This document shows, piece by piece, positions 1 to 64,000 of a stretch of DNA of 64,000 nucleotides. Location: NCBI GenBank assembly GCA_022824565.1, contig JAJDZQ010000120.1, forward strand, positions 1 through 64,000. The letters run 5' to 3'. The translations under genes and the position numbers were made by a program. Each line of letters starts with the position of its first letter. Within the stretch, counting starts at the first letter, position 1. The notes below the pieces were generated by a model that searched no databases, was not told the origin of the DNA, and saw only the letters and a program-made list of their open reading frames with translations. Origin of the DNA: Anaerolineae bacterium (GTDB taxonomy: Bacteria > Chloroflexota > Anaerolineae > Aggregatilineales > Phototrophicaceae).

Positions 1-330
1 TGTAACCTGCCGACTGCGGATGAGCTCGGCGAGCTGGGTCACAGGATAGAAAGCGACATCTTCCAGATCGGCGGGGCGCGTCGCCGGCGGTTGAGCGCTC
101 AATCCATAGGTTCGCGGGACTTCGGCGGGCGCGGCATCGGAAGCAGCCACACTGAAGTTGAGCGAGAGCGGGACCTTGTTGTCGAGTTCGGCGGCGCGGA
201 TGCTCGCATATTGAGCCTGACGGTCGGCAAGAATCTTGCACATCTGTTCGCGCTGGTCGGGCGCAAATTCCAGGTCGAGCAGGGCTTCGGCGGCAGCGAT
301 TTGCTCGGGGGAGATGGGGAAGTCGGTCAT
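1..330 (-). CDS. Amidase (GatA-like amidase signature family), N-terminal fragment
   Basis: The minus strand reads 110 codons from an ATG at 330 to the window edge with no stop, so the rest of the gene lies outside. The peptide starts MTDFPISPEQ and ends VTQLAELIRSRQVT; a 'sv.eLa.lirsrqvtS' phrase is the usual entry into amidase-signature enzymes (GatA and secreted amidases), which hydrolyse amide bonds with a Ser-cisSer-Lys triad. The triad lies downstream and cannot be checked here. A GAGGA ribosome site sits about 8 nt before the ATG. The roughly 80 residues before the amidase entry are an N-terminal extension seen in standalone amidases rather than in GatA, so I favour a standalone amidase. 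Only the first part is visible and the substrate is unknown. Confidence 0.6.
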   Translation of the reverse strand, partial: MTDFPISPEQIAAAEALLDLEFAPDQREQMCKILADRQAQYASIRAAELDNKVPLSLNFSVAASDAAPAEVPRTYGLSAQPPATRPADLEDVAFYPVTQLAELIRSRQVT

Positions 331-363
331 GGGTGGAGTCCTCTTGTGCGCGCGGTGGCAGGG

Positions 364-372
364 AGTGTAGCA
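364..372 (-). promoter_or_regulatory. Candidate extended -10 upstream of the amidase gene
   Basis: On the minus strand this reads TGC followed by TACACT, an extended -10 about 35 nt before the amidase ATG. No convincing -35 hexamer is visible. Confidence 0.3.
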
Positions 373-506
373 CAGCTTTATTTGCCACAGAGGGAAGAAG
401 GGGCAGGGAGGAGATAAGGTTATGATTAGCTGTGAGTTTCAGGGGCAGGGAGTCATGGATTGTGGCTGAGGGGACCTCCTGCAAGGGGCAGCGCGCTGAT
501 ATATCT

Positions 507-845
507 TTACAATGGGCCTGCTTTCCTCAACATCTGCTGTATTTCATTCCTTACACGTTGACTCAGTTCCTTCCGTAAATATACGCCGTGAACTTCAACC
601 CTATAATCATTATATCTGTAGTAAACGCGGAATCCACTACTCTTGCCTTTATCGGATGAACTGTCCATCATTCGATGTTCTTTGGCGCGTGTATCACCGA
701 TATTTGTTATTTCATCTCCAGGCAATCGTCTTTCAGAAAACTCTTTATGGAAATTAGCCACATCCTCACTTAGCTTCGGACGTTTCTTTTTGAATTTCTT
801 CAACTGACGTAAACTGTCGTGCGACCAAACAAGCTCTCTGTCCAT
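507..845 (-). CDS. RelE/HigB-like toxin of a type II toxin-antitoxin pair
   Basis: A basic 112-residue protein with the RelE-fold layout: WSHDSLRQLKKFKKK near the N-terminus, a central GDEI stretch, the SSGFRVYYRY strand around residues 70-77 and a YLRKELSQ segment before a C-terminal helix. RelE-family toxins are mRNA endonucleases, usually ribosome dependent. It starts 8 nt after the stop of the upstream antitoxin-like gene, with an AGAAG ribosome site inside that gene's end, so the two are translationally linked. The region is clearly more AT-rich than the flanking metabolic genes, which points to horizontal acquisition. Toxin activity is inferred from fold-level similarity and gene pairing; the exact catalytic residues were not assigned. 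Confidence 0.65.
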   Translation of the reverse strand: MDRELVWSHDSLRQLKKFKKKRPKLSEDVANFHKEFSERRLPGDEITNIGDTRAKEHRMMDSSSDKGKSSGFRVYYRYNDYRVEVHGVYLRKELSQRVRNEIQQMLRKAGPL

Positions 846-853
846 GTTGCTAT

Positions 854-1393
854 CTATACTTCTTGCAATTGTGCTATCACGTCAGCCGTAGAGTGCGTTT
901 TCTCCTCTCTACTTTGCTTCAGGCCTCGAGCGAAAATTTCGATAATGGCCTGTTCTTCGTCATACACAAAGCGACTGTTTTCTTGATATTCGGGATAAAG
1001 GTAATAAATGGCCCGCACCAACTCCTGAAAGTCCATACCTAAGATCCAGTCTACGGACTCCTTGATTAGTCGCCTAAGATCCTTGGGTAATTCAATATAT
1101 TCTATACCGCAGTCGGGTACTATAGAGAAAACATCATCTCGACGATCAGAGCCATACTTGATATTGATACAGCCCAAATCACCCAGCATTTCGGCATCAT
1201 GATATATCTTTTGCGAATACGGGCCAAAATGGTACTTGGTGAACTTGTAGAAGTCGTCTGGCAATTCACCATTGAATTCTTCCGCGACCAAGAACACCGC
1301 CTTTTGCAATTGGACACGCTTTAGGCCACGACCTTCCGCCGCTTCAATTATCGCAAGCAATACATCCTGCCTTTCAACAGACTTCAAGCCCAT
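854..1393 (-). CDS. Panacea/DUF4065-like antitoxin
   Basis: A 179-residue protein whose first half matches the Panacea (DUF4065, SocA-like) domain: LQKAVFLVAEEF, then KYHFGPYSQKIYHDAEML, the typical 'LqK..fl....f...kyGPy...l...l..L' pattern. Panacea domains act as antitoxins that neutralise many unrelated toxins. I chose the second ATG (1393) because AAGGAGG lies 6 nt before it, whereas the first ATG at 1399 abuts that site. The gene precedes the RelE-like toxin by 8 nt. The C-terminal 60 residues (around EYQENSRFVYDEEQA) have no obvious family and may bind the toxin. AT-rich compared with its neighbours. Confidence 0.65.
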   Translation of the reverse strand: MGLKSVERQDVLLAIIEAAEGRGLKRVQLQKAVFLVAEEFNGELPDDFYKFTKYHFGPYSQKIYHDAEMLGDLGCINIKYGSDRRDDVFSIVPDCGIEYIELPKDLRRLIKESVDWILGMDFQELVRAIYYLYPEYQENSRFVYDEEQAIIEIFARGLKQSREEKTHSTADVIAQLQEV

Positions 1394-1585
1394 GTGCATC
1401 CTCCTTACTGAACAAAACTCTTGAAAACAATTCTATAGTCATTGTACTGCAATCTACACTCATTCTGCATACCAATGCTCTTGGCATCGAATAAACATTT
1501 TCGGTCTACGCCGTTGGACACAACCTAACAGGATTCGATGCTGACCCCACCAAATCAAAAGTTTGCTTTCTAATTCATTGGATTG

Positions 1586-4066
1586 TCATTTGGTTATCTT
1601 GTGATCGCCTGCGTTCAGGCCACCAGTCAACCGCCGCCCCCGCAACCGCAGCGAGTTGCTCACCACAAACACGCTGGAAAACGCCATCGCCGCGGCCGCG
1701 AACATGGGAATCAGACCGCCCAGCATGGCCACGGGAATCAGCACGATGTTGTAGATGAACGCCCAGAAGAGATTCTGGTGGATGGTGCGCAGGGTCGCCT
1801 TGCTCAGGTCAATCGCCGTTGAAAGGGCGCGCAGGTCGCCACTGACCAGGGTTACATCGGCGGCTTCGATGGCGATATCGGCGCCCGCGCCAATGGCAAA
1901 ACCGACATCGGCCTGAGCCAGCGCCGGCGCATCGTTCACGCCATCGCCAACCATCGCCACGCGTTGACCTTCCCGCTGCAGCTGTTCGACCGCGGCGGCT
2001 TTATCGGCGGGCAGCACCTCGGCCAGCACGCGGCTGATGCCGACTTCGCTTGCGATGGCTTGGGCGGTCTGTTGATTGTCGCCGGTGACCAGCGCCACTT
2101 GCATGCCACTGCCTTGCAGGGTCTGCACGGCGGCTTTGGCAGTGGGCTTGAGTTGATCGCCCAGGGACAGCGCGCCCGCCAATTCGTCATCCAAGGCCAG
2201 CAGCACGACCGTATGCCCGCGCGCTTGCAGCTCAGCGATATCGTCTTGCAAATGCGAACTGTCGATGCCCTGTTCGCGGATGAATCGTGGGCTGCCCAGC
2301 ATCACCCCTGCGCCGTCAATGCGCGCCATGATGCCGCGGCCGGGCAGCGCGGAAAAATCATCCAGAGGCAGCAATTCGATGCCCTGTTCTGCCGCGGCGG
2401 CAAGCACAGCCTGGGCAAGCGGATGCTCACTGGCGGCTTCGGCCGAGGCGGCGTACTGCAGCACGCGCTCGGCTACATGATTCACTGTCCCCACAAGCGC
2501 AGTCAGTTCGGGCTTGCCTTGCGTGATTGTGCCGGTCTTGTCCAATAGCACGGCGGTCAAGCCCGCGCTGCGTTCCAGGGCTTCGCTATCGCGGAAGAGG
2601 ATGCCGCGTTCTGCGCCGCGTCCGCTCCCGACCATGATGGCGGTTGGCGTGGCCAAACCCAGCGCGCAGGGGCAAGCGATGACGAGCACGGCGATCATGT
2701 TGAGAACCGCTTGCGGGAAGCTCGCCCCGCCAACGAACAGCCAGCCCAGCAACGTGATGAGCGCCAACACAATCACCGTCGGGACAAAGTAGCTGGCGAC
2801 TCGGTCGGCCACGGCCTGGATGGGCGCTTTGCTGGCTTGGGCGCGCAGAACCAGCTCGATCAGCTGCGCCAAGGTCGTGTCTTTGCCGATGCGCCGCGCC
2901 TCGACGACCAGCCTGCCCTGCTGATTGATGCTGCCCGCTATCACTTCATCGCCGACCGATTTGTCGATTGGCAGGCTCTCGCCCGTCAGCAGCGATTCGT
3001 CCACCGCCGAGCTGCCAGCCACGACCAGCGCATCCACCGGCAGACGCTCGCCAGGCTTGACCAGCAGCTTGTCGCCGATCAAGACTTCGTCGACGGGGAT
3101 TTCGACAGGTATATCGTCGCGCAGCAAGGTCGCGGATTTTGGCGCGAGCTTGATGAGCTTCTTGATAGCGGCGCTGGTGCGGCTCTTGGCGCGCGCCTCC
3201 AGCAGCTTGCCCAGCGTGATCAACGTCAGGATGACCGCAGCCGACTCAAAATAATCGGACTTGCCGACCACATCGGAAAAGTCGAAAAGGATGCCCAGCA
3301 GCACGATCAGCCCATAGCCATAGGCAGCCAGCGAGCCCATCGCCACCAGCACATCCATATTCGCCGTGCCATTGCGCAGCGACTTGATCGCCCCGCTGAC
3401 ATATTGCCTGCCCAGCACAAAAACTACCGGCGTGGCCAGCGCGCCAAGTACGAATAGCCAGCTTTCGGCATGTAGCCAGGCGAAATGCTCGCTCAAAAAT
3501 GGCGATTGATGCAGAAAATGGCGCGTCATGCTCAGGATGGTCAGGGGGATGGTGAAGACCGCGCCGAAAAGCAGCAGATGTTGTTGGCGCGCAGTCTCGG
3601 CTTTGCGGGCGGCGGCTTCGGCGTCTTCTGGAGAGTCGGCTTCATCGGTCTCGATGAGGCCATAACCCGCCCGATCCAGCGCTCGCGCGAAGTCGCCACG
3701 CCTCGCCAGTGTGGGCAAATAGACCAAGCTGGCGCTATCGTTGGCGAGGTTGACAGTGGCTTCCAGCACGCCATCGACCCGCTTCAGCGCGCGTTCGACA
3801 TTTTTCTGACACATGGCGCAGGTCATGCCGGTGACAGCCAGGTTCATGGTCGCGGCTGCCACGCCATAGCCGGCTCGTTCCAGTCGAGTCGCCAGGTCGG
3901 CCGGCGATACCGCGCTGGCATCGTAGGCTACGTTGGCTTGTTCGGTGGCCAGATTGACAGTGGCGCGTTCGACGCCTTCTGTCCGTTTCAAAGCGCGCTC
4001 GACATTATTCACGCACATGGCGCAAGTCATGCCGGTGACGGGTAGGACGATCTGCCTGCTGCTCAT
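1586..4066 (-). CDS. copA: Copper-translocating P1B-type ATPase with two HMA domains
   Basis: An 826-residue heavy-metal pump. Two N-terminal HMA domains each carry GMTCAMC (Cys15/Cys18 and Cys83/Cys86). They are followed by transmembrane helices, the TGES actuator loop, the membrane CPC motif (IACPCALGLATPT), the phosphorylation site DKTGTIT and the hinge GDGVNDAPAL. CPC plus two CxxC domains indicates Cu(I) export across the cytoplasmic membrane. I start at MSSRQ (4066), because the open frame upstream to 4219 encodes Cys-rich sequence unlike any CopA N-terminus. No copper chaperone, CsoR or CopY gene is adjacent. The ribosome site is weak. The family call is firm; the metal is inferred from the CPC class. 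Confidence 0.93.
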   Translation of the reverse strand: MSSRQIVLPVTGMTCAMCVNNVERALKRTEGVERATVNLATEQANVAYDASAVSPADLATRLERAGYGVAAATMNLAVTGMTCAMCQKNVERALKRVDGVLEATVNLANDSASLVYLPTLARRGDFARALDRAGYGLIETDEADSPEDAEAAARKAETARQQHLLLFGAVFTIPLTILSMTRHFLHQSPFLSEHFAWLHAESWLFVLGALATPVVFVLGRQYVSGAIKSLRNGTANMDVLVAMGSLAAYGYGLIVLLGILFDFSDVVGKSDYFESAAVILTLITLGKLLEARAKSRTSAAIKKLIKLAPKSATLLRDDIPVEIPVDEVLIGDKLLVKPGERLPVDALVVAGSSAVDESLLTGESLPIDKSVGDEVIAGSINQQGRLVVEARRIGKDTTLAQLIELVLRAQASKAPIQAVADRVASYFVPTVIVLALITLLGWLFVGGASFPQAVLNMIAVLVIACPCALGLATPTAIMVGSGRGAERGILFRDSEALERSAGLTAVLLDKTGTITQGKPELTALVGTVNHVAERVLQYAASAEAASEHPLAQAVLAAAAEQGIELLPLDDFSALPGRGIMARIDGAGVMLGSPRFIREQGIDSSHLQDDIAELQARGHTVVLLALDDELAGALSLGDQLKPTAKAAVQTLQGSGMQVALVTGDNQQTAQAIASEVGISRVLAEVLPADKAAAVEQLQREGQRVAMVGDGVNDAPALAQADVGFAIGAGADIAIEAADVTLVSGDLRALSTAIDLSKATLRTIHQNLFWAFIYNIVLIPVAMLGGLIPMFAAAAMAFSSVFVVSNSLRLRGRRLTGGLNAGDHKITK

Positions 4067-4157
4067 GCTTGGCTCGCGCTGGTATATAGATGCGCTTTGA
4101 TTGTACACGCAGAGCGCGCCTTTGCGGCGTAAGCAGCTTGTTTGAACAGCACAGGGA

Positions 4158-4568
4158 TTAGAGGCGCTCGTACAATTCCAGCAAGACGCCGCCGCTACTG
4201 GCTGGATGCACAAAAGCATAGCGCCTGCCGTCGCGTTCGCGGGGCGCTTCGTTGATTAGCTCAATGCCCTGCGCAGTCAGTTCGCCCAGCTTGGCATCCA
4301 GGTTGTGCACTTCCAGGCAGATATGATGCAAGCCTGCGCCGCGTTTCGCCAGATAGCGGGCGACGCCACTTGCCTGGTCTCGCGGTTGGATCAACTCCAG
4401 CCGCGCATCACCGAGCTGCAAGAAGGCGACTTCGACCCCCTCGTCTGGGACGGTCTGCGCCGCTCCTGCCGCCGGCAATCCCATTTTTTCGCTCCAAAAT
4501 TCCAGGGCTTCGCGCAGGTCTTCCACGACCAGGGCGATGTGATCCAGGGTGATATTTTCCGCTTCCAT
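4158..4568 (-). CDS. mce: Methylmalonyl-CoA epimerase
   Basis: A 136-residue vicinal-oxygen-chelate fold protein beginning ITLDHIALVVEDL, with metal-ligand positions at His (LDHIALVV), the GLHHICLEV histidines and the C-terminal Glu (GGVLLELYE). It interconverts (2R)- and (2S)-methylmalonyl-CoA between propionyl-CoA carboxylase and methylmalonyl-CoA mutase. The start at 4568 was chosen because GGGAG lies about 10 nt upstream and family members begin just before LDHIAI; the open frame runs on to 4637 without family similarity. It diverges from an acyl-CoA dehydrogenase, and a biotin-dependent acyl-CoA carboxylase lies at 9.1-12.7 kb, which supports a propionate route. No mutase gene is in the window. 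Confidence 0.9.
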   Translation of the reverse strand: MEAENITLDHIALVVEDLREALEFWSEKMGLPAAGAAQTVPDEGVEVAFLQLGDARLELIQPRDQASGVARYLAKRGAGLHHICLEVHNLDAKLGELTAQGIELINEAPRERDGRRYAFVHPASSGGVLLELYERL

Positions 4569-4610
4569 GTTCAGCAGCGCTCCCGCGGCGGCCACAGGCA
4601 ATTGGTTGAA

Positions 4611-4619
4611 TGGTATACT
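4611..4619 (+). promoter_or_regulatory. Extended -10 promoter of the acyl-CoA dehydrogenase operon
   Basis: TGG followed by TATACT, an extended -10 about 48 nt before the acyl-CoA dehydrogenase ATG, in the 98-bp gap between two divergent genes. The -35 region (GCCACA) matches poorly. Confidence 0.45.
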
Positions 4620-4666
4620 ACACAGGGAGATGCGCAAGGGATTGCGTCGAGGCAGGAGGCGAAGAG

Positions 4667-5851
4667 ATGGCTGTGCAGGCAGGGGCGCTGAGCCTGGCGA
4701 TGAGCGATGAGCACGAGATGCTGTTGGCGGCAGTGCGCGAATTTGCCCAGCGGGAGATCGCGCCAGTGGCGGCAGGCTATGACGAATCGGGCGAATTCCC
4801 GCTGGACACTGTGCGCAAAATGGGCGATATGGGCTTGATGGGCATCGAAACGCCAGAAGAATATGGCGGCGCGGGCCTGGACACTTTGGCTTATGTGCTG
4901 ACCATGATCGAAATCGCCAAAGCCGATGCCAGCCACAGCACCATCCTCAGCGTCAACAATTCGCTCTATTGCAAAGGCATCCTGCAATTTGGCACAGAAA
5001 GACAAAAGCGCGAATGGATTCGGCCTGTCGCCAGTGGCGCAGAGATCGGCGCATACAGCTTGACCGAGCCGATGTCGGGCAGCGATGCCGGCAACATGAC
5101 GTCCCGCGCAATCCTCAACGAGGCCCGCACGCATTACATCATCAACGGGCGCAAGAGTTGGGTCACCAGCGCGCCCTATGCCGACCGCATCGTGCTCTTC
5201 TGCATGACGACGGCAGAAGCGGGGCATCGCGGCATCACCGCCTTCTTGATTGACAGCAAAGCGCCGGGTTTCAGCCGCGGCAAGACCGAGCCGAAGTTGG
5301 GCATTCGCGCCAGCGCCACCAGTGAGATCATCTTTGACGATTACGCCTGCCCGGTGGAACAGGTGCTGGGAGGCGTCGGGCAAGGCTTCAAGATCGCCAT
5401 GACGGTGCTGGATGCCGGGCGCATTGGCATCGCTGCGCAGGCTCTGGGCATCGCCGAAGCAGCCTATGCAGCCGCGCTGGGTTATGCTCGCGAACGGCAG
5501 GCTTTTGGCGCGCCCATCGGCAGCTACCAGATGATCCAACAGAAGATCGCTGATATGAAGACGCGTATCGAAGCCGGGCGAGCGCTGATTTATCAGGCCA
5601 TCTTGGCGAAGCAGCGAGCGGAACAAACTGGCGGACGTTACACCACCGAAGCCAGCATGGCCAAGCTGTTCTGCAGCGAGGCGGCGGCTTTTGTCACCGA
5701 CGAGGCGCTGCAAATCCATGGTGGCCTGGGCTACAGCAAAGAGCTGCCACTGGAGCGCTATTACCGCGATGCGCGCATCACGCGGATTTATGAAGGCACG
5801 AGCGAGATCCAGCGCATGGTCATCGCTCGCAACGAATTGGGGATGCGATGA
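4667..5851 (+). CDS. Acyl-CoA dehydrogenase
   Basis: A 394-residue FAD enzyme that oxidises acyl-CoA to the 2,3-enoyl-CoA and passes electrons to ETF. Visible signatures are YSLTEPMSGSD (about 130-140), GRKSWVTSAP (161-170) for flavin contact, the LQIHGGLGYSKELPLER block, and RIYEGTSEIQR near the C-terminus, whose Glu is in the usual catalytic-base position of short/branched-chain members. AGGAGG sits 7 nt before the chosen ATG; the open frame extends to 4610 without similarity. It overlaps the next gene by ATGA, so the two are coupled. Length is normal. Chain-length preference cannot be read from sequence. Confidence 0.93.
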   Translation: MAVQAGALSLAMSDEHEMLLAAVREFAQREIAPVAAGYDESGEFPLDTVRKMGDMGLMGIETPEEYGGAGLDTLAYVLTMIEIAKADASHSTILSVNNSLYCKGILQFGTERQKREWIRPVASGAEIGAYSLTEPMSGSDAGNMTSRAILNEARTHYIINGRKSWVTSAPYADRIVLFCMTTAEAGHRGITAFLIDSKAPGFSRGKTEPKLGIRASATSEIIFDDYACPVEQVLGGVGQGFKIAMTVLDAGRIGIAAQALGIAEAAYAAALGYARERQAFGAPIGSYQMIQQKIADMKTRIEAGRALIYQAILAKQRAEQTGGRYTTEASMAKLFCSEAAAFVTDEALQIHGGLGYSKELPLERYYRDARITRIYEGTSEIQRMVIARNELGMR

Positions 5852-6879
5852 AAGCAGCAGTATTGACGAGTCATGGCGGCGCAGAAGTCGTCGAGGTTGT
5901 GAACGACCTGCCTGTGCCCGAGCTGGGCGCTGGCGAAGTCCGGGTGCGCATCAAAGCGGCGGCGCTGAACCGGCTGGATCTGTGGGTGCGCGCGGGCTGG
6001 CGAGGGCTGGAGCTGGACTTCCCGCATGTCATCTGCGCGGATGGCGCTGGCTTTGTCGATGCGGTTGGCGCGGGAGTGACCCGGTTTGCGCCCGGCGATC
6101 CTGTCTGCATCGACCCCACCATCGTGCCAGCCGATGATCCAGCGCTGCAGACAGGCTTGGAGAATCAGACGCGCATCGCCATCCTGGGTGAGCATCACAG
6201 CGGCACAGCAGCCGAGTTTGTGGTGCTGCCACAGCGCAACTTGTTGAAGATGCCAGCCGACTTCGACTTTGGCGCGGCGGCGGCGGTCGGCTTGGTGGGC
6301 GTGACCGCCTGGCATTCGTTGATCACGCGCGGTGGCTTGCAACCAGGCGAAACAGCGCTGATTGTTGGCGCGGGTGGCGGAGTAAACAGCATCAGCATCC
6401 AGATCGCCAAACTGGCGGGCGCGCAGGTGATCGTGCTGGGCAGCAACGCCGAAAAATGCGCCCAGGCAGAAACGATCGGCGCCGATATCACCATAAACCG
6501 CGCAGACGAGCCGCAATGGTCGCGCGCTGTCTCCAGGCTTACCGGGCGACGCGGCGTGGATGTCGTGGTGGACAATGTCGGCGCGGCCACGCTGGGGCAA
6601 AGCATGCGCGCTTGTCGCATCGGCGGACGCATTCTGATCGTCGGCGGCACCAGTGGCTATCGCTTCGACATGAATGTGGCACAGCTATTCGCTCGGCAGA
6701 TCTCGCTGATCGGCAGCACCATGGGACCACACCAGGATTATGAACGGTTCATGCAGCAGGTGTTTGCCAAGCGCATTCAAGCGATCATCAGCGAACGACT
6801 GCCCTTGCGCGAGGCGCGACAGGCACAGACTCTGCTGGAGAATAATGCCGTCTTTGGCAAGGTCGTGCTGGAAGTATGA
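5848..6879 (+). CDS. MDR-family NADPH:quinone oxidoreductase / alcohol dehydrogenase-like protein
   Basis: A 343-residue medium-chain dehydrogenase/reductase: an N-terminal GroES-like domain (GAGEVRVRIKAAALNRLDL), then a Rossmann domain with LIVGAGGGVNSISIQIAKLAGA. The cysteine cluster that binds structural zinc in alcohol dehydrogenases is absent and the usual catalytic Cys is replaced (NRLDLWVRAG), so a zinc-independent quinone-reductase or enoyl-reductase type is more likely than a zinc dehydrogenase. The start overlaps the acyl-CoA dehydrogenase stop (ATGA), which suggests a shared pathway, perhaps reduction of an enoyl or carbonyl intermediate. The substrate is unknown. Confidence 0.8.
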   Translation: MKAAVLTSHGGAEVVEVVNDLPVPELGAGEVRVRIKAAALNRLDLWVRAGWRGLELDFPHVICADGAGFVDAVGAGVTRFAPGDPVCIDPTIVPADDPALQTGLENQTRIAILGEHHSGTAAEFVVLPQRNLLKMPADFDFGAAAAVGLVGVTAWHSLITRGGLQPGETALIVGAGGGVNSISIQIAKLAGAQVIVLGSNAEKCAQAETIGADITINRADEPQWSRAVSRLTGRRGVDVVVDNVGAATLGQSMRACRIGGRILIVGGTSGYRFDMNVAQLFARQISLIGSTMGPHQDYERFMQQVFAKRIQAIISERLPLREARQAQTLLENNAVFGKVVLEV

Positions 6880-6921
6880 GCGGGGCTTGAGCAGGGACGG
6901 CCGCATGGCCGGGCATGGACA

Positions 6922-7167
6922 ATGAATTTGGCGCACAGCGAGATCGTTCAGCTGCCGGCGCGCTTGGGATTTAGCGACCTGGCGGCGGCGCGAGGTTCGG
7001 GCGTAATCACCGTGCTGCAAGTGGTCGTCTATCACGGACGGCGGCCGTTGCGACACTCGCTGGCGCGCGTCGTGGAGACGCAACTGGGCGGGGTTGAGTT
7101 GCTTGTCGCCTATGAGGGCATCGACCTGGCGCCAGACAAACCAGAGCTGCCGTTGAGGTCAAGATAG
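6922..7167 (+). CDS. Small hypothetical protein
   Basis: An 81-codon open frame between the MDR gene and the CYTH gene; its TAG directly precedes the next ATG. Codon choice (GCG, GGC, CTG) matches the neighbours and the frame fills an otherwise empty 288-bp gap. The peptide holds a hydrophobic strand (GVITVLQVVVYHG) and a second one (GGVELLVAYEGIDL), compatible with a small alpha/beta domain. No family is recognised. The ribosome site (GGGCATGG) is poor, so the start is uncertain. Confidence 0.45.
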   Translation: MNLAHSEIVQLPARLGFSDLAAARGSGVITVLQVVVYHGRRPLRHSLARVVETQLGGVELLVAYEGIDLAPDKPELPLRSR

Positions 7168-7746
7168 ATGAACGCGGGAGAACTGCGCGAAGTTGAGGTC
7201 AAGCTGCATACGCCCGATCTGGCGGTTGTGCGCAGCGCCTTGCTTGCTGCTGGCGCGAAGCTGGTCAAAGAGCGCGTTTTTGAGCGCAATTTGCGTTATG
7301 ACAGCGCCGATGGCAAGCTGATTGCGCGTGGCGAGGTCTTGCGCTTGCGGCAAGATGCGGCTGTCAAGCTAACGCACAAGTCGGATGCCAGTGTAGAAAG
7401 CGGCATTGTCAGTCGCCTTGAGGCAGAAGTTATCGTCAGCGACTTCGACACCATGCACCTCATCCTGCGGCGGCTGGGCTTTCATGTGGCGCTGATTTAT
7501 GAAAAATACCGCGCGACCTACGAATTGCTCGGCGCAGAGGTCGTGCTGGATGAGCTGCCATTTGGCAATTTCACTGAGATTGAAGGCGCTGCAGAGACGA
7601 TCGAGCGAGTCGTGACGGCGCTGGGCTTGGGCGGCTGCCAGCGCATGACAGGCAGTTATGTGGATATCTTCGCGGCTGTGAAGGCGCGGCTGGGCTTGGA
7701 TGCGCGGGATTGCACATTTGAGGCGTTCGATGGTATTGATGTTTAG
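7168..7746 (+). CDS. CYTH-domain protein (class IV adenylate cyclase / CyaB-like)
   Basis: A 192-residue CYTH protein. The N-terminal EVEVKL is the ExExK signature that lines the triphosphate tunnel; further charged strands follow (EVLRLRQD, AVKLTHK, RLEAEV, YEKYRATY) and an acidic VVLDELPFGNFTEIEG segment supplies metal ligands. CYTH enzymes act on triphosphates: class IV adenylate cyclase, thiamine triphosphatase or inorganic triphosphatase. The layout is closest to CyaB/archaeal-type members. It begins immediately after the stop of the small upstream frame with GAGGTCAAG before the ATG. The actual substrate is not determinable here. Confidence 0.85.
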   Translation: MNAGELREVEVKLHTPDLAVVRSALLAAGAKLVKERVFERNLRYDSADGKLIARGEVLRLRQDAAVKLTHKSDASVESGIVSRLEAEVIVSDFDTMHLILRRLGFHVALIYEKYRATYELLGAEVVLDELPFGNFTEIEGAAETIERVVTALGLGGCQRMTGSYVDIFAAVKARLGLDARDCTFEAFDGIDV

Positions 7747-7755
7747 GATTGAAAC

Positions 7756-8100
7756 ATGAAACTTTCCAACAAATCACGACAAATTCTTACGCTCATTAGC
7801 AAAGGGCACAGCTATGAGCAGATACTGTCCATGCACCGGGATTTTACATACAAGGACATATTTTCGTCCGCGCAGGAAGCGTTGGAGCTAGAGGATCCGT
7901 CGGCAACTGGTTATCAGGACAGACTGGCTGCCATCAAGCAGAAACACCCAAACGCTTATGAACCGTGGACTCAGCAGCAGGAAGAATTGCTAAGAAAGAT
8001 GCATCATGATGGCGCTCCGATTCATGCCATTGCAGCTGCCCTTAATAGACAGCAAGGCGCAGTTCGCGGTCGCATACGAAAGCTGGGTCTTGAAGAGTGA
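7756..8100 (+). CDS. Small putative DNA-binding protein (DUF433-like plus Myb/SANT-like helix bundle)
   Basis: A 114-residue protein in two parts. Residues 9-44 (LTLISKGHSYEQILSMHRDFTYKDI) resemble the DUF433 helix-turn-helix found in VapB-type antitoxins. Residues 69-112 (EPWTQQQEELLRKMHHDG, then IAAALNRQQGAVRGRIRKLGL) look like the Myb/SANT-like helix-turn-helix used by many bacterial accessory proteins to recognise DNA. It precedes the TIR gene by 31 bp on the same strand, and both are more AT-rich than surrounding genes, so it may regulate or partner the TIR protein. That role is inference from position. Confidence 0.6.
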   Translation: MKLSNKSRQILTLISKGHSYEQILSMHRDFTYKDIFSSAQEALELEDPSATGYQDRLAAIKQKHPNAYEPWTQQQEELLRKMHHDGAPIHAIAAALNRQQGAVRGRIRKLGLEE

Positions 8101-8131
8101 CAGACCAATCCATTGATCGTAGGAAGATTCA

Positions 8132-8911
8132 ATGACTACGCTGGACGAATTCATTATTGACCGTATACAAGACTATCCGTTGCCAGACGGACCGGTAGAG
8201 AGAATCAAGTTGCTCGCCACAGAGTTGGTCCTGGGCGTACACAATGGTTTCTGGAGCTCGCATCTTCAGACAATTCAGAGTGACACGATGGGAGGCGAGT
8301 TTGTTCCAATGGAGGATGATCTTCGAGAATACATGTGTCAACGATGGGATGACATTCACATTGGGCGCAAAAGGCACTTGCTATTGGGTCACGGGTATCT
8401 AGAAGATTTCTACGATGTCGAAGGGAGCCATTCTTATCGTCTTTCACACTCAGCTTTCGCTCTACTTACCGAAGCGCCACCGTACGGAGTCTTCATTTCA
8501 TACACACACAAAGAAAGCAGTGCGTTTGCACTGTTGCTCGTCACCAAGCTAAAGCACCACGGAATACAACCGTTCTGCGACATGTCGCTTGCGCCCGGCG
8601 AAGAATGGCATCCCGAATTGGAAAAGCAAATCAAGGAGTGTGAACACTTCATCGTTCTGATCGGTAAGGAAACCCGTAAGTCAGAGGCCACTCTAAAAGA
8701 AGTAACTTGGGCGCTCAAAGAGAATAAAATCATTATTCCTATTTGGCACAACGGATTCCAATTCAACACTGACGAGTGGGAGGATATTGACTGCGTAGTA
8801 GTAAGTGCAATCCAACGAAAACACGCAGTCATTGTCCAAAAGGAAAGCGCCGCTGGTTACAACGCAGCGATTGTTGAGTTGCTGACAAATCGTTTCGGCA
8901 TTACACCGTAA
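8132..8911 (+). CDS. TIR-domain protein, putative NAD-processing defence effector
   Basis: A 259-residue protein. Residues 117-235 form a TIR domain: YGVFISYTHKES (box 1), FCDMSLAPGEEWHPELEKQI (box 2 and BB loop), then HFIVLIGKETRKSEATLKEVTWAL. Glu190 occupies the place of the catalytic glutamate of NADase TIRs in the S-x-x-C-x-x-E motif, with Thr in the Cys position. The first 110 residues (LDEFIIDRIQDYPLPDG to SYRLSHSAFALL) are an unassigned, probably helical region that could be a winged-helix sensor. TIR proteins of this kind deplete or cyclise NAD in anti-phage immunity. No Thoeris ThsA or CBASS gene is next to it; the only partner visible is the small upstream DNA-binding-like gene. Confidence 0.75.
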   Translation: MTTLDEFIIDRIQDYPLPDGPVERIKLLATELVLGVHNGFWSSHLQTIQSDTMGGEFVPMEDDLREYMCQRWDDIHIGRKRHLLLGHGYLEDFYDVEGSHSYRLSHSAFALLTEAPPYGVFISYTHKESSAFALLLVTKLKHHGIQPFCDMSLAPGEEWHPELEKQIKECEHFIVLIGKETRKSEATLKEVTWALKENKIIIPIWHNGFQFNTDEWEDIDCVVVSAIQRKHAVIVQKESAAGYNAAIVELLTNRFGITP

Positions 8912-8915
8912 TGGT

Positions 8916-8940
8916 GGGCGACACAAGTATCGCCCCTACA
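8916..8940. repeat. Dispersed hairpin repeat, core GGGCGA-N8-TCGCCC
   Basis: A 6-bp inverted repeat (GGGCGA at 8916-8921, TCGCCC at 8930-8935) with an 8-nt loop, followed by CTACA. The same core and flank recur at 25333-25401. It lies just after the TIR stop, with no T tract, so it is more likely a dispersed palindrome than a terminator. The rest of the 241-bp gap contains a short direct repeat (CTCGGTGTACTC / CTCGGTGTGCTC) and no gene. Confidence 0.6.
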
Positions 8941-9152
8941 GACGACGACTTCAATGTGGATCCCAATTGAAAGCCTTGGCGATCCTCTCGGTGTACTCAA
9001 TTACACTCGGTGTGCTCGGTGGTAGAGCGTTGCGGGCGCGGCATTTCATTTCCAAGCGATTGCCGTGCGGATAACAGACTTGCCCTACAATATGCCTATG
9101 CTTCGCCGTATACTGCGCCATTGCGTGTACAGCGCCGCGTCAGGGAGACCAC

Positions 9153-10703
9153 ATGACGACCAGCCCGAAGATTGAGCAGTTGCGTGCCAAACGCGCCGAA
9201 AGCCAACGCGGTGGTGGCGAAGCGCGCATCCAGCGGCAGCATGCCAAAGGCAAAAAGACCGCCCGCGAACGGCTCGATATCTTGCTCGACCCCGGCAGCT
9301 TCCACGAGGTCGATGCCTTCGTGCATCATCACAGCAGCAAGTTTGGCCTCGAGCAAAACCGCCCGCTCAGCGACAGCGTCGTCACCGGCTGGGGCACCAT
9401 CGACGGGCGGCTGGTTTATGTCTATTCGCAAGATTTTACTGTCATCGGCGGCAGCCTTAGCGAAGCGCACGCAGCCAAGATCGTCAAGATTATGGACATG
9501 GCTGTCAAAGTTGGCGCGCCGGTGATTGGCTTGAACGATAGCGGTGGCGCGCGCATCCAGGAAGGCGTCGAGAGCCTGGGCGGTTATGCCGATATCTTCT
9601 TGCGCAATACACAGGCCAGCGGCGTCATCCCACAAATCAGCGTGATTATGGGTCCCTGCGCAGGCGGCGCAGTCTACAGCCCGGCGCTAACTGACTTCAT
9701 CATCATGGTCAAAAACAGCAGTTACATGTTCATCACAGGACCCGATGTCGTCAAACAAGTGCTCAACGAAGATGTAACGTTCGAAGACCTGGGCGGCGCT
9801 TCGGTGCACAGCAGCATCAGCGGAGTCTGCCACTTTGTCGCCGATGACGAAACCCAGTCGCTGACCATGGTGCGCGAGTTGTTGAGTTATCTGCCCCAGA
9901 ACAATATGGAAGATCCGCCGCCGCTGCCGACAACAGACGACCCCCTGCGCACAGAATCGGCGCTGGATACGGTCGTGCCAGAAAATCCCAACCAGCCCTA
10001 CGATATCAAGCAGGTAATTGAGTTGATCGTCGATGATGGCCATTTCTTCGAAGTGCACGAAGGCTTCGCGGCCAATATCGTCTGTGGTTATGCGCGGCTG
10101 GGCGGCACAGCGGTGGGCATCGTGGCGAATCAACCCATGGTGCTGGCGGGCGTGCTGGATATCAAAGCCAGCGAAAAAGCCGCTCGTTTTGTGCGCACCT
10201 GCGATGCCTTTAATGTGCCGCTGATCACTTTCGTCGATGTGCCCGGCTATCTGCCCGGCACCGACCAGGAACACAGCGGCATCATCATGAGCGGCGCAAA
10301 GCTGCTCTTTGCCTATTGCGAAGCGACCGTGCCCAAATTGACAGTGACGACGCGCAAAGCCTATGGCGGCGCCTATTGCGTGATGAACAGCAAGCACATC
10401 CGCGCCGACTTGTACATCGCTTGGCCCACCGCCGAAATCGCTGTGATGGGACCAGAAGGCGCAGTAGAAATCATTTATCGCCGCGAGCTGAAAGAGGCGG
10501 CTGAACCAGCCGCGCGCAAGCAAGAACTGGCGGACGATTATCGCGCCACATTCGCCAATCCCTACATCGCAGCCAGCCGCGGTTTCATCGACGACATCAT
10601 CGAGCCGCATAACACGCGGGCGCGTTTGATCAATGCCTTGCAAGTCTTCCAAAACAAGCGCGACGAGAACCCGCCCAAAAAGCACGGCAACATCCCGCTC
10701 TAG
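9153..10703 (+). CDS. Acyl-CoA (propionyl-CoA) carboxylase carboxyltransferase subunit
   Basis: A 516-residue carboxyltransferase of the PccB/MmdA family: crotonase-like N half with [19 protein letters not shown] and [17 protein letters not shown] (the oxyanion-hole region of the biotin site), C half with [16 protein letters not shown] and [19 protein letters not shown], ending [14 protein letters not shown] as in typical family members. It transfers the carboxyl group from biotin to propionyl-CoA, giving methylmalonyl-CoA, or to acetyl-CoA. It is first in an operon with biotin carboxylase and a carrier protein. GGGAG precedes the ATG. Methylmalonyl-CoA epimerase nearby favours propionyl-CoA, but the substrate-selecting residues were not checked. 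Confidence 0.92.
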
Positions 10704-10711
10704 AGGCTGCC

Positions 10712-12241
10712 ATGACAGAGACGCAGACTGGCACGGGCATCAACAAAATCTTGATCGCCAATCGCGGCGAGATCGCGGTGCGCATCATCCGCGCGGCGCG
10801 TGACCTGGGCATCCCCACCGTGGCTGTTTATTCCGATGTCGACCGCACGGCGCTGCATGTGCGTTATGCCGACGAAGCGGTGCATATTGGCGGTCCGCGT
10901 CCCGCCGAAAGTTACCTGCGGGGGGACACCCTCATCGATGTGGCGCGCAAAACCGGCGCGGACGCTGTGCATCCCGGCTATGGATTCCTCGCGGAAAATG
11001 CCGATTTTGCCGGCGCGGTGATGGAAGCGGGCTTGGTGTGGATCGGTCCCTCTCCGCGCGCGATCGCCACCATGGGCGACAAACAGGCTGCTCGCACAGC
11101 CGTGATGCGCTCGGGCGTGCCTCTGGTGCCGGGCACAGAAGCTGGCCTGCCCGACGCTGAGCTGTTGCACGCGGCGCAGCGCATCGGCTTTCCGGTGCTT
11201 ATCAAAGCGGTGGCGGGCGGTGGCGGCATGGGCATGCGCCCGGTGCACGAGCCTGGCGACTTTGCATCGGCGCTACACACGGCGCGGCGCGAAGCAGAAA
11301 GCGCCTTTGGCAATGGCGATGTCTATGTAGAAAAACTGCTGCTGGGCGCGCGGCACATTGAGTTTCAAGTGTTGGCAGACGCGCATGGCAACACCGTGCA
11401 TCTGGGCGAGCGCGAATGCTCTATCCAGCGGCGCAATCAAAAATTGCTCGAAGAAGCGCCCAGCGTCTTTGTCGATGCCGAGCTGCGCGAAAAAATGGGG
11501 AATATGGCGATCGCGGCGGCGCAATCGGTGAACTATATCAACGCGGGCACGATCGAGTGTCTGGTCGACCGCGACAAGAATTATTACTTCCTCGAGATGA
11601 ATACGCGCCTGCAAGTTGAGCATCCTGTGACCGAGTTGGTGACGGGCGTCGATATCGCCAAAGAACAGATCCGCATTGCGCGCGGACGCCGCATGAGCCC
11701 CACCGAAAGTGTGCTGCAGCCAAAAGGCTGGGCGATTGAATGCCGCATCAATGCCGAAGACCCCTATGCCAACTTCATGCCATCCACCGGGCAAATCAGC
11801 ACCATGATCTTGCCGACCGGACCAGGCGTGCGCGTGGACAGCGGCGTCTATTCCGGCGCAGAGATCACGCCTTATTACGACAGCTTGATCGCCAAGCTCA
11901 TCACCTGGGGCGAGACGCGCTCCGAGGCGATGCTGCGCATGCGGCGCGCGCTGAGCGAATATCGCATCATGGGCTTGAAGAACAACATCCCTTTTCATAT
12001 CAATCTGCTCAACAGCATCAGTTTCATCGCGGGCCGATTCGACACCAATTTCGTCGAGCAGCGCTTCAACATGCGCACCTATGAACAAGACCCCACGCCG
12101 GACGAATTGGAAACAGCAGCGATCGCGGCAACCTTGTATGCGCACCGCAAGCGACAGTTGGCTTCGCAAGTCGTTGCGCCCGCCAAGCGCGATGCATCCA
12201 ACTGGAAGTGGATGGGGCGTTTCGAGAGGATGCACCGATGA
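10712..12241 (+). CDS. accC: Biotin carboxylase subunit of acyl-CoA carboxylase
   Basis: A 509-residue ATP-grasp enzyme that carboxylates biotin with bicarbonate and ATP. It has NKILIANRGEIAVRIIRAARDLGI at the start, VHPGYGFLAENADFA, the glycine-rich VAGGGGMGMR loop, the catalytic block GERECSIQRRNQKLLEEAPS and EMNTRLQVEHPVTELVTGVD. Length fits AccC (about 450) with a longer C-terminus that lacks a fused biotin domain; the carrier is the next gene, whose ATG overlaps this stop (ATGA). Eight bases separate it from the carboxyltransferase gene. Confidence 0.94.
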   Translation: MTETQTGTGINKILIANRGEIAVRIIRAARDLGIPTVAVYSDVDRTALHVRYADEAVHIGGPRPAESYLRGDTLIDVARKTGADAVHPGYGFLAENADFAGAVMEAGLVWIGPSPRAIATMGDKQAARTAVMRSGVPLVPGTEAGLPDAELLHAAQRIGFPVLIKAVAGGGGMGMRPVHEPGDFASALHTARREAESAFGNGDVYVEKLLLGARHIEFQVLADAHGNTVHLGERECSIQRRNQKLLEEAPSVFVDAELREKMGNMAIAAAQSVNYINAGTIECLVDRDKNYYFLEMNTRLQVEHPVTELVTGVDIAKEQIRIARGRRMSPTESVLQPKGWAIECRINAEDPYANFMPSTGQISTMILPTGPGVRVDSGVYSGAEITPYYDSLIAKLITWGETRSEAMLRMRRALSEYRIMGLKNNIPFHINLLNSISFIAGRFDTNFVEQRFNMRTYEQDPTPDELETAAIAATLYAHRKRQLASQVVAPAKRDASNWKWMGRFERMHR

Positions 12242-12735
12242 AGTATGTCACCATCATCAACAATCAGCAGTACGAGATCGAAATCGACAAAGATGGCCAA
12301 GTGCTGATTAATGGCGACGAGCGCGATGTCGACTTTTTGAATCTGGGCGGCTCGCTGTTTTCTGTGATCACCGAGAACAAATCGCTGGAAGCGGTTATTG
12401 ATGATGATGAAGACCGCATCGCCGTGATGATGGGCGGACGGTTGTTTGAATCGCAGGTGCTGGACGAGCGAGCCATCCTGATGATGCAACGACGCGGCGC
12501 GCAAGAAACCGGCTCTGGCGAAGTGCACGCGCCCATGCCCGGGCTGATTGTCGAAGTCGCGGTCCAGCCCGACCAGCCAGTCGAAATTGGCGATACCTTG
12601 ATCATTCTCGAGTCGATGAAAATGCAGAACGAGCTGAAGTCGCCGATCGCCGGTGTCGTGCGCTCGGTGCAGGTGACAGCGGGGCAAGCCGTTGACAAGA
12701 ATCAGTTGCTCGCCGAGATCAGCGCGCCGGAATAA
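12238..12735 (+). CDS. Biotin carboxyl carrier protein of the acyl-CoA carboxylase
   Basis: A 165-residue carrier. The C-terminal biotinyl domain (residues 94-165) has the HAPMPGLI opening and ILESMKMQNE, where Lys128 is the biotinylation site. The first 90 residues (MKYVTIINNQQYEIEI...) form a beta-rich domain that probably docks on the partner subunits, as in split propionyl-CoA carboxylases. The start overlaps the biotin carboxylase stop; GAGAGGA lies before the ATG. This completes the three-part enzyme. Confidence 0.92.
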   Translation: MKYVTIINNQQYEIEIDKDGQVLINGDERDVDFLNLGGSLFSVITENKSLEAVIDDDEDRIAVMMGGRLFESQVLDERAILMMQRRGAQETGSGEVHAPMPGLIVEVAVQPDQPVEIGDTLIILESMKMQNELKSPIAGVVRSVQVTAGQAVDKNQLLAEISAPE

Positions 12736-12791
12736 CCGTTGCGACAGACTCGCCGCCTGCTGCTCTTGCCATGCCCAAGCCGTTTGCAGAA

Positions 12792-12833
12792 ACCACAAAT
12801 TCAAGCCAAAATGGGTATAGACAGGCTTGTGGT
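12792..12833. other. Imperfect inverted repeat after the carboxylase operon
   Basis: ACCACAA (12792-12798) and GCC (12805-12807) pair with GGC-TTGTGGT (12824-12833), leaving a small bulge and a 16-nt loop. It lies between the carrier gene and the di-haem oxidoreductase. No T tract follows, so any termination role is speculative. Confidence 0.3.
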
Positions 12834-12887
12834 TCTTGCGCATTTGCCAGAATGACGAGAGCCTGCTGCTGGCACGAGGTGGCGCGC

Positions 12888-14342
12888 ATGGTTCGATACG
12901 GGCTGACAGGGATCATCGTAACCTTCATATTGACGATTGCCGCCGTGCGCGGGCAGGAGCCGTCGTGCCCAGCCGGTCTGCCAGAATTGCCTGCGCTTTC
13001 GCGACATATCGAACAAGCCGATATATTGAATGGCAGCCTCAGCTTCGACGAAGTGCTGGAGCATGGCGAAGAATTGTTTCGCGTTCTCTTCAATGTATGC
13101 GACGGTCAAGGCCGACCGGCCACCACCGGCGGCGTCGCGGCGCGAGAGCCCGATGAGATGCCTTTCAGCCGCGTATCCGCTCCCGACTCCAACTCGTGCT
13201 TCAGCTGTCATAACCAGCCACGAATCGGCGGCAGCGCAGAGTTTGCTGGCAATGTATTCTTGCTGGCGCAGCACGCCGACCCCATCCTGGAATCGACCTC
13301 GATGATGACCAGCAATCATCGCAATCCCCTGGGCATGTTTGGGTCTGGGGCGATCGAAATGCTGGCATTCGAGATGTCCAGCGAATTGCATGCGCTGCGC
13401 GACGAAGCAGCCGCCAAAGCCAAAGAGCAAGCAGCCGCGCTAACGATCGACCTGATCACGAAAGGGGTGAGCTTTGGGCAGTTGACTGTCGCTGCCGATG
13501 GCAAGCTGGATACAAGCGGCATCGAAGGCGTGGATCATGACCTGGTGATAAAGCCGTTCCATCAATCGGGCACGAAAGTTTCCTTGCGGCAATTCTCTGC
13601 CAACGCCATGAATCAGCATCATGGCATGCAGGCCGAAGAACGATTCGATCTCAACCCCGCTATCATGGATGCGGACTTTGACAAAGATGGCGTAGAGCGC
13701 GAATTGACGATTGGGGATATCACCGCGGTGACGCTCTTCCAGGCAGCGCTCGCCGTGCCCGGACGAGTCTTGCCAGACGACCCAGAGCGCCGCGAGGCCG
13801 CCCAACGTGGCGAGGCGGTCTTTGCCGAAATCGGCTGCACAAGCTGTCATGTGCCCGAGCTGCCGCTGGACTCGCGTTTTTTCACGGACCCCAATCCCTT
13901 CAATCCGTCCAATACCATGACGGACATGGCGCAGATGGTGCGGTTCGATATGACTGCGCAGGGTCCGCAACCCCGCCTGGAACGCAGCGGCACCGGGGCG
14001 ATCGTACGGGCATTTACCGATCTGAAGCGACACAGCCTGTGCGACCCGCCCGAAGCTGCCGATGCGATTCGCTTTTTTTGCAACGAGACCTTGCGCGATA
14101 GCCGACCCGATGTCGATGGACGTCACGGCAGCGAATTCTTCCTCACCCGCAAGTTGTGGGATGTCGGCAGCTCTGCCCCGTATGGTCATCGTGGCGATCT
14201 GACTACAGTGTCCGAAGCGATCTTGCTGCATGGTGGCGAAGGCCGCGCCAGCCGCGATGCCTTCACGCAACTCCCTTTTGCCGACCAGCGGGCGGTGGTG
14301 GAATTCTTGCTGTCCCTGCAAATCGTGCCCGAAGCAGGCTAG
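12888..14342 (+). CDS. Secreted di-haem oxidoreductase (DHOR/DUF1111-like, putative peroxidase)
   Basis: A 484-residue exported cytochrome-like protein. Signal peptide MVRYGLTGIIVTFILTIAAVRGQ; two c-haem sites CFSCH (104-108) and CTSCH (317-321); the family motifs SANAMNQHHGMQAEERF and LWDVGSSAPYGHRGDL. Members of this family (PF06537) resemble MauG/CcpA di-haem peroxidases and are thought to act outside the membrane on reactive oxygen or as electron-transfer enzymes. I start at 12888, where GAGGTGG precedes the ATG and a signal peptide follows; the frame opens at 12771. An acidic DADFDKDG segment could bind calcium. It follows the carboxylase genes by about 150 bp and need not share their function. 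Confidence 0.8.
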   Translation: MVRYGLTGIIVTFILTIAAVRGQEPSCPAGLPELPALSRHIEQADILNGSLSFDEVLEHGEELFRVLFNVCDGQGRPATTGGVAAREPDEMPFSRVSAPDSNSCFSCHNQPRIGGSAEFAGNVFLLAQHADPILESTSMMTSNHRNPLGMFGSGAIEMLAFEMSSELHALRDEAAAKAKEQAAALTIDLITKGVSFGQLTVAADGKLDTSGIEGVDHDLVIKPFHQSGTKVSLRQFSANAMNQHHGMQAEERFDLNPAIMDADFDKDGVERELTIGDITAVTLFQAALAVPGRVLPDDPERREAAQRGEAVFAEIGCTSCHVPELPLDSRFFTDPNPFNPSNTMTDMAQMVRFDMTAQGPQPRLERSGTGAIVRAFTDLKRHSLCDPPEAADAIRFFCNETLRDSRPDVDGRHGSEFFLTRKLWDVGSSAPYGHRGDLTTVSEAILLHGGEGRASRDAFTQLPFADQRAVVEFLLSLQIVPEAG

Positions 14343-14443
14343 GGTCTCGGCGCTTATATTGAATCCATGACAGTCCCTTGCTGCACAGGCAAAGCGCCAG
14401 CCTATCCAGAAAGCTATTCATTGCGGAGAACGAGCTCGCCTTG

Positions 14444-15793
14444 ATGACCATGACCGCCAAGATGAGATTGCGTTGGGCTGATGGCTTGTGGTTGTTGGCG
14501 CTGGCTGTTTATTGCCTGGTGGCCACGCATAGCATGCCCTTCCATGGCGACGAATCGACCTTGATCTATATGGGGCGCGATTATCATTATCTGCTGGTCG
14601 AAAGCGATCTATCGCGGTTGGCCTACGATCCAAGCTGGTCGACAAGTCCCGCCGAGCAACACCTGCGCCTTTTGAATGGCACGATCTCCAAGACTGTCTA
14701 TGGCGCGCTGGCGCATGGGCTGGGTTTGTCTGCGGACGAATTAAACGAACAGTGGCATTGGGGGCGCGACTATGACTGGAATGCGCGGCGCGGGCGGATC
14801 CCCGAGCTGGAATTGCTGCGACGGGCGCGTCTGGCCTCGTCGGCGCAACTGGCTTTGGCGGCGGCTTGCTTCTTCGCGCTGCTGCGGCTGACCGTGAACA
14901 GACCAACTGCCTGGCTGGCCAGCGCCCTCTTCGTGCTGCATCCCAACATCCTGATCAACGGGCGGCGCGCCATGATGGAAGGCAGCCACTTGCTGGGATT
15001 GATGCTGGTGCTGCTGGCGGGCGCATGGCTGCTGCAAGAACGGCGCTGGTGGCGATACGCGCTGCTGGGTGTCTGCGCGGGATTTGCGCTGGCAGCCAAG
15101 CATCCCAACCTGGTCGCCTGCGCGCTGGTGCTCGCCAGTTGTGCCCTGCTGCCATGCTGGCGGATGCTGCGCCGGCGTGATAAACGCGCGCTGCGTGACC
15201 TGGCGGGGCTTGCGTTGACTGGCTTGATTATGATTGCGGTGTTTTTGCTGCTGAACCCCGCCTGGTGGAATGCGCCGCTAGACCTGCCCGCGCTGGTGCT
15301 GGCCATGCGCGCAGACCTGCTGCAAGGGCAGATCGAGGCTTTCGGCGGCTACCAGGACTTCGCCGAGCAAGTGGCGGGCTTCTTCCAATTCGTCTTTGTG
15401 GGCGCGAGGCAATACTACGAGGTAGATGCCTGGGCTGCCTACGCGCCGATCACCGCGCAGATCGCCAGCTATGAAAGCTCGGGCTGGGCAGGCCTCTTGT
15501 TCATCGGCGCTTTGGGGCGGCTGGGCTTGGTTTGCCTGGTGCTTTCGCTGTTGGGCGCGGCGGCGCTATTGGTTGACAAACGGGTGTTGGCGGAGCATCG
15601 GCTTTTGCTGCTGTTGTGGATCGGCGGGACAGGCCTGTTCACGTTGCTGGTGACGCCCCTGCCCTGGGCACGCTATTACCTGCCGCTGCTGCCAGCGCTG
15701 ATCATGCTGGTCTCGCAGGCGCTGGTTGTCTTGGCGCGTTGGCTGTGGCGCAATTCCAGAAAGCGAGCTTATGGCACCGCTGGGCTGGCTTGA
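14444..15793 (+). CDS. GT39-like (ArnT/PMT-type) membrane glycosyltransferase
   Basis: A 449-residue polytopic protein with about ten hydrophobic helices. The first periplasmic loop carries HGDES (after HSMPFHGDEST), the acidic metal/substrate site expected in GT-C fold GT39 enzymes, and the PMT-like loop YMGRDYHYLL follows. Such enzymes transfer sugars from polyprenyl-phosphate donors to proteins or lipids on the outer face of the membrane. The start is uncertain: ATGs at 14444, 14450 and 14462 are all possible, with GGAGAA somewhat far upstream. It overlaps the next GT-like gene by 23 bp. Acceptor and donor are unknown. Confidence 0.7.
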   Translation: MTMTAKMRLRWADGLWLLALAVYCLVATHSMPFHGDESTLIYMGRDYHYLLVESDLSRLAYDPSWSTSPAEQHLRLLNGTISKTVYGALAHGLGLSADELNEQWHWGRDYDWNARRGRIPELELLRRARLASSAQLALAAACFFALLRLTVNRPTAWLASALFVLHPNILINGRRAMMEGSHLLGLMLVLLAGAWLLQERRWWRYALLGVCAGFALAAKHPNLVACALVLASCALLPCWRMLRRRDKRALRDLAGLALTGLIMIAVFLLLNPAWWNAPLDLPALVLAMRADLLQGQIEAFGGYQDFAEQVAGFFQFVFVGARQYYEVDAWAAYAPITAQIASYESSGWAGLLFIGALGRLGLVCLVLSLLGAAALLVDKRVLAEHRLLLLLWIGGTGLFTLLVTPLPWARYYLPLLPALIMLVSQALVVLARWLWRNSRKRAYGTAGLA

Positions 15794-18254
15794 GGCTTCC
15801 CTGCCGGGCCTGTTGCCGGCGCTGTGGATGACGTTGGGACTGGGATTGCCCTGGTCATTGGCGTTGCTGGGGCGCGAACAGTGGCAATCGCGCACATTGG
15901 TAGCGGCGCTGGCTTTGGCGCTGGGACCAGCTTGTATGACTGCCTGGATGCTGATATTGGGCATGCTCGGCGGCGGGCTGGGGCAACAGCTCATCACGGC
16001 GGAATTTATTGCGCTGGGCAGCGCTGTGATTGCAGTTGCAGGGTTGGCGCTGGCCTGGCAGAAGCGAAAAACCGAGTATACGCCGGTCGCTCGGTCTCCA
16101 TTGGCGGTCGACGAAAAGCTCATCATAGCCCTGGTGGTTGTGGCGATCGCGCTGCGCTGGCTGCACACCGCCTATTTTCCGTTCACCGCTTACGACGCGC
16201 TGTGGGTATATGGCTTTCAGGGGCGGCTCTTCTTCCTGGAAGGGTTCATCCCCAACGACATCGCCTATTATCCGCCATTTCTGTCGCTGCAATTCGCCTA
16301 TGTTCAGACAATGCTGGGCGAGATTAACGACCATGCCGCGCGCATGGTGCTGCCCGGGCTGCATATCGGCAGTCTGCTGGCGGCTTATCAGCTGGGCGCG
16401 CGACTGGTGGGACGGCGGACGGGATTGATATGCGCGGCGCTGTGGTTCTTGCACCCGCATGTCGGGCAGTGGGCTTTTGTCGGCGATCTGGAGATTCCGC
16501 TGGCTTTCAGTTTCACCTTGGCTGCGACATTTTTCATCAGCGCCTGGCGAGCAACTTGTCGGCTTGTGGCGAGGCGCGATGCGCTACTGGCTGGCGTGTT
16601 GCTGGGCATCGCCTTATTCACCAAGCCGACAGCCGGCGCCTTCGTCTGGGGCGTGTTGCTTTGCCTGGCTGTGGAGATGCTGCGGACGCGGCTGGATGCT
16701 GCGCGCTGGCGGCCGCGTTTCTTGGTGGCCGCCTATACCGGGCTGGCTTGCCTGCCATTGGGCGGAGTCTGGTATGCCCGCAACTGGCTGCTGGGACACG
16801 AGCTGATCACTTTCCCCAAGTCGGTATGGCTGACCAGAGCCTTGCGCAGTGGGGATTATCTGGCACCGCTGGCTGCATCGGCCGTGGTCGTGTTTTTGAC
16901 AGTCGCGCTGCTGCACAGGCTGCCACGCCGGCGCTTGGCGCTGGGTTTGGCGGGGCTTGCGCTGCTGCTGGCCGGCTTGCTGGCATCCAACCCGACCCTG
17001 TTTCCTGGCCGGGTCGACCCCCCAGCCAGCGCTATCCGTCCCTTGGAAATGTTGGTCATAGCAGTCGGGCTGGCTTTGGCCGCTGGCAGTTTGTACGGTC
17101 ATTTCGGGATCAGGCAAAATGAAACGACTCGCCGAGCAGCGAGCGTGGCTGGCTGGTGTCTGCTGCTGGCAGCGCCTTATTTCATCACCTATTTTTTTTC
17201 GTACAGCTATCACTATCGCCTGGGTTTCGCCGTATTGCCATTGCTGTGCTTGCCGACCGCAGCCGCATTGTCCTGCCTCTTCCAGCCAGAGCGCATGCGC
17301 AGAGCCTGGCGGCGTATCTATATGATTGCGTTGGTCTTGCTGTGCCTGCCTGGCGTCATTTCTGTGGCATTTGACGCGCGCTGGTCGTCTGTTTGGTGGC
17401 TACGCGCCGACTTGACTGGCGATTGGCAGAAGCTGCAAGTCTTCAATCCCTCGCTGATGGAGGTGGTGGCGGGATTAAACGACTTCCTGCGCGATGACGA
17501 ACGCGAGCCAATAATCGTCGCGCCGGGCGAAGAACGGCTGCCATTTTTCTTCCCGCAGCGGCAGATCATCGACCAGCCTGTGACGCGCCTGGACGAATTG
17601 GAGGCGCTGGGCGCAACGCATTTCATCTTTGGAGCCAAGGCGCGCGCCGCTTATCAAGAGGCGGGGCTCGACCCGTTTTCCACCCAGTTGGTCGCGGCCC
17701 TGGGCAGGAACCACATCATCGAACTCAAGCGAGCGCATTATGACGGTTTTTTCAGCTACGAACTCTACGAAATGCGCAAGCTCGCGAGCCGACACGAACT
17801 ACCCAAAGCGCTGGCAACGGCGACCGAAGCCATCGTATTTGGAGACCTGCTGCGGCTGGATTTGCCCGGCGTGCATCCCCCGCGCATATTCGCTACAACG
17901 CCAATCACAGTCGAACCAAGCTGGCGCGCCCTGCAGCCGCTGGAGCGAGACCTTCAGTTTGTGCTGCGGCTCTTCAATCAAGAACGCGAGTTGCTGGGAG
18001 AAGAGTGGCGTTTTCAAGCGAACCCTCACCGCCACGGCGTCTATGCCACGCGCTGGTGGGATCAAGCAGAAGTCGTGAAAGACCGGCAGGTGCTGCGCCT
18101 GCAAGAAGGGATCGATTACCGCACCGGCAATGACTATGTGTTTCGGCTGGGCGTCTGGGATGAACTAGCGGGCGAATACCTGCCGCTGACCATCGATGGC
18201 AAACCAGCCGGGGAGTTCTACCAGGTCGCGGGCGTCCACCGGGTGCGCGCCTAA
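15771..18254 (+). CDS. Large membrane glycosyltransferase-like protein (GT39/GT-C related)
   Basis: An 827-residue protein: about a dozen hydrophobic helices in the first 520 residues, then a soluble domain of about 300 residues. An acidic site in the first long loop (FTAYDALWVYGFQGRLFF) sits where GT-C enzymes place the catalytic Asp. The C-terminal part (LTGDWQKLQVFNP to the end) has no family I recognise and includes beta-rich sequence near VFRLGVWDELAGEYLPL. I start at the ATG inside the previous gene's end (15771). The tandem arrangement suggests two steps in one cell-surface glycosylation pathway. Function is inferred from topology only. Confidence 0.6.
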   Translation: MAPLGWLEASLPGLLPALWMTLGLGLPWSLALLGREQWQSRTLVAALALALGPACMTAWMLILGMLGGGLGQQLITAEFIALGSAVIAVAGLALAWQKRKTEYTPVARSPLAVDEKLIIALVVVAIALRWLHTAYFPFTAYDALWVYGFQGRLFFLEGFIPNDIAYYPPFLSLQFAYVQTMLGEINDHAARMVLPGLHIGSLLAAYQLGARLVGRRTGLICAALWFLHPHVGQWAFVGDLEIPLAFSFTLAATFFISAWRATCRLVARRDALLAGVLLGIALFTKPTAGAFVWGVLLCLAVEMLRTRLDAARWRPRFLVAAYTGLACLPLGGVWYARNWLLGHELITFPKSVWLTRALRSGDYLAPLAASAVVVFLTVALLHRLPRRRLALGLAGLALLLAGLLASNPTLFPGRVDPPASAIRPLEMLVIAVGLALAAGSLYGHFGIRQNETTRRAASVAGWCLLLAAPYFITYFFSYSYHYRLGFAVLPLLCLPTAAALSCLFQPERMRRAWRRIYMIALVLLCLPGVISVAFDARWSSVWWLRADLTGDWQKLQVFNPSLMEVVAGLNDFLRDDEREPIIVAPGEERLPFFFPQRQIIDQPVTRLDELEALGATHFIFGAKARAAYQEAGLDPFSTQLVAALGRNHIIELKRAHYDGFFSYELYEMRKLASRHELPKALATATEAIVFGDLLRLDLPGVHPPRIFATTPITVEPSWRALQPLERDLQFVLRLFNQERELLGEEWRFQANPHRHGVYATRWWDQAEVVKDRQVLRLQEGIDYRTGNDYVFRLGVWDELAGEYLPLTIDGKPAGEFYQVAGVHRVRA

Positions 18255-18277
18255 ACAGCCAGGCAGAGTGAAACAGC

Positions 18278-19075
18278 ATGAAAGACGTTCGCAAGGTCAT
18301 TTTCATCACTGGCGCGTCCAGCGGCATCGGACGGGCGACAGCGCTGGCTTTTGCGCGCAGGGGCGATCATGTCTGCGGCATGGCGCGGCGCAAAGAACGG
18401 CTGGCAGACCTGGCGCAGGAGATCGCCAACCTGCCGGAACCCCATGGCGATTTTCTTGCGGTGGCCGGGGATGTTCGGCAGGCGGATCGTGTCGAAGCAG
18501 CGCTCACTATGACACTGGACAAATTTGGGCGGCTGGATGTGCTGGTCGCCAATGCCGGCATCGGACAGCAGGGAGCGCTGGTCGAGGCCAACTGGCAGCA
18601 CCTGGAGACAGTGTTGCGCACGAATATCGATGGCGTCATCCACAGCGTGCGCGCCTGTGTGCCAGCGCTGCGCTCCACCAGCGGGCAAATCTTGATCGTG
18701 TCTTCTGTTGTGTCTGGCATCCACACGCCCTACACCGCCGCCTATGCCGCCAGCAAAGCTTTTGTATCCAGCCTGGCCGGTTCACTGCGCCTGGAACTGG
18801 CGGACGCTGGCATCTGCGTTAGCGATGTGTTGGTCGGGCGGACGCGCACAGAATTCAACCAAAATCGCCTGGGCAGCAGCCAAAACAACCGCGGCGGATT
18901 GCCAAGCGCAAGACCCGAAACTGTGGCAGAGGCTATCGTGCGGGCGACGCAGCACCGACAGCGGCGCGTCATCCTGCGCCTGTTTGACCGCCTGATACTG
19001 GCTGGCGGCGTGCTTGCGCCCGGCCTCATGGCGCGTTTGGCGCGAAGTCAATATCAACCGCAAGACGACGGGTAG
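18278..19075 (+). CDS. SDR-family oxidoreductase
   Basis: A 265-residue short-chain dehydrogenase: cofactor motif FITGASSGIGRATALAFARRG, an Arg pair just after (MARRKER) that favours NADP(H), LVANAGIG, and the catalytic Ser and YxxxK (SSVVSGIHTPYTAAYAASKAF). The C-terminal region (VLAPGLMARLARSQY) resembles classical SDRs acting on lipids or sugars. It lies 23 bp after the glycosyltransferase-like gene and 4 bp before the YbaK gene. The substrate is unknown. Confidence 0.85.
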   Translation: MKDVRKVIFITGASSGIGRATALAFARRGDHVCGMARRKERLADLAQEIANLPEPHGDFLAVAGDVRQADRVEAALTMTLDKFGRLDVLVANAGIGQQGALVEANWQHLETVLRTNIDGVIHSVRACVPALRSTSGQILIVSSVVSGIHTPYTAAYAASKAFVSSLAGSLRLELADAGICVSDVLVGRTRTEFNQNRLGSSQNNRGGLPSARPETVAEAIVRATQHRQRRVILRLFDRLILAGGVLAPGLMARLARSQYQPQDDG

Positions 19076-19079
19076 ATCA

Positions 19080-19571
19080 ATGTCAAAAGCGAAGAAGCTC
19101 AATTCCATGCGGCTGCTGGATGCGCGGGGTATCGACTATACGGCGCACCTGTATGACCCTGTGCTGCGCGATGCGCGGGAAGTGGCGGCCGCGGTGGGAT
19201 TTCCTGCCGAAGCTGTCTTCAAGACCTTGGTGGCGCAGGCAGTCGGCGCGAAGAAACCGCTGCTGGTCATGCTGCCTGCGAATAGCTCGTTGAATCTGAA
19301 GCGGCTGGCAGCGGCGATTGGCGCAAAAAAAGCCGCCCTGCTCCCCCATGCAGACGTCGAGAAATGGACCGGGCTGCAAGTTGGCGGCATCAGCGCACTG
19401 GCATTGACCCACAAACGTTGGGATACCCTCCTGGATGCTCGCGGCCTGGCGCAGTCGCACATCGTAATCAGCGCAGGCCAACGAGGTATACAGCTGCGCG
19501 TCGAAACCAGTGCTTTGCTGCGCCTGCTGGATTGTCGCGTGGTCGATGTGGCAGATGCGCCTGGAGATTGA
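19080..19571 (+). CDS. ybaK: Cys-tRNA(Pro)/Cys-tRNA(Cys) deacylase, YbaK/EbsC family
   Basis: A 163-residue trans-editing protein. It begins with the family layout KLNSMRLLDARGIDYTAHLYD, then FPAEAVFKTLVAQ and a KKPLLVMLPANSSLNLKRLAAAIGAKKAALL block, and ends with a Gly-rich ISAGQRGIQLRVE segment. YbaK hydrolyses Cys-tRNA(Pro) made by prolyl-tRNA synthetase. The start at 19080 fits the family; the open frame extends to 19014 inside the SDR gene. The stop is 2 bp from the convergent pfkA stop. Relevant here because the ProS encoded at 50.3-51.7 kb is of a type without an insertion editing domain. Confidence 0.88.
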   Translation: MSKAKKLNSMRLLDARGIDYTAHLYDPVLRDAREVAAAVGFPAEAVFKTLVAQAVGAKKPLLVMLPANSSLNLKRLAAAIGAKKAALLPHADVEKWTGLQVGGISALALTHKRWDTLLDARGLAQSHIVISAGQRGIQLRVETSALLRLLDCRVVDVADAPGD

Positions 19572-19573
19572 AA

Positions 19574-20539
19574 TTAGCGGGAGAGGATCTTTGCCAGGCC
19601 GAAATATTCGGGCGTGATCTGGCGGGTGCGCGCGCTGCATTCTGCCAGTTCGATAGGATTTTGGTCGCGCCCGACTCGCGCCACCATCATACCATCTGCG
19701 CCACCCAACAGCAGATCTACCGCATACACGCCCATCCGTGTCGCCAGCAACCGGTCAAAAGCGGTGGGGCTGCCCCCGCGCTGTGTGTGCCCCAAAATGG
19801 TCAGGCGGATCTCGAAGCCCATGTGCTTCTGCTGCAAGAAGCGCGCCAGCTCTGGACCCTGATAGGGCGCGCCTTCTGCCAGGATGGCGATAGCATGAGA
19901 CTTGCCACGGACATAGGCATCTTCCAGCGCGACAGCGATCTCGTTCATGGTCACACCATTTTCTGGCGTCACGACGATCTCCGCGCCGCCCAGGATGCCG
20001 CCCATGACGGCCAAGTAACCACAATCGCGACCCATGACTTCAATGACGAAAGCGCGGTTGTGCGAAGTCGCTGTATCGCGCAGGCGGTCGACAGCATCCA
20101 GGATGGTGTTTAGCGCCGTGTCGACGCCGATGCTGGTATCGGTGCCCCAGATGTCGTTGTCAATACTGGCGGGGATGCCAATGACAGGCACGCCCATTTT
20201 GTGCAGGGCGAGCGCGCCGCGCATGCTGCCATCGCCGCCGATGACGATGACGCCTTCGATGCCATGTTCGTTCAGTCGGCGTCGGCCTTTGCGCTGGCCC
20301 GCCGCTGTCTTGAATTCTTCGTTGCGCGCTGTCTGCAAGACAGTGCCGCCTCGCTGCAAAATGCCGCTGACCTCGCGACTGCTCAGCAAAGCGATATCGC
20401 CCGCCAGCAGACCCTGGAAAGCTTGACGGATGCCATAGACTTCGACCTGTTTATCCAGCCCGGCGCGCACAACCGCCCGCACAGCCGCGTTCATGCCCGG
20501 TGCATCGCCACCGCTGGTCATCACAGCGATTCGCTTCAT
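19574..20539 (-). CDS. pfkA: 6-phosphofructokinase
   Basis: A 321-residue enzyme phosphorylating fructose-6-phosphate in glycolysis. MKRIAVMTSGGDAPGMNAAVRA opens it; GGDGSMRGA has Gly after GGD, the ATP-dependent rather than PPi-dependent form; ASIDNDIWGTD is the catalytic loop with Ser where most have Thr; MGRDCGYLA and the effector-site region follow. GGGGAG lies upstream of the chosen ATG. It has its own promoter and converges with ybaK. Confidence 0.93.
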   Translation of the reverse strand: MKRIAVMTSGGDAPGMNAAVRAVVRAGLDKQVEVYGIRQAFQGLLAGDIALLSSREVSGILQRGGTVLQTARNEEFKTAAGQRKGRRRLNEHGIEGVIVIGGDGSMRGALALHKMGVPVIGIPASIDNDIWGTDTSIGVDTALNTILDAVDRLRDTATSHNRAFVIEVMGRDCGYLAVMGGILGGAEIVVTPENGVTMNEIAVALEDAYVRGKSHAIAILAEGAPYQGPELARFLQQKHMGFEIRLTILGHTQRGGSPTAFDRLLATRMGVYAVDLLLGGADGMMVARVGRDQNPIELAECSARTRQITPEYFGLAKILSR

Positions 20540-20571
20540 CGCTGCTTTCTCCCCCTGCCTCAACAACTTGC

Positions 20572-20600
20572 ATTGTAGTCAGTTTGCAGCGCGCCTTCAA
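20572..20600 (-). promoter_or_regulatory. Sigma-70-type promoter of pfkA
   Basis: On the minus strand TTGAAG, 17 nt, TACAAT; the predicted start of transcription is about 25 nt before the pfkA ATG. Confidence 0.65.
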
Positions 20601-20611
20601 TTGTCGGCAGG

Positions 20612-23600
20612 TTAAGCCTCGCTTAAGTCGGTTTCCAATATCTGCATGAATTCGGACTTGCCCACGATCGCCAGCAGAGCGTTGCGCAGCTCGTCGCAAA
20701 TATGGGTGGTGTGGTCGGGGAAGCGCAAGGCAATGTGATGATCGTCGCGAACGATAATGATTTGGAAGTGGTCTTGGCCAGGAAATTCCACACAGCAGCG
20801 GTGGATGCGCTCCAGCTTGCGGCGGTCTTTGTCGATATCGGCAGTGGCAGCCAACGTGATGGCAATGGTGCGTGGCGGCTTCTTGGGGCGCTCATCATGG
20901 TGATCGGGCAGGCGCAGGTCGCTCGCGCCATTTGCCCAGGCCGGCTCGTCTTTGGGCGCAGGCGCGGGCGTCGGCTCGGAGGGTGGCGTTGGATCGAGGA
21001 AGGCTTCTGGTGGCGGCGGCCTATCATCCTGTGCCCAGTCCGGCGGTTGGTCGTATGGCATGGGCGAGCTTTCTGCGCTGGCCGCGCTGAAATCCAGGCG
21101 CAGTTGGTCGGCGATGATCTGCGCTTCGCCACGGCTGTCGTCGTAGCGCCCGCTGACCAGCACAATTTCGCCCGCGGCCAGTTCCCGCGCGCCTTCGGCA
21201 GCTGTCTGGCTGATGCTGGCGTAGGTCTCAACAGCCTTGTTGTAGGCATCTGGAAACAGCACAACATCAATGATGCCAGCGCTGTCGTGCCAATCTTCCA
21301 GACTCAGCACAGCCATGGGATCGCCATTGCGCGTGGTGAGCTTGCGCAGCGCCGTGATTTCGCCGGCAACCCGAACACGTTCGGGCTTTTTCAGCGAGGG
21401 GCTCTTTAGCTCGGCGATTGATTGCAGATTCTGCTTTTCCAGCTGTGCGCGGTGGCGGTCGGCCGGGCGCCCGGTCAGGTAAAAGCCCAGCAGCTCTTTC
21501 TCCCACTTCAGCCGATCGCGCGGCGGCACTTCGTCGATGGGCTGAATCTCGGCGAAATTGTCGGGGCTGTTGGTGGCCTCGCCAAACATCTGAATCTGCC
21601 CGACTTCCAGGTCGTGATGATGTTTGCCACTGGCGCTGATGATACCGTCCAGGCCCCCCAGCAGGCTGGCGCGCGTGCCAAAAACATCCATTGCGCCCAC
21701 TTTGATGAGGCTTTCCAGCGATCGTTTGCCAATATTGCGCAAGTCGACGCGCTGGCAAAAATCGGTCAGATTTTTATAGGGCTGTTCGCCACGTTGGCAG
21801 ATCATGTCGCGTGTGGTCAAAGCGCTGGCATTCTTCACAGCAGCCAAACCAAAGCGGATGGCGCGTTTGCCAGCATCGCCGCTTTCGATATCAAATTCCA
21901 GTTGGCTGCTGTTGATATCGGGCGGCAGGATGGGGATGTGCAAGCGGCGACACTCTTCCAGCACAGTGGAGACTTTGCCCAGGTCATCGCGCTGCACGCT
22001 CAAAATAGCGGTCATATACTCGTGGGGATAGTGACATTTGAGATAGGCTGTTTGCACAGTCATGACCGCGTAGTCGGCGGCGTGAGGCTTGTTAAAGCCG
22101 TAATTGGCGAACTCGGCGATCATGTCAAAGATGGTGGCGGCGGCATCGGCGGGGATGCCATTTTGTGGACCCCGCTCGATAAATATGGCTTTGTGCTTGT
22201 TGAGGTCTTCGGGTTTTTTCTTGGATACCGCGCGGCGCATCAAGTCGGCTTCGCCCAGTTCATAACCAAAAAGTTCGCCGGCAATTTGCATGATCTGTTC
22301 CTGATACACGCAGATGCCATAGGTCTCGCGGAGGATGGGCTCCAGGCGCGGGTGCAGGGGTATGACCTCTTCGTCGCCATGCATGCGGCGGCAATAGGCG
22401 GGGATATAATCCATGGGACCGGGGCGATACAGCGCGATAGCCGCCACGATATTCTCAAAGACGCGCGGACGCATGCCCCGCAACATCTGCTGCATGCCGC
22501 CCGATTCGACCTGGAAGACACCCACCGTCTCGCCACGCCCCAGCATCTCGAAAGCGACATCCAGGCGCGCTCGTTGTTCGGCAGTGGCATCGTCATGACG
22601 ATAGGGGATGTTGTCGATAGAATAAGGAATGCCGCAGTGCCTGGCGATCAACTCACAGGCTTTGCGCATGATGGTCAAGGTAGACAAACCCAAAAAGTCG
22701 ACCTTGAGCAAGCCGATGGACTCGGCTGTTTCCATGGGGAATTGCGTCACGGCTTTCAGCGCGCCGCCCGAAGGGTCTTTGCCGGTGATGCGATGCAGCG
22801 GCACCAGCTCGACCAGGGGGCGATCGGCGACGATCACGCCGGCCGCATGCGTAGAAGCGTGGCGCGTCATGCCCTGCAGTTCGATAGCGGTGTCGATGAC
22901 CCGTTGCAGCTGGGGCTCGTCCCGATACAGCGCTGTCAGCTCTGGGCTGGCATCGACATATTCGCGGATTTTCTTTTGGCGCGCTTCTTGGGGGATGAGG
23001 GCAGCGGCGCGATTGATGAGCCCCAGATCGACATCCAGGGCGCGTCCGACATCGCGCACAGCCGCTTTTGCGCCCATGGTGCCAAAAGTGATGATAGCCG
23101 CGACCTTGTCTTCGCCATACTTCATGGCTGTGTAAGCGATCATCTCGCCGCGGCGGTCGTCTGGATAGTCCAGGTCAATATCCGGCATGCTGACGCGGCC
23201 AGGATTTAGGAATCGCTCGAAGAGCAAGCCGTTTTGGATGGGATCGATATTGGTGATGCCCAGGCTGTAGGCGACCAGCGATGCCGCCCCAGAGCCACGC
23301 ACATTCCACCAGATATCGACATGCCGCGCAAACTCGCACAAGTCCCACACGATCAGAAAATAGCTGTCGAAGCCCATGCTGTGGATGATGCTCAACTCGC
23401 GGTCGATGCGCTCTTGGAAAACGGGCTCGCTGCGCCAGTCGTCCCCGAAGCGCCAAGCCATGCCGATAGTCGTCAGATGATGCAGGTAGCTGGTTTCATC
23501 AAAGCCTGCGGGTACAGGAAAAGTCGGCAGGTGGTAGCCCTTGGGCGCCAGGTCGATATCGGTCATCTGGGCGATCCGCAACGAGTTGGCAAAAGCCTCA

Positions 23601-24403
23601 TCAATCAGCTTGGGTGGCAGATCGGCGAAGTCGGCGCGCATTTCTTGGGCAGATTTCAGATAATAGCTGCTCGCTGGCAGCATGCGCATGCGGTTCTGGT
23701 CGGACTTCAGGCTGCTGGTCTGGATGCACAACAAGGTATCGTGGGCGTCGGCATCGCCTTTGTCGACATAATGCACATCGTTGCTGGCCACCAACTGGAC
23801 GGCGCTGTGCCCGCTGCTTCGATATTCACAAAGCCAGCGGTTTAGCTCGTGCAAGTCGGGAATGTCGTGGCCTTGCAGCTCCAGGAAAAAGTTGTCGCTG
23901 CCAAAGACATCTTGATACCAGCCGATCTGCTGGCGCGCGCTTTCAAAGTCGCCCTTGTTTGCCAGCCGCGGGATTTCTGCAGCCAGGCAGCCACTGGTAG
24001 CGATGAGGCCAGCGGCGTGGGCGGCCAAGAATTCTTTGTCGATGCGCGGACGATAATAAAAACCATCCAGTTGGGCGGCCGAGGCGATCGCCAGCAGGTT
24101 CTGATACCCGCGCATATTCTTCGCCAGCAGCAACATGTGGTGGGCTTCGCGGTCGTGGCGGGAGTCGCGGTCGGTCATGCCGCGCGGCGCAAGATAGGCT
24201 TCCATGCCCACAACTGGCGTGATGCCCGCGTCTGTGCAAGCGCGGTAAAAGTCCAGCACGCCAAACATGACGCCGTGATCGGTGATTCCCAGCGCCGGCA
24301 TACCCAGCTCTTTGGCGCGCGCGACCAACTGCTTGATGCGGCTTTGACCATCCAATAACGAAAACTCGCTGTGCACATGCAAGTGTACGAAGTCGCCGGT
24401 CAT
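20612..24403 (-). CDS. dnaE: DNA polymerase III subunit alpha
   Basis: A 1263-residue replicative polymerase. The N-terminal PHP domain starts VHLHVHSEFSLLDGQ and contains ITDHGVMFG; the palm has PDIDLDYPDDRR (catalytic Asp pair) and an upstream RGSGAASLVAY motif; helix-hairpin-helix and OB-fold regions follow (VRVAGEITALRKLTTRNG). A C-terminal Pro-rich linker (residues about 1115-1150) leads into a last domain similar to the DnaE C-terminal module. The start MTGDFVHLH was chosen by family alignment; the frame extends to 24544 into the divergent mutM gene. The single-frame length is normal for DnaE1. Confidence 0.96.
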   Translation of the reverse strand: MTGDFVHLHVHSEFSLLDGQSRIKQLVARAKELGMPALGITDHGVMFGVLDFYRACTDAGITPVVGMEAYLAPRGMTDRDSRHDREAHHMLLLAKNMRGYQNLLAIASAAQLDGFYYRPRIDKEFLAAHAAGLIATSGCLAAEIPRLANKGDFESARQQIGWYQDVFGSDNFFLELQGHDIPDLHELNRWLCEYRSSGHSAVQLVASNDVHYVDKGDADAHDTLLCIQTSSLKSDQNRMRMLPASSYYLKSAQEMRADFADLPPKLIDEAFANSLRIAQMTDIDLAPKGYHLPTFPVPAGFDETSYLHHLTTIGMAWRFGDDWRSEPVFQERIDRELSIIHSMGFDSYFLIVWDLCEFARHVDIWWNVRGSGAASLVAYSLGITNIDPIQNGLLFERFLNPGRVSMPDIDLDYPDDRRGEMIAYTAMKYGEDKVAAIITFGTMGAKAAVRDVGRALDVDLGLINRAAALIPQEARQKKIREYVDASPELTALYRDEPQLQRVIDTAIELQGMTRHASTHAAGVIVADRPLVELVPLHRITGKDPSGGALKAVTQFPMETAESIGLLKVDFLGLSTLTIMRKACELIARHCGIPYSIDNIPYRHDDATAEQRARLDVAFEMLGRGETVGVFQVESGGMQQMLRGMRPRVFENIVAAIALYRPGPMDYIPAYCRRMHGDEEVIPLHPRLEPILRETYGICVYQEQIMQIAGELFGYELGEADLMRRAVSKKKPEDLNKHKAIFIERGPQNGIPADAAATIFDMIAEFANYGFNKPHAADYAVMTVQTAYLKCHYPHEYMTAILSVQRDDLGKVSTVLEECRRLHIPILPPDINSSQLEFDIESGDAGKRAIRFGLAAVKNASALTTRDMICQRGEQPYKNLTDFCQRVDLRNIGKRSLESLIKVGAMDVFGTRASLLGGLDGIISASGKHHHDLEVGQIQMFGEATNSPDNFAEIQPIDEVPPRDRLKWEKELLGFYLTGRPADRHRAQLEKQNLQSIAELKSPSLKKPERVRVAGEITALRKLTTRNGDPMAVLSLEDWHDSAGIIDVVLFPDAYNKAVETYASISQTAAEGARELAAGEIVLVSGRYDDSRGEAQIIADQLRLDFSAASAESSPMPYDQPPDWAQDDRPPPPEAFLDPTPPSEPTPAPAPKDEPAWANGASDLRLPDHHDERPKKPPRTIAITLAATADIDKDRRKLERIHRCCVEFPGQDHFQIIIVRDDHHIALRFPDHTTHICDELRNALLAIVGKSEFMQILETDLSEA

Positions 24404-24454
24404 AAGCTCGCTTCTGTTGCATTTGTTGGGTAGGAATCGCCGTCTAGCGCGCGT

Positions 24455-24463
24455 ATTATAGCA
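24455..24463 (-). promoter_or_regulatory. Extended -10 promoter of dnaE
   Basis: Minus strand TGC followed by a consensus TATAAT, 52 nt before the dnaE ATG. No good -35 is visible, which is common for extended -10 promoters. Confidence 0.6.
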
Positions 24464-24492
24464 AAACTGCCGGGCGAATATGACGAGAAACC

Positions 24493-25335
24493 ATGCCCGA
24501 ACTGCCAGAAGTCGAGACTGTTGTACGCGGCTTGCGCGAGCCACTTGTCGGGCGGCGCATCACCGCCATGTGGCACGATTGGGATCGGTCCATTCATTCG
24601 CCTGCGCCCGATGAGTTTGCGGCGCGAGTGGCTGGGCAACTGGTCGGAAGCCTGGGGCGGCGTGGCAAATACATCTTGATCCATCTGGAGCATGACACGC
24701 TGGTGATCCATCTGAAGATGTCGGGGCGGCTGTATGTGTCGGCAGCCGGGGCGCGGCACGAAGCGGACCGCTGGGTGCATGTGCGCTTTGACCTGGACCT
24801 GGGGCAGCAGTTGCGATTCTCGGATGTGCGCAAATTCGGGCGTGTCTACCTGACCAACGATGTCACAGCGCTGCTGAGTCACCTGGGTCCCGAACCGCTC
24901 GGGGACAATTTCACAAAAGCTGGCTTTCGCGAGGGCTTGCGGGGGCGCAAACTGGCGATCAAGGCGCGGCTGCTGCAACAGGAATTTGTGGCGGGCGTAG
25001 GCAATATCTATGCCGATGAAGCCCTGTTTCGCGCGGGTATCCATCCCGACCGCCCTGCCGAGACGCTGACTGAAAACGAAGCGACACGTTTGCACGGGAC
25101 ATTGCGGGAGGCGCTGCAAACGGGCATCGAGCACGAAGGCGCCAGCATCAATTGGTATCGCAAGCCCGATGGCAAAAAAGGGCAATCGCAGAATCACTTC
25201 TTCGTTTATGGACGGCCCGAGCAGCCTTGCCTACATTGCGGCGCGCAAATCAACAAGATCCGCGTAGCACAGCGCGGCACGCACTTCTGCCCCAATTGCC
25301 AGCCAGAAGCGCCTGGCAGGGCAGGCAACCGATAG
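24493..25335 (+). CDS. mutM: Formamidopyrimidine-DNA glycosylase
   Basis: A 280-residue Fpg/MutM that removes 8-oxoguanine and nicks the abasic site. The mature N-terminus PELPEVE supplies catalytic Pro2 and Glu3; Lys in GRRGKYILIHL; QEFVAGVGNIYADEALF is the H2TH motif; the C-terminal zinc finger is CLHCGAQ...CPNCQ. It diverges from dnaE across 89 bp. The stop TAG is the first part of a dispersed palindromic repeat. Confidence 0.95.
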   Translation: MPELPEVETVVRGLREPLVGRRITAMWHDWDRSIHSPAPDEFAARVAGQLVGSLGRRGKYILIHLEHDTLVIHLKMSGRLYVSAAGARHEADRWVHVRFDLDLGQQLRFSDVRKFGRVYLTNDVTALLSHLGPEPLGDNFTKAGFREGLRGRKLAIKARLLQQEFVAGVGNIYADEALFRAGIHPDRPAETLTENEATRLHGTLREALQTGIEHEGASINWYRKPDGKKGQSQNHFFVYGRPEQPCLHCGAQINKIRVAQRGTHFCPNCQPEAPGRAGNR

Positions 25336-25401
25336 GGGCGACTCTTGATTCGCCCATATGGTCGACGGCGACATTGTAGGCGAGACTAGCCTCGCCCCTA
25401 C
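25333..25401. repeat. Double-hairpin dispersed repeat between mutM and an MBL gene
   Basis: The outer ends are perfect inverted repeats, TAGGGGCGA (25333-25341) and TCGCCCCTA (25392-25400). Inside are two hairpins: GGGCGA-N8-TCGCCC (25336-25355) and GGCGAG-N6-CTCGCC (25379-25396). The first core and the trailing TCGCCCCTACAGA match the single hairpin at 8916-8940. It sits between convergent genes and may help terminate both. Confidence 0.65.
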
Positions 25402-25441
25402 AGATTTCGAATCTGAGTAGCATCGTCCTTTTGCGCATGGC

Positions 25442-26293
25442 TTACTTGAACCTAATCGGTTCTACCCGCGGCCGACCTTTTTCTCCTTGCACGAATCGGC
25501 CAGCCGGCGTCTGGACATCATGCGGGAAGAAAAGCAGCGCATTGGTGTCCAGCGCCCACGGCTGCCAGCGGCGTTTGCTTTCCAAGGTCACCAGCGGCTC
25601 GACATCGTAGGCGCTCATCCAGGCCAGCCGTTCGAAGTGAATAGCCAGCGAAGCCAAATCGCAGACGAATGCGGCGTGTTCATTCTGGCTGCTTATGCGC
25701 AGGCTCATGTGCGCCGGCGTATGGCCGGGCGTCACCAGCGCGTGTATGCCCGGCGCGACTTCGGTATCGCCATCCAGCAGTTGCAGCTGACCCGTTGCAT
25801 AAAGCGGCTGATAATTGGCTCGCAGATAGGTGGCGCGCGTGCGTTCGTTGGGCGCGCAAGCCTCGGCATATTCGCGGCTTTGCACCACATAGCTGGCATT
25901 GGGGAAGGCGGGTTGGCGCTCGCCGTTTGCATCGAGCCGGAAATTGCCCGTGCAGTGGTCATCGTGCAGGTGCGTGTTGACGACCAGGTCGATATCGCCG
26001 GGCTCGATCCCCAGCGCAGCCAAGCCAGCCTGCGTGCCATCAAAATGCGTGATGCTGCGGCGTTTGCGCTGCGTTTGGCTCAAGCAATTGCCAAAACCCG
26101 TATCGACAAGGATGTTGCGCCCCGCCGCGCGGATAAGCAGGTTGTGATTCGCCGTTTGCAAAAGTTGCCGTTCGTCGACTGCATAATAGCGCGACCACAA
26201 AGCCCGTGGCACGAGCCCAAACATGCCGCCGGGATCAACCCAGGCGCTGGCATCATTGAACAAATGCAGCTCGAAGTCGCCGATGCGCCACAT
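25442..26293 (-). CDS. MBL-fold metallo-hydrolase
   Basis: A 283-residue metallo-beta-lactamase fold protein with the dinuclear zinc motif NTHLHDDHCTGN, preceded by ILVDTGFGN and followed by TPGHTPAHMSL and a distal Asp (AAFVCDLAS) and His (FFPHD). The fold covers lactonases, glyoxalases and other hydrolases; the spacing and length resemble quorum-quenching lactonase-like members, but the substrate is unknown. I start at MWRIGDFELHLF (26293); the frame continues to 26470 inside secA. It begins 13 bp after the secA stop, so it is probably co-transcribed. Confidence 0.82.
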   Translation of the reverse strand: MWRIGDFELHLFNDASAWVDPGGMFGLVPRALWSRYYAVDERQLLQTANHNLLIRAAGRNILVDTGFGNCLSQTQRKRRSITHFDGTQAGLAALGIEPGDIDLVVNTHLHDDHCTGNFRLDANGERQPAFPNASYVVQSREYAEACAPNERTRATYLRANYQPLYATGQLQLLDGDTEVAPGIHALVTPGHTPAHMSLRISSQNEHAAFVCDLASLAIHFERLAWMSAYDVEPLVTLESKRRWQPWALDTNALLFFPHDVQTPAGRFVQGEKGRPRVEPIRFK

Positions 26294-26306
26294 GGCTGGG
26301 CGAGGC

Positions 26307-29114
<2,808 letters not shown>

Positions 29115-29147
29115 GGCTTGTCGCTTTTGCCTCGTAGATTTGACGTC

Positions 29148-29156
29148 AGTATAGCA
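29148..29156 (-). promoter_or_regulatory. Extended -10 promoter of secA
   Basis: Minus strand TGC followed by TATACT, 34 nt before the secA ATG, in the short gap after the VTT gene. Confidence 0.5.
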
Positions 29157-29169
29157 CAGGGAGCAGCGC

Positions 29170-29880
29170 CTATTTCTTCAGCCGCTCCTGCAATAGCTCA
29201 ATAGGGCGGCGGAAGAGAACGAAGGCGACGATCAATATCGCCGCCGCAACATAGATGCCCATCTGCACGCGCAGGTCGAGGACGACTTCTGTGCCGAAGC
29301 GAACGATGATATAGGTCGGCAGCCAACCACCGAAGAAGGACACCGCAATATAAACCAGCAGGCGGATGCGTCCCAAGCCCACGGCATAGCTGATGAAATC
29401 ATAGACGGAGAAAAGCAGCAAGCGCGCGACCAGCAACTGCTTCCAATCATCCAGGAAGCGCTGATAAAAGCTGTCGATGCGTTGCAAGCCCTGCACGCCG
29501 ACCAAACGCAGGATTAGGGGACGCCCATAGAGCCGCCCAATCATCACATTGATGGTGCCGCCAATCAACTCGCCCAACAGCGAATAAAAGGTGCCCAGCT
29601 CGATGCCAAAGAGTAAGCCAGCCGCCAACTGGATGGGTCCTGCAGAAAGTGGCGCAAAAGTAAAGGTCAGCGCTTTGACGCCGACATAAAAGAGCGGACC
29701 CCAGATGCCCGCGCCAGCCACCAGCAGCTGCAGGTCTTGCAAGCCGACGATGTGCACGATCCACGAGAGTAGCGCAAACAACGCGATGTACATCGCCGCG
29801 CCCATCACCAGCGTCGTTGAAGACAATCGGCTGGGAGGATTGTCGGGCACGTTGTAGATAGAGCGCTTTTCGTCACTCAT
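29170..29880 (-). CDS. VTT-domain (DedA/TVP38-like) membrane protein
   Basis: A 236-residue integral membrane protein with about five or six helices. The central region GPIQLAAGLLFGIELGTFYSLLGELIGGTINVMIGRLYGRP matches the VTT/SNARE-associated core with its re-entrant Gly-rich loop and the Arg near the second repeat. Proteins of this group move lipids such as polyprenyl phosphates or phospholipids across the membrane. ATG at 29880 overlaps the prs stop (ATGA-type coupling with TGA). The frame extends to 29946 but inside prs. The exact substrate is unknown. Confidence 0.75.
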   Translation of the reverse strand: MSDEKRSIYNVPDNPPSRLSSTTLVMGAAMYIALFALLSWIVHIVGLQDLQLLVAGAGIWGPLFYVGVKALTFTFAPLSAGPIQLAAGLLFGIELGTFYSLLGELIGGTINVMIGRLYGRPLILRLVGVQGLQRIDSFYQRFLDDWKQLLVARLLLFSVYDFISYAVGLGRIRLLVYIAVSFFGGWLPTYIIVRFGTEVVLDLRVQMGIYVAAAILIVAFVLFRRPIELLQERLKK

Positions 29881-30946
29881 TAAATAGCGCGCCCACGCTT
29901 CTGCCCTCGTGCGCCCGCAGGATGACCTCGCCCAGCAACGGCGCAATGGACAGCACGGTCATGTTGGACAGCCGGCGAGATTCGGGGATGGCAAGTGTGT
30001 TGGTAAAAATGATTTCGCGCAGGTCGAGGGCGGCAAATCGCTCATAAGCCTGCTCGGAGAAGAAGGGATGCGTGAAAGCGAACAACACATCGCGCGCGCC
30101 ATAATCGCGGACGACATTCACGGCATTGACCAGGCTGCCGGCGGTATTGACCTCATCATCGACCAGCAGCACATTTTTGCCTTCGACGCTGCCAATCAAC
30201 GACAGGGCGCGTGGGCTTTCGGCATTGCTGACGCGGCGCTTCTCTACAAATGCCAGCGGCACGCCGAGCGTTTCTGCCCAATTTCTGCCTTGCTTGGCGA
30301 AGCCCAGGTCTGTCGCCACCACAACGAGATTGTCCAGTTCTCCAGCGCGCAGCCGGGCGATAATGTGGTCGCTCAATAGATGAAAAGCCGTGAGCGCATC
30401 GCCAGGGATATTGAAGAAACCCTGGATCTGCCCGGAATGCAGGTCGATGGTCATGTAGCGGTCGACGCCGGCCGTCTCGATCATATTGGCGATGAGCCGG
30501 GCCGAGATGGGCACGCGCGGCTGGTCTTTCTTGTCCGAGCGGGTATAGCTCATATACGGCACGACCAGATTGATGCGCCAGGCCGAATCCCGCTTTAGCG
30601 CGTCGATCATGATCAGCATTTCCATGAAGTTGTCGTGCACGGGCGAGGCCATGGTCTGCACGAGGTAGACATCCTTGCCACGCACGCTTTCTTCCAGCTT
30701 GATGAAGATATTTTCGTTGGAAAAAACAGTGCGATAATACGCGCCCGGCTTGACATTGTAGGCAGAAATGCGCGAGATATAGTCGGTGATCTCGCTGCCC
30801 AGGGCTTGCGAGGCGCTGCCAGAGAAAATCTTCATCGAGCCGAAGCGCATGGTGGAAGATTGTTCGGGCGCTTCCTGGTCGAGTCGGCTGACCATGACCG
30901 GATTGTACTTGGCGCCGGGTACTTTGATTTGGTCTCTCGTGTTCAT
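29873..30946 (-). CDS. prs: Ribose-phosphate pyrophosphokinase
   Basis: A 357-residue PRPP synthase. The core SYTRSDKKDQPRVPISARLIANMIETAG and the PRPP-binding loop VLLVDDEVNTAGSL are diagnostic; MTIDLHSGQIQGFF is the usual active-site segment. It makes PRPP for nucleotides, His and Trp. The chosen start gives about 35 residues before the usual N-terminus (MKIFSGSAS); no ribosome site precedes the internal ATGs, so I keep the long form but the extension is doubtful. Coupled to the following VTT gene by overlap. Confidence 0.93.
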   Translation of the reverse strand: MNTRDQIKVPGAKYNPVMVSRLDQEAPEQSSTMRFGSMKIFSGSASQALGSEITDYISRISAYNVKPGAYYRTVFSNENIFIKLEESVRGKDVYLVQTMASPVHDNFMEMLIMIDALKRDSAWRINLVVPYMSYTRSDKKDQPRVPISARLIANMIETAGVDRYMTIDLHSGQIQGFFNIPGDALTAFHLLSDHIIARLRAGELDNLVVVATDLGFAKQGRNWAETLGVPLAFVEKRRVSNAESPRALSLIGSVEGKNVLLVDDEVNTAGSLVNAVNVVRDYGARDVLFAFTHPFFSEQAYERFAALDLREIIFTNTLAIPESRRLSNMTVLSIAPLLGEVILRAHEGRSVGALFNE

Positions 30947-30995
30947 GTCGCTTTCGGCATCTGGGCGGCAAAGAACGAACCTGTGATTGTCGCTG

Positions 30996-31004
30996 ATGAT
31001 AGCA
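30996..31004 (-). promoter_or_regulatory. Candidate extended -10 promoter of prs
   Basis: Minus strand TGC followed by TATCAT, about 50 nt before the prs start and immediately downstream of the 100-bp repeat array. Confidence 0.4.
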
Positions 31005-31020
31005 GGAAAAGTCGCGCGGT

Positions 31021-31260
31021 CTAGACCCCCCTCACTCCCCCCGACTGGTCAGGGGGAAGCACATGCTTTAGCTACCCTCTCCAACTTGTTGGGGAGGGGC
31101 TGGGGGAGGGGTCAACTCGCCGGCACCCCCCTCAGTCCCCCCGACAGGTCAAGGGCAGGCACGTACCTGGACTCCCCTCCCTGACTCGTCGGGGAGGGGC
31201 TGGGGAAGGGGTCAACTCGCCGGCACCCTCCTCAGTCCCCCCGACAGGTCAAGGGCAGGC
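31021..31260. repeat. 100-bp tandem repeat array with internal palindromes, 2.4 copies
   Basis: This fills most of the 338-bp gap between prs and trxA, which has no gene. The period is exactly 100 bp: the GGGGAGGGGCTGGGG block starts at 31091 and 31191, and the CTC-TCCCCCCGAC-GGTC block at 31031, 31131 and 31231. The copies differ by point changes. Two G/C-rich hairpins recur per unit: CCCCTCCC-like arms against GGGGAGGGG, and CCCCCCGAC against GTCAGGGGG. Changes in one arm usually keep a G-U pair (CCCTCTCCAAC/GTTGGGGAGGG; CCCCTCCCTGAC/GTCGGGGAGGGG). Confidence 0.85.
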
Positions 31261-31284
31261 AAGCGCGCGCGGGTTCTGTCGCCT

Positions 31285-31611
31285 TTAGATGTGCGCGGCG
31301 ATGGTGTTGACGATCTTGCCTTTGGGCTTGAATCCGGTGATACGTTCGACAGGCTGGCCGCCTTTGAAGAGGATCAACGTGGGGATGCCCATGATGCCAT
31401 AATTCATAATGATGGTCTGGTTGGCATCGGCATCGACTTTGGCGACGCGCAGTTTGCCGGCGTATTCGCTGGCAATCTCATCGACGATCGGCGCGATCAT
31501 CTTGCAAGGACCGCACCACTCCGCCCAAAAATCGACCAGTACGGGTATTGCGCTGTCCAACACTTCGCTCTGGAATTCGGCATCGTTGACATCAATTGTC
31601 TGGCTGCTCAT
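31285..31611 (-). CDS. trxA: Thioredoxin
   Basis: A 108-residue thioredoxin with active site WCGPC (Cys33, Cys36), the cis-proline loop MGIPTLILF and the buried Asp in LVDFWAEW. It reduces disulfides in cytoplasmic proteins. AGGAG lies 6-7 nt before the ATG at 31611; the frame extends to 31644 without a ribosome site. It faces away from hrcA, and the repeat array lies downstream of its stop. Confidence 0.95.
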   Translation of the reverse strand: MSSQTIDVNDAEFQSEVLDSAIPVLVDFWAEWCGPCKMIAPIVDEIASEYAGKLRVAKVDADANQTIIMNYGIMGIPTLILFKGGQPVERITGFKPKGKIVNTIAAHI

Positions 31612-31679
31612 GTTGTCTCCTATTATCTTTGACGACCTGCTCATAAGACGAGCGGCTGGCTGTTCATCTTACATCAGAA

Positions 31680-31709
31680 TTGCCTTAACAGCAGCGGACA
31701 TGCTAGCAT
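31680..31709 (+). promoter_or_regulatory. Promoter of hrcA
   Basis: TTGCCT, 18 nt, TAGCAT with TGC just before the -10. GAGGTG lies between it and the ATG. No CIRCE inverted repeat (TTAGCACTC-N9-GAGTGCTAA) is visible in the 129-bp gap. Confidence 0.5.
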
Positions 31710-31740
31710 CTCTGCCAGCCACTCCAATCACAGAGGTGTC

Positions 31741-32835
31741 ATGGCCGACGACTATCATTTGCCCGATTTAAGCAGCCGCCAGGAAGTCATCCTGACCTGC
31801 ATCGTGCAAGCCTATTCAGAAAAGCCAGAGCCGGTCAGTTCGGGGCATCTGGTCGACAATTTTCAACTGAATATCAGCTCGGCGACTGTGCGCAACGAGA
31901 TGGCGCAGTTGGAAGAATTGGGATATATCGCCGCGCCCCACACATCGGCGGGCCGGCTGCCGACAGCGGCTGGCTTTCGCTATTTTGTGCGCCGCCTGCT
32001 GCAAACCCACAGCTTGACCCGTGGCGAGCAAAGCCACATCTCCGAGCGGGTGGGCACTTTGCAGGTGGGCATGGAACAATGGATGCGGCGGACAGCGGCG
32101 TTGCTTTCGCGGGCGGTGCAGACAGCTTCGATTGTGACGCCGCCTATCGCCCAGACCAATACGTTCAAACATGTCGAGTTAATTTCGATACAAGGCCGGC
32201 TCGCGTTGATGGTATTGGTGCTGCATAGCGGCAGCGTGCACCAGCGCATGTTGACCCTGGCCGATGCTGTTCCCCAGCAGCAACTGGCTGAAGCCGCCCA
32301 GCGCGTCAATGAGCTGTGTGTCGGTTTGGGCGCGCGACAAGTGCGCCTGCGCAGCATCAATCTGCCTATGCTCGACCGCGAAGTGGCGGAGTTGACGGCA
32401 GAATTGATCGAAACAGCCGACAACAACCAGGCGCGTTTTATCTACCGAGACGGGCTCAGCCGCATCATCGAGAGCTTCGCCGATGAAGAAGGCGCGCAGC
32501 AAGCCATCCGCATTTTGGAAGAACACACTGTGCTCAATGCGCTGCTGAACGACCTGCTGGAGCGGCTGCCAAGAGACGACCAGGGCGAGGCGGTCGATGT
32601 GCGCGTTGTCATCGCCGGCGATGGGCGCTACCAAGACCTCAACCGCTTGAGCATGGTGCTCAGCCGCTATGGCGATCCAGAGAAAATGAGTGGCGCGATT
32701 GGCGTACTGGGACCAACCTATATCAATTATGGGCGCGCAATCAGCACTGTGCGCTATGTTTCCAACCTGATGACGAATGTGCTGGCCACGCTCTATCAAG
32801 ATGGCGGCGACAGCGCCGAGCCAGGCAACATATAA
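31741..32835 (+). CDS. hrcA: Heat-inducible transcription repressor HrcA
   Basis: A 364-residue repressor. The N-terminal winged helix is clear (LSSRQEVILTCIVQAYSEKPEPVSSGHL, then ISSATVRNEMAQLEELGYI), followed by the PHTSAGRLPTAAGFRYFV junction and a C-terminal GAF-like dimerisation domain ending GPTYINYGRAISTVRYVSNLM. HrcA holds chaperone operons off by binding CIRCE and needs GroE to fold. It heads the hrcA-grpE-dnaK-dnaJ set here. Confidence 0.95.
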   Translation: MADDYHLPDLSSRQEVILTCIVQAYSEKPEPVSSGHLVDNFQLNISSATVRNEMAQLEELGYIAAPHTSAGRLPTAAGFRYFVRRLLQTHSLTRGEQSHISERVGTLQVGMEQWMRRTAALLSRAVQTASIVTPPIAQTNTFKHVELISIQGRLALMVLVLHSGSVHQRMLTLADAVPQQQLAEAAQRVNELCVGLGARQVRLRSINLPMLDREVAELTAELIETADNNQARFIYRDGLSRIIESFADEEGAQQAIRILEEHTVLNALLNDLLERLPRDDQGEAVDVRVVIAGDGRYQDLNRLSMVLSRYGDPEKMSGAIGVLGPTYINYGRAISTVRYVSNLMTNVLATLYQDGGDSAEPGNI

Positions 32836-32883
32836 ACTTCATAAGACTTCCGCCGCGCGCGCGATATTTCTGCTGAATCTAAC

Positions 32884-32889
32884 TATAAT
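32884..32889 (+). promoter_or_regulatory. Candidate -10 (TATAAT) upstream of grpE
   Basis: A consensus TATAAT in the 141-bp gap after hrcA, 88 nt before the grpE ATG. The expected -35 position (GCGATA) is poor, so an alternative sigma factor or activator may be needed. Confidence 0.4.
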
Positions 32890-32976
32890 GCCGTCTGTTC
32901 TGATACAAGTCATATAGGCTTTCGCAACCATGGTGGCATGCCCGTGCAGCGGGTGGCTTGCGCAGAAGGACGGTAT

Positions 32977-33711
32977 ATGAGCGACGAAACCCAACAGGCA
33001 GAGCAGCAGGATAATCCCCAGTGCGAGCAGCTCGACCCAGAAAGCGCCGACCTGGCAGTCGAAGCGCTGGACGAACTGGGCGCTGCAAAAAAAGCCCTGC
33101 AAGAAGCCATTCAAGAACGGCACGCGGCCGAAGCAGAACTGGCAGCTGCAACGCAGTTGGCGAATGAGAATCTGGCTGGCTGGCATAGCGCCAACAAGTC
33201 GGTCGATGAACTCAAAAGAGAAATCGAACGGCAGAAACAGAGCAGCGCGGCATTCAAGCAGCGCGCAGAATTGGCTGCGGCGCAAAAGCTGCAAGCGCTG
33301 ATTTATGCGGTCGATGAATTCCTCACTGCTTCGCCAACTCCGCCGGACGACATTCGTGATCATGACTGGGTCAGCGGTGTGCAGATGCTGCAAGACAAAC
33401 TGGAAGCGGCGCTGGCCAGCCACATCGACGCCGCCAAAATCGTGATCGAACTGGATGCCGACTCGGCGCTGACCTTTGATGAGCTGGCAGTCGAAATCGA
33501 GGCTGCCAAAACCGAAGATGAGACATTTTCGCTGGCTGTCGAAGCGATTGACCCGGCGGCTGGCGATCCATTCGATGGCAAGCTGCACCAGGCCATTGGC
33601 ATCGACAACAGTGGCGAAAACGAAAGCGGGACTGTGGCGCAGACACTGCGGCGCGGCTATCGCGTTGGAGATTTTGTATTGCGAGAAGCGCTGGTGATGG
33701 TCGCGGGCTAG
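32977..33711 (+). CDS. grpE: Nucleotide exchange factor GrpE
   Basis: A 244-residue DnaK exchange factor. An acidic N-terminus leads into a long coiled coil (residues 45-105, [22 protein letters not shown] onwards), and the beta-wing is clear at the end: [13 protein letters not shown], then [26 protein letters not shown]. Between them is a charged stretch of about 40 residues ([21 protein letters not shown]) longer than in most GrpE. I start at MSDET, where AGAAGGA precedes the ATG; the frame opens at 32938. Confidence 0.9.
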
Positions 33712-33766
33712 GCGAAAAACGCCCCTGCCGCATCATCGCGCACTAAAGAGAGAAAGGGAAACGCAC

Positions 33767-35647
33767 ATGGGTAGAATCATCGGTATCGACCTGGGCACAA
33801 CCAATTCTGTGGTCGCCGTGATGGAAGCGGGCGAACCAACCGTCATTCCTTCGTCGGAAGGCGGCAATCTGGTGCCATCGGTGGTGGCCATCAACGCCAA
33901 GACTGGTGAGCGACTGGTCGGACGGGTGGCGCGCAACCAGGCAGTCGTCAATCCAGAGAACACCGTTTTTTCGGTCAAGCGCTTTATGGGGCGCAAGTTT
34001 GCCGACTCGGTGGTTTCCGAAGCGCGCGAATTGATGCCCTATACGCTGTCTGCCGCGCAAAATGGCGATGTGCGCATCCGCATGAACGAGCGCGATTACA
34101 GCCCGCCCGAGATCTCGGCGATGGTCTTGCAGAAGCTCAAAGCCGATGCCGAAGCCTACCTGGGCCAGACAGTCGACCAGGCTGTCATCACTGTGCCGGC
34201 TTATTTCAACGATACCCAGCGCAACGCCACCAAAGACGCTGGCAAGATCGCCGGGCTGGAAGTGCTGCGCATCATCAACGAGCCGACCGCATCTTGCTTG
34301 TCTTTCGGGCTAGAAAGTCGCGAAGAAGGCATCGTGGCGGTTTATGACATGGGCGGCGGCACCTTCGATATCTCCATCCTGGAGATCGCCGATGGCGTCT
34401 TCGAGGTCAAATCGACCAGCGGCGACACATTTCTGGGCGGCGACAACTTCGATGAGCGCATCATCAACTGGATCGCCGATGACTTCCAGAAAGAAACGGG
34501 CATCGACCTGCGCAAAGACTTGCAGGCGCTGCAGCGGTTGAAAGAAGCGGCGGAAAAAGCCAAAATCGAGTTGTCGAATACCACCAGCGCCGAGATTAGC
34601 CTGCCTTTCATCACCGCCGACTCCAGCGGTCCCAAGCATCTCAACATGAGTCTGACGCGCTCCAAGCTGGAAAGCCTGGTGGACGACCTGATCGACGCTT
34701 CAATCAAACCCTGCCGCGATGCACTTAAGGCAGCCGGCTTGAGCACCAGCGATGTGGACACGGTGCTGTTGGTCGGCGGCATGACGCGCATGCCCGCAGT
34801 GCAAGAGTCTGTGCAGCGCTTCTTTGGCAAAGAGCCCACCCGGCGCGTCAATCCAGACGAAGTTGTCGCGTTGGGCGCGGCCATTCAAGGCGGTGTGCTG
34901 GGCGGCGATGTCAAAGATATCCTGCTGTTGGATGTGACGCCATTGACCCTGGCTATCGAGACCTTGGGCGGCGTCGCCACAGCCATGATCGAGCGCAACA
35001 CCACCATCCCCACCAAAAAGTCGCAGGTTTTCTCCACTGCGGCCGATGGACAAACCCAGGTAGAAATCAATGTTTTGCAAGGCGAGCGCTCGATGGCGCG
35101 CGACAACAAATCGCTGGGCACCTTTATCCTGGCGAATATCCCGCCTGCCCCGCGCGGCATGCCACAGATCGAGGTTACCTTTGACATCGATGCCAATGGC
35201 ACCATCAATGTCGCCGCCAAAGACAAGGCGACTGGTGCCGAACAGACCATCGTCATCACCGCCAGCAGCGGCTTGACCGACGAACAGGTCGACCGCGCCG
35301 TCGCCGAAGCCGAGCAGTTTGCCAGCGCAGATGCCGAGCAAAAAGAAAAGGCGGAAGTCGATAATCAGGCGGAAAGCGTCATCTACCAAGCCGAGAAATT
35401 GCTGAGCGAGCACAAGGACAAGCTGCCGCCAGAGCTGGTGAGCGAAACCGAAGCCAAGGTCGCGGCGCTGCGCACGGCGATGGCAGGCGATAGCATCAGC
35501 GATATCAAATCGGCTACCGAAGCGCTGATGGCGCACTTGCAAACGTTGGGCGGCGCGATGTACCAGGATGGCGAGGCGGCCGGCGACGGTACGCAAAACC
35601 GCCCCGAAGACGAAGATGTCATCGACGCGGAGTTCACCGAAGCCTAG
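33767..35647 (+). CDS. dnaK: Chaperone protein DnaK
   Basis: A 626-residue Hsp70. [17 protein letters not shown] opens the ATPase domain; [36 protein letters not shown] and [14 protein letters not shown] follow; the substrate domain starts [14 protein letters not shown]; the C-terminus ends in an acidic [10 protein letters not shown] tail as in bacterial DnaK. GAAAGGGAA precedes the ATG. It lies 55 bp after grpE. Confidence 0.98.
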
Positions 35648-35654
35648 ACTATCA

Positions 35655-35681
35655 TGCCCGGTTGTACGCCACAGCCGGGCA
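35655..35681 (+). other. Strong hairpin after dnaK
   Basis: An 11-bp stem, TGCCCGGTTGT (35655-35665) against ACAGCCGGGCA (35671-35681) with one G-U pair and a 5-nt loop. No T tract follows, so it may lower read-through into dnaJ or protect the dnaK mRNA 3' end rather than be a full terminator. Confidence 0.55.
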
Positions 35682-35779
35682 ATGCGTTATCATTGAGCTT
35701 GGGCAACATGGTCAGCTGTCGCGCTATTTTTTGGAATGCCCGCCCGCCAAATATCTCCTGTTGAAAGAGAGACCGTCTG

Positions 35780-36922
35780 ATGCCCAGAGACTATTATGAG
35801 GTGCTAGGCGTCCCGCGCAGCGCCGATACCAAGCAAATTAAGAGCGCATTCCGGCGGCTGGCGCGACAATATCACCCCGATGTCAGCGAAGAAGCCGATG
35901 CCGAAGACAAATTCAAAGAGATCACCGCTGCCTACGAAGTGCTTGCGGACGATGAAATGCGCGCGCGTTATGACCGCTTTGGACACGATGGGCTGAATGG
36001 CGCGAGCGGCTTCGGCCAGGGCATGGGCGGCTTTGGCTTCGAAGACATTTTCGATATGTTCAACAGCGCGTTTGGCGAACAACGGGGCGGACGGCGGAGA
36101 GCGCCCAACCGCGGGGGTGACCGGCGCGTCGATGTGACGATCGACTTCATCGATTCTGTGTTTGGCATCGAAAAAGAAGTTGAATTCCTGCGCCTCGAAG
36201 GCTGCGAAGAATGCGACGGCAGCGGCGCGGCCGAAGGCTCGCGGACTGTACCTTGCCGAAACTGCAATGGCAGCGGCGAGCTGCGCCAGGTGCAGCAGAC
36301 TCTGCTAGGCTCGATGGTGCGCACGCAAACCTGCCCCAGCTGTGGCGGCAAAGGCAGCGCAATTTCCAAGCCCTGTCGCAGCTGCGATGGCAGTGGGCGG
36401 CGGCGGCAGACCGCGCTGCTGAATGTCAATATCCCGCCTGGCGTCAGCGAAGGCATCCAGATCCAGGTGCGTGGCGAAGGCGATGCGGGAGAAAATGGCG
36501 CGCCACCAGGCAACTTGTTCGTGGTCGTGCATGTGAGAGACCACGTCTATTTCAAGCGCAACGAAAACGACATTATCCTGGATATCAGTATCAATATCGC
36601 ACAAGCGGCGCTGGGCGACACCATCCAGGTCGAGACTGTGGATGGGCTGGTCGATCTGGATATCTCGCCGGGCACGCAGACGGGCAAGATTTTTCGTTTG
36701 CGCGGACGCGGCTTCCCCAGGCTGCGCGCCGACGGCAGCAGCAGCGGTCGTGGCGATCAACTGGTTGGCGTTCAAGTCGAAACGCCGACCAGCCTGAGCG
36801 AACAGCAGCGAGAGCTTTTATCGCAACTGGCAGAAACCTTTGGGCGCGACATATCGCCTCAACGCAGCGGGCGCGGCTTGTTCGAGCGGGCGATGGACTT
36901 CCTCGCCGGCGACGACAGCTAA
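35780..36922 (+). CDS. dnaJ: Chaperone protein DnaJ
   Basis: A 380-residue type I Hsp40: J domain with HPD (32-34), a Gly/Phe-rich linker (GASGFGQGMGGFGFEDIFDMF), the zinc domain with four CxxCxGxG repeats (CEECDGSG, CRNCNGSG, CPSCGGKG, CRSCDGSG), and the C-terminal substrate domains. It stimulates DnaK ATPase. It lies 132 bp after dnaK and 6 bp before prmA. Confidence 0.97.
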   Translation: MPRDYYEVLGVPRSADTKQIKSAFRRLARQYHPDVSEEADAEDKFKEITAAYEVLADDEMRARYDRFGHDGLNGASGFGQGMGGFGFEDIFDMFNSAFGEQRGGRRRAPNRGGDRRVDVTIDFIDSVFGIEKEVEFLRLEGCEECDGSGAAEGSRTVPCRNCNGSGELRQVQQTLLGSMVRTQTCPSCGGKGSAISKPCRSCDGSGRRRQTALLNVNIPPGVSEGIQIQVRGEGDAGENGAPPGNLFVVVHVRDHVYFKRNENDIILDISINIAQAALGDTIQVETVDGLVDLDISPGTQTGKIFRLRGRGFPRLRADGSSSGRGDQLVGVQVETPTSLSEQQRELLSQLAETFGRDISPQRSGRGLFERAMDFLAGDDS

Positions 36923-36928
36923 GCGCGC

Positions 36929-37846
36929 ATGAGCCAATGGATCGAGGTCAGTCTGCGCGTCGATGGCGAAAGCGCAGAAGCTATCGCCGAAGTGCTGGGT
37001 CGTTATGGGCACCAAGGCGTCTCGCTGGAACAAGCCGACATCGCGCCAGATACCTGGGACGAAGTCGATCTGCCGCCGGCGCAGAACCTGATTTTGCGCG
37101 CCTACTTCCCCGACGATGCCCGCGCAGAAACCACCAAATCGCAGTTGGAAACCGCGCTGGGGCACATGCGCCGGCTCTACCCGATGCCAGAACCTGTTTA
37201 CCGCCTGCTCCGCGAGGACGATTGGGCGCAAGCCTGGAAAGCGCATTATCAACCGCTGCGCATAGGCAAACGGCTGTTGATCCGCCCGCGATGGATAGAT
37301 GTGGTGCCGGCCGACGGCGACATCGTCATCGCGCTGGACCCGGGCATGGCGTTCGGCACGGGCACGCACCCGACCACGCAGCTTTGCCTGCAAGCTCTGG
37401 AACGGGTGATCCAGCCCGGGCAGGTGGCGCTGGACCTGGGCTGTGGCAGCGGCATCTTGTCGATAGCGGCGGTCAAGCTGGGCGCGCGGCAGCTGTTGGC
37501 GCTGGATATCGATGCCATTGCGGTTGCGGCCACCCGAGAGAATGCCATCTACAACCAGGTCGCGAAGCGCATCACCGCACAGCAGGGCAGCCTAGATAGC
37601 GTGCGGTCGGCGGCGCGGCGCTTCGATCTGCTCATCGTCAATATATTGGCGCGCGTGATTATCCAGTTGGCGGCGCAGGGACTAGGCGAAATCGTGCGGC
37701 CGGGCGGAACAGCGCTTTTCAGCGGCATCATCGATGAACAAGCCGACGAGGTGGCAGCGGCGCTGGAGCGAGCGGGCTTGTCGATCGTGACGCGGCAGAG
37801 GCAGGGTGATTGGCTGCTCTTTGAAACGCGGCGGCTGGCGGAGTAG
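36929..37846 (+). CDS. prmA: Ribosomal protein L11 methyltransferase
   Basis: A 305-residue methyltransferase. The N-terminal domain (WIEVSLRVDGESAEAIAEVL) recognises L11; GMAFGTGTHPTTQLCLQALE and the SAM motif ALDLGCGSGILSIAAVKLGA are PrmA-specific, with the catalytic-region NILARVI near residue 235. It trimethylates L11. prmA after dnaJ is a common arrangement. Confidence 0.95.
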   Translation: MSQWIEVSLRVDGESAEAIAEVLGRYGHQGVSLEQADIAPDTWDEVDLPPAQNLILRAYFPDDARAETTKSQLETALGHMRRLYPMPEPVYRLLREDDWAQAWKAHYQPLRIGKRLLIRPRWIDVVPADGDIVIALDPGMAFGTGTHPTTQLCLQALERVIQPGQVALDLGCGSGILSIAAVKLGARQLLALDIDAIAVAATRENAIYNQVAKRITAQQGSLDSVRSAARRFDLLIVNILARVIIQLAAQGLGEIVRPGGTALFSGIIDEQADEVAAALERAGLSIVTRQRQGDWLLFETRRLAE

Positions 37847-37850
37847 GCGC

Positions 37851-38561
37851 ATGGCACAGCTGCAGGGAAATGCGCGCGCCGACTATGTACGCGGCATGTT
37901 CGACCGCATTGCCGGGCGCTATGACCTGATGAACCGGCTCATTACCGGCGGCCAAGACCGCAAGTGGCGGCGTTTCGCTGTCCAGGTGGCGGCTTTGCCA
38001 GCGCGGGGCCGGCTGCTGGATATCGCCACGGGGACGGGTGATATCGCCCGCGAAATGTTGAAGCAGCAGCCAGAAGCCCGCGTGCATGGCGCTGATTTTG
38101 CACTGGAAATGATGCGCGTGGGGCAGGTCCGGCGCGGTGGCAACACGATCGACTGGGCAGGAGCGGATGCCCTGCGCTTGCCCTATGCCGATGCCAGTTT
38201 TGATGCCGTGATTTCGGCTTATCTGCTGCGCAATGTCATCGATATTCCGCAAGCCCTGGCCGAACAACGGCGCGTCTTGCGCAGCGGCGGACGCATCGTC
38301 ATCCTGGATACCTCGCCAGCGCCGAATACCGTGCTGAAGCCACTGATAAACTTGCATCTGAAGCTGGGCATCCCCCTGCTGGGGCGGCTGGTGGCTGGCA
38401 AAGCGGCTGCCGATGCCTATCGTTATCTGCCCGAGTCGACTGCGCTTTTCAAGACGCCACAGGAATTGGCGCAGCTGGTGGAAACAGCCGGTTTCTGTGA
38501 CGTGCGTTATCAAATCTTTATGCTGGGCACGATGGCGGTGCATTGGGGGCAGAAAGCATAA
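37851..38561 (+). CDS. ubiE: Demethylmenaquinone / 2-polyprenyl C-methyltransferase
   Basis: A 236-residue UbiE/MenG enzyme: FDRIAGRYDLMNRLITGGQDRKWRR at the start, the SAM loop LLDIATGTGDIAREML, and AYLLRNVIDIPQALAEQRRVLRSGGRIVILDTS. It methylates demethylmenaquinone (or the ubiquinone precursor). With complex I in the same window a menaquinone respiratory chain is likely. The start at 37851 is 4 bp after prmA; the frame opens at 37806 inside prmA. It converges with infA. Confidence 0.9.
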   Translation: MAQLQGNARADYVRGMFDRIAGRYDLMNRLITGGQDRKWRRFAVQVAALPARGRLLDIATGTGDIAREMLKQQPEARVHGADFALEMMRVGQVRRGGNTIDWAGADALRLPYADASFDAVISAYLLRNVIDIPQALAEQRRVLRSGGRIVILDTSPAPNTVLKPLINLHLKLGIPLLGRLVAGKAAADAYRYLPESTALFKTPQELAQLVETAGFCDVRYQIFMLGTMAVHWGQKA

Positions 38562-38618
38562 CGAGCCACCGCAGCGATGACTCGTCCAGATTCAGATTGG
38601 ATGCGGGGCAACAAGCGC

Positions 38619-38855
38619 TCAGGTGCGCACATTGTCCTTATGGCGGTAAATGATGCGACCGCGATTCATATCGTAGGGGGACATCTCCACCTTGACGCGG
38701 TCTCCCAACAAAATACGGATGTAAAATTTGCGCATCTTGCCCGATAGGTAGGCGAGCAAGCGGTGCCCATTTTCCAACTCAACCATGAATTGTGTATTTG
38801 GCAGCGCCTCGACGACCGTTCCTTCTACTTCAATCTTCTCTTCTTTCTTTGCCAT
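38619..38855 (-). CDS. infA: Translation initiation factor IF-1
   Basis: A 78-residue OB-fold protein: [24 protein letters not shown], then [29 protein letters not shown], nearly the consensus for IF-1 with the N-terminal MAKKEEK. It sits in the ribosomal A site during initiation. A GGAGG ribosome site lies 6 nt upstream of the ATG. rpsU is upstream on the same strand with a long hairpin element between them. Confidence 0.97.
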
Positions 38856-38940
38856 GTGCCTCCTGCTATTCGATTCTCGACCATTTCACAAAAATACAGC
38901 TTTCCCAATCTCAGTGGAAGCCAATAAGCTATGCATCAAT

Positions 38941-39038
38941 TTGCAGAATCTGTGCAAGGGAGAGTCTTGTCTCGCCCAATTCTACCGGCAGGTATGTGGG
39001 CGACCCAAGGATCAGCCCTGCACAGATTCCACTTGCAA
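38941..39038. other. Long near-complete palindrome between rpsU and infA (candidate structured RNA or palindromic mobile repeat)
   Basis: The 194-bp gap between the two genes is largely one foldback. Perfect 11-bp arms GAATCTGTGCA (38946-38956) and TGCACAGATTC (39019-39029) enclose GGG/CCC, then GAGTCTTG (38962-38969)/CAAGGATC, TCGCCCA (38972-38978)/TGGGCGA (38997-39003) and TACC-GGCA-GGTA at the tip. A further TTGCA/TGCAA pair extends the base to 38941-39038. No T tract follows on either strand. Confidence 0.65.
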
Positions 39039-39049
39039 GACACAAGTAT

Positions 39050-39241
39050 TCAGTTGCGACGCAGGCGACGCCGCGACCGGCGAATAGCCTTTTTCTTCTC
39101 GATGCGACGCAGTTCGCTCTTGGAGATATGCCAGCGCTTGCGACGCACCGTGCTCAAAATGCCGGCGTTGGTCACGCGCTTGCGAAAGCGGCGCAGCAAC
39201 TGCTCTTGACTTTCGCCTGGTTTGAGTTTGACAGAAGCCAT
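39050..39241 (-). CDS. rpsU: Small ribosomal subunit protein bS21
   Basis: A 63-residue, very basic protein: VKLKPGESQEQLLRRFRKRVTNAGILSTVRRKRWHISKSELRR and an Arg-rich tail. The ESxExxLRRFxR and 'R....K' spacing are those of S21, which supports 30S initiation. It lies between the S1 gene and infA on the same strand, so translation-initiation components are grouped. Confidence 0.93.
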   Translation of the reverse strand: MASVKLKPGESQEQLLRRFRKRVTNAGILSTVRRKRWHISKSELRRIEKKKAIRRSRRRLRRN

Positions 39242-39302
39242 TCTGTTCTCACCACCTTCACAATACTAGGGTCGGCCTGGAGTGTACACGACAATGCAGG
39301 CC

Positions 39303-40628
39303 TTATACAGGCTGATTCTCGGCATCCGCCTGCGCCTGCGCGTCTGCGGATTCTTCTTGAGTCTGCTCGGCTTCGGCTTGTTCTTGAGTCTGCTCGGCTT
39401 CGGCTTGTTCTTGAACCTGCTCGGCTTCGGCTTGTTCTTGGGCTTGCGCGGCTTCGGCTTCTTGCTGGGCAGCGGCGACCAATTCCAGCTGACGTTCTTC
39501 CCATTGGGCTTTCTCGGTCTCCGTCACCTCGGTCAGGCTCAAGCCCAGACGTTGTCGCTCGGATTCGATGCTGATGATGCGCATAAGCAGCTTCTGCCCT
39601 TCATAGAGGTGTCGCTGCGGGTTGTCATCGGGATTGCTGGACATTTGACTGACATGCAGCAGCGCTTCAATGCCTGGGTCGAGGCTGATGAATGCGCCGA
39701 AAGACTCCAGGCGGCTGATGACGCCTTCGACCAACTTGCCAATATGATACATGTCGTCGACCAGGGTCCAGGGGTTCGGCTGCAAACGTTTCAGGCTCAA
39801 GCCGATGCGCTTGCCTTGCGAGTCCAGGTTTAGCACGAAGACATCGATCTTGTCGCCCACCGCCAGGACCTGGCTGGGGTGCCGCACACGGTGCCAAGCC
39901 AGTTCGGAGATATGGATCAAGCCGTCTGCGCCGCCCAGATCGACAAATGCGCCAAAGTCGCACAAGCCGCTGACCACGCCGCTGCGGGATGTGCCTTCTT
40001 GCAGCTCGCTCAGCAGCTTCTCTTTGCGGGCGACACGATTCTCGCGCTCGGCTTCCAGCTGGCTGAAGACCAGACGCCGGCGTTTGCGGTTGACTTCAAT
40101 GACTTTGACTGTAATTTCATTGCCGATGAGATTCTGCAAATGCGTGATGCGATCGTCTTCTTTCAATCCGCGAGGCAGGTCAATCACATGGCTGGCGGGC
40201 ACAAAACCGCGCAGATGCCCAAAGCTGACGATGATGCCACCTTTGTTAGAATCGGTTATTTCGCCGCTGTAGAGGCTTTCGGCGTTCATCATTTCTTCTG
40301 CGCGCAGCCAGTCTTCGTTTTGACGGGCTTGGGCTGCGGACAAAATGAGATTGCCTTCGTTGTCATTGAGATTGACAACAGCCACAGCAATCTGCGCATT
40401 GACTTCGAAGTCGCGCGTGCTCATGCCCATGCGCTCAATATCGCTGCGTGTGACGATGCCATCTTGCTTCCAGCCGATATCCACGATCAAGCCCTGGCTG
40501 TCGATGCCCATCACTGTGCCGCTGACGATATCGCCGCGTTCGATGCTGCTTGTCGCCAGCGATTCTTCTAGCAAAGCTGCGAAGTCCAGCTCTTCCACCA
40601 CTGTGTCTACTGCGATTTGTGCCTGCAT
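39303..40628 (-). CDS. S1-domain RNA-binding protein (bS1-like), copy A
   Basis: A 441-residue protein with four S1 (OB-fold) domains at about 33-100, 118-185, 204-275 and 290-360 (for example RGDIVSGTVMGIDSQGLIVDIGWKQDGIV and SGVVSGLCDFGAFVDLGGADGLIHISELAW). A long acidic, Gln-rich C-terminal tail carries four near-identical 9-residue repeats (AEAEQTQEQ). S1 proteins bring mRNA to the 30S subunit. I start at ATG 40628; a TTG at 40634 with AGGGAG upstream is also possible. It lies after copy B and before rpsU. It has its own strong promoter and a hairpin in the leader. Confidence 0.85.
   Translation of the reverse strand: MQAQIAVDTVVEELDFAALLEESLATSSIERGDIVSGTVMGIDSQGLIVDIGWKQDGIVTRSDIERMGMSTRDFEVNAQIAVAVVNLNDNEGNLILSAAQARQNEDWLRAEEMMNAESLYSGEITDSNKGGIIVSFGHLRGFVPASHVIDLPRGLKEDDRITHLQNLIGNEITVKVIEVNRKRRRLVFSQLEAERENRVARKEKLLSELQEGTSRSGVVSGLCDFGAFVDLGGADGLIHISELAWHRVRHPSQVLAVGDKIDVFVLNLDSQGKRIGLSLKRLQPNPWTLVDDMYHIGKLVEGVISRLESFGAFISLDPGIEALLHVSQMSSNPDDNPQRHLYEGQKLLMRIISIESERQRLGLSLTEVTETEKAQWEERQLELVAAAQQEAEAAQAQEQAEAEQVQEQAEAEQTQEQAEAEQTQEESADAQAQADAENQPV
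39354..39461. repeat. 27-bp tandem repeat inside the S1 copy A tail
   Basis: Four copies of a 27-bp unit starting at 39354, 39381, 39408 and 39435 (TTCTTGAGTCTGCTCGGC...), encoding AEAEQVQEQ-type nonapeptides on the minus strand. Copy number could vary between strains. Confidence 0.85.
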
Positions 40629-40692
40629 AACCAACTACTCTCCCTGAACGATTGACTTGCGGATTTGTGGCGAGGCTGGCGCGCGCACAGGC

Positions 40693-40730
40693 AAAATAAA
40701 ACCTGGCTACAGCCACGCTGCATGACCAGG
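40693..40730 (-). terminator. Rho-independent-like terminator in the S1 copy A leader
   Basis: Minus strand: AGCCTGG-type arm, inner CAGC-GTG-GCTG stem, then CCAGGTT, followed by TTTTATTTT (40693-40701). Pairing is 7 bp outside plus 4 bp inside. It lies after the stop of S1 copy B but also downstream of the best promoter for copy A, so it may be a terminator for copy B, an attenuator for copy A, or both. Confidence 0.55.
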
Positions 40731-40809
40731 CTCGGGTACATCAGCTCGTCTGTGTCTGCGAAGCGAACAACACTACAAGACAGATCTAATCTCGCCAACA
40801 ATCGGCGGC

Positions 40810-40838
40810 ATTGTACAGACGCGGAAGCCCAGTGTCAA
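40810..40838 (-). promoter_or_regulatory. Strong sigma-70 promoter for S1 copy A
   Basis: Minus strand TTGACA, 17 nt, TACAAT. The predicted leader to the ATG at 40628 is about 175 nt and contains the terminator-like hairpin. Confidence 0.7.
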
Positions 40839-40872
40839 CCTCGGTTGGCGGGCAATTCGCTTTGCGGCAGCG

Positions 40873-42030
40873 CTAGGCCAAGCCGACGTCTTCTACGTCT
40901 TGGTTGGGCGATTCTGGCTGGTCGGCCTCTGTGCCCCAGCGCTGCGTAAAGCCGACACGGCGCTTCTCTGGCTCCAGATGGCTGATGCGCAAAGACATGT
41001 GGTCGCCCTTTTGCACATAAGAATAGGGTTCTTTCAGCGCGCCATCGCCCATCTCGCTGAGGTGGAGCAAGCCTTCCAAGCCATCTTCCAGCGCGACAAA
41101 TGCGCCGAAGTCGACCACATTGGTGACATAGCCTTCCACCAGCTGGCCCTCGTGATAGCGGAATTGCGCATCGTCCCAGGGGTCGCTGAGCAGACGTTTG
41201 CGGCTGAGCGCGATTCGATTGGTCTGGCGGTCGAGGTTGAGCACGAAGACTTCGATTTCTTGGCCGATCTGCAAGATATCACGCGGATGATCGACACGGT
41301 GCCAGGCCAGCTCGCTGACATGGATCAAGCCGTCTGCGCCGCCGATATTGACAAATGCGCCGAAGTCGCGGATGCCAGTCACCACGCCTTTCACGACATC
41401 GCCCACGTTAAGCTCGGCCAACAGCTGGGCTTTGCGCCTTGCTCGCCATTCGCGCTGCGCTTCTCGTTCGCTGAAGATCAACCGGCGGCGGTCTTGATCG
41501 ACTTCAATGATCTTGACACTCAGTGTATTGCCGATAAGTTCGCTCATCGCCTCGCGGCGGTCGGCTGACAAACGAACGGAGACCAGGTGTGAGCCAGGGA
41601 TGAAGCCTTCCAGCCGATTCCAGCGGACGAGCGCGCCACCTTTGTTATAGCCGCTGACTTTGACATCAACCGCATCCTGCGATTTGAGCAGCTCGCGCGC
41701 TTTTTCCCAGTCGTACCGTTGCAATCCCATGTTGATCGAGACGATGAGATTGTCATTTTGGTCGCGCGGATTGACAACATACACAGGCACGTTTGCGCCC
41801 GACTCGAGGCTGGCTCGGAAGTCGTCATCCATGCGCTCCAGGTCTTGCGAGGGCACGATGCCATCTTGCTTTGCGCCCAGGTCGACGATGATTTCGCGTT
41901 CATCAATTTGCAAAATGGTCGCTTCGCGGATTTCGCCGCGCCGCGGTGGTGTAAAGGCGAAATCAAAAGACGAGGCAAACATCTCCTCGAAGCTCTCTTC
42001 TTCTCCGCCGATTGCCGTATATTCGCTCAT
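40873..42030 (-). CDS. S1-domain RNA-binding protein (bS1-like), copy B
   Basis: A 385-residue protein with four S1 domains, paralogous to copy A: RRGEIREATILQIDEREIIVDLGAKQDGIVP, then GYNKGGALVRWNRLEGFIPGSHLV, VGDVVKGVVTGIRDFGAFVNIGGADGLIHVSELAWHRVDHP, and EGYVTNVVDFGAFVALEDGLEGLLHLSEM. It ends without the repeat tail of copy A. I start at MSEYTAI (42030); GGAGG lies further upstream (about 14 nt), and the frame opens at 42063. It may act with copy A as a divided ribosomal protein S1. Confidence 0.85.
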   Translation of the reverse strand: MSEYTAIGGEEESFEEMFASSFDFAFTPPRRGEIREATILQIDEREIIVDLGAKQDGIVPSQDLERMDDDFRASLESGANVPVYVVNPRDQNDNLIVSINMGLQRYDWEKARELLKSQDAVDVKVSGYNKGGALVRWNRLEGFIPGSHLVSVRLSADRREAMSELIGNTLSVKIIEVDQDRRRLIFSEREAQREWRARRKAQLLAELNVGDVVKGVVTGIRDFGAFVNIGGADGLIHVSELAWHRVDHPRDILQIGQEIEVFVLNLDRQTNRIALSRKRLLSDPWDDAQFRYHEGQLVEGYVTNVVDFGAFVALEDGLEGLLHLSEMGDGALKEPYSYVQKGDHMSLRISHLEPEKRRVGFTQRWGTEADQPESPNQDVEDVGLA

Positions 42031-42220
42031 GGGTTTGGGCAAGCCTCCTGCTGTGCAGGTCATTGACGTGTCGCAGCTATTCTGCGCATTGGCGTTTCAT
42101 CAGCTGGGTCGCGCATGAATCCAGTCTTCAATCGTTGCTCTGCTTCTACTCTAACATGAACAAGCGAGATTGCGCACAAAATGACCGTGCCACAACTCGC
42201 GCCGATCGGCAACAGCAATC

Positions 42221-42251
42221 AGTATAACGCAAATTGTCGCGCAAGACACAA
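42221..42251 (-). promoter_or_regulatory. Candidate promoter of S1 copy B
   Basis: Minus strand TTGTGT, 19 nt, TATACT, giving a leader of about 180 nt. The spacer is longer than ideal. Confidence 0.45.
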
Positions 42252-42265
42252 GATCGGCAGCGATT

Positions 42266-42796
42266 TCAATTCTGAGGCGGCTGGCCGGCATAATCGCGCC
42301 CCAGCAAGCCGCGGTCGATCTCCCAGGGATAAACGACATAGACATCGGTCACATCGCCATACAAGTCGGGCTTTGTATCGGAAAACAGGCTGCGATATGG
42401 ATGATAGTGCAGCACGCAGCTGACGGGCGTACCGCCGGCCGCGTTGACCCGGTCGCGCACGGCAATGCTGGTGCGGCCGCTGCCCCAGACATCATCGACC
42501 ACCAGGGTGCGGCGTCCGCGCAGCAAATCTGGATCGGGGAATTGCAAGAAGCTGGGCCATGCCATCATGCTGGCGCGCGCGGCAGCCACAAAGTCCACCG
42601 ATGCCGTAAGCAGATGCTGGATGCTCAGCGCCTCTGCCAACAGGCCGCCCGGGATAACCCCGCCACGCGTAATCATGACCATAGCGCCAAAGGGACCCAG
42701 CAGCTGGATGCGCGGTATCAGCCCATCTATCAACTCATCGACCTCTGCCCAGCTGATCAAACGCGGCGGTCCGGAATCATCCGGGCGCATCAGCAT
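42266..42796 (-). CDS. Phosphoribosyltransferase (hypoxanthine/xanthine PRTase-like)
   Basis: A 176-residue type I PRTase: the PRPP loop TLVVDDVWGSGRTS, an upstream MVMITRGGVIPGGLLAEAL segment, and the hood region ISWAEVDELIDGLIPRI. Related proteins salvage xanthine, guanine or hypoxanthine. GGGAG precedes the ATG at 42796; the frame extends upstream into the methyltransferase gene without similarity. It is the last gene of the cluster before the S1 pair. Substrate uncertain. Confidence 0.78.
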   Translation of the reverse strand: MLMRPDDSGPPRLISWAEVDELIDGLIPRIQLLGPFGAMVMITRGGVIPGGLLAEALSIQHLLTASVDFVAAARASMMAWPSFLQFPDPDLLRGRRTLVVDDVWGSGRTSIAVRDRVNAAGGTPVSCVLHYHPYRSLFSDTKPDLYGDVTDVYVVYPWEIDRGLLGRDYAGQPPQN

Positions 42797-42843
42797 ACTG
42801 TCTCCCTTTCTCTGCAACGGCGAATAAACCAGCGCTTCCACAA

Positions 42844-44043
42844 TTATAGTGAGATTCGTGACGCTTGCCCAAGTTTGGGTTCTTCGCAGAGGATGGCGAT
42901 TGGTTTGCCACGGCAGCGCGTCATGACCAGCACACAAGCATCGCCCTCGCCGCCCAGCCGCAAGCGGGCGATCAACTCGTCGGGACGCATGGCAAAGCCG
43001 CGTTTCTTGACTGTGACGCGCCCGATGCCTCGCGCCAGCAAATGACGCCGCAGCCGCTTCAGCTGAAAAGGCAGCCACTCGCGGATTTTCCAGCAACGCG
43101 CCCAGGGCGTCGATACAGGCTGGTCGAGTGTCAAGAAGGCTATGCTTTCGTCCAGCATAGACGCATCAAGCCGCCGCCCCAGGGTCTGCACCAACCCAGC
43201 GCGCAGCACAGCCGGGTCGGGCTCGAGCAACCAGGTTCGCGGGTGTGTGACAGCCAGGCCAGCCTCGCCATCATCCTGCAGGTGCAGCGCTTCTGTCGCT
43301 CGCAGCAAGGTGGCGAAGGGCTGGGCGGAATCACGATGCAGCCACAGCAGCGCCTCGCTCAGCCGCCCCTGCACCGAAATGAATTCCAGGGCACCGCCAT
43401 AGGCTGCGACCTGGCGCAGGTTGAGGCCCGGCGATAACTTGATGCCAACTTCGCGCGCGCGCCATTTTCGCGCCAGTGACAGCGGCGGTTGATATGCCTC
43501 CACATGCTGGATGCGCCTGCCTCTGTCATCTCGGCGGGCGGGGTCAAAGAAGATCGCGTCATACCCACCGGGTATGCCAGCGCGGATATCGCACACCGTG
43601 AATTGTGTTGGCAGTTGCAGCGCAAAGCCGTTGTGGCGAGCGATGGCGATGTGGACGGGGTCGATGTCCAAACCATGGACTTCGCGATTCGCCGCGGCGA
43701 AAGCAAGACTGTCTGCGCCGATGCCACAGCACAAATCCAACAATCGGCTCGATTCAAACTGGCGCGCGCGATATTGGCGCACGAGAAGACCGCTGGCTTG
43801 CTGCAAGCCGGCATCGGTGAAAAGCATACGCCGCCCCTGCACAGGAAACTTGGCGGTGGCTGTCTTGCGCAGTTGCAGGGTAGTCAATATCGCCGCTGCT
43901 TCGGGAGCCGTCAGCATTCGCCGCAACTGGCTGAGCAAAGGCAACAGCTTGGCAGCGGACAGATCGGCATTTGCCAACGAGACCAATTGCTTTTGGGCGC
44001 GCTCGGTCTGCAAGAAGGCGATGTCGTCCAGGCTCAGCGGCAT
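42844..44043 (-). CDS. SAM-dependent methyltransferase with THUMP-like C-terminal domain
   Basis: A 399-residue class I methyltransferase. The SAM loop LLDLCCGIGADSLAFA and acidic EVHGLDIDPVHIAIARHN are clear; IFFDPARRDDRGRRIQHVEAYQPPL carries the DPAR motif characteristic of this group, in which a C-terminal THUMP-like domain (TVKKRGFAMRPDELIARL) probably binds RNA. The substrate is not established; a tRNA or rRNA base is likely from the RNA-metabolism context. It follows the methyltransferase-like protein by 9 bp. Confidence 0.78.
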   Translation of the reverse strand: MPLSLDDIAFLQTERAQKQLVSLANADLSAAKLLPLLSQLRRMLTAPEAAAILTTLQLRKTATAKFPVQGRRMLFTDAGLQQASGLLVRQYRARQFESSRLLDLCCGIGADSLAFAAANREVHGLDIDPVHIAIARHNGFALQLPTQFTVCDIRAGIPGGYDAIFFDPARRDDRGRRIQHVEAYQPPLSLARKWRAREVGIKLSPGLNLRQVAAYGGALEFISVQGRLSEALLWLHRDSAQPFATLLRATEALHLQDDGEAGLAVTHPRTWLLEPDPAVLRAGLVQTLGRRLDASMLDESIAFLTLDQPVSTPWARCWKIREWLPFQLKRLRRHLLARGIGRVTVKKRGFAMRPDELIARLRLGGEGDACVLVMTRCRGKPIAILCEEPKLGQASRISL

Positions 44044-44052
44044 CTGGGCAGG

Positions 44053-44859
44053 CTACTCGTCAGGCGCTTCGGCAGATGCGGGGTCGATGTCGATGTAAAC
44101 GATGCTTTCGCCGCGCAGCGACACCAGAGTCGGGTTTATGCGCAGCCCAAACGACCAGGTTTGCGCGGTTTCGCGGTTGAACTTGCCGACCTTGTTCACA
44201 TCGCGGACGAGCCCGGCGAGCACAGCCGGCTGCATGAAGCCGACCGCTTTGGGCAAGCTGCTGAATGCGAGCAAAACCGGCTGTGGGGGCGCTGCGATGG
44301 CGGCGGCGCGCCAGCTGATTGTATCGTTTGGGCTGCGCGCCCAGGCCGGCTTATTGGGCTGTTGCTGGATCAACAGATGCAGGTAGCGCCCGCGGAAGCG
44401 CGCCATGTCCAGCGAGTCGGCGTCCCTGCGAGCGACGCTTTGGATGCGCCTGTGTGGTTCGTCTGCGCTGTGCGGTTTTTCGCCGCGCATCAACACACCC
44501 AGATCGTCAAGCGCCGGCTCGATCAAGATGCGCACAAACCCGCGCTCGCCCAATAACTCACCAAGCTGCCGGCTGACCCTGCCCCGCGGCTGCACAGCAA
44601 TGAAACGTCCGCCGCCGCGCAGCAACTTGAGCGCTTCGTCCAACAAGTCGCTCGTCAGCGGCACATCGCAGGCGACGATGGCATCGAGGCTGTTGGGCTG
44701 GCAGGCTTGCCTGGGCAGAGGCTGCAAATCGGCGCGCGCCTCGCCCAAGATGGCGGCCGAGCCACCATCCAGATCCAGCAGTCGCAAGGTGGCCGAACTG
44801 GGCGGCAGCTGTTTTGCCATCGCCAAGACGAAGTGTCGCCGCAGCTGCAGCGCCGTCAT
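44053..44859 (-). CDS. Methyltransferase-like protein of unknown function
   Basis: A 268-residue protein whose first 115 residues resemble a SAM-methyltransferase core (ATLRLLDLDGGSAAILG, SLDAIVACDVPL, EALKLLRGGGRFIAVQPRG), but the glycine-rich loop is degenerate (LDLDGGS instead of DxGxGxG). The second half is an unassigned alpha/beta region (SVARRDADSLDMARFRGRYLHLLIQQQPNKPAW) ending with an acidic tail. Start overlaps the previous gene's stop as TGATG. Possibly inactive or a SAM-binding regulator. Confidence 0.55.
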   Translation of the reverse strand: MTALQLRRHFVLAMAKQLPPSSATLRLLDLDGGSAAILGEARADLQPLPRQACQPNSLDAIVACDVPLTSDLLDEALKLLRGGGRFIAVQPRGRVSRQLGELLGERGFVRILIEPALDDLGVLMRGEKPHSADEPHRRIQSVARRDADSLDMARFRGRYLHLLIQQQPNKPAWARSPNDTISWRAAAIAAPPQPVLLAFSSLPKAVGFMQPAVLAGLVRDVNKVGKFNRETAQTWSFGLRINPTLVSLRGESIVYIDIDPASAEAPDE

Positions 44860-45047
44860 CAGCTATTGCTCGCCGCCACCTTCATCAACTGCAGAAACTC
44901 TTCCCATTCTTCGCGGAAGAAATGCAGGGTAACCGCGCCCAGCTCGACATGATAAGTCAGCTCGTCATCAGCCTGGCGCACTTCCCAGACCAGATAATTG
45001 TCGGTTTCGGCGAGCGCGTTATTGTCACTGCTATTCGTGTTGGTCAT
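44859..45047 (-). CDS. Small conserved-looking protein
   Basis: A 62-residue protein: Asn/Asp-rich start, then YLVWEVRQADDELTYHVELGAVTLHFFREEWEEFLQLMKVAASN, predicted to be strand-strand-helix. No family recognised. It lies between pnp (51 bp after its stop) and the methyltransferase-like gene (1-nt overlap). A TTG at 45059 with GAAGATAG upstream is an alternative start giving four more residues. Confidence 0.55.
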   Translation of the reverse strand: MTNTNSSDNNALAETDNYLVWEVRQADDELTYHVELGAVTLHFFREEWEEFLQLMKVAASNS

Positions 45048-45098
45048 CGCGAATGGCAACTATCTTCTGCTCGATGCGTCTGTAACACGCTGCGCTCG

Positions 45099-47369
45099 TC
45101 AACTGCGGTTGCGGTCGCCACCACTGCGATTGCTATCGCGGCGCGGACCACGGCGGTCGCCACCCCGGTTGCCATCGCGGCGCGGTCCACGGCGGTCGCC
45201 ACCACCCCCGCGGCGTCCACCCCCGCGCGAACCAGCGGCATCGCGGCGTTGGGCTTCTTCGACATCCCAGCCTTCCAGAACTGCCTGGCGGCTGAGGCGC
45301 ACTCGGCCCGTGCCATCGATATTGATGACCATGACCATGATTTCGTCGCCCACGCTGACTTCGTCTTCGACGCTTTTGACATGGTAATCCGCCAGCTGCG
45401 AGACATGCACCATGCCTTCCGAGCCGGGCAGAAATTCTACGAAAGCGCCGTAATTCTCGGTGCGCATCACCTTGCCGGTGTAGATATGACCCAGCTCGGG
45501 CTCTTGGACCATGGCTTTGATTTTCTCGATCGCGCGGTCGACTTCGGCGCCAGAATCGCCGGCCACATAGATCAAGCCGTCTTCTTGAATATCGACCTTG
45601 ACCTGATGCTCGTCTTGTAGCGCGCGCACATTCTTGCCGCCGGGACCAATGACTGCGCCGATCTTGTCGACAGCGATTTTGAAGCTCTCCATGCGCGGGG
45701 CAAAGTCGCTAAGCTTGGCGCGCCTCTGTGGCATGGCCGCCTGGATGACAGCGAGGATTTCCAGGCGAGCGTCTTTGGCTTGCGCCAGCGCTTGCCCCAT
45801 GATGTCGCGCGTTACGCCGGCGATCTTGATGTCCATTTGCAGCGCTGTGATGCCAGCCGCCGTGCCCGCGACCTTGAAGTCCATATCGCCAAGATGATCT
45901 TCCATACCCTGGATATCGGTCAATACAGCCAGCTTGTCGCCTTCTTTGATCAAGCCCATGGCGATGCCACCAACCGGATTTTTGATGGGCACGCCAGCAT
46001 CCAGCAGCGCCAGTGTGCTCCCGCAGACGCTGGCCATGGAGGTACTGCCGTTCGAGCTCATCACCTCGCTGACGAGGCGCAGGACATAGGGGAACTCCTC
46101 GGCTGGCGGTATCATGGCCAGCAAGGCTTTCTCCGCCAGCGCGCCATGTCCGATCTCGCGGCGGCGCGGACCACGCATCGGGTAGGTTTCGCCGGTGCTG
46201 TAGGGCGGGAAGTTATAATGGTGCATATACCGTTTGTCGTCTTCGGGGCTTAAGCCATCGAGGAATTGCGAATCGCGCGGGGTGCCCAACGTGGCGATGG
46301 TCAAGACCTGGGTTTCGCCGCGCATGAACAGGCCCGAGCCGTGAACTCGTGGCACGAGCCCGACTTCGGCAGCCAGCGCCCGGATGCTGGCATGATCGCG
46401 GCCATCGGGGCGGATGCCTTCATTGACGATGCGCCCACGCACGACTTTTTTCATCACCGAGTCATACGCGCGTTCGACATGCTTCAGGTTGATAGAGCTG
46501 TCGCCGGCTGCCTGGCGAGCGCTATAGTCCTCCAACAGCCCAGCCTGGATATCCCGCAGGGGTTGGCGGCGGGCGGCGCGGTCGCTGTGCGCAGACATAA
46601 TTTCGCGTATGGGCGCTTCGACCCTGGCGGAAACCTCGGCTTGCAGCGCTTCGCTGATGTCGTCTACAGAAGGCGCCTGTTTGTCTTTGCCGATCTCACC
46701 ACGGATGCGCTGTTGCAGGGCGATGATGTCTTGCACCGAGTCGTGCGCCAGGAACAGCGCTTCCAGCATGGTCGCTTCGTCGACCTGGTCGGCGTTGCAT
46801 TCCACCATGTTGATGGCTTCGGCTGTGCCAGAGACGCGCAAGTCGAGTGTGCTGTCAGCCATTTCGCTGTAAGTCGGGTTGACAAGCAATTCGCCATCGA
46901 CCAGACCGACGCGCGCGCCAGCAACCGGACCATTCCAGGGGATATCGGAGATCATCAGCGCGGTGCTGGCGGCGATGATGCCCAGCATATCGACATGATG
47001 CTCTTTGTCGTGAGAAAGCGACATCAGAATGACTTGCACATCGTTGCGCATATTTTTGGGGAATAGTGGACGCAGTGTGCGGTCGATGACGCGCGAGGTG
47101 AGGATTGCGCCTTCGGACGGTCGGCCTTCGCGGCGGAAGAAACCGCCCGGCACCCGTCCACCAGCATACATCTTTTCTTCGTAATCGACGCTGAGCGGGA
47201 AGAAATCCAGCCCCGAGCGCGGCGAGCCCATGGTCGTCGAACAAAATAGCATGGTATCGCCCATGCGCACAGTCACTGCGCCGCCGGCCTGCTGGGCAAG
47301 ACGTCCAGTCTCGATGATGACTTCTTTGCCGCCCACATGGCAGCGGTATTCGCGTATATCCAGTGTCAT
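45099..47369 (-). CDS. pnp: Polyribonucleotide nucleotidyltransferase (PNPase)
   Basis: A 756-residue phosphorolytic 3'-5' exoribonuclease. Two RNase PH-like domains (RRREIGHGALAEKALLAM is the catalytic segment, with MEDHLGDMDFKVAGTAAGITALQMDIK in the second), then KH (FKIAVDKIGAVIGPGGKNVRALQ) and S1 (GHIYTGKVMRTENYGAFVEFLPGSEGMVHVSQLADY) RNA-binding domains. The extra C-terminal tail (about 40 residues) is Arg/Gly/Asp-rich with a 13-residue repeat. GGAG precedes the start at 47369. It follows rpsO, the usual bacterial order. Confidence 0.97.
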   Translation of the reverse strand: MTLDIREYRCHVGGKEVIIETGRLAQQAGGAVTVRMGDTMLFCSTTMGSPRSGLDFFPLSVDYEEKMYAGGRVPGGFFRREGRPSEGAILTSRVIDRTLRPLFPKNMRNDVQVILMSLSHDKEHHVDMLGIIAASTALMISDIPWNGPVAGARVGLVDGELLVNPTYSEMADSTLDLRVSGTAEAINMVECNADQVDEATMLEALFLAHDSVQDIIALQQRIRGEIGKDKQAPSVDDISEALQAEVSARVEAPIREIMSAHSDRAARRQPLRDIQAGLLEDYSARQAAGDSSINLKHVERAYDSVMKKVVRGRIVNEGIRPDGRDHASIRALAAEVGLVPRVHGSGLFMRGETQVLTIATLGTPRDSQFLDGLSPEDDKRYMHHYNFPPYSTGETYPMRGPRRREIGHGALAEKALLAMIPPAEEFPYVLRLVSEVMSSNGSTSMASVCGSTLALLDAGVPIKNPVGGIAMGLIKEGDKLAVLTDIQGMEDHLGDMDFKVAGTAAGITALQMDIKIAGVTRDIMGQALAQAKDARLEILAVIQAAMPQRRAKLSDFAPRMESFKIAVDKIGAVIGPGGKNVRALQDEHQVKVDIQEDGLIYVAGDSGAEVDRAIEKIKAMVQEPELGHIYTGKVMRTENYGAFVEFLPGSEGMVHVSQLADYHVKSVEDEVSVGDEIMVMVINIDGTGRVRLSRQAVLEGWDVEEAQRRDAAGSRGGGRRGGGGDRRGPRRDGNRGGDRRGPRRDSNRSGGDRNRS

Positions 47370-47509
47370 ACAGTTCTCCATTGATTGAAGGCGCGCGCGC
47401 TGCTAGTGCGCAGGCACCGGGCGTCCACAGCTGTAGACGCATTGGCTTTGGGTTGATGAATTGCCTTTCGGCGTTGTCGTAATGCGGTTGTGCAGGGCAA
47501 GCTGGTTCA

Positions 47510-47779
47510 TCAGCGGCGCAAGCCAAGCCGCGCCAGCAGCTCCCGATAGACTTCTGGCTGTTTGCGCGCGATGTACTTCAGGTGGCGGCGACGCTGTCCG
47601 ACCAGCTTCAGCAAGCCGCGCCGCGAATGTTCATCGTGGCTGTGCACCTTCAGATGCTCTGTCAATTGCAAGATTCGATGGGTGAGCAGCGCGATCTGCA
47701 CCTCGGGCGAGCCGGTGTCGCCGGCTTCGCGAGCATAGTCTTTGATAATCTGCGTCTTTGTTGCTTTATCCAATGGCAT
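47510..47779 (-). CDS. rpsO: Small ribosomal subunit protein uS15
   Basis: An 89-residue S15: [32 protein letters not shown] and the C-terminal [26 protein letters not shown]; binds 16S rRNA. The start MPLDKAT was chosen by family length; the frame extends to 47878 without similarity. GGAAAG lies just upstream. Own strong promoter; pnp follows after 140 bp. Confidence 0.97.
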
Positions 47780-47805
47780 GCTTTCCGTCCCTTCGCTAGC
47801 CACCA

Positions 47806-47829
47806 GACAGGCAGGAGCGGTTGCCTGTC
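47806..47829 (-). promoter_or_regulatory. Hairpin in the rpsO leader
   Basis: A perfect 7-bp stem, GACAGGC (47806-47812) with GCCTGTC (47823-47829) and a 10-nt loop, in the roughly 65-nt leader before the ribosome site. S15 regulates its own mRNA in several bacteria; this hairpin could be such a site. Confidence 0.4.
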
Positions 47830-47849
47830 GGTCATAGATAAACGGGGCG

Positions 47850-47878
47850 ATTATAGCAGCGTGCCCAGCGGGTGGCAA
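47850..47878 (-). promoter_or_regulatory. Strong promoter of rpsO-pnp
   Basis: Minus strand TTGCCA, 17 nt ending TGC, TATAAT, just after the stop of the NYN gene. Confidence 0.7.
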
Positions 47879-47885
47879 GTGTCAG

Positions 47886-50036
47886 CTAGCTGGTGGCTTC
47901 TTGGATTTCGTCAACATCGTCATTGGCGACCAGCTTCACCGTATGATGCGTGCGGAACAAGCTGAAATGGTCGGTTCTGCCCGGCAGCGGGTTTAGCACA
48001 TTCTCGCTGCGCATGATGGACAGCCACAGCCCGACATCCCAAGCGCTATTGAGCTGCAGCGCAACTGCCTCGTGCGTGATTCCGTCGTTGTTTCGATACA
48101 TTGCCAGCAGCACACGCACAAATTCGTCGCGCTCGGCCAGCAGCGCCGCCACAAACGGGTTGGCCTCGTTCAGCTCGATGCCTTTGGTGTTGTAGTCGCT
48201 GCGCGGGTTGGCATATTCGTTGACGCTGACCATTTCGTTGACCAGCAAGTATTCCACCGCATTTTGGAATGCCATACCGCCATCATGTTCGCGCAGCCGT
48301 TTGTGCAGGCTGCCCAGTGGACACCAGGCGAAGTTGCGAAAGCTGGTAAATTGCTGGACGCTGATGACTATGCGGGCGACCATGCGCGCGACATCGCTGT
48401 CGTTCTCGTACATCTGGTGCGGCGGCACGCCTTTCCACCTCTGCGCGCTGATATCGATATTAACCGGCTCGGCTTCTGGCTGAGACATGGGCAGTGGTTC
48501 GCGCGTTTCTGGCAGGCAGATGACGGGCACGAGGTCGTCCGGGTTGTGGCGATGGGGCACGAGCTCGCGCTGCAAGACGCGTTCGCGCACCAGGCAGTCG
48601 ATCCAGTGCGAGCGCCATTGGTCGCTGTCGTTCATGCCCGGGCGGTCGAGGTCGCGCTCCATGGCGATGCCCTTGAGCAAGAAGCCGTAGTTGACATATT
48701 CCCAGTTGCGCGTGGCGAGTGTATTGGCGACGCGGCGGACCAGACGATTGACGATCAGCAGGGTCTTGTCGACGACAGGATGCTGAAAGTTCAAGCCAAT
48801 GGCACCCGGCGCAGCTTGCTCGGCCAATATGCCCAGAGACGAGGCTTGCGAAACCAGGTCTTGCCCGCGCTCACGCGAAATGACATCGCCGACATCGTTG
48901 AGTTGCGCAATGAGATCGTCGACCGTGATGGTCATTTGTGGGTTAGCGGCGCTCAGGCGAAAGTACTGGATGATGACGCTGGACCACTGCGAAGGGATGA
49001 AGCTTTCGGTGTCGTGCTCGGTCTCGACAACGCTGAGCGACTGATGGGTGCGCATATCGGTGAAGTCATCAATATAGTCCAGCCGCAGCGAGGGATGCTC
49101 TTGCAACAAGCGGCCCGTGCTGCCGCGCACGCCCCAAACGACCACGGTCTTGCGCTTTTGCAGCAGGGTGTTGATGACATCATTAAAGTCGCGGTCGCCC
49201 GTCGCCAATATGATGACATCGCCCGACTCGGGATAATCGGCATCGGCCAAGACATCGCGGGCGATGCGGATATCGGCGCTTTGCTTGCCAGGCAGATGAA
49301 AAACGGGGTCGATATTCGACTTCATCAGACGCGACGGAGCATCATCCGCCACTTCGCGGCCACCACTATCGACCAGCGGCGGCAAGGCCCCTCGTTGACC
49401 CCAGGGCGCATAAGCCGCTGTCTTGACCAACTGGCCGTGCGCCTGGGCTTGGGAAACCATGCGGTCGATTAGATGATCCAGGTTGACAACATAGCCCTGC
49501 TCGTTGAGGCTGATAGAGATATTTTCAAAGTCGATGTAAACCGCGACATTCTTGATCTTCTGGATGCCAACCAGCGAGTCGAGACGTTGAACGACAATGC
49601 GGTCATGCAACGAACCGAAATCCAGCGCAGCCTCGTCGCTTCCCCAGAGCCGAATGCGCGAATTGGCGGAGAAGTTGATCTGTGGCAGCAGCCCCAGCAG
49701 ATCGTTGCGCCTGGTCGCCATGATGAGCCAACTCAACGGCGTATGTTCGGGCGGGAAGAACTCCGCTTGCAGACATTGGTTGGCGCGCGCCGGCTCTGTG
49801 ATGTCAAAAGTTTCGTAGCCGGCATTCTGAAAGATGGCGACTGTTTCTTTGGGCAGTCTGGCGTTTTCTGCGCTCCAACTGGCAAAAGCGATCGCCCGCA
49901 AAAGGGTCGATTCGATCAAGCCGGCCACCATGATGGCGTTGGCGCGGATCGCGACCGCCAATTCCTGCAAGTCGACTTTGCTATCGGCAGCGTAGTCAAG
50001 CAGATCATCTACATCTACGAGCAAGTAAGCTTTCAT
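47886..50036 (-). CDS. NYN-domain (LabA/DUF88-like) protein with a second degenerate NYN domain
   Basis: A 716-residue protein. Residues 163-300 form a NYN/PIN-like nuclease domain with the four expected acidic positions: AVYIDFENIS (Asp169), ADIRIARD (Asp255, Asp261) and IILATGDRDFNDVI (Asp281, Asp283). The first 160 residues seem a diverged copy of the same fold: AYLLVDVDDLLDY aligns with the first motif and LIMATRRNDLLGLL with the third, but GDRD is replaced by RRND. Two further regions (about 350-440 and 580-690) are helical and may be winged-helix RNA-binding modules. GGAAAAAGAAG lies upstream. Position between proS and rpsO-pnp suggests RNA processing or decay; no function is proven. 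Confidence 0.7.
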   Translation of the reverse strand: MKAYLLVDVDDLLDYAADSKVDLQELAVAIRANAIMVAGLIESTLLRAIAFASWSAENARLPKETVAIFQNAGYETFDITEPARANQCLQAEFFPPEHTPLSWLIMATRRNDLLGLLPQINFSANSRIRLWGSDEAALDFGSLHDRIVVQRLDSLVGIQKIKNVAVYIDFENISISLNEQGYVVNLDHLIDRMVSQAQAHGQLVKTAAYAPWGQRGALPPLVDSGGREVADDAPSRLMKSNIDPVFHLPGKQSADIRIARDVLADADYPESGDVIILATGDRDFNDVINTLLQKRKTVVVWGVRGSTGRLLQEHPSLRLDYIDDFTDMRTHQSLSVVETEHDTESFIPSQWSSVIIQYFRLSAANPQMTITVDDLIAQLNDVGDVISRERGQDLVSQASSLGILAEQAAPGAIGLNFQHPVVDKTLLIVNRLVRRVANTLATRNWEYVNYGFLLKGIAMERDLDRPGMNDSDQWRSHWIDCLVRERVLQRELVPHRHNPDDLVPVICLPETREPLPMSQPEAEPVNIDISAQRWKGVPPHQMYENDSDVARMVARIVISVQQFTSFRNFAWCPLGSLHKRLREHDGGMAFQNAVEYLLVNEMVSVNEYANPRSDYNTKGIELNEANPFVAALLAERDEFVRVLLAMYRNNDGITHEAVALQLNSAWDVGLWLSIMRSENVLNPLPGRTDHFSLFRTHHTVKLVANDDVDEIQEATS

Positions 50037-50207
50037 CTTCTTTTTCCAATAATCACGAACCCGCTATGCCCAAATGAATCAACAGCATCAACCCCGCTGT
50101 GTTCATGTGGCGGCGCGAGAATTCAGTTTACGATATGTTCTGCGCTGGAAAATCATCTCATCGTAACAATAAATCTGGGTTGCTTCTCCCCCCATATTTC
50201 AACAGCC

Positions 50208-50236
50208 AGTTTACAGCAAAAAACCGATTGTGTCAA
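50208..50236 (-). promoter_or_regulatory. Consensus promoter of the NYN gene
   Basis: Minus strand TTGACA, 17 nt, TAAACT in an AT-rich 256-bp gap after proS. It predicts a leader of about 165 nt, within which TTACGAT/ATCGTAA can pair. No gene is present in the gap. Confidence 0.65.
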
Positions 50237-50292
50237 AATTCACAATAGCGAAAGCCTTAGAACATCGTTAGCATTTCGCGTCGTCAACGAGA

Positions 50293-51735
50293 TCAATACG
50301 CTTTGGCGAACAAAGCCACCCTGTCGGCGCTATCACCAGATAGGATGCAGCTGCCCGCGCGCTCTGGCTGGTCGAATGGAAAGCAGCGGATGGTCGCGCC
50401 AGTCTCGTCTTTGACCCGTTGTTCATCGGCATCGCTGCCCGCCCAGGCTGCCCTCGCCCACTCGCCCGCTTCGATAACTTCGCGAAGCTGCGCATAATCG
50501 TCGACATCGACAATATGCGCATCGCAAAAGGCGCGAGCATCATCCAGCAGACTGCGCTGAATATCGGCGAGCAGGTCGCGTACGACATTTGTTATACCCG
50601 CCTGGGGGACAAATTGCTTACCTGCCCGGCCAGGAATATCGCGCCGCGCAAGCACCGCATTGTCGTTTTCTACATCTTTGGGACCGATCTCCATGCGCAC
50701 CGGCACACCGCGCATCTCCCAGTCATTGAACTTGAAGCCGGGCGATTGGCCCTCGCGCCGATCGACATGGACACGAATGCAAGCCGCCACCAGCTCTGCG
50801 CGCAGACGTTCGACCGCATCCATGACAACGTTGCGTTGGGCGTCGCGGCGGATGATCGGCACAATCACCACTTGATAGGGTGCCAGCTTGGGTGGCAAGC
50901 GCAAGCCTTTGTCATCGCCATGAGTCATGACGACAGCGCCCACCATGCGTGTGCTCAGCCCCCAGCTGGTCGTCCAGCAATACTCTTGCACATTATTCTC
51001 GGACAGGTAGTGGATGTCGAAAGCTTTGGCGAAGTTCTGCCCCAAATTGTGGCTGGTGCCCGATTGCAGCGCTCGCTTATCGCGCATCATGGCTTCGATT
51101 GTGTAGGTGCGCAAGGCGCCCGCAAAGCGCTCCATGCGGCTCTTTTCGCCTTTGATCACCGGTATCGCCGCGTCTTCCACGGCGAATTCGGCATAGATAT
51201 CCAGCATCTGGCGCGTTTCGGCTTCGGCTTCGGCATGGGTGGCATGGGCGGTGTGCCCTTCTTGCCACAAGAACTCGGCAGTGCGCAAGAAAGGCCGCGT
51301 GCGCAGCTCCCAGCGGACAACATTTGCCCACTGGTTGATCAGCAGCGGCAGGTCGCGGTATGACTGAATCCAGTCGCTGAACGCCTCGCCGATGACTGTC
51401 TCCGATGTTGGGCGCACGACCAGCGGCTCTTCCAGTTTTTTGCCGCCAGCGTGGGTGACGACCGCCAGCTCGGGGCTGAAGCCTTCGACATGTTCCGCCT
51501 CGCGCTTGATATAACTTTCTGGGATAAAGAGCGGAAAATATGCATTCTGATGGCCAGTGGCTTTGAACCGTCTGTCCAGCCCGGCTTTGATGCCTTCCCA
51601 GATTTCGTAGCCATAGGGCTTGATGATGACACAGCCGCGCACTGGCGACGGAGCAGCCAGATCGGCGCGATACACGATCTCGTTGTACCAGCGCGAAAAG
51701 TCTTCGCTCTGCGCGGTTACAGCTTGTTCAGCCAT
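50293..51735 (-). CDS. proS: Prolyl-tRNA synthetase, archaeal/eukaryote (ProS type 3) form
   Basis: A 480-residue class II synthetase. WYNEIVYRADLA, then GCVIIKPYGYEIWE (motif 1), WELRTRPFLRTAEFLWQEGHTAHAT (motif 2) and an anticodon-binding domain (QVVIVPIIRR). It lacks the roughly 180-residue insertion domain that edits Ala-tRNA(Pro) in bacterial-type ProS, and it ends in the extra C-terminal domain ending DRVALFAKAY, typical of the type 3 (eukaryote-like) enzyme. It charges tRNA(Pro). A consensus -10 lies in the upstream gap. Confidence 0.95.
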   Translation of the reverse strand: MAEQAVTAQSEDFSRWYNEIVYRADLAAPSPVRGCVIIKPYGYEIWEGIKAGLDRRFKATGHQNAYFPLFIPESYIKREAEHVEGFSPELAVVTHAGGKKLEEPLVVRPTSETVIGEAFSDWIQSYRDLPLLINQWANVVRWELRTRPFLRTAEFLWQEGHTAHATHAEAEAETRQMLDIYAEFAVEDAAIPVIKGEKSRMERFAGALRTYTIEAMMRDKRALQSGTSHNLGQNFAKAFDIHYLSENNVQEYCWTTSWGLSTRMVGAVVMTHGDDKGLRLPPKLAPYQVVIVPIIRRDAQRNVVMDAVERLRAELVAACIRVHVDRREGQSPGFKFNDWEMRGVPVRMEIGPKDVENDNAVLARRDIPGRAGKQFVPQAGITNVVRDLLADIQRSLLDDARAFCDAHIVDVDDYAQLREVIEAGEWARAAWAGSDADEQRVKDETGATIRCFPFDQPERAGSCILSGDSADRVALFAKAY

Positions 51736-51782
51736 GCGGCGTCCTTCCCAAGTTGCGGCGCTGCCAACTGCAGGCCAGGGGC

Positions 51783-51788
51783 ATTATA
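51783..51788 (-). promoter_or_regulatory. Candidate -10 of proS
   Basis: Minus strand TATAAT about 50 nt before the proS start, after the MazG-like stop; the -35 (CTGTGA) is weak. Confidence 0.45.
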
Positions 51789-51805
51789 CAGGCTGCTGAT
51801 GGAAT

Positions 51806-52138
51806 TCACAGACCCGAAGGCGCGTCATCTCCAGCGGGCGCTGCCCAGTCGCGCGATCGATTCTTCTGCAGTTTGCGCATCACCGCCTCGCCCAGATCGA
51901 TGCCGCTGAGGCTCGCCAACTGCAAGAGGTAGAGCATGACATCAGCCAGTTCTTCAGCCAAAGCTTCGGGCTGCTGTGCCGCTTCGCTCCATTGAAAATG
52001 TTCCAGCACTTCGCTTGCTTCCAGCGCCAGCGAGATGGCCAGGCTGCGCGGAGTCTGCTGCTTGGGAGAATCGGCAGCGAGCCAGCCTTTGCTTTTGACA
52101 AAGGCATGCATCTCGCGGGTGAGCGTATCCAGGTCCAT
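51806..52138 (-). CDS. MazG-like nucleotide pyrophosphohydrolase
   Basis: A 110-residue all-helical NTP pyrophosphatase: SLALEASEVLEHFQW and EELADVMLYLLQLA provide the ExxE and ExxD metal sites of the MazG/RS21-C6 superfamily. Such enzymes cleave (d)NTPs, including damaged nucleotides. The start MDLDTLTREM (52138) follows family length. It is 7 bp after the sugar-phosphate transferase gene's stop, so it is probably co-transcribed. Confidence 0.85.
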   Translation of the reverse strand: MDLDTLTREMHAFVKSKGWLAADSPKQQTPRSLAISLALEASEVLEHFQWSEAAQQPEALAEELADVMLYLLQLASLSGIDLGEAVMRKLQKNRSRDWAAPAGDDAPSGL

Positions 52139-52145
52139 ATCGGCT

Positions 52146-53618
52146 TTAGTAGGCGTTGCGGTTGGAGCGCGTGATGGTCTGCCAGATGGTGCGGATGATG
52201 ATGACGATATCCAGCCACAGCGACCAGTTTTCGACATAGTGGCGGTCAAATTCGGTGCGCAGCGCGATGGAAGTATCCCCGCGCAGGCCATTGACCTGCG
52301 CCCAGCCAGTCATGCCGGCTTTCTCGCGGTGGCGCATCATATAATCGGGTATCTGACGCCCAAACTCTTGCACATACATTGGTCGTTCTGGGCGTGGACC
52401 GACCAGGCTCATCTGGCCGAGCAGGACATTGATCAGTTGCGGGATTTCGTCCCAGTTGTTGCCGCGCATGTAACGCCCCAGGCGGGTGACCCGTTCATCA
52501 TTTTCGACCGTCCAGGTGCGGCCCGTGTTTTCGGCATCGGCGCGCATAGAGCGGAATTTGATCATCGGGAAGGGGCGGCCATCCAAGCCCATGCGCACTT
52601 GCGAATAAAAGACCGACCCGCGTGACTCCATGCGGATCAGCAGCGCTGTCAGCAGCATCAACGGCGACAGAATAATCAAACCCAGGCCAGCGCCAAACAG
52701 ATCCATGGCTCGCTTGAGACTCAGCTTCCAGCCGCGCAGCGCGATATCTCGCACGGTCAGCAGCGCCATGCCGCCCAGGTCATCGACATTCAAGTCGCCC
52801 ACGACATAAGAAAACATGTCAGGGAAGACTTTGATATCGACTTTGCCTCGCTGGCACAGTTCAATCAAGTCCAGCACTTCGCCCCGTCGGTAGTCTGTCA
52901 GCGCGACAATCACCTGCTCGACTCCCAGGTCATCTATCAGGCGGGGAATATCGCCATATACGCCGATGAAGGGATAACCCAGCATTTCTCCTTGTTTTGG
53001 CTCGGCCGTGACGATGCCTACGATGGCATAACCGAGCTCGGGGTTGTTGCGGATGTGGTTCGTGATGTCATGGGCGAAGTGTCCATCGCCGACGATCAGC
53101 AGGTTGTCGCGTACCACGCCCCGCCGCCGCAGCAGAGTCCACAGCCGGCGATGCACCTCGCGCCCCAGGACTGTGAAGATGACGCTGAAGAACCAGACAT
53201 AAAACAGCAGGCTGCGTGGATAGGCTGTTTCCAGCGCTGTATTTTGCAGCAGAAATTCTTGCATGCCACTGGCCAACAGGGTGCCCAGCGTGACTGTACC
53301 GACGACACTGCGCAGTTGGTCGATGCGGCTAAAAGCGCGCTTGAGATGATACAGCTGCGAGAAATAAAACATGGCCAGCACAGTCGCGGTATGCAGAATG
53401 ATGGTGGGCAGGTATTGCAAAGGCGCGGGCTGTTCGCGTGGGCGGGCAAAGAATGGCAAAGATTCGCGGGCTTCATAGCCAGCCAGAAATGCCAGCACCA
53501 GCATGATGGCGTCTACCAACAGCAGCGTAGCCGTCGAAAGTGTCTTGAGGTGGTCGTTGCTGAGGCTGAGCGAGCGCGGGCGTATGGTGTTTACGTCGGT
53601 CGGCGGATTTCCTGCCAT
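52146..53618 (-). CDS. Polyprenyl-phosphate sugar-1-phosphate transferase (WbaP/CpsE-like)
   Basis: A 490-residue initiating glycosyltransferase: four N-terminal helices, a central nucleotide-binding-like CoA domain (VVRDNLLIVGDGHFAHDI), a fifth helix (LSPLMLLTALLIRMESRGSVFYSQVRMG) and the conserved bacterial sugar transferase domain (FRSMRADAE, then NNWDEIPQLINVLLGQMSLVGPRPERP). It moves a sugar phosphate to undecaprenyl phosphate to start exopolysaccharide or O-antigen synthesis. The start at 53618 has an excellent AAAGGAGGT 9 nt upstream and overlaps the GT2 gene by 28 bp. Confidence 0.9.
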   Translation of the reverse strand: MAGNPPTDVNTIRPRSLSLSNDHLKTLSTATLLLVDAIMLVLAFLAGYEARESLPFFARPREQPAPLQYLPTIILHTATVLAMFYFSQLYHLKRAFSRIDQLRSVVGTVTLGTLLASGMQEFLLQNTALETAYPRSLLFYVWFFSVIFTVLGREVHRRLWTLLRRRGVVRDNLLIVGDGHFAHDITNHIRNNPELGYAIVGIVTAEPKQGEMLGYPFIGVYGDIPRLIDDLGVEQVIVALTDYRRGEVLDLIELCQRGKVDIKVFPDMFSYVVGDLNVDDLGGMALLTVRDIALRGWKLSLKRAMDLFGAGLGLIILSPLMLLTALLIRMESRGSVFYSQVRMGLDGRPFPMIKFRSMRADAENTGRTWTVENDERVTRLGRYMRGNNWDEIPQLINVLLGQMSLVGPRPERPMYVQEFGRQIPDYMMRHREKAGMTGWAQVNGLRGDTSIALRTEFDRHYVENWSLWLDIVIIIRTIWQTITRSNRNAY

Positions 53619-54487
53619 AAGCTCGGACCTCCTTTGTACAACAGCGCAGTCAATATCAGCAAGTGGACAGGCAGCCAGGTGCCGCGACGAAAGTGCTTGC
53701 GATAAAATATCAACATCGCCCGCCAAAACTCAAATTGCGCGCGCGGGCTCTGGCGGCTGGCAGCCCGTTTGACATGCTTGACTGTTACCCCTGCATGATA
53801 CCAGATTTTGTAACCCGCCGCTTTGACCCGATACGCCCAGTCCAGGTCTTCGCCATACATGAAGAAGGTCTCGTCCAGCAAGCCGACGCGCTCGATGGCT
53901 TCGCGGCGCACTTGCATAAATGCGCCCACCACCGAATCGACTTCTATATCCTGATTTTCATCGGCGAAGGTCATGTTATACAATCCGAAGCGGCGGCTGC
54001 GCGGGAAGAGCCTGGCCAAGCCAGCATAGTGATAAAAGCTGACCAAAGGCGTTGGAAAACTGCGCCGGCAAGCTCGGTCCAGGCTGCCATCGGGCAAGAT
54101 CAGCTTTGGACCCGCAGCGCCGATATCCAGCCGCGAATCCATGAAAGCCAGCATGCTTGCCAGCGCGGTGGGCGGCAATTCGGTATCGGGGTTCAGCAAC
54201 AGAGCATAACGTGGCGCGTCGGCAGAAACATCGCCTAGTTTATGGAATCCCATATGGCGCAAGCCAATATTGTTGCCACGCGGATAACCCAGATTGTCGG
54301 TTTGGGCGATCAAATCGACCTGTGGGAAGCAGTCGGCAACCATGCCCGCGCTGCCATCGCTGGAGGCGTTGTCGACCACCACCACGCGCATGCTGACATT
54401 GCCCTGGCTGGCGAAGACTGTTTCCAGGCAGCGCCGCAGCAAGTCGCAGGTATTCCAGTTGACGATGACGATGCCAATATCGTGCAC
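53591..54487 (-). CDS. Glycosyltransferase family 2
   Basis: A 298-residue GT-A enzyme: GIVIVNWNTCDLLRRCLETV, VVVVDNASSDGS, LLLNPDTELP (DxD-like) and the acceptor-region FMYGEDLDWAYRVKAAGY (catalytic ED). This set matches rhamnosyltransferase-type GT2. A C-terminal helix may attach it to the membrane. It starts with GTG (AGAGG upstream) and overlaps the sugar-transferase gene. Probable role in cell-surface polysaccharide synthesis. Confidence 0.87.
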   Translation of the reverse strand: MHDIGIVIVNWNTCDLLRRCLETVFASQGNVSMRVVVVDNASSDGSAGMVADCFPQVDLIAQTDNLGYPRGNNIGLRHMGFHKLGDVSADAPRYALLLNPDTELPPTALASMLAFMDSRLDIGAAGPKLILPDGSLDRACRRSFPTPLVSFYHYAGLARLFPRSRRFGLYNMTFADENQDIEVDSVVGAFMQVRREAIERVGLLDETFFMYGEDLDWAYRVKAAGYKIWYHAGVTVKHVKRAASRQSPRAQFEFWRAMLIFYRKHFRRGTWLPVHLLILTALLYKGGPSLWQEIRRPT

Positions 54488-54520
54488 GAGCGCCTCTCGC
54501 AGGGGGATTAACCAGCGCCC

Positions 54521-54529
54521 ATTCTAGCA
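54521..54529 (-). promoter_or_regulatory. Extended -10 promoter of the GT2-sugar transferase-mazG operon
   Basis: Minus strand TGC followed by TAGAAT, 34 nt before the GTG start; no clear -35. Confidence 0.45.
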
Positions 54530-54592
54530 CAGGCTTTGCATGGCATTTTTCACAACCAGCGCCTGGCTCATCTGGCATTCACTACAGCCAGC

Positions 54593-56284
54593 TTAGTCGA
54601 AAGCCTCACAACTGGCGGGATTCAAGCAATAGAGGATCAACCTGGGGTGGTGCCAATACGAGGCGGTGTTCATCATGGCTTCTGAACCCAACCAATGCGC
54701 ACGGTCGATCTCGGCGACGCGCGTATAAGCCGCATCATGCGCAGCCAAAATCTCATGCTGATGCTGGATGACCGCCGGCGGCACGATGTCCACCGAACGC
54801 AGAATGTCGAATGCCAGCGCGTCCGAATAGACCAGGTAATCATACTCAGCGCCGCTGGGCAACGTGGGCGCATAGACGACAAACTGCTGCGTATGCGGAT
54901 AAATTGCCTCGTCCAAGGGCAGGTTGTAGGGTCCATTCAGGAAGAATCTTGCGCCCGGTTGGATATGTTCATGCACAAATTCCATTAGGATAGAACGGGT
55001 ATCGGGCAAGCTGAACACTTTGATGACTTGCAGCGACAAAGTCAGCGGCTGGATGATCAGCAGCAGCAAGACAGCCGGCATGCTAATGCGCTGGGGCAGC
55101 GGCAGGCGCTCGACCAACCAGCCTGCGCCGATGCCAGCCAGCGTCGCCACGAAAGGCATCATCAACATGCCGAGGTTGTCGCTGTGCCCGGGACGGATGG
55201 TGCGCAAGGCGACCGCCGCATACAGAACGACCAGTCCAGCTATCAGCGCAACGCCCCAACGCGACGATCCACGCGAGAACGCCCGCCCTGCGCCAGCGCC
55301 ACGCCAGCAGGCGACCAGTGACAAGGCAGCGAAAGCCAGCGCCGGGATGCCCAGTCCCAATACAGCTGTATACAGAACAATATATGCCAGCCCAGTCATG
55401 TGATCGACCAGAAAATGGTCGGCGACATTGGCACCCGTGGTCGTGAATTGACCGACGATATAACTGAAGTCTTGCCAAAAGTGCCCGAAGTCGCGCAAGA
55501 TGTAAGGGCTGCCTGCGAAGAACACCAGCGGCATCAGCAGCCAGGCGGCAAAAACCCTGCGCCAAAATGCCTCGGCGCGATGTCGGTAGGCCAAGATTGA
55601 TCCGATCGCGACAACCAAAGGTGCGATTGCAACCGCGTTGTAGCGCGTCGTCGCCGCCAGGCCAGTGGCGATGCCGGCCAGCAAGATCATCCGAAAACGA
55701 GCGCGCGCAGCCTGGGCATGCAACGAAGCCAGCGCCGCCCAGGCCGCCAGCATCATCCAGCCCGTCGCCAATGTGCCCGGCTTGATGTAATGCGCGTGCT
55801 GCACCAGCGTGAAACACACCGCCACCAGCAGGCCGCTGCACAACGCTGCATAACGCCCAGCCAGCATGCGCCCAATCGCATAGGCACAGGCTACCTGCAG
55901 CATGCCGCCAGCCAGCGAATACAGGCGCGAAAGGACATACAGCCGGTGCTCGGCATAATTGCGCAGCGACCGCCCAGCCCGCGGCTCCAACATATAGCCA
56001 TCCAGCGAGCCCGTCAGCGTAAACAGGACCAGATTGCTGTTCATGACCAGAGACGGATATTCAAAGAAATCCGGATTGAGTCGCTTACGCAGCGCCATGT
56101 TGACCGGCGTCGCGACATTGATGTATTCATCCGGCTGGATGGGCAGCTGCTCGTGCACCATGCCATAGGGCGCGTAGGACGGGAAGTAGGCAGGATTCAC
56201 GCCGCCATAGCTGATGCCAATGATGCGCAGAGCCGCGGCAAACAGCAGCAGCATGGTTACCGCCAGCCAGTCAATCTGTCGCAT
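54593..56284 (-). CDS. GT39-like membrane glycosyltransferase
   Basis: A 563-residue protein with about twelve hydrophobic helices. The first loop has PIQPDEYINVATP, the DE site of GT-C (PMT/ArnT) enzymes, and a periplasmic C-terminal domain of about 150 residues follows the last helix. Likely transfers a sugar from a polyprenyl-phosphate carrier. It begins inside the murE end (14-bp overlap), so the two are translationally coupled. A related pair lies at 14.4-18.3 kb. Substrates are unknown. Confidence 0.7.
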   Translation of the reverse strand: MRQIDWLAVTMLLLFAAALRIIGISYGGVNPAYFPSYAPYGMVHEQLPIQPDEYINVATPVNMALRKRLNPDFFEYPSLVMNSNLVLFTLTGSLDGYMLEPRAGRSLRNYAEHRLYVLSRLYSLAGGMLQVACAYAIGRMLAGRYAALCSGLLVAVCFTLVQHAHYIKPGTLATGWMMLAAWAALASLHAQAARARFRMILLAGIATGLAATTRYNAVAIAPLVVAIGSILAYRHRAEAFWRRVFAAWLLMPLVFFAGSPYILRDFGHFWQDFSYIVGQFTTTGANVADHFLVDHMTGLAYIVLYTAVLGLGIPALAFAALSLVACWRGAGAGRAFSRGSSRWGVALIAGLVVLYAAVALRTIRPGHSDNLGMLMMPFVATLAGIGAGWLVERLPLPQRISMPAVLLLLIIQPLTLSLQVIKVFSLPDTRSILMEFVHEHIQPGARFFLNGPYNLPLDEAIYPHTQQFVVYAPTLPSGAEYDYLVYSDALAFDILRSVDIVPPAVIQHQHEILAAHDAAYTRVAEIDRAHWLGSEAMMNTASYWHHPRLILYCLNPASCEAFD

Positions 56285-57824
56285 AGCTGCGCTTGTCTGC
56301 TGTGGGCAAGCTGGCTAGTGGCGCGCCGGTCAAGGCCGAACGCAGCGCCTCGCGATCGTCCCAAGGGAACTCGGTCGTGCCAAAACACATGCTCTGCTCG
56401 TGCCCTTTGCCACAGACGATAACCAGGTCGCCCGCCCGCGCCAACCTGCAGGCTTGGTATATGGCCCAGCCGCGATCGGGTATGCGCCAGAATGTCTCGC
56501 CCTCGATGCCGCCATGCGCGCGACAGCCTTGCGCCATCGTCTCCAGAATATCCGCCAGCGACTCCGTGCGGGGGTCTTCGGCAGTGAAGATGGACAAATC
56601 CGCCAGCTCGGCCGAGATCTTTGCCATGAGGCGGCGCTTCTGGATATCGCGCAAGCCAGCGCTGCCAAATACGGCGATGATGCGCCCGCCATCGGCCAGC
56701 ATCGCCCGACTAGCAGTCAGCGCGCTCTTCAGGGCATTGGGCGTATGCGCAAAGTCGACCATGGCGATGAAATCTTGCCCCGCGGCTAGTTGTTCCATGC
56801 GCCCGGAGATCAACTCGACAGCGGCGATGCCCTGCCCTATCGCGTCCCAATCGACACCCAGGGCGCGCGCCGCAGTGATGGCAGCCAAGGCGTTGGCTAT
56901 GTTGAAGTCGCCGGGCAGCTGCAACTGTAGCGTCTGCCCACAGATTTTGAAGCTGCGAAAAGCCGCCTCGTGTTGGATGTGGCTGGCGCGGTAATCGGCG
57001 GCCTTCTCGATGCCATAACGCAAGACGCGGCTGGCTGGTATCGCGGCAAAATAAGCTGCCGATTGGTCGTCGGCATTGATAATTGAAACTTTGGGCTGGC
57101 CCGGCTTGTGCCAGGAATCGGCAAGCATGTGAAACATGCTGGCTTTGGCATCGCGATAGGCTTGCCAACTGCCATGATAATCAAGATGCTCGTGCTGGAC
57201 ATTGGTCAGCACCGCCAAATCAATATCGACCCCATTCAGCCGTCCCTGCGCCAGGCCGTGGCTGGTCATCTCCAGGATGCAATGCGAGAGGCGAGACTCG
57301 ACCATTTTCGCCAGGTAGCTTTGAATGCGCGGGGCGCCCGGGGTGGTTACATGCAAGCCAGTCGGCGCGGTCTCATCGCCGAAGTCGGCTGACAATGTGC
57401 TGATGTAGCCGGGGCGTATGCCGTCTGCGCGCTGCAGAATGCTGTGCAGCAAGTGACAAGTGGTCGTCTTGCCATCGGTGCCGGTCACGCCAATGACGAC
57501 CAGTTTGCGAGACGGGTGATCGTGCCAGGCAGCTGCCAGCTTGCCGACAGCCTGCTGGGCATTGCGCACGCGAATGTAGGGAACAGGCAGCTCAGCCAGG
57601 TCCGCCTCGCCCACGATTGCCGCCGCGCCCGCAGCAATGGCCGAATCGATGAAGCGGTGGCCATCGGTGGCCAGGCCCTTGCGAGCCACAAAGACTCCGC
57701 CCGGCTGTACATCCTGGCTGTTTTCAACCACAGGCGCGCCGATGGGCCTGGTCAAGTCGCCTAGGCTGGAGACGATGTCTGCGCTGGGGATGGCAGCGAG
57801 CAGGTCGCGCAGGGATTTTGGCAT
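56271..57824 (-). CDS. murE: MurE-like UDP-MurNAc-tripeptide ligase (Mur ligase family)
   Basis: A 517-residue ATP-dependent ligase with P-loop TGTDGKTTT (114-122), the carbamoyl-Lys/His region (NVQHEHLDYHGSWQAYRDAK), the ADP-binding SGRMEQL and VDFAHTPNALKSAL. The substrate-binding loop reads EDPR (416-419) where meso-diaminopimelate enzymes have DNPR, and FGSAGLRD replaces FGCGGDRD. It would add the third residue to UDP-MurNAc-dipeptide, but these differences make the amino acid uncertain. The start at 57824 agrees with a promoter just upstream. Confidence 0.8.
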   Translation of the reverse strand: MPKSLRDLLAAIPSADIVSSLGDLTRPIGAPVVENSQDVQPGGVFVARKGLATDGHRFIDSAIAAGAAAIVGEADLAELPVPYIRVRNAQQAVGKLAAAWHDHPSRKLVVIGVTGTDGKTTTCHLLHSILQRADGIRPGYISTLSADFGDETAPTGLHVTTPGAPRIQSYLAKMVESRLSHCILEMTSHGLAQGRLNGVDIDLAVLTNVQHEHLDYHGSWQAYRDAKASMFHMLADSWHKPGQPKVSIINADDQSAAYFAAIPASRVLRYGIEKAADYRASHIQHEAAFRSFKICGQTLQLQLPGDFNIANALAAITAARALGVDWDAIGQGIAAVELISGRMEQLAAGQDFIAMVDFAHTPNALKSALTASRAMLADGGRIIAVFGSAGLRDIQKRRLMAKISAELADLSIFTAEDPRTESLADILETMAQGCRAHGGIEGETFWRIPDRGWAIYQACRLARAGDLVIVCGKGHEQSMCFGTTEFPWDDREALRSALTGAPLASLPTADKRSYATD

Positions 57825-57855
57825 GGCGCAATGGTCCAAGGTTTGACGCACCCGT

Positions 57856-57884
57856 ATTCAAGCACGATTGCGCAGGCTTGACAA
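57856..57884 (-). promoter_or_regulatory. Candidate promoter of murE
   Basis: Minus strand TTGTCA, 17 nt ending TGC, TTGAAT. The -35 overlaps the T tract of the atp operon terminator. It supports the ATG at 57824 over an in-frame GTG at 57851. Confidence 0.5.
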
Positions 57885-57916
57885 ACACAAACGCGCCGGA
57901 ATGCACTCCAGCGCGT
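57879..57916 (-). terminator. Rho-independent terminator of the atp operon
   Basis: Minus strand: 10-bp stem ACGCGCTGGA/TCCGGCGCGT (57907-57916 with 57891-57900, one G-U pair), 6-nt loop, then TTGTGTTTGTC. It lies about 36 nt after the atpF stop, before murE. Confidence 0.75.
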
Positions 57917-57952
57917 CAGGTTGTTGGGTTTTTGAAACTGCGAATCGCTTGC

Positions 57953-58654
57953 TTAATTCAGGTTGCGACCCATCTGGCTCAGTTGCGAGCGTACACTGCC
58001 ATCGACCATGCCGCCCGACCAGCGCACGATCAAGCCGCCCAGGATAGCTGGATCTACGCTGAAGCTGGCGTCGGCAGCGCCGACTTCGCTGGTGATTTGC
58101 GTTTGCTCGTCCGCTGTCAAGGGCATGGCGCTGGTGACTTCTATGCTGCCGCCCAGTCCACGCGCATCGGCAGGCAGCTCGGCGATGAAGCTGTTGACCA
58201 GCGACTGCTGCTTCGCCGCGTCGATGCTTTCGCCCAGGATGCGGCTGGCGACCGCGACCGAAATCTGCAGGACTTGCTCGCGCAGGTTGCCCAGCTCGGC
58301 ATTGCGCGTGGCAACTGCTTCGGTCTGGGCATCGTATTGGATCTTGGCGGCGGTTTGACGCGCTTCCTGCTCGATGCCACTAGCGACATCTTCGCCACGG
58401 CCACGCGCTTCGTCGATGACCTTTTGCGCTTCGCTGCGCGCCTGAGCCAAGATCTTCTCGGCTTCGGCTTCGGCATTTTGGCGGGCTGCGGCTGCGGCTG
58501 CGGCATCATCCAAGCCTTTGGCGATGCGGTTGCGCCGTTCGTTCAACACATTGGTCAGCGGATCATAGATGAAGCGCGTCAGCAATACATAGAGCATGAT
58601 GAAGGCGATCAGCCAAATGAGCATTGTACCGGGGTTAATTCCCAGTGCTTCCAT
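57953..58654 (-). CDS. atpF: F0 ATP synthase subunit b with a delta-subunit C-terminal domain
   Basis: A 233-residue protein. One N-terminal membrane helix (PGTMLIWLIAFIMLYVLL), the RFIYDPLTNVLNERRNRIAKGLDDA entry of subunit b and a coiled coil to about 120. Residues 169-233 (IEVTSAMPLTADEQ to GGLIVRWSGGMVDGSVRSQL) match the C-terminal region of subunit delta (V.SA..L...Q...GG.I.R....DGSVR..L). The N-terminal helical domain of delta is absent. This would tie the stator stalk directly to the delta contact. The terminator follows; no atpH, atpA or atpG lies downstream. Confidence 0.85.
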   Translation of the reverse strand: MEALGINPGTMLIWLIAFIMLYVLLTRFIYDPLTNVLNERRNRIAKGLDDAAAAAAARQNAEAEAEKILAQARSEAQKVIDEARGRGEDVASGIEQEARQTAAKIQYDAQTEAVATRNAELGNLREQVLQISVAVASRILGESIDAAKQQSLVNSFIAELPADARGLGGSIEVTSAMPLTADEQTQITSEVGAADASFSVDPAILGGLIVRWSGGMVDGSVRSQLSQMGRNLN

Positions 58655-58682
58655 AGGTCTCCTCCTGTTGTTCGCGCTGCGT

Positions 58683-58925
58683 CTAGCTAAGTACGAACAG
58701 GATAATCAGCGATACAACCAGGGCATAAATGGCGACCGCTTCGGCAAAGGCCACGCCGAGGATCATGTTGGTCTGGATAGTCGCTGTATGGTCGGGGTTG
58801 CGCCCCATCGCCATCACCGCGCCACCGACCGAAATCCCGATGCCGATGCCGCCACCAGCCGCGCCAATCATGGCCAGGCCTGCGCCAATCGCTTTACCCA
58901 AAACTATCGTTGCTTGTGGATCCAT
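58683..58925 (-). CDS. atpE: F0 ATP synthase subunit c
   Basis: An 80-residue hairpin of two helices: the Gly-rich first helix (GAGLAMIGAAGGGIGIGI), the polar loop GRNPD and the second helix with Glu62 in AFAEAVAIYAL. The carboxylate carries the coupling ion. The residues around it (FAEA, no Ser after the Glu) suggest protons rather than sodium, which is an inference. It lies between atpB and atpF. Confidence 0.95.
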   Translation of the reverse strand: MDPQATIVLGKAIGAGLAMIGAAGGGIGIGISVGGAVMAMGRNPDHTATIQTNMILGVAFAEAVAIYALVVSLIILFVLS

Positions 58926-58974
58926 CGATGTTTCCTCCAGTTTTTTTCGCTATGCGCGATTTGCTTGACGAAGT

Positions 58975-60381
58975 CTAATGCTCATCGGCGTGATCATCAT
59001 CATGGTGATGGCTGATCGTCGCCAAATTCATGAATATCGCGGTCAACAGGGCGAACACCAGCGCTTGGATGGCGCCGACGAAGAATTCCAGGATGAAGAA
59101 GGGCCAGGGCAGAATCGGCACCAAGAAGCTCATGACGAAGAGCAGAATCGCCCCCGCGAACATCGCGCCCAAAAGACGGAAGCTGAACGAGAGGATCTTG
59201 GCGAAGTCGCCGATCAATTCCAGCAAGCCGACCGCCACATCAATGCCGCCCAGTGGCGACTTAAAGAGCGTGGAGAAGTTGAAGAACTTGGTCAGATAGC
59301 CGATGCCCAAGGCCTTGAAACCGATGTACTGGGTCATGACCACAGAGATGATCGCTATGGTCAAGGTCATATTCAAATCGGTCGAGGCGACGCGCACCAG
59401 CGGCAAAACAACCCAGGGCACGCGTTTCGCATCTTCGCTGCTTGGGTCGGGGTGCAGTGGAATGGGTTCTTTCTTGGCATCTTTGTCGCCACTATAGCCA
59501 TCCTGCCAGGGGGCGGGCGCCACGCCGGTATAACAGCCGCGGTCTGCGCGCGCTTGCTTTTCTGCCACACGCGCCGACAGCACTTCAGCATACGCCGCGG
59601 AGTCTGTGGAGTTTTCAACGACTTCTTCGCCATGGCTGTCTTCGCCGTGGTCGTCGCTGGTTTCATCGGCATGGTCATCGTCGCCATGCTCAGCGTGCGC
59701 CGCTTGATAGCGAGCGTAGGCCGCATCTTCAACCTGCGTCTGTTGAGCCGCCAGCGCAGCCGCTTGCGCCGCCACCAGCGCCGCTTCATCGGCCGCCGCT
59801 TCATCGGCCGGGCTGATCCAATCGCATTGTCCGTTGACATAGGAGATGCCCAGGAAACCCTGATAGATCTCAAAGCCGTCGGTGGTGATGACCTTGTACT
59901 CGCCGGTGTCTGCGTCAAACTTTTCCTTGACATGCGGATGGATGAAGCCGACGGTATCGACGCCTGGGATAAGCGACATCCAGTTCGAGAGCAGCACGAT
60001 GAGGAAGATGGTCATGAACATGTTGAAGATCAAACGGAAATGCGCGCCGCCAGCGATGCCACCGATGAAGCCCATGAGGCCCTCATACAGCGCCTCGAAC
60101 ATATTGTAGAAGCCACCGGGCGGAACTTCGCTTCCGTCGCTGGGACGCCGCCGCGCAATGTACACGATGAACAGCAGCAACAAGACCCACACGATCACCG
60201 CGGCCACGAGCGTATTGGTAATGCGGATGTCCGTAAAGGGGATATCGTAGCCCGCCGGAAGATTTTCGCCAGCCAGTTGAATGAATGGAATGACCGGCGG
60301 CACTACCAGCGCGACAAATACGCCAGCCAGAAACAACAGCAAAGCGACATAGCGGCGTTTTCCGTTCCAAAAGCTATTCAC
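58975..60381 (-). CDS. atpB: F0 ATP synthase subunit a with a large loop insertion
   Basis: A 468-residue subunit a, against 230-280 in most bacteria. The core is intact: helices from FRLIFNMFMTIFLIVLLSNW, then LNMTLTIAIISVVMTQYIGF and SFSFRLLGAMFAG, where Arg402 is the essential Arg (E. coli Arg210). Between about residues 140 and 330, where the usual loop is about 25 residues, lies an Ala-rich, then His/Asp/Glu-rich insertion (AEHGDDDHADE, DDHGEDSHGEE), with Cys186 and Cys283. By E. coli topology this loop is outside. The C-terminus ends SHHHDDDHADEH. GTG start with GGAGG 9 nt upstream, overlapping atpI. Confidence 0.9.
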   Translation of the reverse strand: MNSFWNGKRRYVALLLFLAGVFVALVVPPVIPFIQLAGENLPAGYDIPFTDIRITNTLVAAVIVWVLLLLFIVYIARRRPSDGSEVPPGGFYNMFEALYEGLMGFIGGIAGGAHFRLIFNMFMTIFLIVLLSNWMSLIPGVDTVGFIHPHVKEKFDADTGEYKVITTDGFEIYQGFLGISYVNGQCDWISPADEAAADEAALVAAQAAALAAQQTQVEDAAYARYQAAHAEHGDDDHADETSDDHGEDSHGEEVVENSTDSAAYAEVLSARVAEKQARADRGCYTGVAPAPWQDGYSGDKDAKKEPIPLHPDPSSEDAKRVPWVVLPLVRVASTDLNMTLTIAIISVVMTQYIGFKALGIGYLTKFFNFSTLFKSPLGGIDVAVGLLELIGDFAKILSFSFRLLGAMFAGAILLFVMSFLVPILPWPFFILEFFVGAIQALVFALLTAIFMNLATISHHHDDDHADEH

Positions 60382-60643
60382 TTATACCTTCCTCCTTCTG
60401 TCTAGCAGCAAGGTGCAACTGTTTGGATTTGTAACGGGTATACCAGACTATCATCCCGATACTGACAGGCACGCTCGCCACAAGCATGATAAACACAAAT
60501 GTGGGGCGCGTCCCCAGCGCCTCGTCCAAAGCCAAGCCAAGCAAAAATGTCCCCAAAATCACGAGCAGGAGGAGACAGCCCACCTGCCCGACCACCCCCG
60601 CGACCAATCCATATGTCGAAAAGGGGTTGTTATTTGGCTTCAT
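60374..60643 (-). CDS. AtpI/AtpZ-like assembly protein
   Basis: An 89-residue protein with two hydrophobic helices (GLVAGVVGQVGCLLLLVILGTFLLGL, then FVFIMLVASVPVSIGMIVW) in the AtpI/AtpZ arrangement, first gene of the atp operon and overlapping atpB by 8 bp. AtpI helps assemble the c ring in some bacteria. Its sequence is divergent and the assignment rests on size, topology and position. Confidence 0.65.
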   Translation of the reverse strand: MKPNNNPFSTYGLVAGVVGQVGCLLLLVILGTFLLGLALDEALGTRPTFVFIMLVASVPVSIGMIVWYTRYKSKQLHLAARQKEEGISE

Positions 60644-60705
60644 CTATCGCTTGTCGTCTCATCTTGCACACGCCCACCCAATTATCATTCGGGCAGACTG
60701 CGTGA

Positions 60706-60734
60706 AGTTTATCACAATCGCCCACCTCTGCCTA
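60706..60734 (-). promoter_or_regulatory. Promoter of the atp operon
   Basis: Minus strand TAGGCA, 17 nt ending TGA, TAAACT: an extended -10 promoter in the 98-bp gap after nuoN. Confidence 0.55.
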
Positions 60735-60741
60735 CAGCGAT

Positions 60742-62235
60742 TTACAATCCTGCCGCGCCCAATGTCGCCCAGTTATAGATGGGCGTGACGACGATCGTGC
60801 CCAGCAATATCACCATCAGCGCCGTGATACCCAAAGACCAGCCATACACGCGCGGAATGCCTATCGCAACATCATCGTCTGGTCCCACATCAACATACAT
60901 CACCTTGATGACAACCAGGTAATAGTAGAGCGCGATGATGGCATTGGTAACGGCGATCAGCGCCAAGCCTACCAAATTGGCATTGACCGCTGCCTGGAAC
61001 AAAAAGAACTTGCCGAAGAAGCCGGCTGTCGGCGGGATGCCACCCAGCGAAAGCAAACCGATGGTCATGAAGAGCGCCAGCCAGGGACTGCGCCGATTCA
61101 AGCCCGCCAGATCGCTGATCTCTTCACTGTCCGTCTTGGCGATGAAGAGAATCGCGCCGCCGAAAACCAGCAGATTGGTGAAGATATACATGAACATATA
61201 GAAGCTGACCGACGCCACCGCCAGGTCGGGATTTTCGCCTTGCAGCGCCGCCACGCCGATAAGCGTATAACCGGCTTGCGCGATGGACGAATAGGCCAGC
61301 AGACGTTTGATATTGGTCTGTCGCAAGGCGACGATATTGCCGAGGCTCATGCTGATGATAGAAATGACGACAAGCAGATTGATCCAGAAATCCTGGATGA
61401 CCACGCCAGCAATAACCAGATCGGCCGGAAAAACCGCCGTCATAAAGCGCAGCAACAGCGCGAAACTGGCGGCTTTGCTGGATACGCTGACGAAAGCAGT
61501 CACCGGTGTTGGCGCGCCTTCATACACATCGGGAGTCCAAAAGTGGAAAGGCACCGCGCCGATTTTGAAACCGAAGCCGAGCACCACCATCACCAAGGCT
61601 ACCATCACCGCCACCAGCCCATCGCCCAGGCTGTTCATGGCAGCGGCGATTGCAGCCAGGTTTGTCGTGCCGGTGAAACCATAGAGCAGGCTGAAGCCAA
61701 ATAGCATGATGGCCGAGGCGAATGCGCCATACAGGAAGTATTTCATGCCGCTTTCTGCAGAACGTTGATCGCCGCGGCGAAAACTAGCCAGCATGTAGAG
61801 TGGGATAGACAGGGTCTCGAGCGCGACAAAAACCAGGATCAGGTCGCTGGCGCTGGACATCATCATGCCGCCGAGCGTGGCAACGATAACGATGAGATAG
61901 AATTCGCCTTTATCGCCAACGCCCTTGTCACCAGCCGCCAGCACGCAGGTTACCGCGCCGCCCAGCAGCAGCATCACTTTGAAGATCTGCGCAAGCGGGT
62001 CATAATTGACCATGCCGCCCCAGAGCAGCGCGCCATTTTCATAGAGCGCGGGGTCGGGCAGCCAGATCAGCGGCACCAGCGCCAGCAGCGCCATCGACAC
62101 AGCCGAGATATACACGACATTGCGCCGCGTAGCCTGCGAGCCATAACAATCGGCGAAGAGCACCACGATGGCCAGCGCCGTCAAGCCGATCTCGGGCAAG
62201 ACCGAGGGCAGTTGCGCCCAGAGGTCGAATTCCAT
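60742..62235 (-). CDS. nuoN: NADH-quinone oxidoreductase subunit N
   Basis: A 497-residue antiporter-like subunit of complex I with about 14 hydrophobic helices. Signatures: FVALETLSIPLYMLASF (conserved Glu), ESGMKYFLYGAFASAIMLFG (Lys), and VPFHFWTPDVYEGAPTPVTAFVS (the HFWTPDVYEGAP motif of NuoN). It pumps protons coupled to NADH oxidation. It begins directly after the nuoM TAG. Confidence 0.96.
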   Translation of the reverse strand: MEFDLWAQLPSVLPEIGLTALAIVVLFADCYGSQATRRNVVYISAVSMALLALVPLIWLPDPALYENGALLWGGMVNYDPLAQIFKVMLLLGGAVTCVLAAGDKGVGDKGEFYLIVIVATLGGMMMSSASDLILVFVALETLSIPLYMLASFRRGDQRSAESGMKYFLYGAFASAIMLFGFSLLYGFTGTTNLAAIAAAMNSLGDGLVAVMVALVMVVLGFGFKIGAVPFHFWTPDVYEGAPTPVTAFVSVSSKAASFALLLRFMTAVFPADLVIAGVVIQDFWINLLVVISIISMSLGNIVALRQTNIKRLLAYSSIAQAGYTLIGVAALQGENPDLAVASVSFYMFMYIFTNLLVFGGAILFIAKTDSEEISDLAGLNRRSPWLALFMTIGLLSLGGIPPTAGFFGKFFLFQAAVNANLVGLALIAVTNAIIALYYYLVVIKVMYVDVGPDDDVAIGIPRVYGWSLGITALMVILLGTIVVTPIYNWATLGAAGL

Positions 62236-63957
62236 CTAGCCACCTCCCAGCAGGGCGATTAGCGGTCGGATGCCACTTTCGATCATCGGCGCCATGATGG
62301 GCGGGTACAGCCCCAGGATAATCAGCGGAGCGCCGAGAATGATCAAGATAATGCGGTCGGTCATTTCGATATTGCCGACATCATGAAAGCGCGCGGAGTC
62401 GAACTCGCCGAAGAACACCTGGCCCGCCACACGCAGCACATACGCCGCCGTAATGACGATGCCCAGCGCCGCGATGATCACCAGCACGCTGTAATAATTG
62501 CTCAGTTCGAAAATGCCCAGCTGCAGGGTGATCTGCTCGCTGGCCGCCCACATGCCCTGAAATATCGGGAACTCGGCGATGAAGCCGCTCAAGCCAGGCA
62601 TGCCCATGCTGGTCAGACCGCCGATGACAAAAGCGATGCCGACCCAAGGCATCACTTTCATGAAGCCGCCCAGGCTAGGAATATCGCGGGTGTGCGCGCG
62701 GTCATAGACCATGCCGACCACGCCAAAGAAGAGCGCAGTCATCGCGCCATGGCTGAACATCTGGATGCCTGCGCCAGTCATGCCGGTCAGGTTCATGGTC
62801 GCCCAGCCCATGCTGACCAAGCCCATGTGGCTGACCGATGAAAAGCCGATGACATATTTGAAGTCGCGTTGGCGAAAGGCGATCAGCGCGCCATAGACGA
62901 CATTGATGAGCGTGAGGAAAACCATCCAGGGCAGATGCGCTTCTGCGCCTTCTGGCAGCAACTGCACACCGGCGCGCAAGGCAGCAAATGCGCCGACTTT
63001 CATCAGCACGCCCGCATGAATCATCGATACCGCAGTGGGCGCGGCCACATGACCATCTGGCGACCAGTTGTGGAATGGAAACACCCCGGCCAACACGCCA
63101 AAACCCATGAACATGAAGGGGAACCAGAACTTGGCGAAGCTGAGCCCTTCGATGCCCAGGATGTCGATCGCGTAGGCGCCATTTTCTGCCGCCAGGGTCA
63201 ACTGCACGATGTTCCAGCTATAGGCGCCGCTGTCGGCTGGCAAGATGCCGCTGGCTAGCGCAGCCCGAAACACCTCTGCGCCGGGTCCGCTGAAATAGCT
63301 GCCAGCTGTGAAATACATCGCCACCGCGCCAACCAGGGCAAAGACCGAGCCGACCAGGATGTAGAGCGTTAGCTTCATCGCGGCGTATTCGCGCAGCTTG
63401 ACCCATCCCCAGCCCGCGATCAACAAATACATGGGGAAGATAGCCAGTTCGTAAAAGAAGAAAAGCATGAACAGGTCGACAGCGATGAAAACGCCAAAGA
63501 CGCCCGCCACCAGGAACATGAAAAAAGCCATAAACTCGCGCAGGCGGTCGGTGATATTCCAGGAAATCAACACGCCAGCCACCGCGACCATGCCGGTCAG
63601 CAGCACCATGGGCGCGCTCACGCCATCCACGCCGACATGATAGGCGATTCCCAGCGACTCCACCCAGACGACGCGCTGCTCAAAAGCCAGCGCATCCGCA
63701 AACATTTGTGTGCCGCTCAGTTGCCCGCCAGCCGCCAGCATGGACATCTGCTGCTCGACCAAGCCGCCAGCTGTTTTAACATAATTGTCATAGCCAAAGA
63801 AGACCGCCAGCGACAAAGCCAGCACCGCAGAAGCCGCCGTAATCCCCACGCCGCGCACCAGATCGCGATTTTTGCCATCCAGAAACAGGATGACCACGCC
63901 CGCGATGAGGGGGATGGAGATGATGGCAGTCAGGATGGAGAAGCCAGTCGCTTCCAT
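62236..63957 (-). CDS. nuoM: NADH-quinone oxidoreductase subunit M
   Basis: A 573-residue antiporter-like complex I subunit: FFFYELAIFPMYLLIAGWGW (conserved Glu), AAMKLTLYILVGSVFALVGAVAMYF (Lys), and FPFHNWSPDGHVAAPTAVSMIHAGVLMKVGAFAALRAG. A fairly long soluble loop (about residues 60-85) precedes the second helix. nuoN follows without a gap. The end of a probable nuoL lies upstream at the window edge. Confidence 0.96.
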   Translation of the reverse strand: MEATGFSILTAIISIPLIAGVVILFLDGKNRDLVRGVGITAASAVLALSLAVFFGYDNYVKTAGGLVEQQMSMLAAGGQLSGTQMFADALAFEQRVVWVESLGIAYHVGVDGVSAPMVLLTGMVAVAGVLISWNITDRLREFMAFFMFLVAGVFGVFIAVDLFMLFFFYELAIFPMYLLIAGWGWVKLREYAAMKLTLYILVGSVFALVGAVAMYFTAGSYFSGPGAEVFRAALASGILPADSGAYSWNIVQLTLAAENGAYAIDILGIEGLSFAKFWFPFMFMGFGVLAGVFPFHNWSPDGHVAAPTAVSMIHAGVLMKVGAFAALRAGVQLLPEGAEAHLPWMVFLTLINVVYGALIAFRQRDFKYVIGFSSVSHMGLVSMGWATMNLTGMTGAGIQMFSHGAMTALFFGVVGMVYDRAHTRDIPSLGGFMKVMPWVGIAFVIGGLTSMGMPGLSGFIAEFPIFQGMWAASEQITLQLGIFELSNYYSVLVIIAALGIVITAAYVLRVAGQVFFGEFDSARFHDVGNIEMTDRIILIILGAPLIILGLYPPIMAPMIESGIRPLIALLGGG

Positions 63958-63967
63958 AAGGCGGTTC

Positions 63968-64000
63968 CTAGCTCGCTATACGAATGAAAATGGTCGAGAC
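63968..64000 (-). CDS. Last codons of the upstream gene, probably nuoL
   Basis: About 10 codons ending in TAG at 63968-63970 (VSTIFIRIAS), 10 bp before nuoM. Another frame stops at 63976. nuoL is the expected neighbour, but the fragment is too short to identify. Confidence 0.25.
   Translation of the reverse strand, partial: VSTIFIRIAS

Follow-up and report, generated by a model that had tools for sequence, protein, structure and literature searches.

An enlarged H3-H4 loop, putatively closed by a disulfide, in the F-type ATP synthase subunit a of a Chloroflexota lineage

Results

Gene organization at the F0 locus

The window, a 64,000-nucleotide stretch of an Anaerolineae genome, carries an F0 operon in the order AtpI-like, a, c and b-delta, with nuoN and nuoM upstream of it. 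The genes of the operon and the segments of subunit a referred to below are as follows:

57953..58654, minus strand: atpF, subunit b fused to the C-terminal domain only of delta (PF00430, and PF00213 positions 105-172)
58683..58925, minus strand: atpE, subunit c (PF00137, E=9e-18)
58975..60381, minus strand: atpB, F0 subunit a, 468 aa (open reading frame, with Pfam PF00119 in two pieces)
58978..59010, minus strand: cytoplasmic C-terminal His/Asp tail of AtpB, aa 458-468 (conserved within the genus; shorter tails ending in His occur across the phylum)
59011..59376, minus strand: H4, H5 and H6, aa 336-457, with the essential Arg402 at 59176-59178 (Pfam positions 79-217; R402 invariant)
59377..59964, minus strand: enlarged extracytoplasmic H3-H4 loop (the insertion), aa 140-335 (bounded by NWMSLIP and DLNMT)
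59407..59532, minus strand: segment past Cys283 (59533-59535), aa 284-325, with the conserved HPDP...AK.VPW motif (invariant columns)
59536..59610, minus strand: predicted helix B, aa 258-282, consensus EVLAARxAEKQARxDRG (pLDDT about 69-84)
59611..59685, minus strand: variable acidic/His linker, predicted to be disordered, aa 233-257 (highest entropy, indels, pLDDT mostly <50)
59686..59811, minus strand: Ala-rich predicted helix A, aa 191-232 (modelled as a helix by AlphaFold2, with pLDDT of about 69-83 for the full-length protein and 75-91 for the insert)
59812..59961, minus strand: highly conserved first segment ending in NGQCDWIS, aa 141-190, with Cys186 at 59824-59826 (33-sequence alignment, many invariant columns)
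59965..60381, minus strand: N-terminal hydrophobic segment and H1, H2 and H3 of the conserved core, aa 1-139 (Pfam positions 4-80)
60374..60643, minus strand: AtpI/AtpZ-like small membrane protein (weak PF09527 match, E=7e-5, below its cut-off)

A murE-like gene follows the operon, and the F1 genes (alpha, gamma, beta, epsilon) are clustered on a different contig (C116; L230).

The atpB frame starts with GTG, and its product matches PF00119 (ATP-synt_A) at 112.5 bits, well above the curated cut-off of 33.9. Profile positions 4-80 fall on bases 59962-60201 and positions 79-217 on residues 327-452 (bases 59026-59403), and the extra sequence sits exactly between the adjacent profile positions 79 and 80. 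The essential arginine of H5 is present as R402 in FSFRLLGAMFA and is invariant across the genus. Against TIGR01131 the protein scores 80.1 bits, under the NCBIfam cut-off of 102.6; an automatic name could be withheld because the insertion splits the match, while the other features of subunit a are still in place. A profile search found no other ATP-synt_A gene in the 3.46-Mb genome, and the F1 set is likewise single, with one alpha and one beta gene and gamma and epsilon beside them. By its operon with c and b, its status as the sole a gene and the single F1 set, AtpB is an F-type ATP synthase subunit a. The sequence-only reading had described a 468-residue subunit a with intact core motifs and Arg402, an Ala-rich stretch, the cluster HGDDDHADE...DDHGEDSHGEE, a C-terminal HHHDDDHADEH and two cysteines, and the open reading frame, the Pfam match and the alignment bear out this description. 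At residue 406 (59164-59166, minus strand), the window and its nearest relatives have Ala (RLLGA) and the remaining members of the genus have Asn (RLFGN); an RLFGA variant of this motif also occurs elsewhere in the order.

Size and distribution of the enlarged loop

In AtpB, H3 ends with NWMSLIP (residue 139) and H4 begins with DLNMT (residue 335), which leaves 195 residues between them, compared with about 7-30 by the same measure in the copies of our sequence set with no loop or a short one. The insertion form, 455-482 aa in length and without stops or frameshifts, is present in 32 of the 33 further genomes from this genus, and also in 32 named public Chloroflexota/Anaerolineae MAG contigs at identities of 74-97%. 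Recurrence of the same intact reading frame in independent genomes rules out an artefactual origin: the probability that a frameshift, misassembly or fusion lies behind the long AtpB is negligible, and the insertion is genuine, as had been proposed. Its position on the extracytoplasmic side, near the periplasmic half-channel, also agrees with the earlier proposal (PMC6377231).

Main subunit a copies across the order range from about 364 to 594 aa, and in all 65 of the others examined the loop is enlarged, mostly with unrelated sequence. Phylum-wide loop lengths were taken by profile boundaries, which trim a few residues at each end; by this measure, loops span 170-191 aa in the genus, 54-280 aa (median 129) in the remaining genera of its order, 0-95 aa (median 45) among the further orders sampled and 0-159 aa (median 31) among the further classes sampled. 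The loop of the genus falls in the upper part of a graded expansion rather than being a lone oddity. Profile and sequence searches with the insert returned no Pfam family and no sequence relative in the PDB. We found no relevant paper in the literature on a disulfide or an extended loop in bacterial subunit a.

Conservation and predicted structure of the loop

In the 33-sequence alignment of the genus, the loop hardly varies over its first 50 residues, at Cys186 and Cys283, and over its last 25 residues, and segments 141-190 and 307-335 are conserved largely at the level of the core. Variability within the loop peaks in the His/Asp/Glu stretch, with a mean column entropy of 1.76 bits versus 0.32 in residues 145-185, before Cys186. 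Across the genus, the region 228-257 has a length of 12-33 residues and contains 2-5 His, the minimum being the 12 residues and 2 His of L062, and His232 is the only invariant residue within the stretch. The net charge of the loop is about -24 in the genus, with a median of -18 in other members of the order. Conservation of the cysteines and the His clusters, which the sequence-only reading had asked about, thus holds for both cysteine columns and, within the genus, for the terminal tail, and fails for the His/Asp/Glu stretch of the loop.

AlphaFold2 was run with 33 close sequences from the genus, an alignment that is too shallow for the full-length protein, and overall confidence was poor (pLDDT 44 for the full-length model and 60 for the insert alone). 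Both models nevertheless place helices at 191-232 and 258-280/282 around a disordered linker, and these two are the only confident helices of the loop. A Foldseek search of the insert model against the PDB found no fold relative, and no helical face emerged as significant from the conservation pattern (permutation p 0.34 and 0.50).

Paired cysteines in the loop

AtpB has no cysteines besides Cys186 and Cys283. Their columns are invariant in the genus alignment, with the flanks NGQCDWISP and DRGCYTG, and their spacing in the genus examples measured is 79-97 residues. Four other genera of the family retain related flanks with spacings of 24 (L083), 24 (L092), 72 (L091) and 92 residues (L090); in the more distant L187 the spacing is 24, and L187 and L083 have the motif ADAGC in common. 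Judged from these alignments, a fixed cysteine base with an arm of varying length looks like a disulfide-closed hairpin.

The number of loop cysteines was counted in 193 distinct Chloroflexota loops, which come from related sequences and are hence non-independent: 75 have none, 114 have two, four have four, and an odd number never occurs. In the remainder of the chain, these proteins carry 0, 1, 2 or 3 cysteines. On a tree of the core, from which the loop was left out, there are at least 12 switches between no cysteine and two or more, five of which are forced by well supported branches, and across the phylum the pairs occupy many different positions and spacings. The genome also encodes a homologue of VKOR, an enzyme that forms disulfides on the extracytoplasmic side. 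Cysteines that are gained and lost together in the presence of an oxidising enzyme are what a disulfide-bonded domain should have. From the even counts, the joint changes on the core tree, the varied positions of the pairs and the VKOR homologue, we strongly infer that a Cys186-Cys283 disulfide closes a helical hairpin whose length can vary above a kept base. In sister lineages, loops of 94-95 residues are free of cysteine (L178, L183 and L184), and the staple is therefore not essential to a long loop. Members of family f4 of the order (L112-L115) have four loop cysteines, as though a second disulfide had been gained.

The C-terminal His tail

In the five-helix topology of subunit a, HHHDDDHADEH follows the last helix and lies on the cytoplasmic side. 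Because the two His clusters are on opposite sides of the membrane, they cannot act together. A tail ending in His occurs in 33 of 33 sequences of the genus, 49 of 65 of the order, 41 of 57 of the class and 19 of 32 of the phylum; the short second copies described below all lack it. Compared in this way, the terminal HHHDDDHADEH is an enlarged version of an ordinary feature of the phylum.

Fusion of subunit b to a truncated delta

Apart from the b-delta fusion, the genome has no other significant delta (PF00213) match, and the N-terminal domain of delta is absent. In all 61 genomes of the order with at least 90% completeness, PF00213 matches fall in frames of the size of a b fusion and end in the C-terminal domain of delta. 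A few of these alignments start earlier than the C-terminal domain, and since most of the frames are too small for both domains, we read the early starts as b coil. A strict link between the b-delta fusion and loop length was considered and rejected, as fusions occur with loops of 0 to 280 residues.

Discussion

Few parts of the universal ATP synthase are as tightly constrained as subunit a, in which the H3-H4 loop is where bacterial enzymes differ. We propose that helix A (191-232), the acidic/His linker and helix B (258-282) form a hairpin stapled at its base by Cys186-Cys283, and that this arm would have a structural task on the stator side of F0. There it would grip the b subunits at their N-termini and membrane helices and would cover subunit a on its outer face, as the shorter loop of Bacillus PS3 does. 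The acidic/His tip would be a flexible, solvent-exposed linker and not the functional centre. In PS3, the H3-H4 loop is extracytoplasmic, varies between species, touches subunit b and is thought to replace mitochondrial subunit f (PMC6377231); most simply, the arm would extend this hold on the stator, and by analogy it would contact b or another subunit. We hold with moderate confidence the explanation as a whole, that is, that AtpB is this organism's normal F-type subunit a, encoded once, with a lineage-specific enlargement of the H3-H4 loop, and that the enlargement is a disulfide-closed helical hairpin working structurally on the stator.

The sequence-only reading had suggested that the His/Asp/Glu stretch binds metal or buffers protons. 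A metal site or proton-collecting antenna would be well placed, since the loop adjoins the entrance of the periplasmic half-channel (PMC6377231), and the acidity of the loop recurs across the order. Its supposed centre, however, is the segment that varies most, falls to 12 residues in L062 and keeps His232 as its single invariant residue, and the terminal His cluster that might have assisted it is across the membrane; we found the suggestion unsupported and regard such a function as improbable. A largely neutral origin, in which low-complexity slippage enlarged an unconstrained extracytoplasmic loop and the result is tolerated without having a function, would suit its graded length (0-280 residues in the phylum), the indel-rich linker and the fact that most loops are unalignable between lineages. 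It fits poorly with flanking segments about as conserved as the core and with cysteines gained and lost as pairs, and we consider it highly improbable.

A contact role for the loop had been proposed as well, and its structural part stands; for contact with complex I, the sole pointer is the adjacency of nuoN and nuoM. The arm might instead join complexes, by bridging a-subunits on one c-ring, neighbouring ATP synthases, or the synthase and another surface protein. In the nearest solved relative, PDB 9itj (18 entries), each entry contains two a chains and four b chains, and the order lacks the N-terminal domain of delta, the part that restricts the PS3 enzyme to one stalk (PMC12229609). Yet the loop of the relative in 9itj (L204) has just 52 residues, which makes two a-subunits possible without a long arm, and the loop sequences vary between lineages of the order. 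Contact between complexes is a candidate reading that we judge unlikely.

The same loss of a delta domain bears on stalk number. An engineered PS3 FoF1 from which delta residues 2-104 were removed, with the rest placed on alpha, carries two stalks and a-subunits on average and as many as three, and its functional H+/ATP ratio is doubled (PMC12229609). It keeps only the C-terminal domain of delta (105-178), and the b fusion of the window similarly covers delta positions 105-172; the domain is joined to alpha there and to b here. Because N-ATPases also lack delta (PMC5706428), its absence is in itself no proof of several stalks. We consider a natural multi-stalk enzyme in the order improbable; in it, two or three b2-a units would share one c-ring, the stapled arms would hold or space the units, and the H+/ATP ratio would be raised. 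Such an enzyme would permit ATP synthesis at low proton motive force. The order-wide loss of the delta N-terminal domain provides a direct test case for more than one proton channel per rotor beyond the 9itj lineage.

Among solved structures, the best match to AtpB is chain T of PDB 9itj (312 aa, E=1.1e-45), which we take to be the ATP synthase of Chloroflexus aurantiacus; L204, from genome G370, matches 9itj over the stretch compared. The loop of 9itj is enlarged at the same place, a loop cysteine pair is present (in GVC and DTC; L204), and the C-terminus ends in His. It differs in having a loop of 52 residues, a cysteine pair located elsewhere, and neither a long hairpin nor a His/Asp/Glu tract of this size; it also contains two a chains per entry. 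Subunit a of Bacillus PS3 has the same topology and a variable extracytoplasmic H3-H4 loop (PMC6377231), but that loop is short and the whole chain has 237 aa (6n2d_a). The long AtpB is a genuine, lineage-wide variant of a known subunit, in which the new element would be the disulfide staple. With the phylum-wide rule of even cysteine counts, the putative stapled arm offers a natural series, with 24 to 97 residues between the cysteines, for probing the role of the loop.

The resemblance to N-ATPases is partial. The b subunit aligns along nearly the whole of TIGR03321 and there is no separate delta, but the scores fall far short of membership, with 38 bits for a against a cut-off of 302.1 (TIGR03306) and 60.7 bits for b against 224.7 (TIGR03321). 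Some members of the order have a short, N-ATPase-like second subunit a (L130-L135), mostly also beside a b-delta fusion; unlike the main copy, these second copies have no loop (loop length 0).

A core tree places the subunit a type of the window apart from most of the order. One genome of the same genus, G033, has a different type of subunit a (L093), which is also enlarged and belongs to the other type of the order; its core is 38% identical to that of the window, compared with identities of 91% for F1-beta, 79% for NuoN and 61% for b-delta between the same two genomes. Judged by these sequences, the a gene was probably exchanged within the family.
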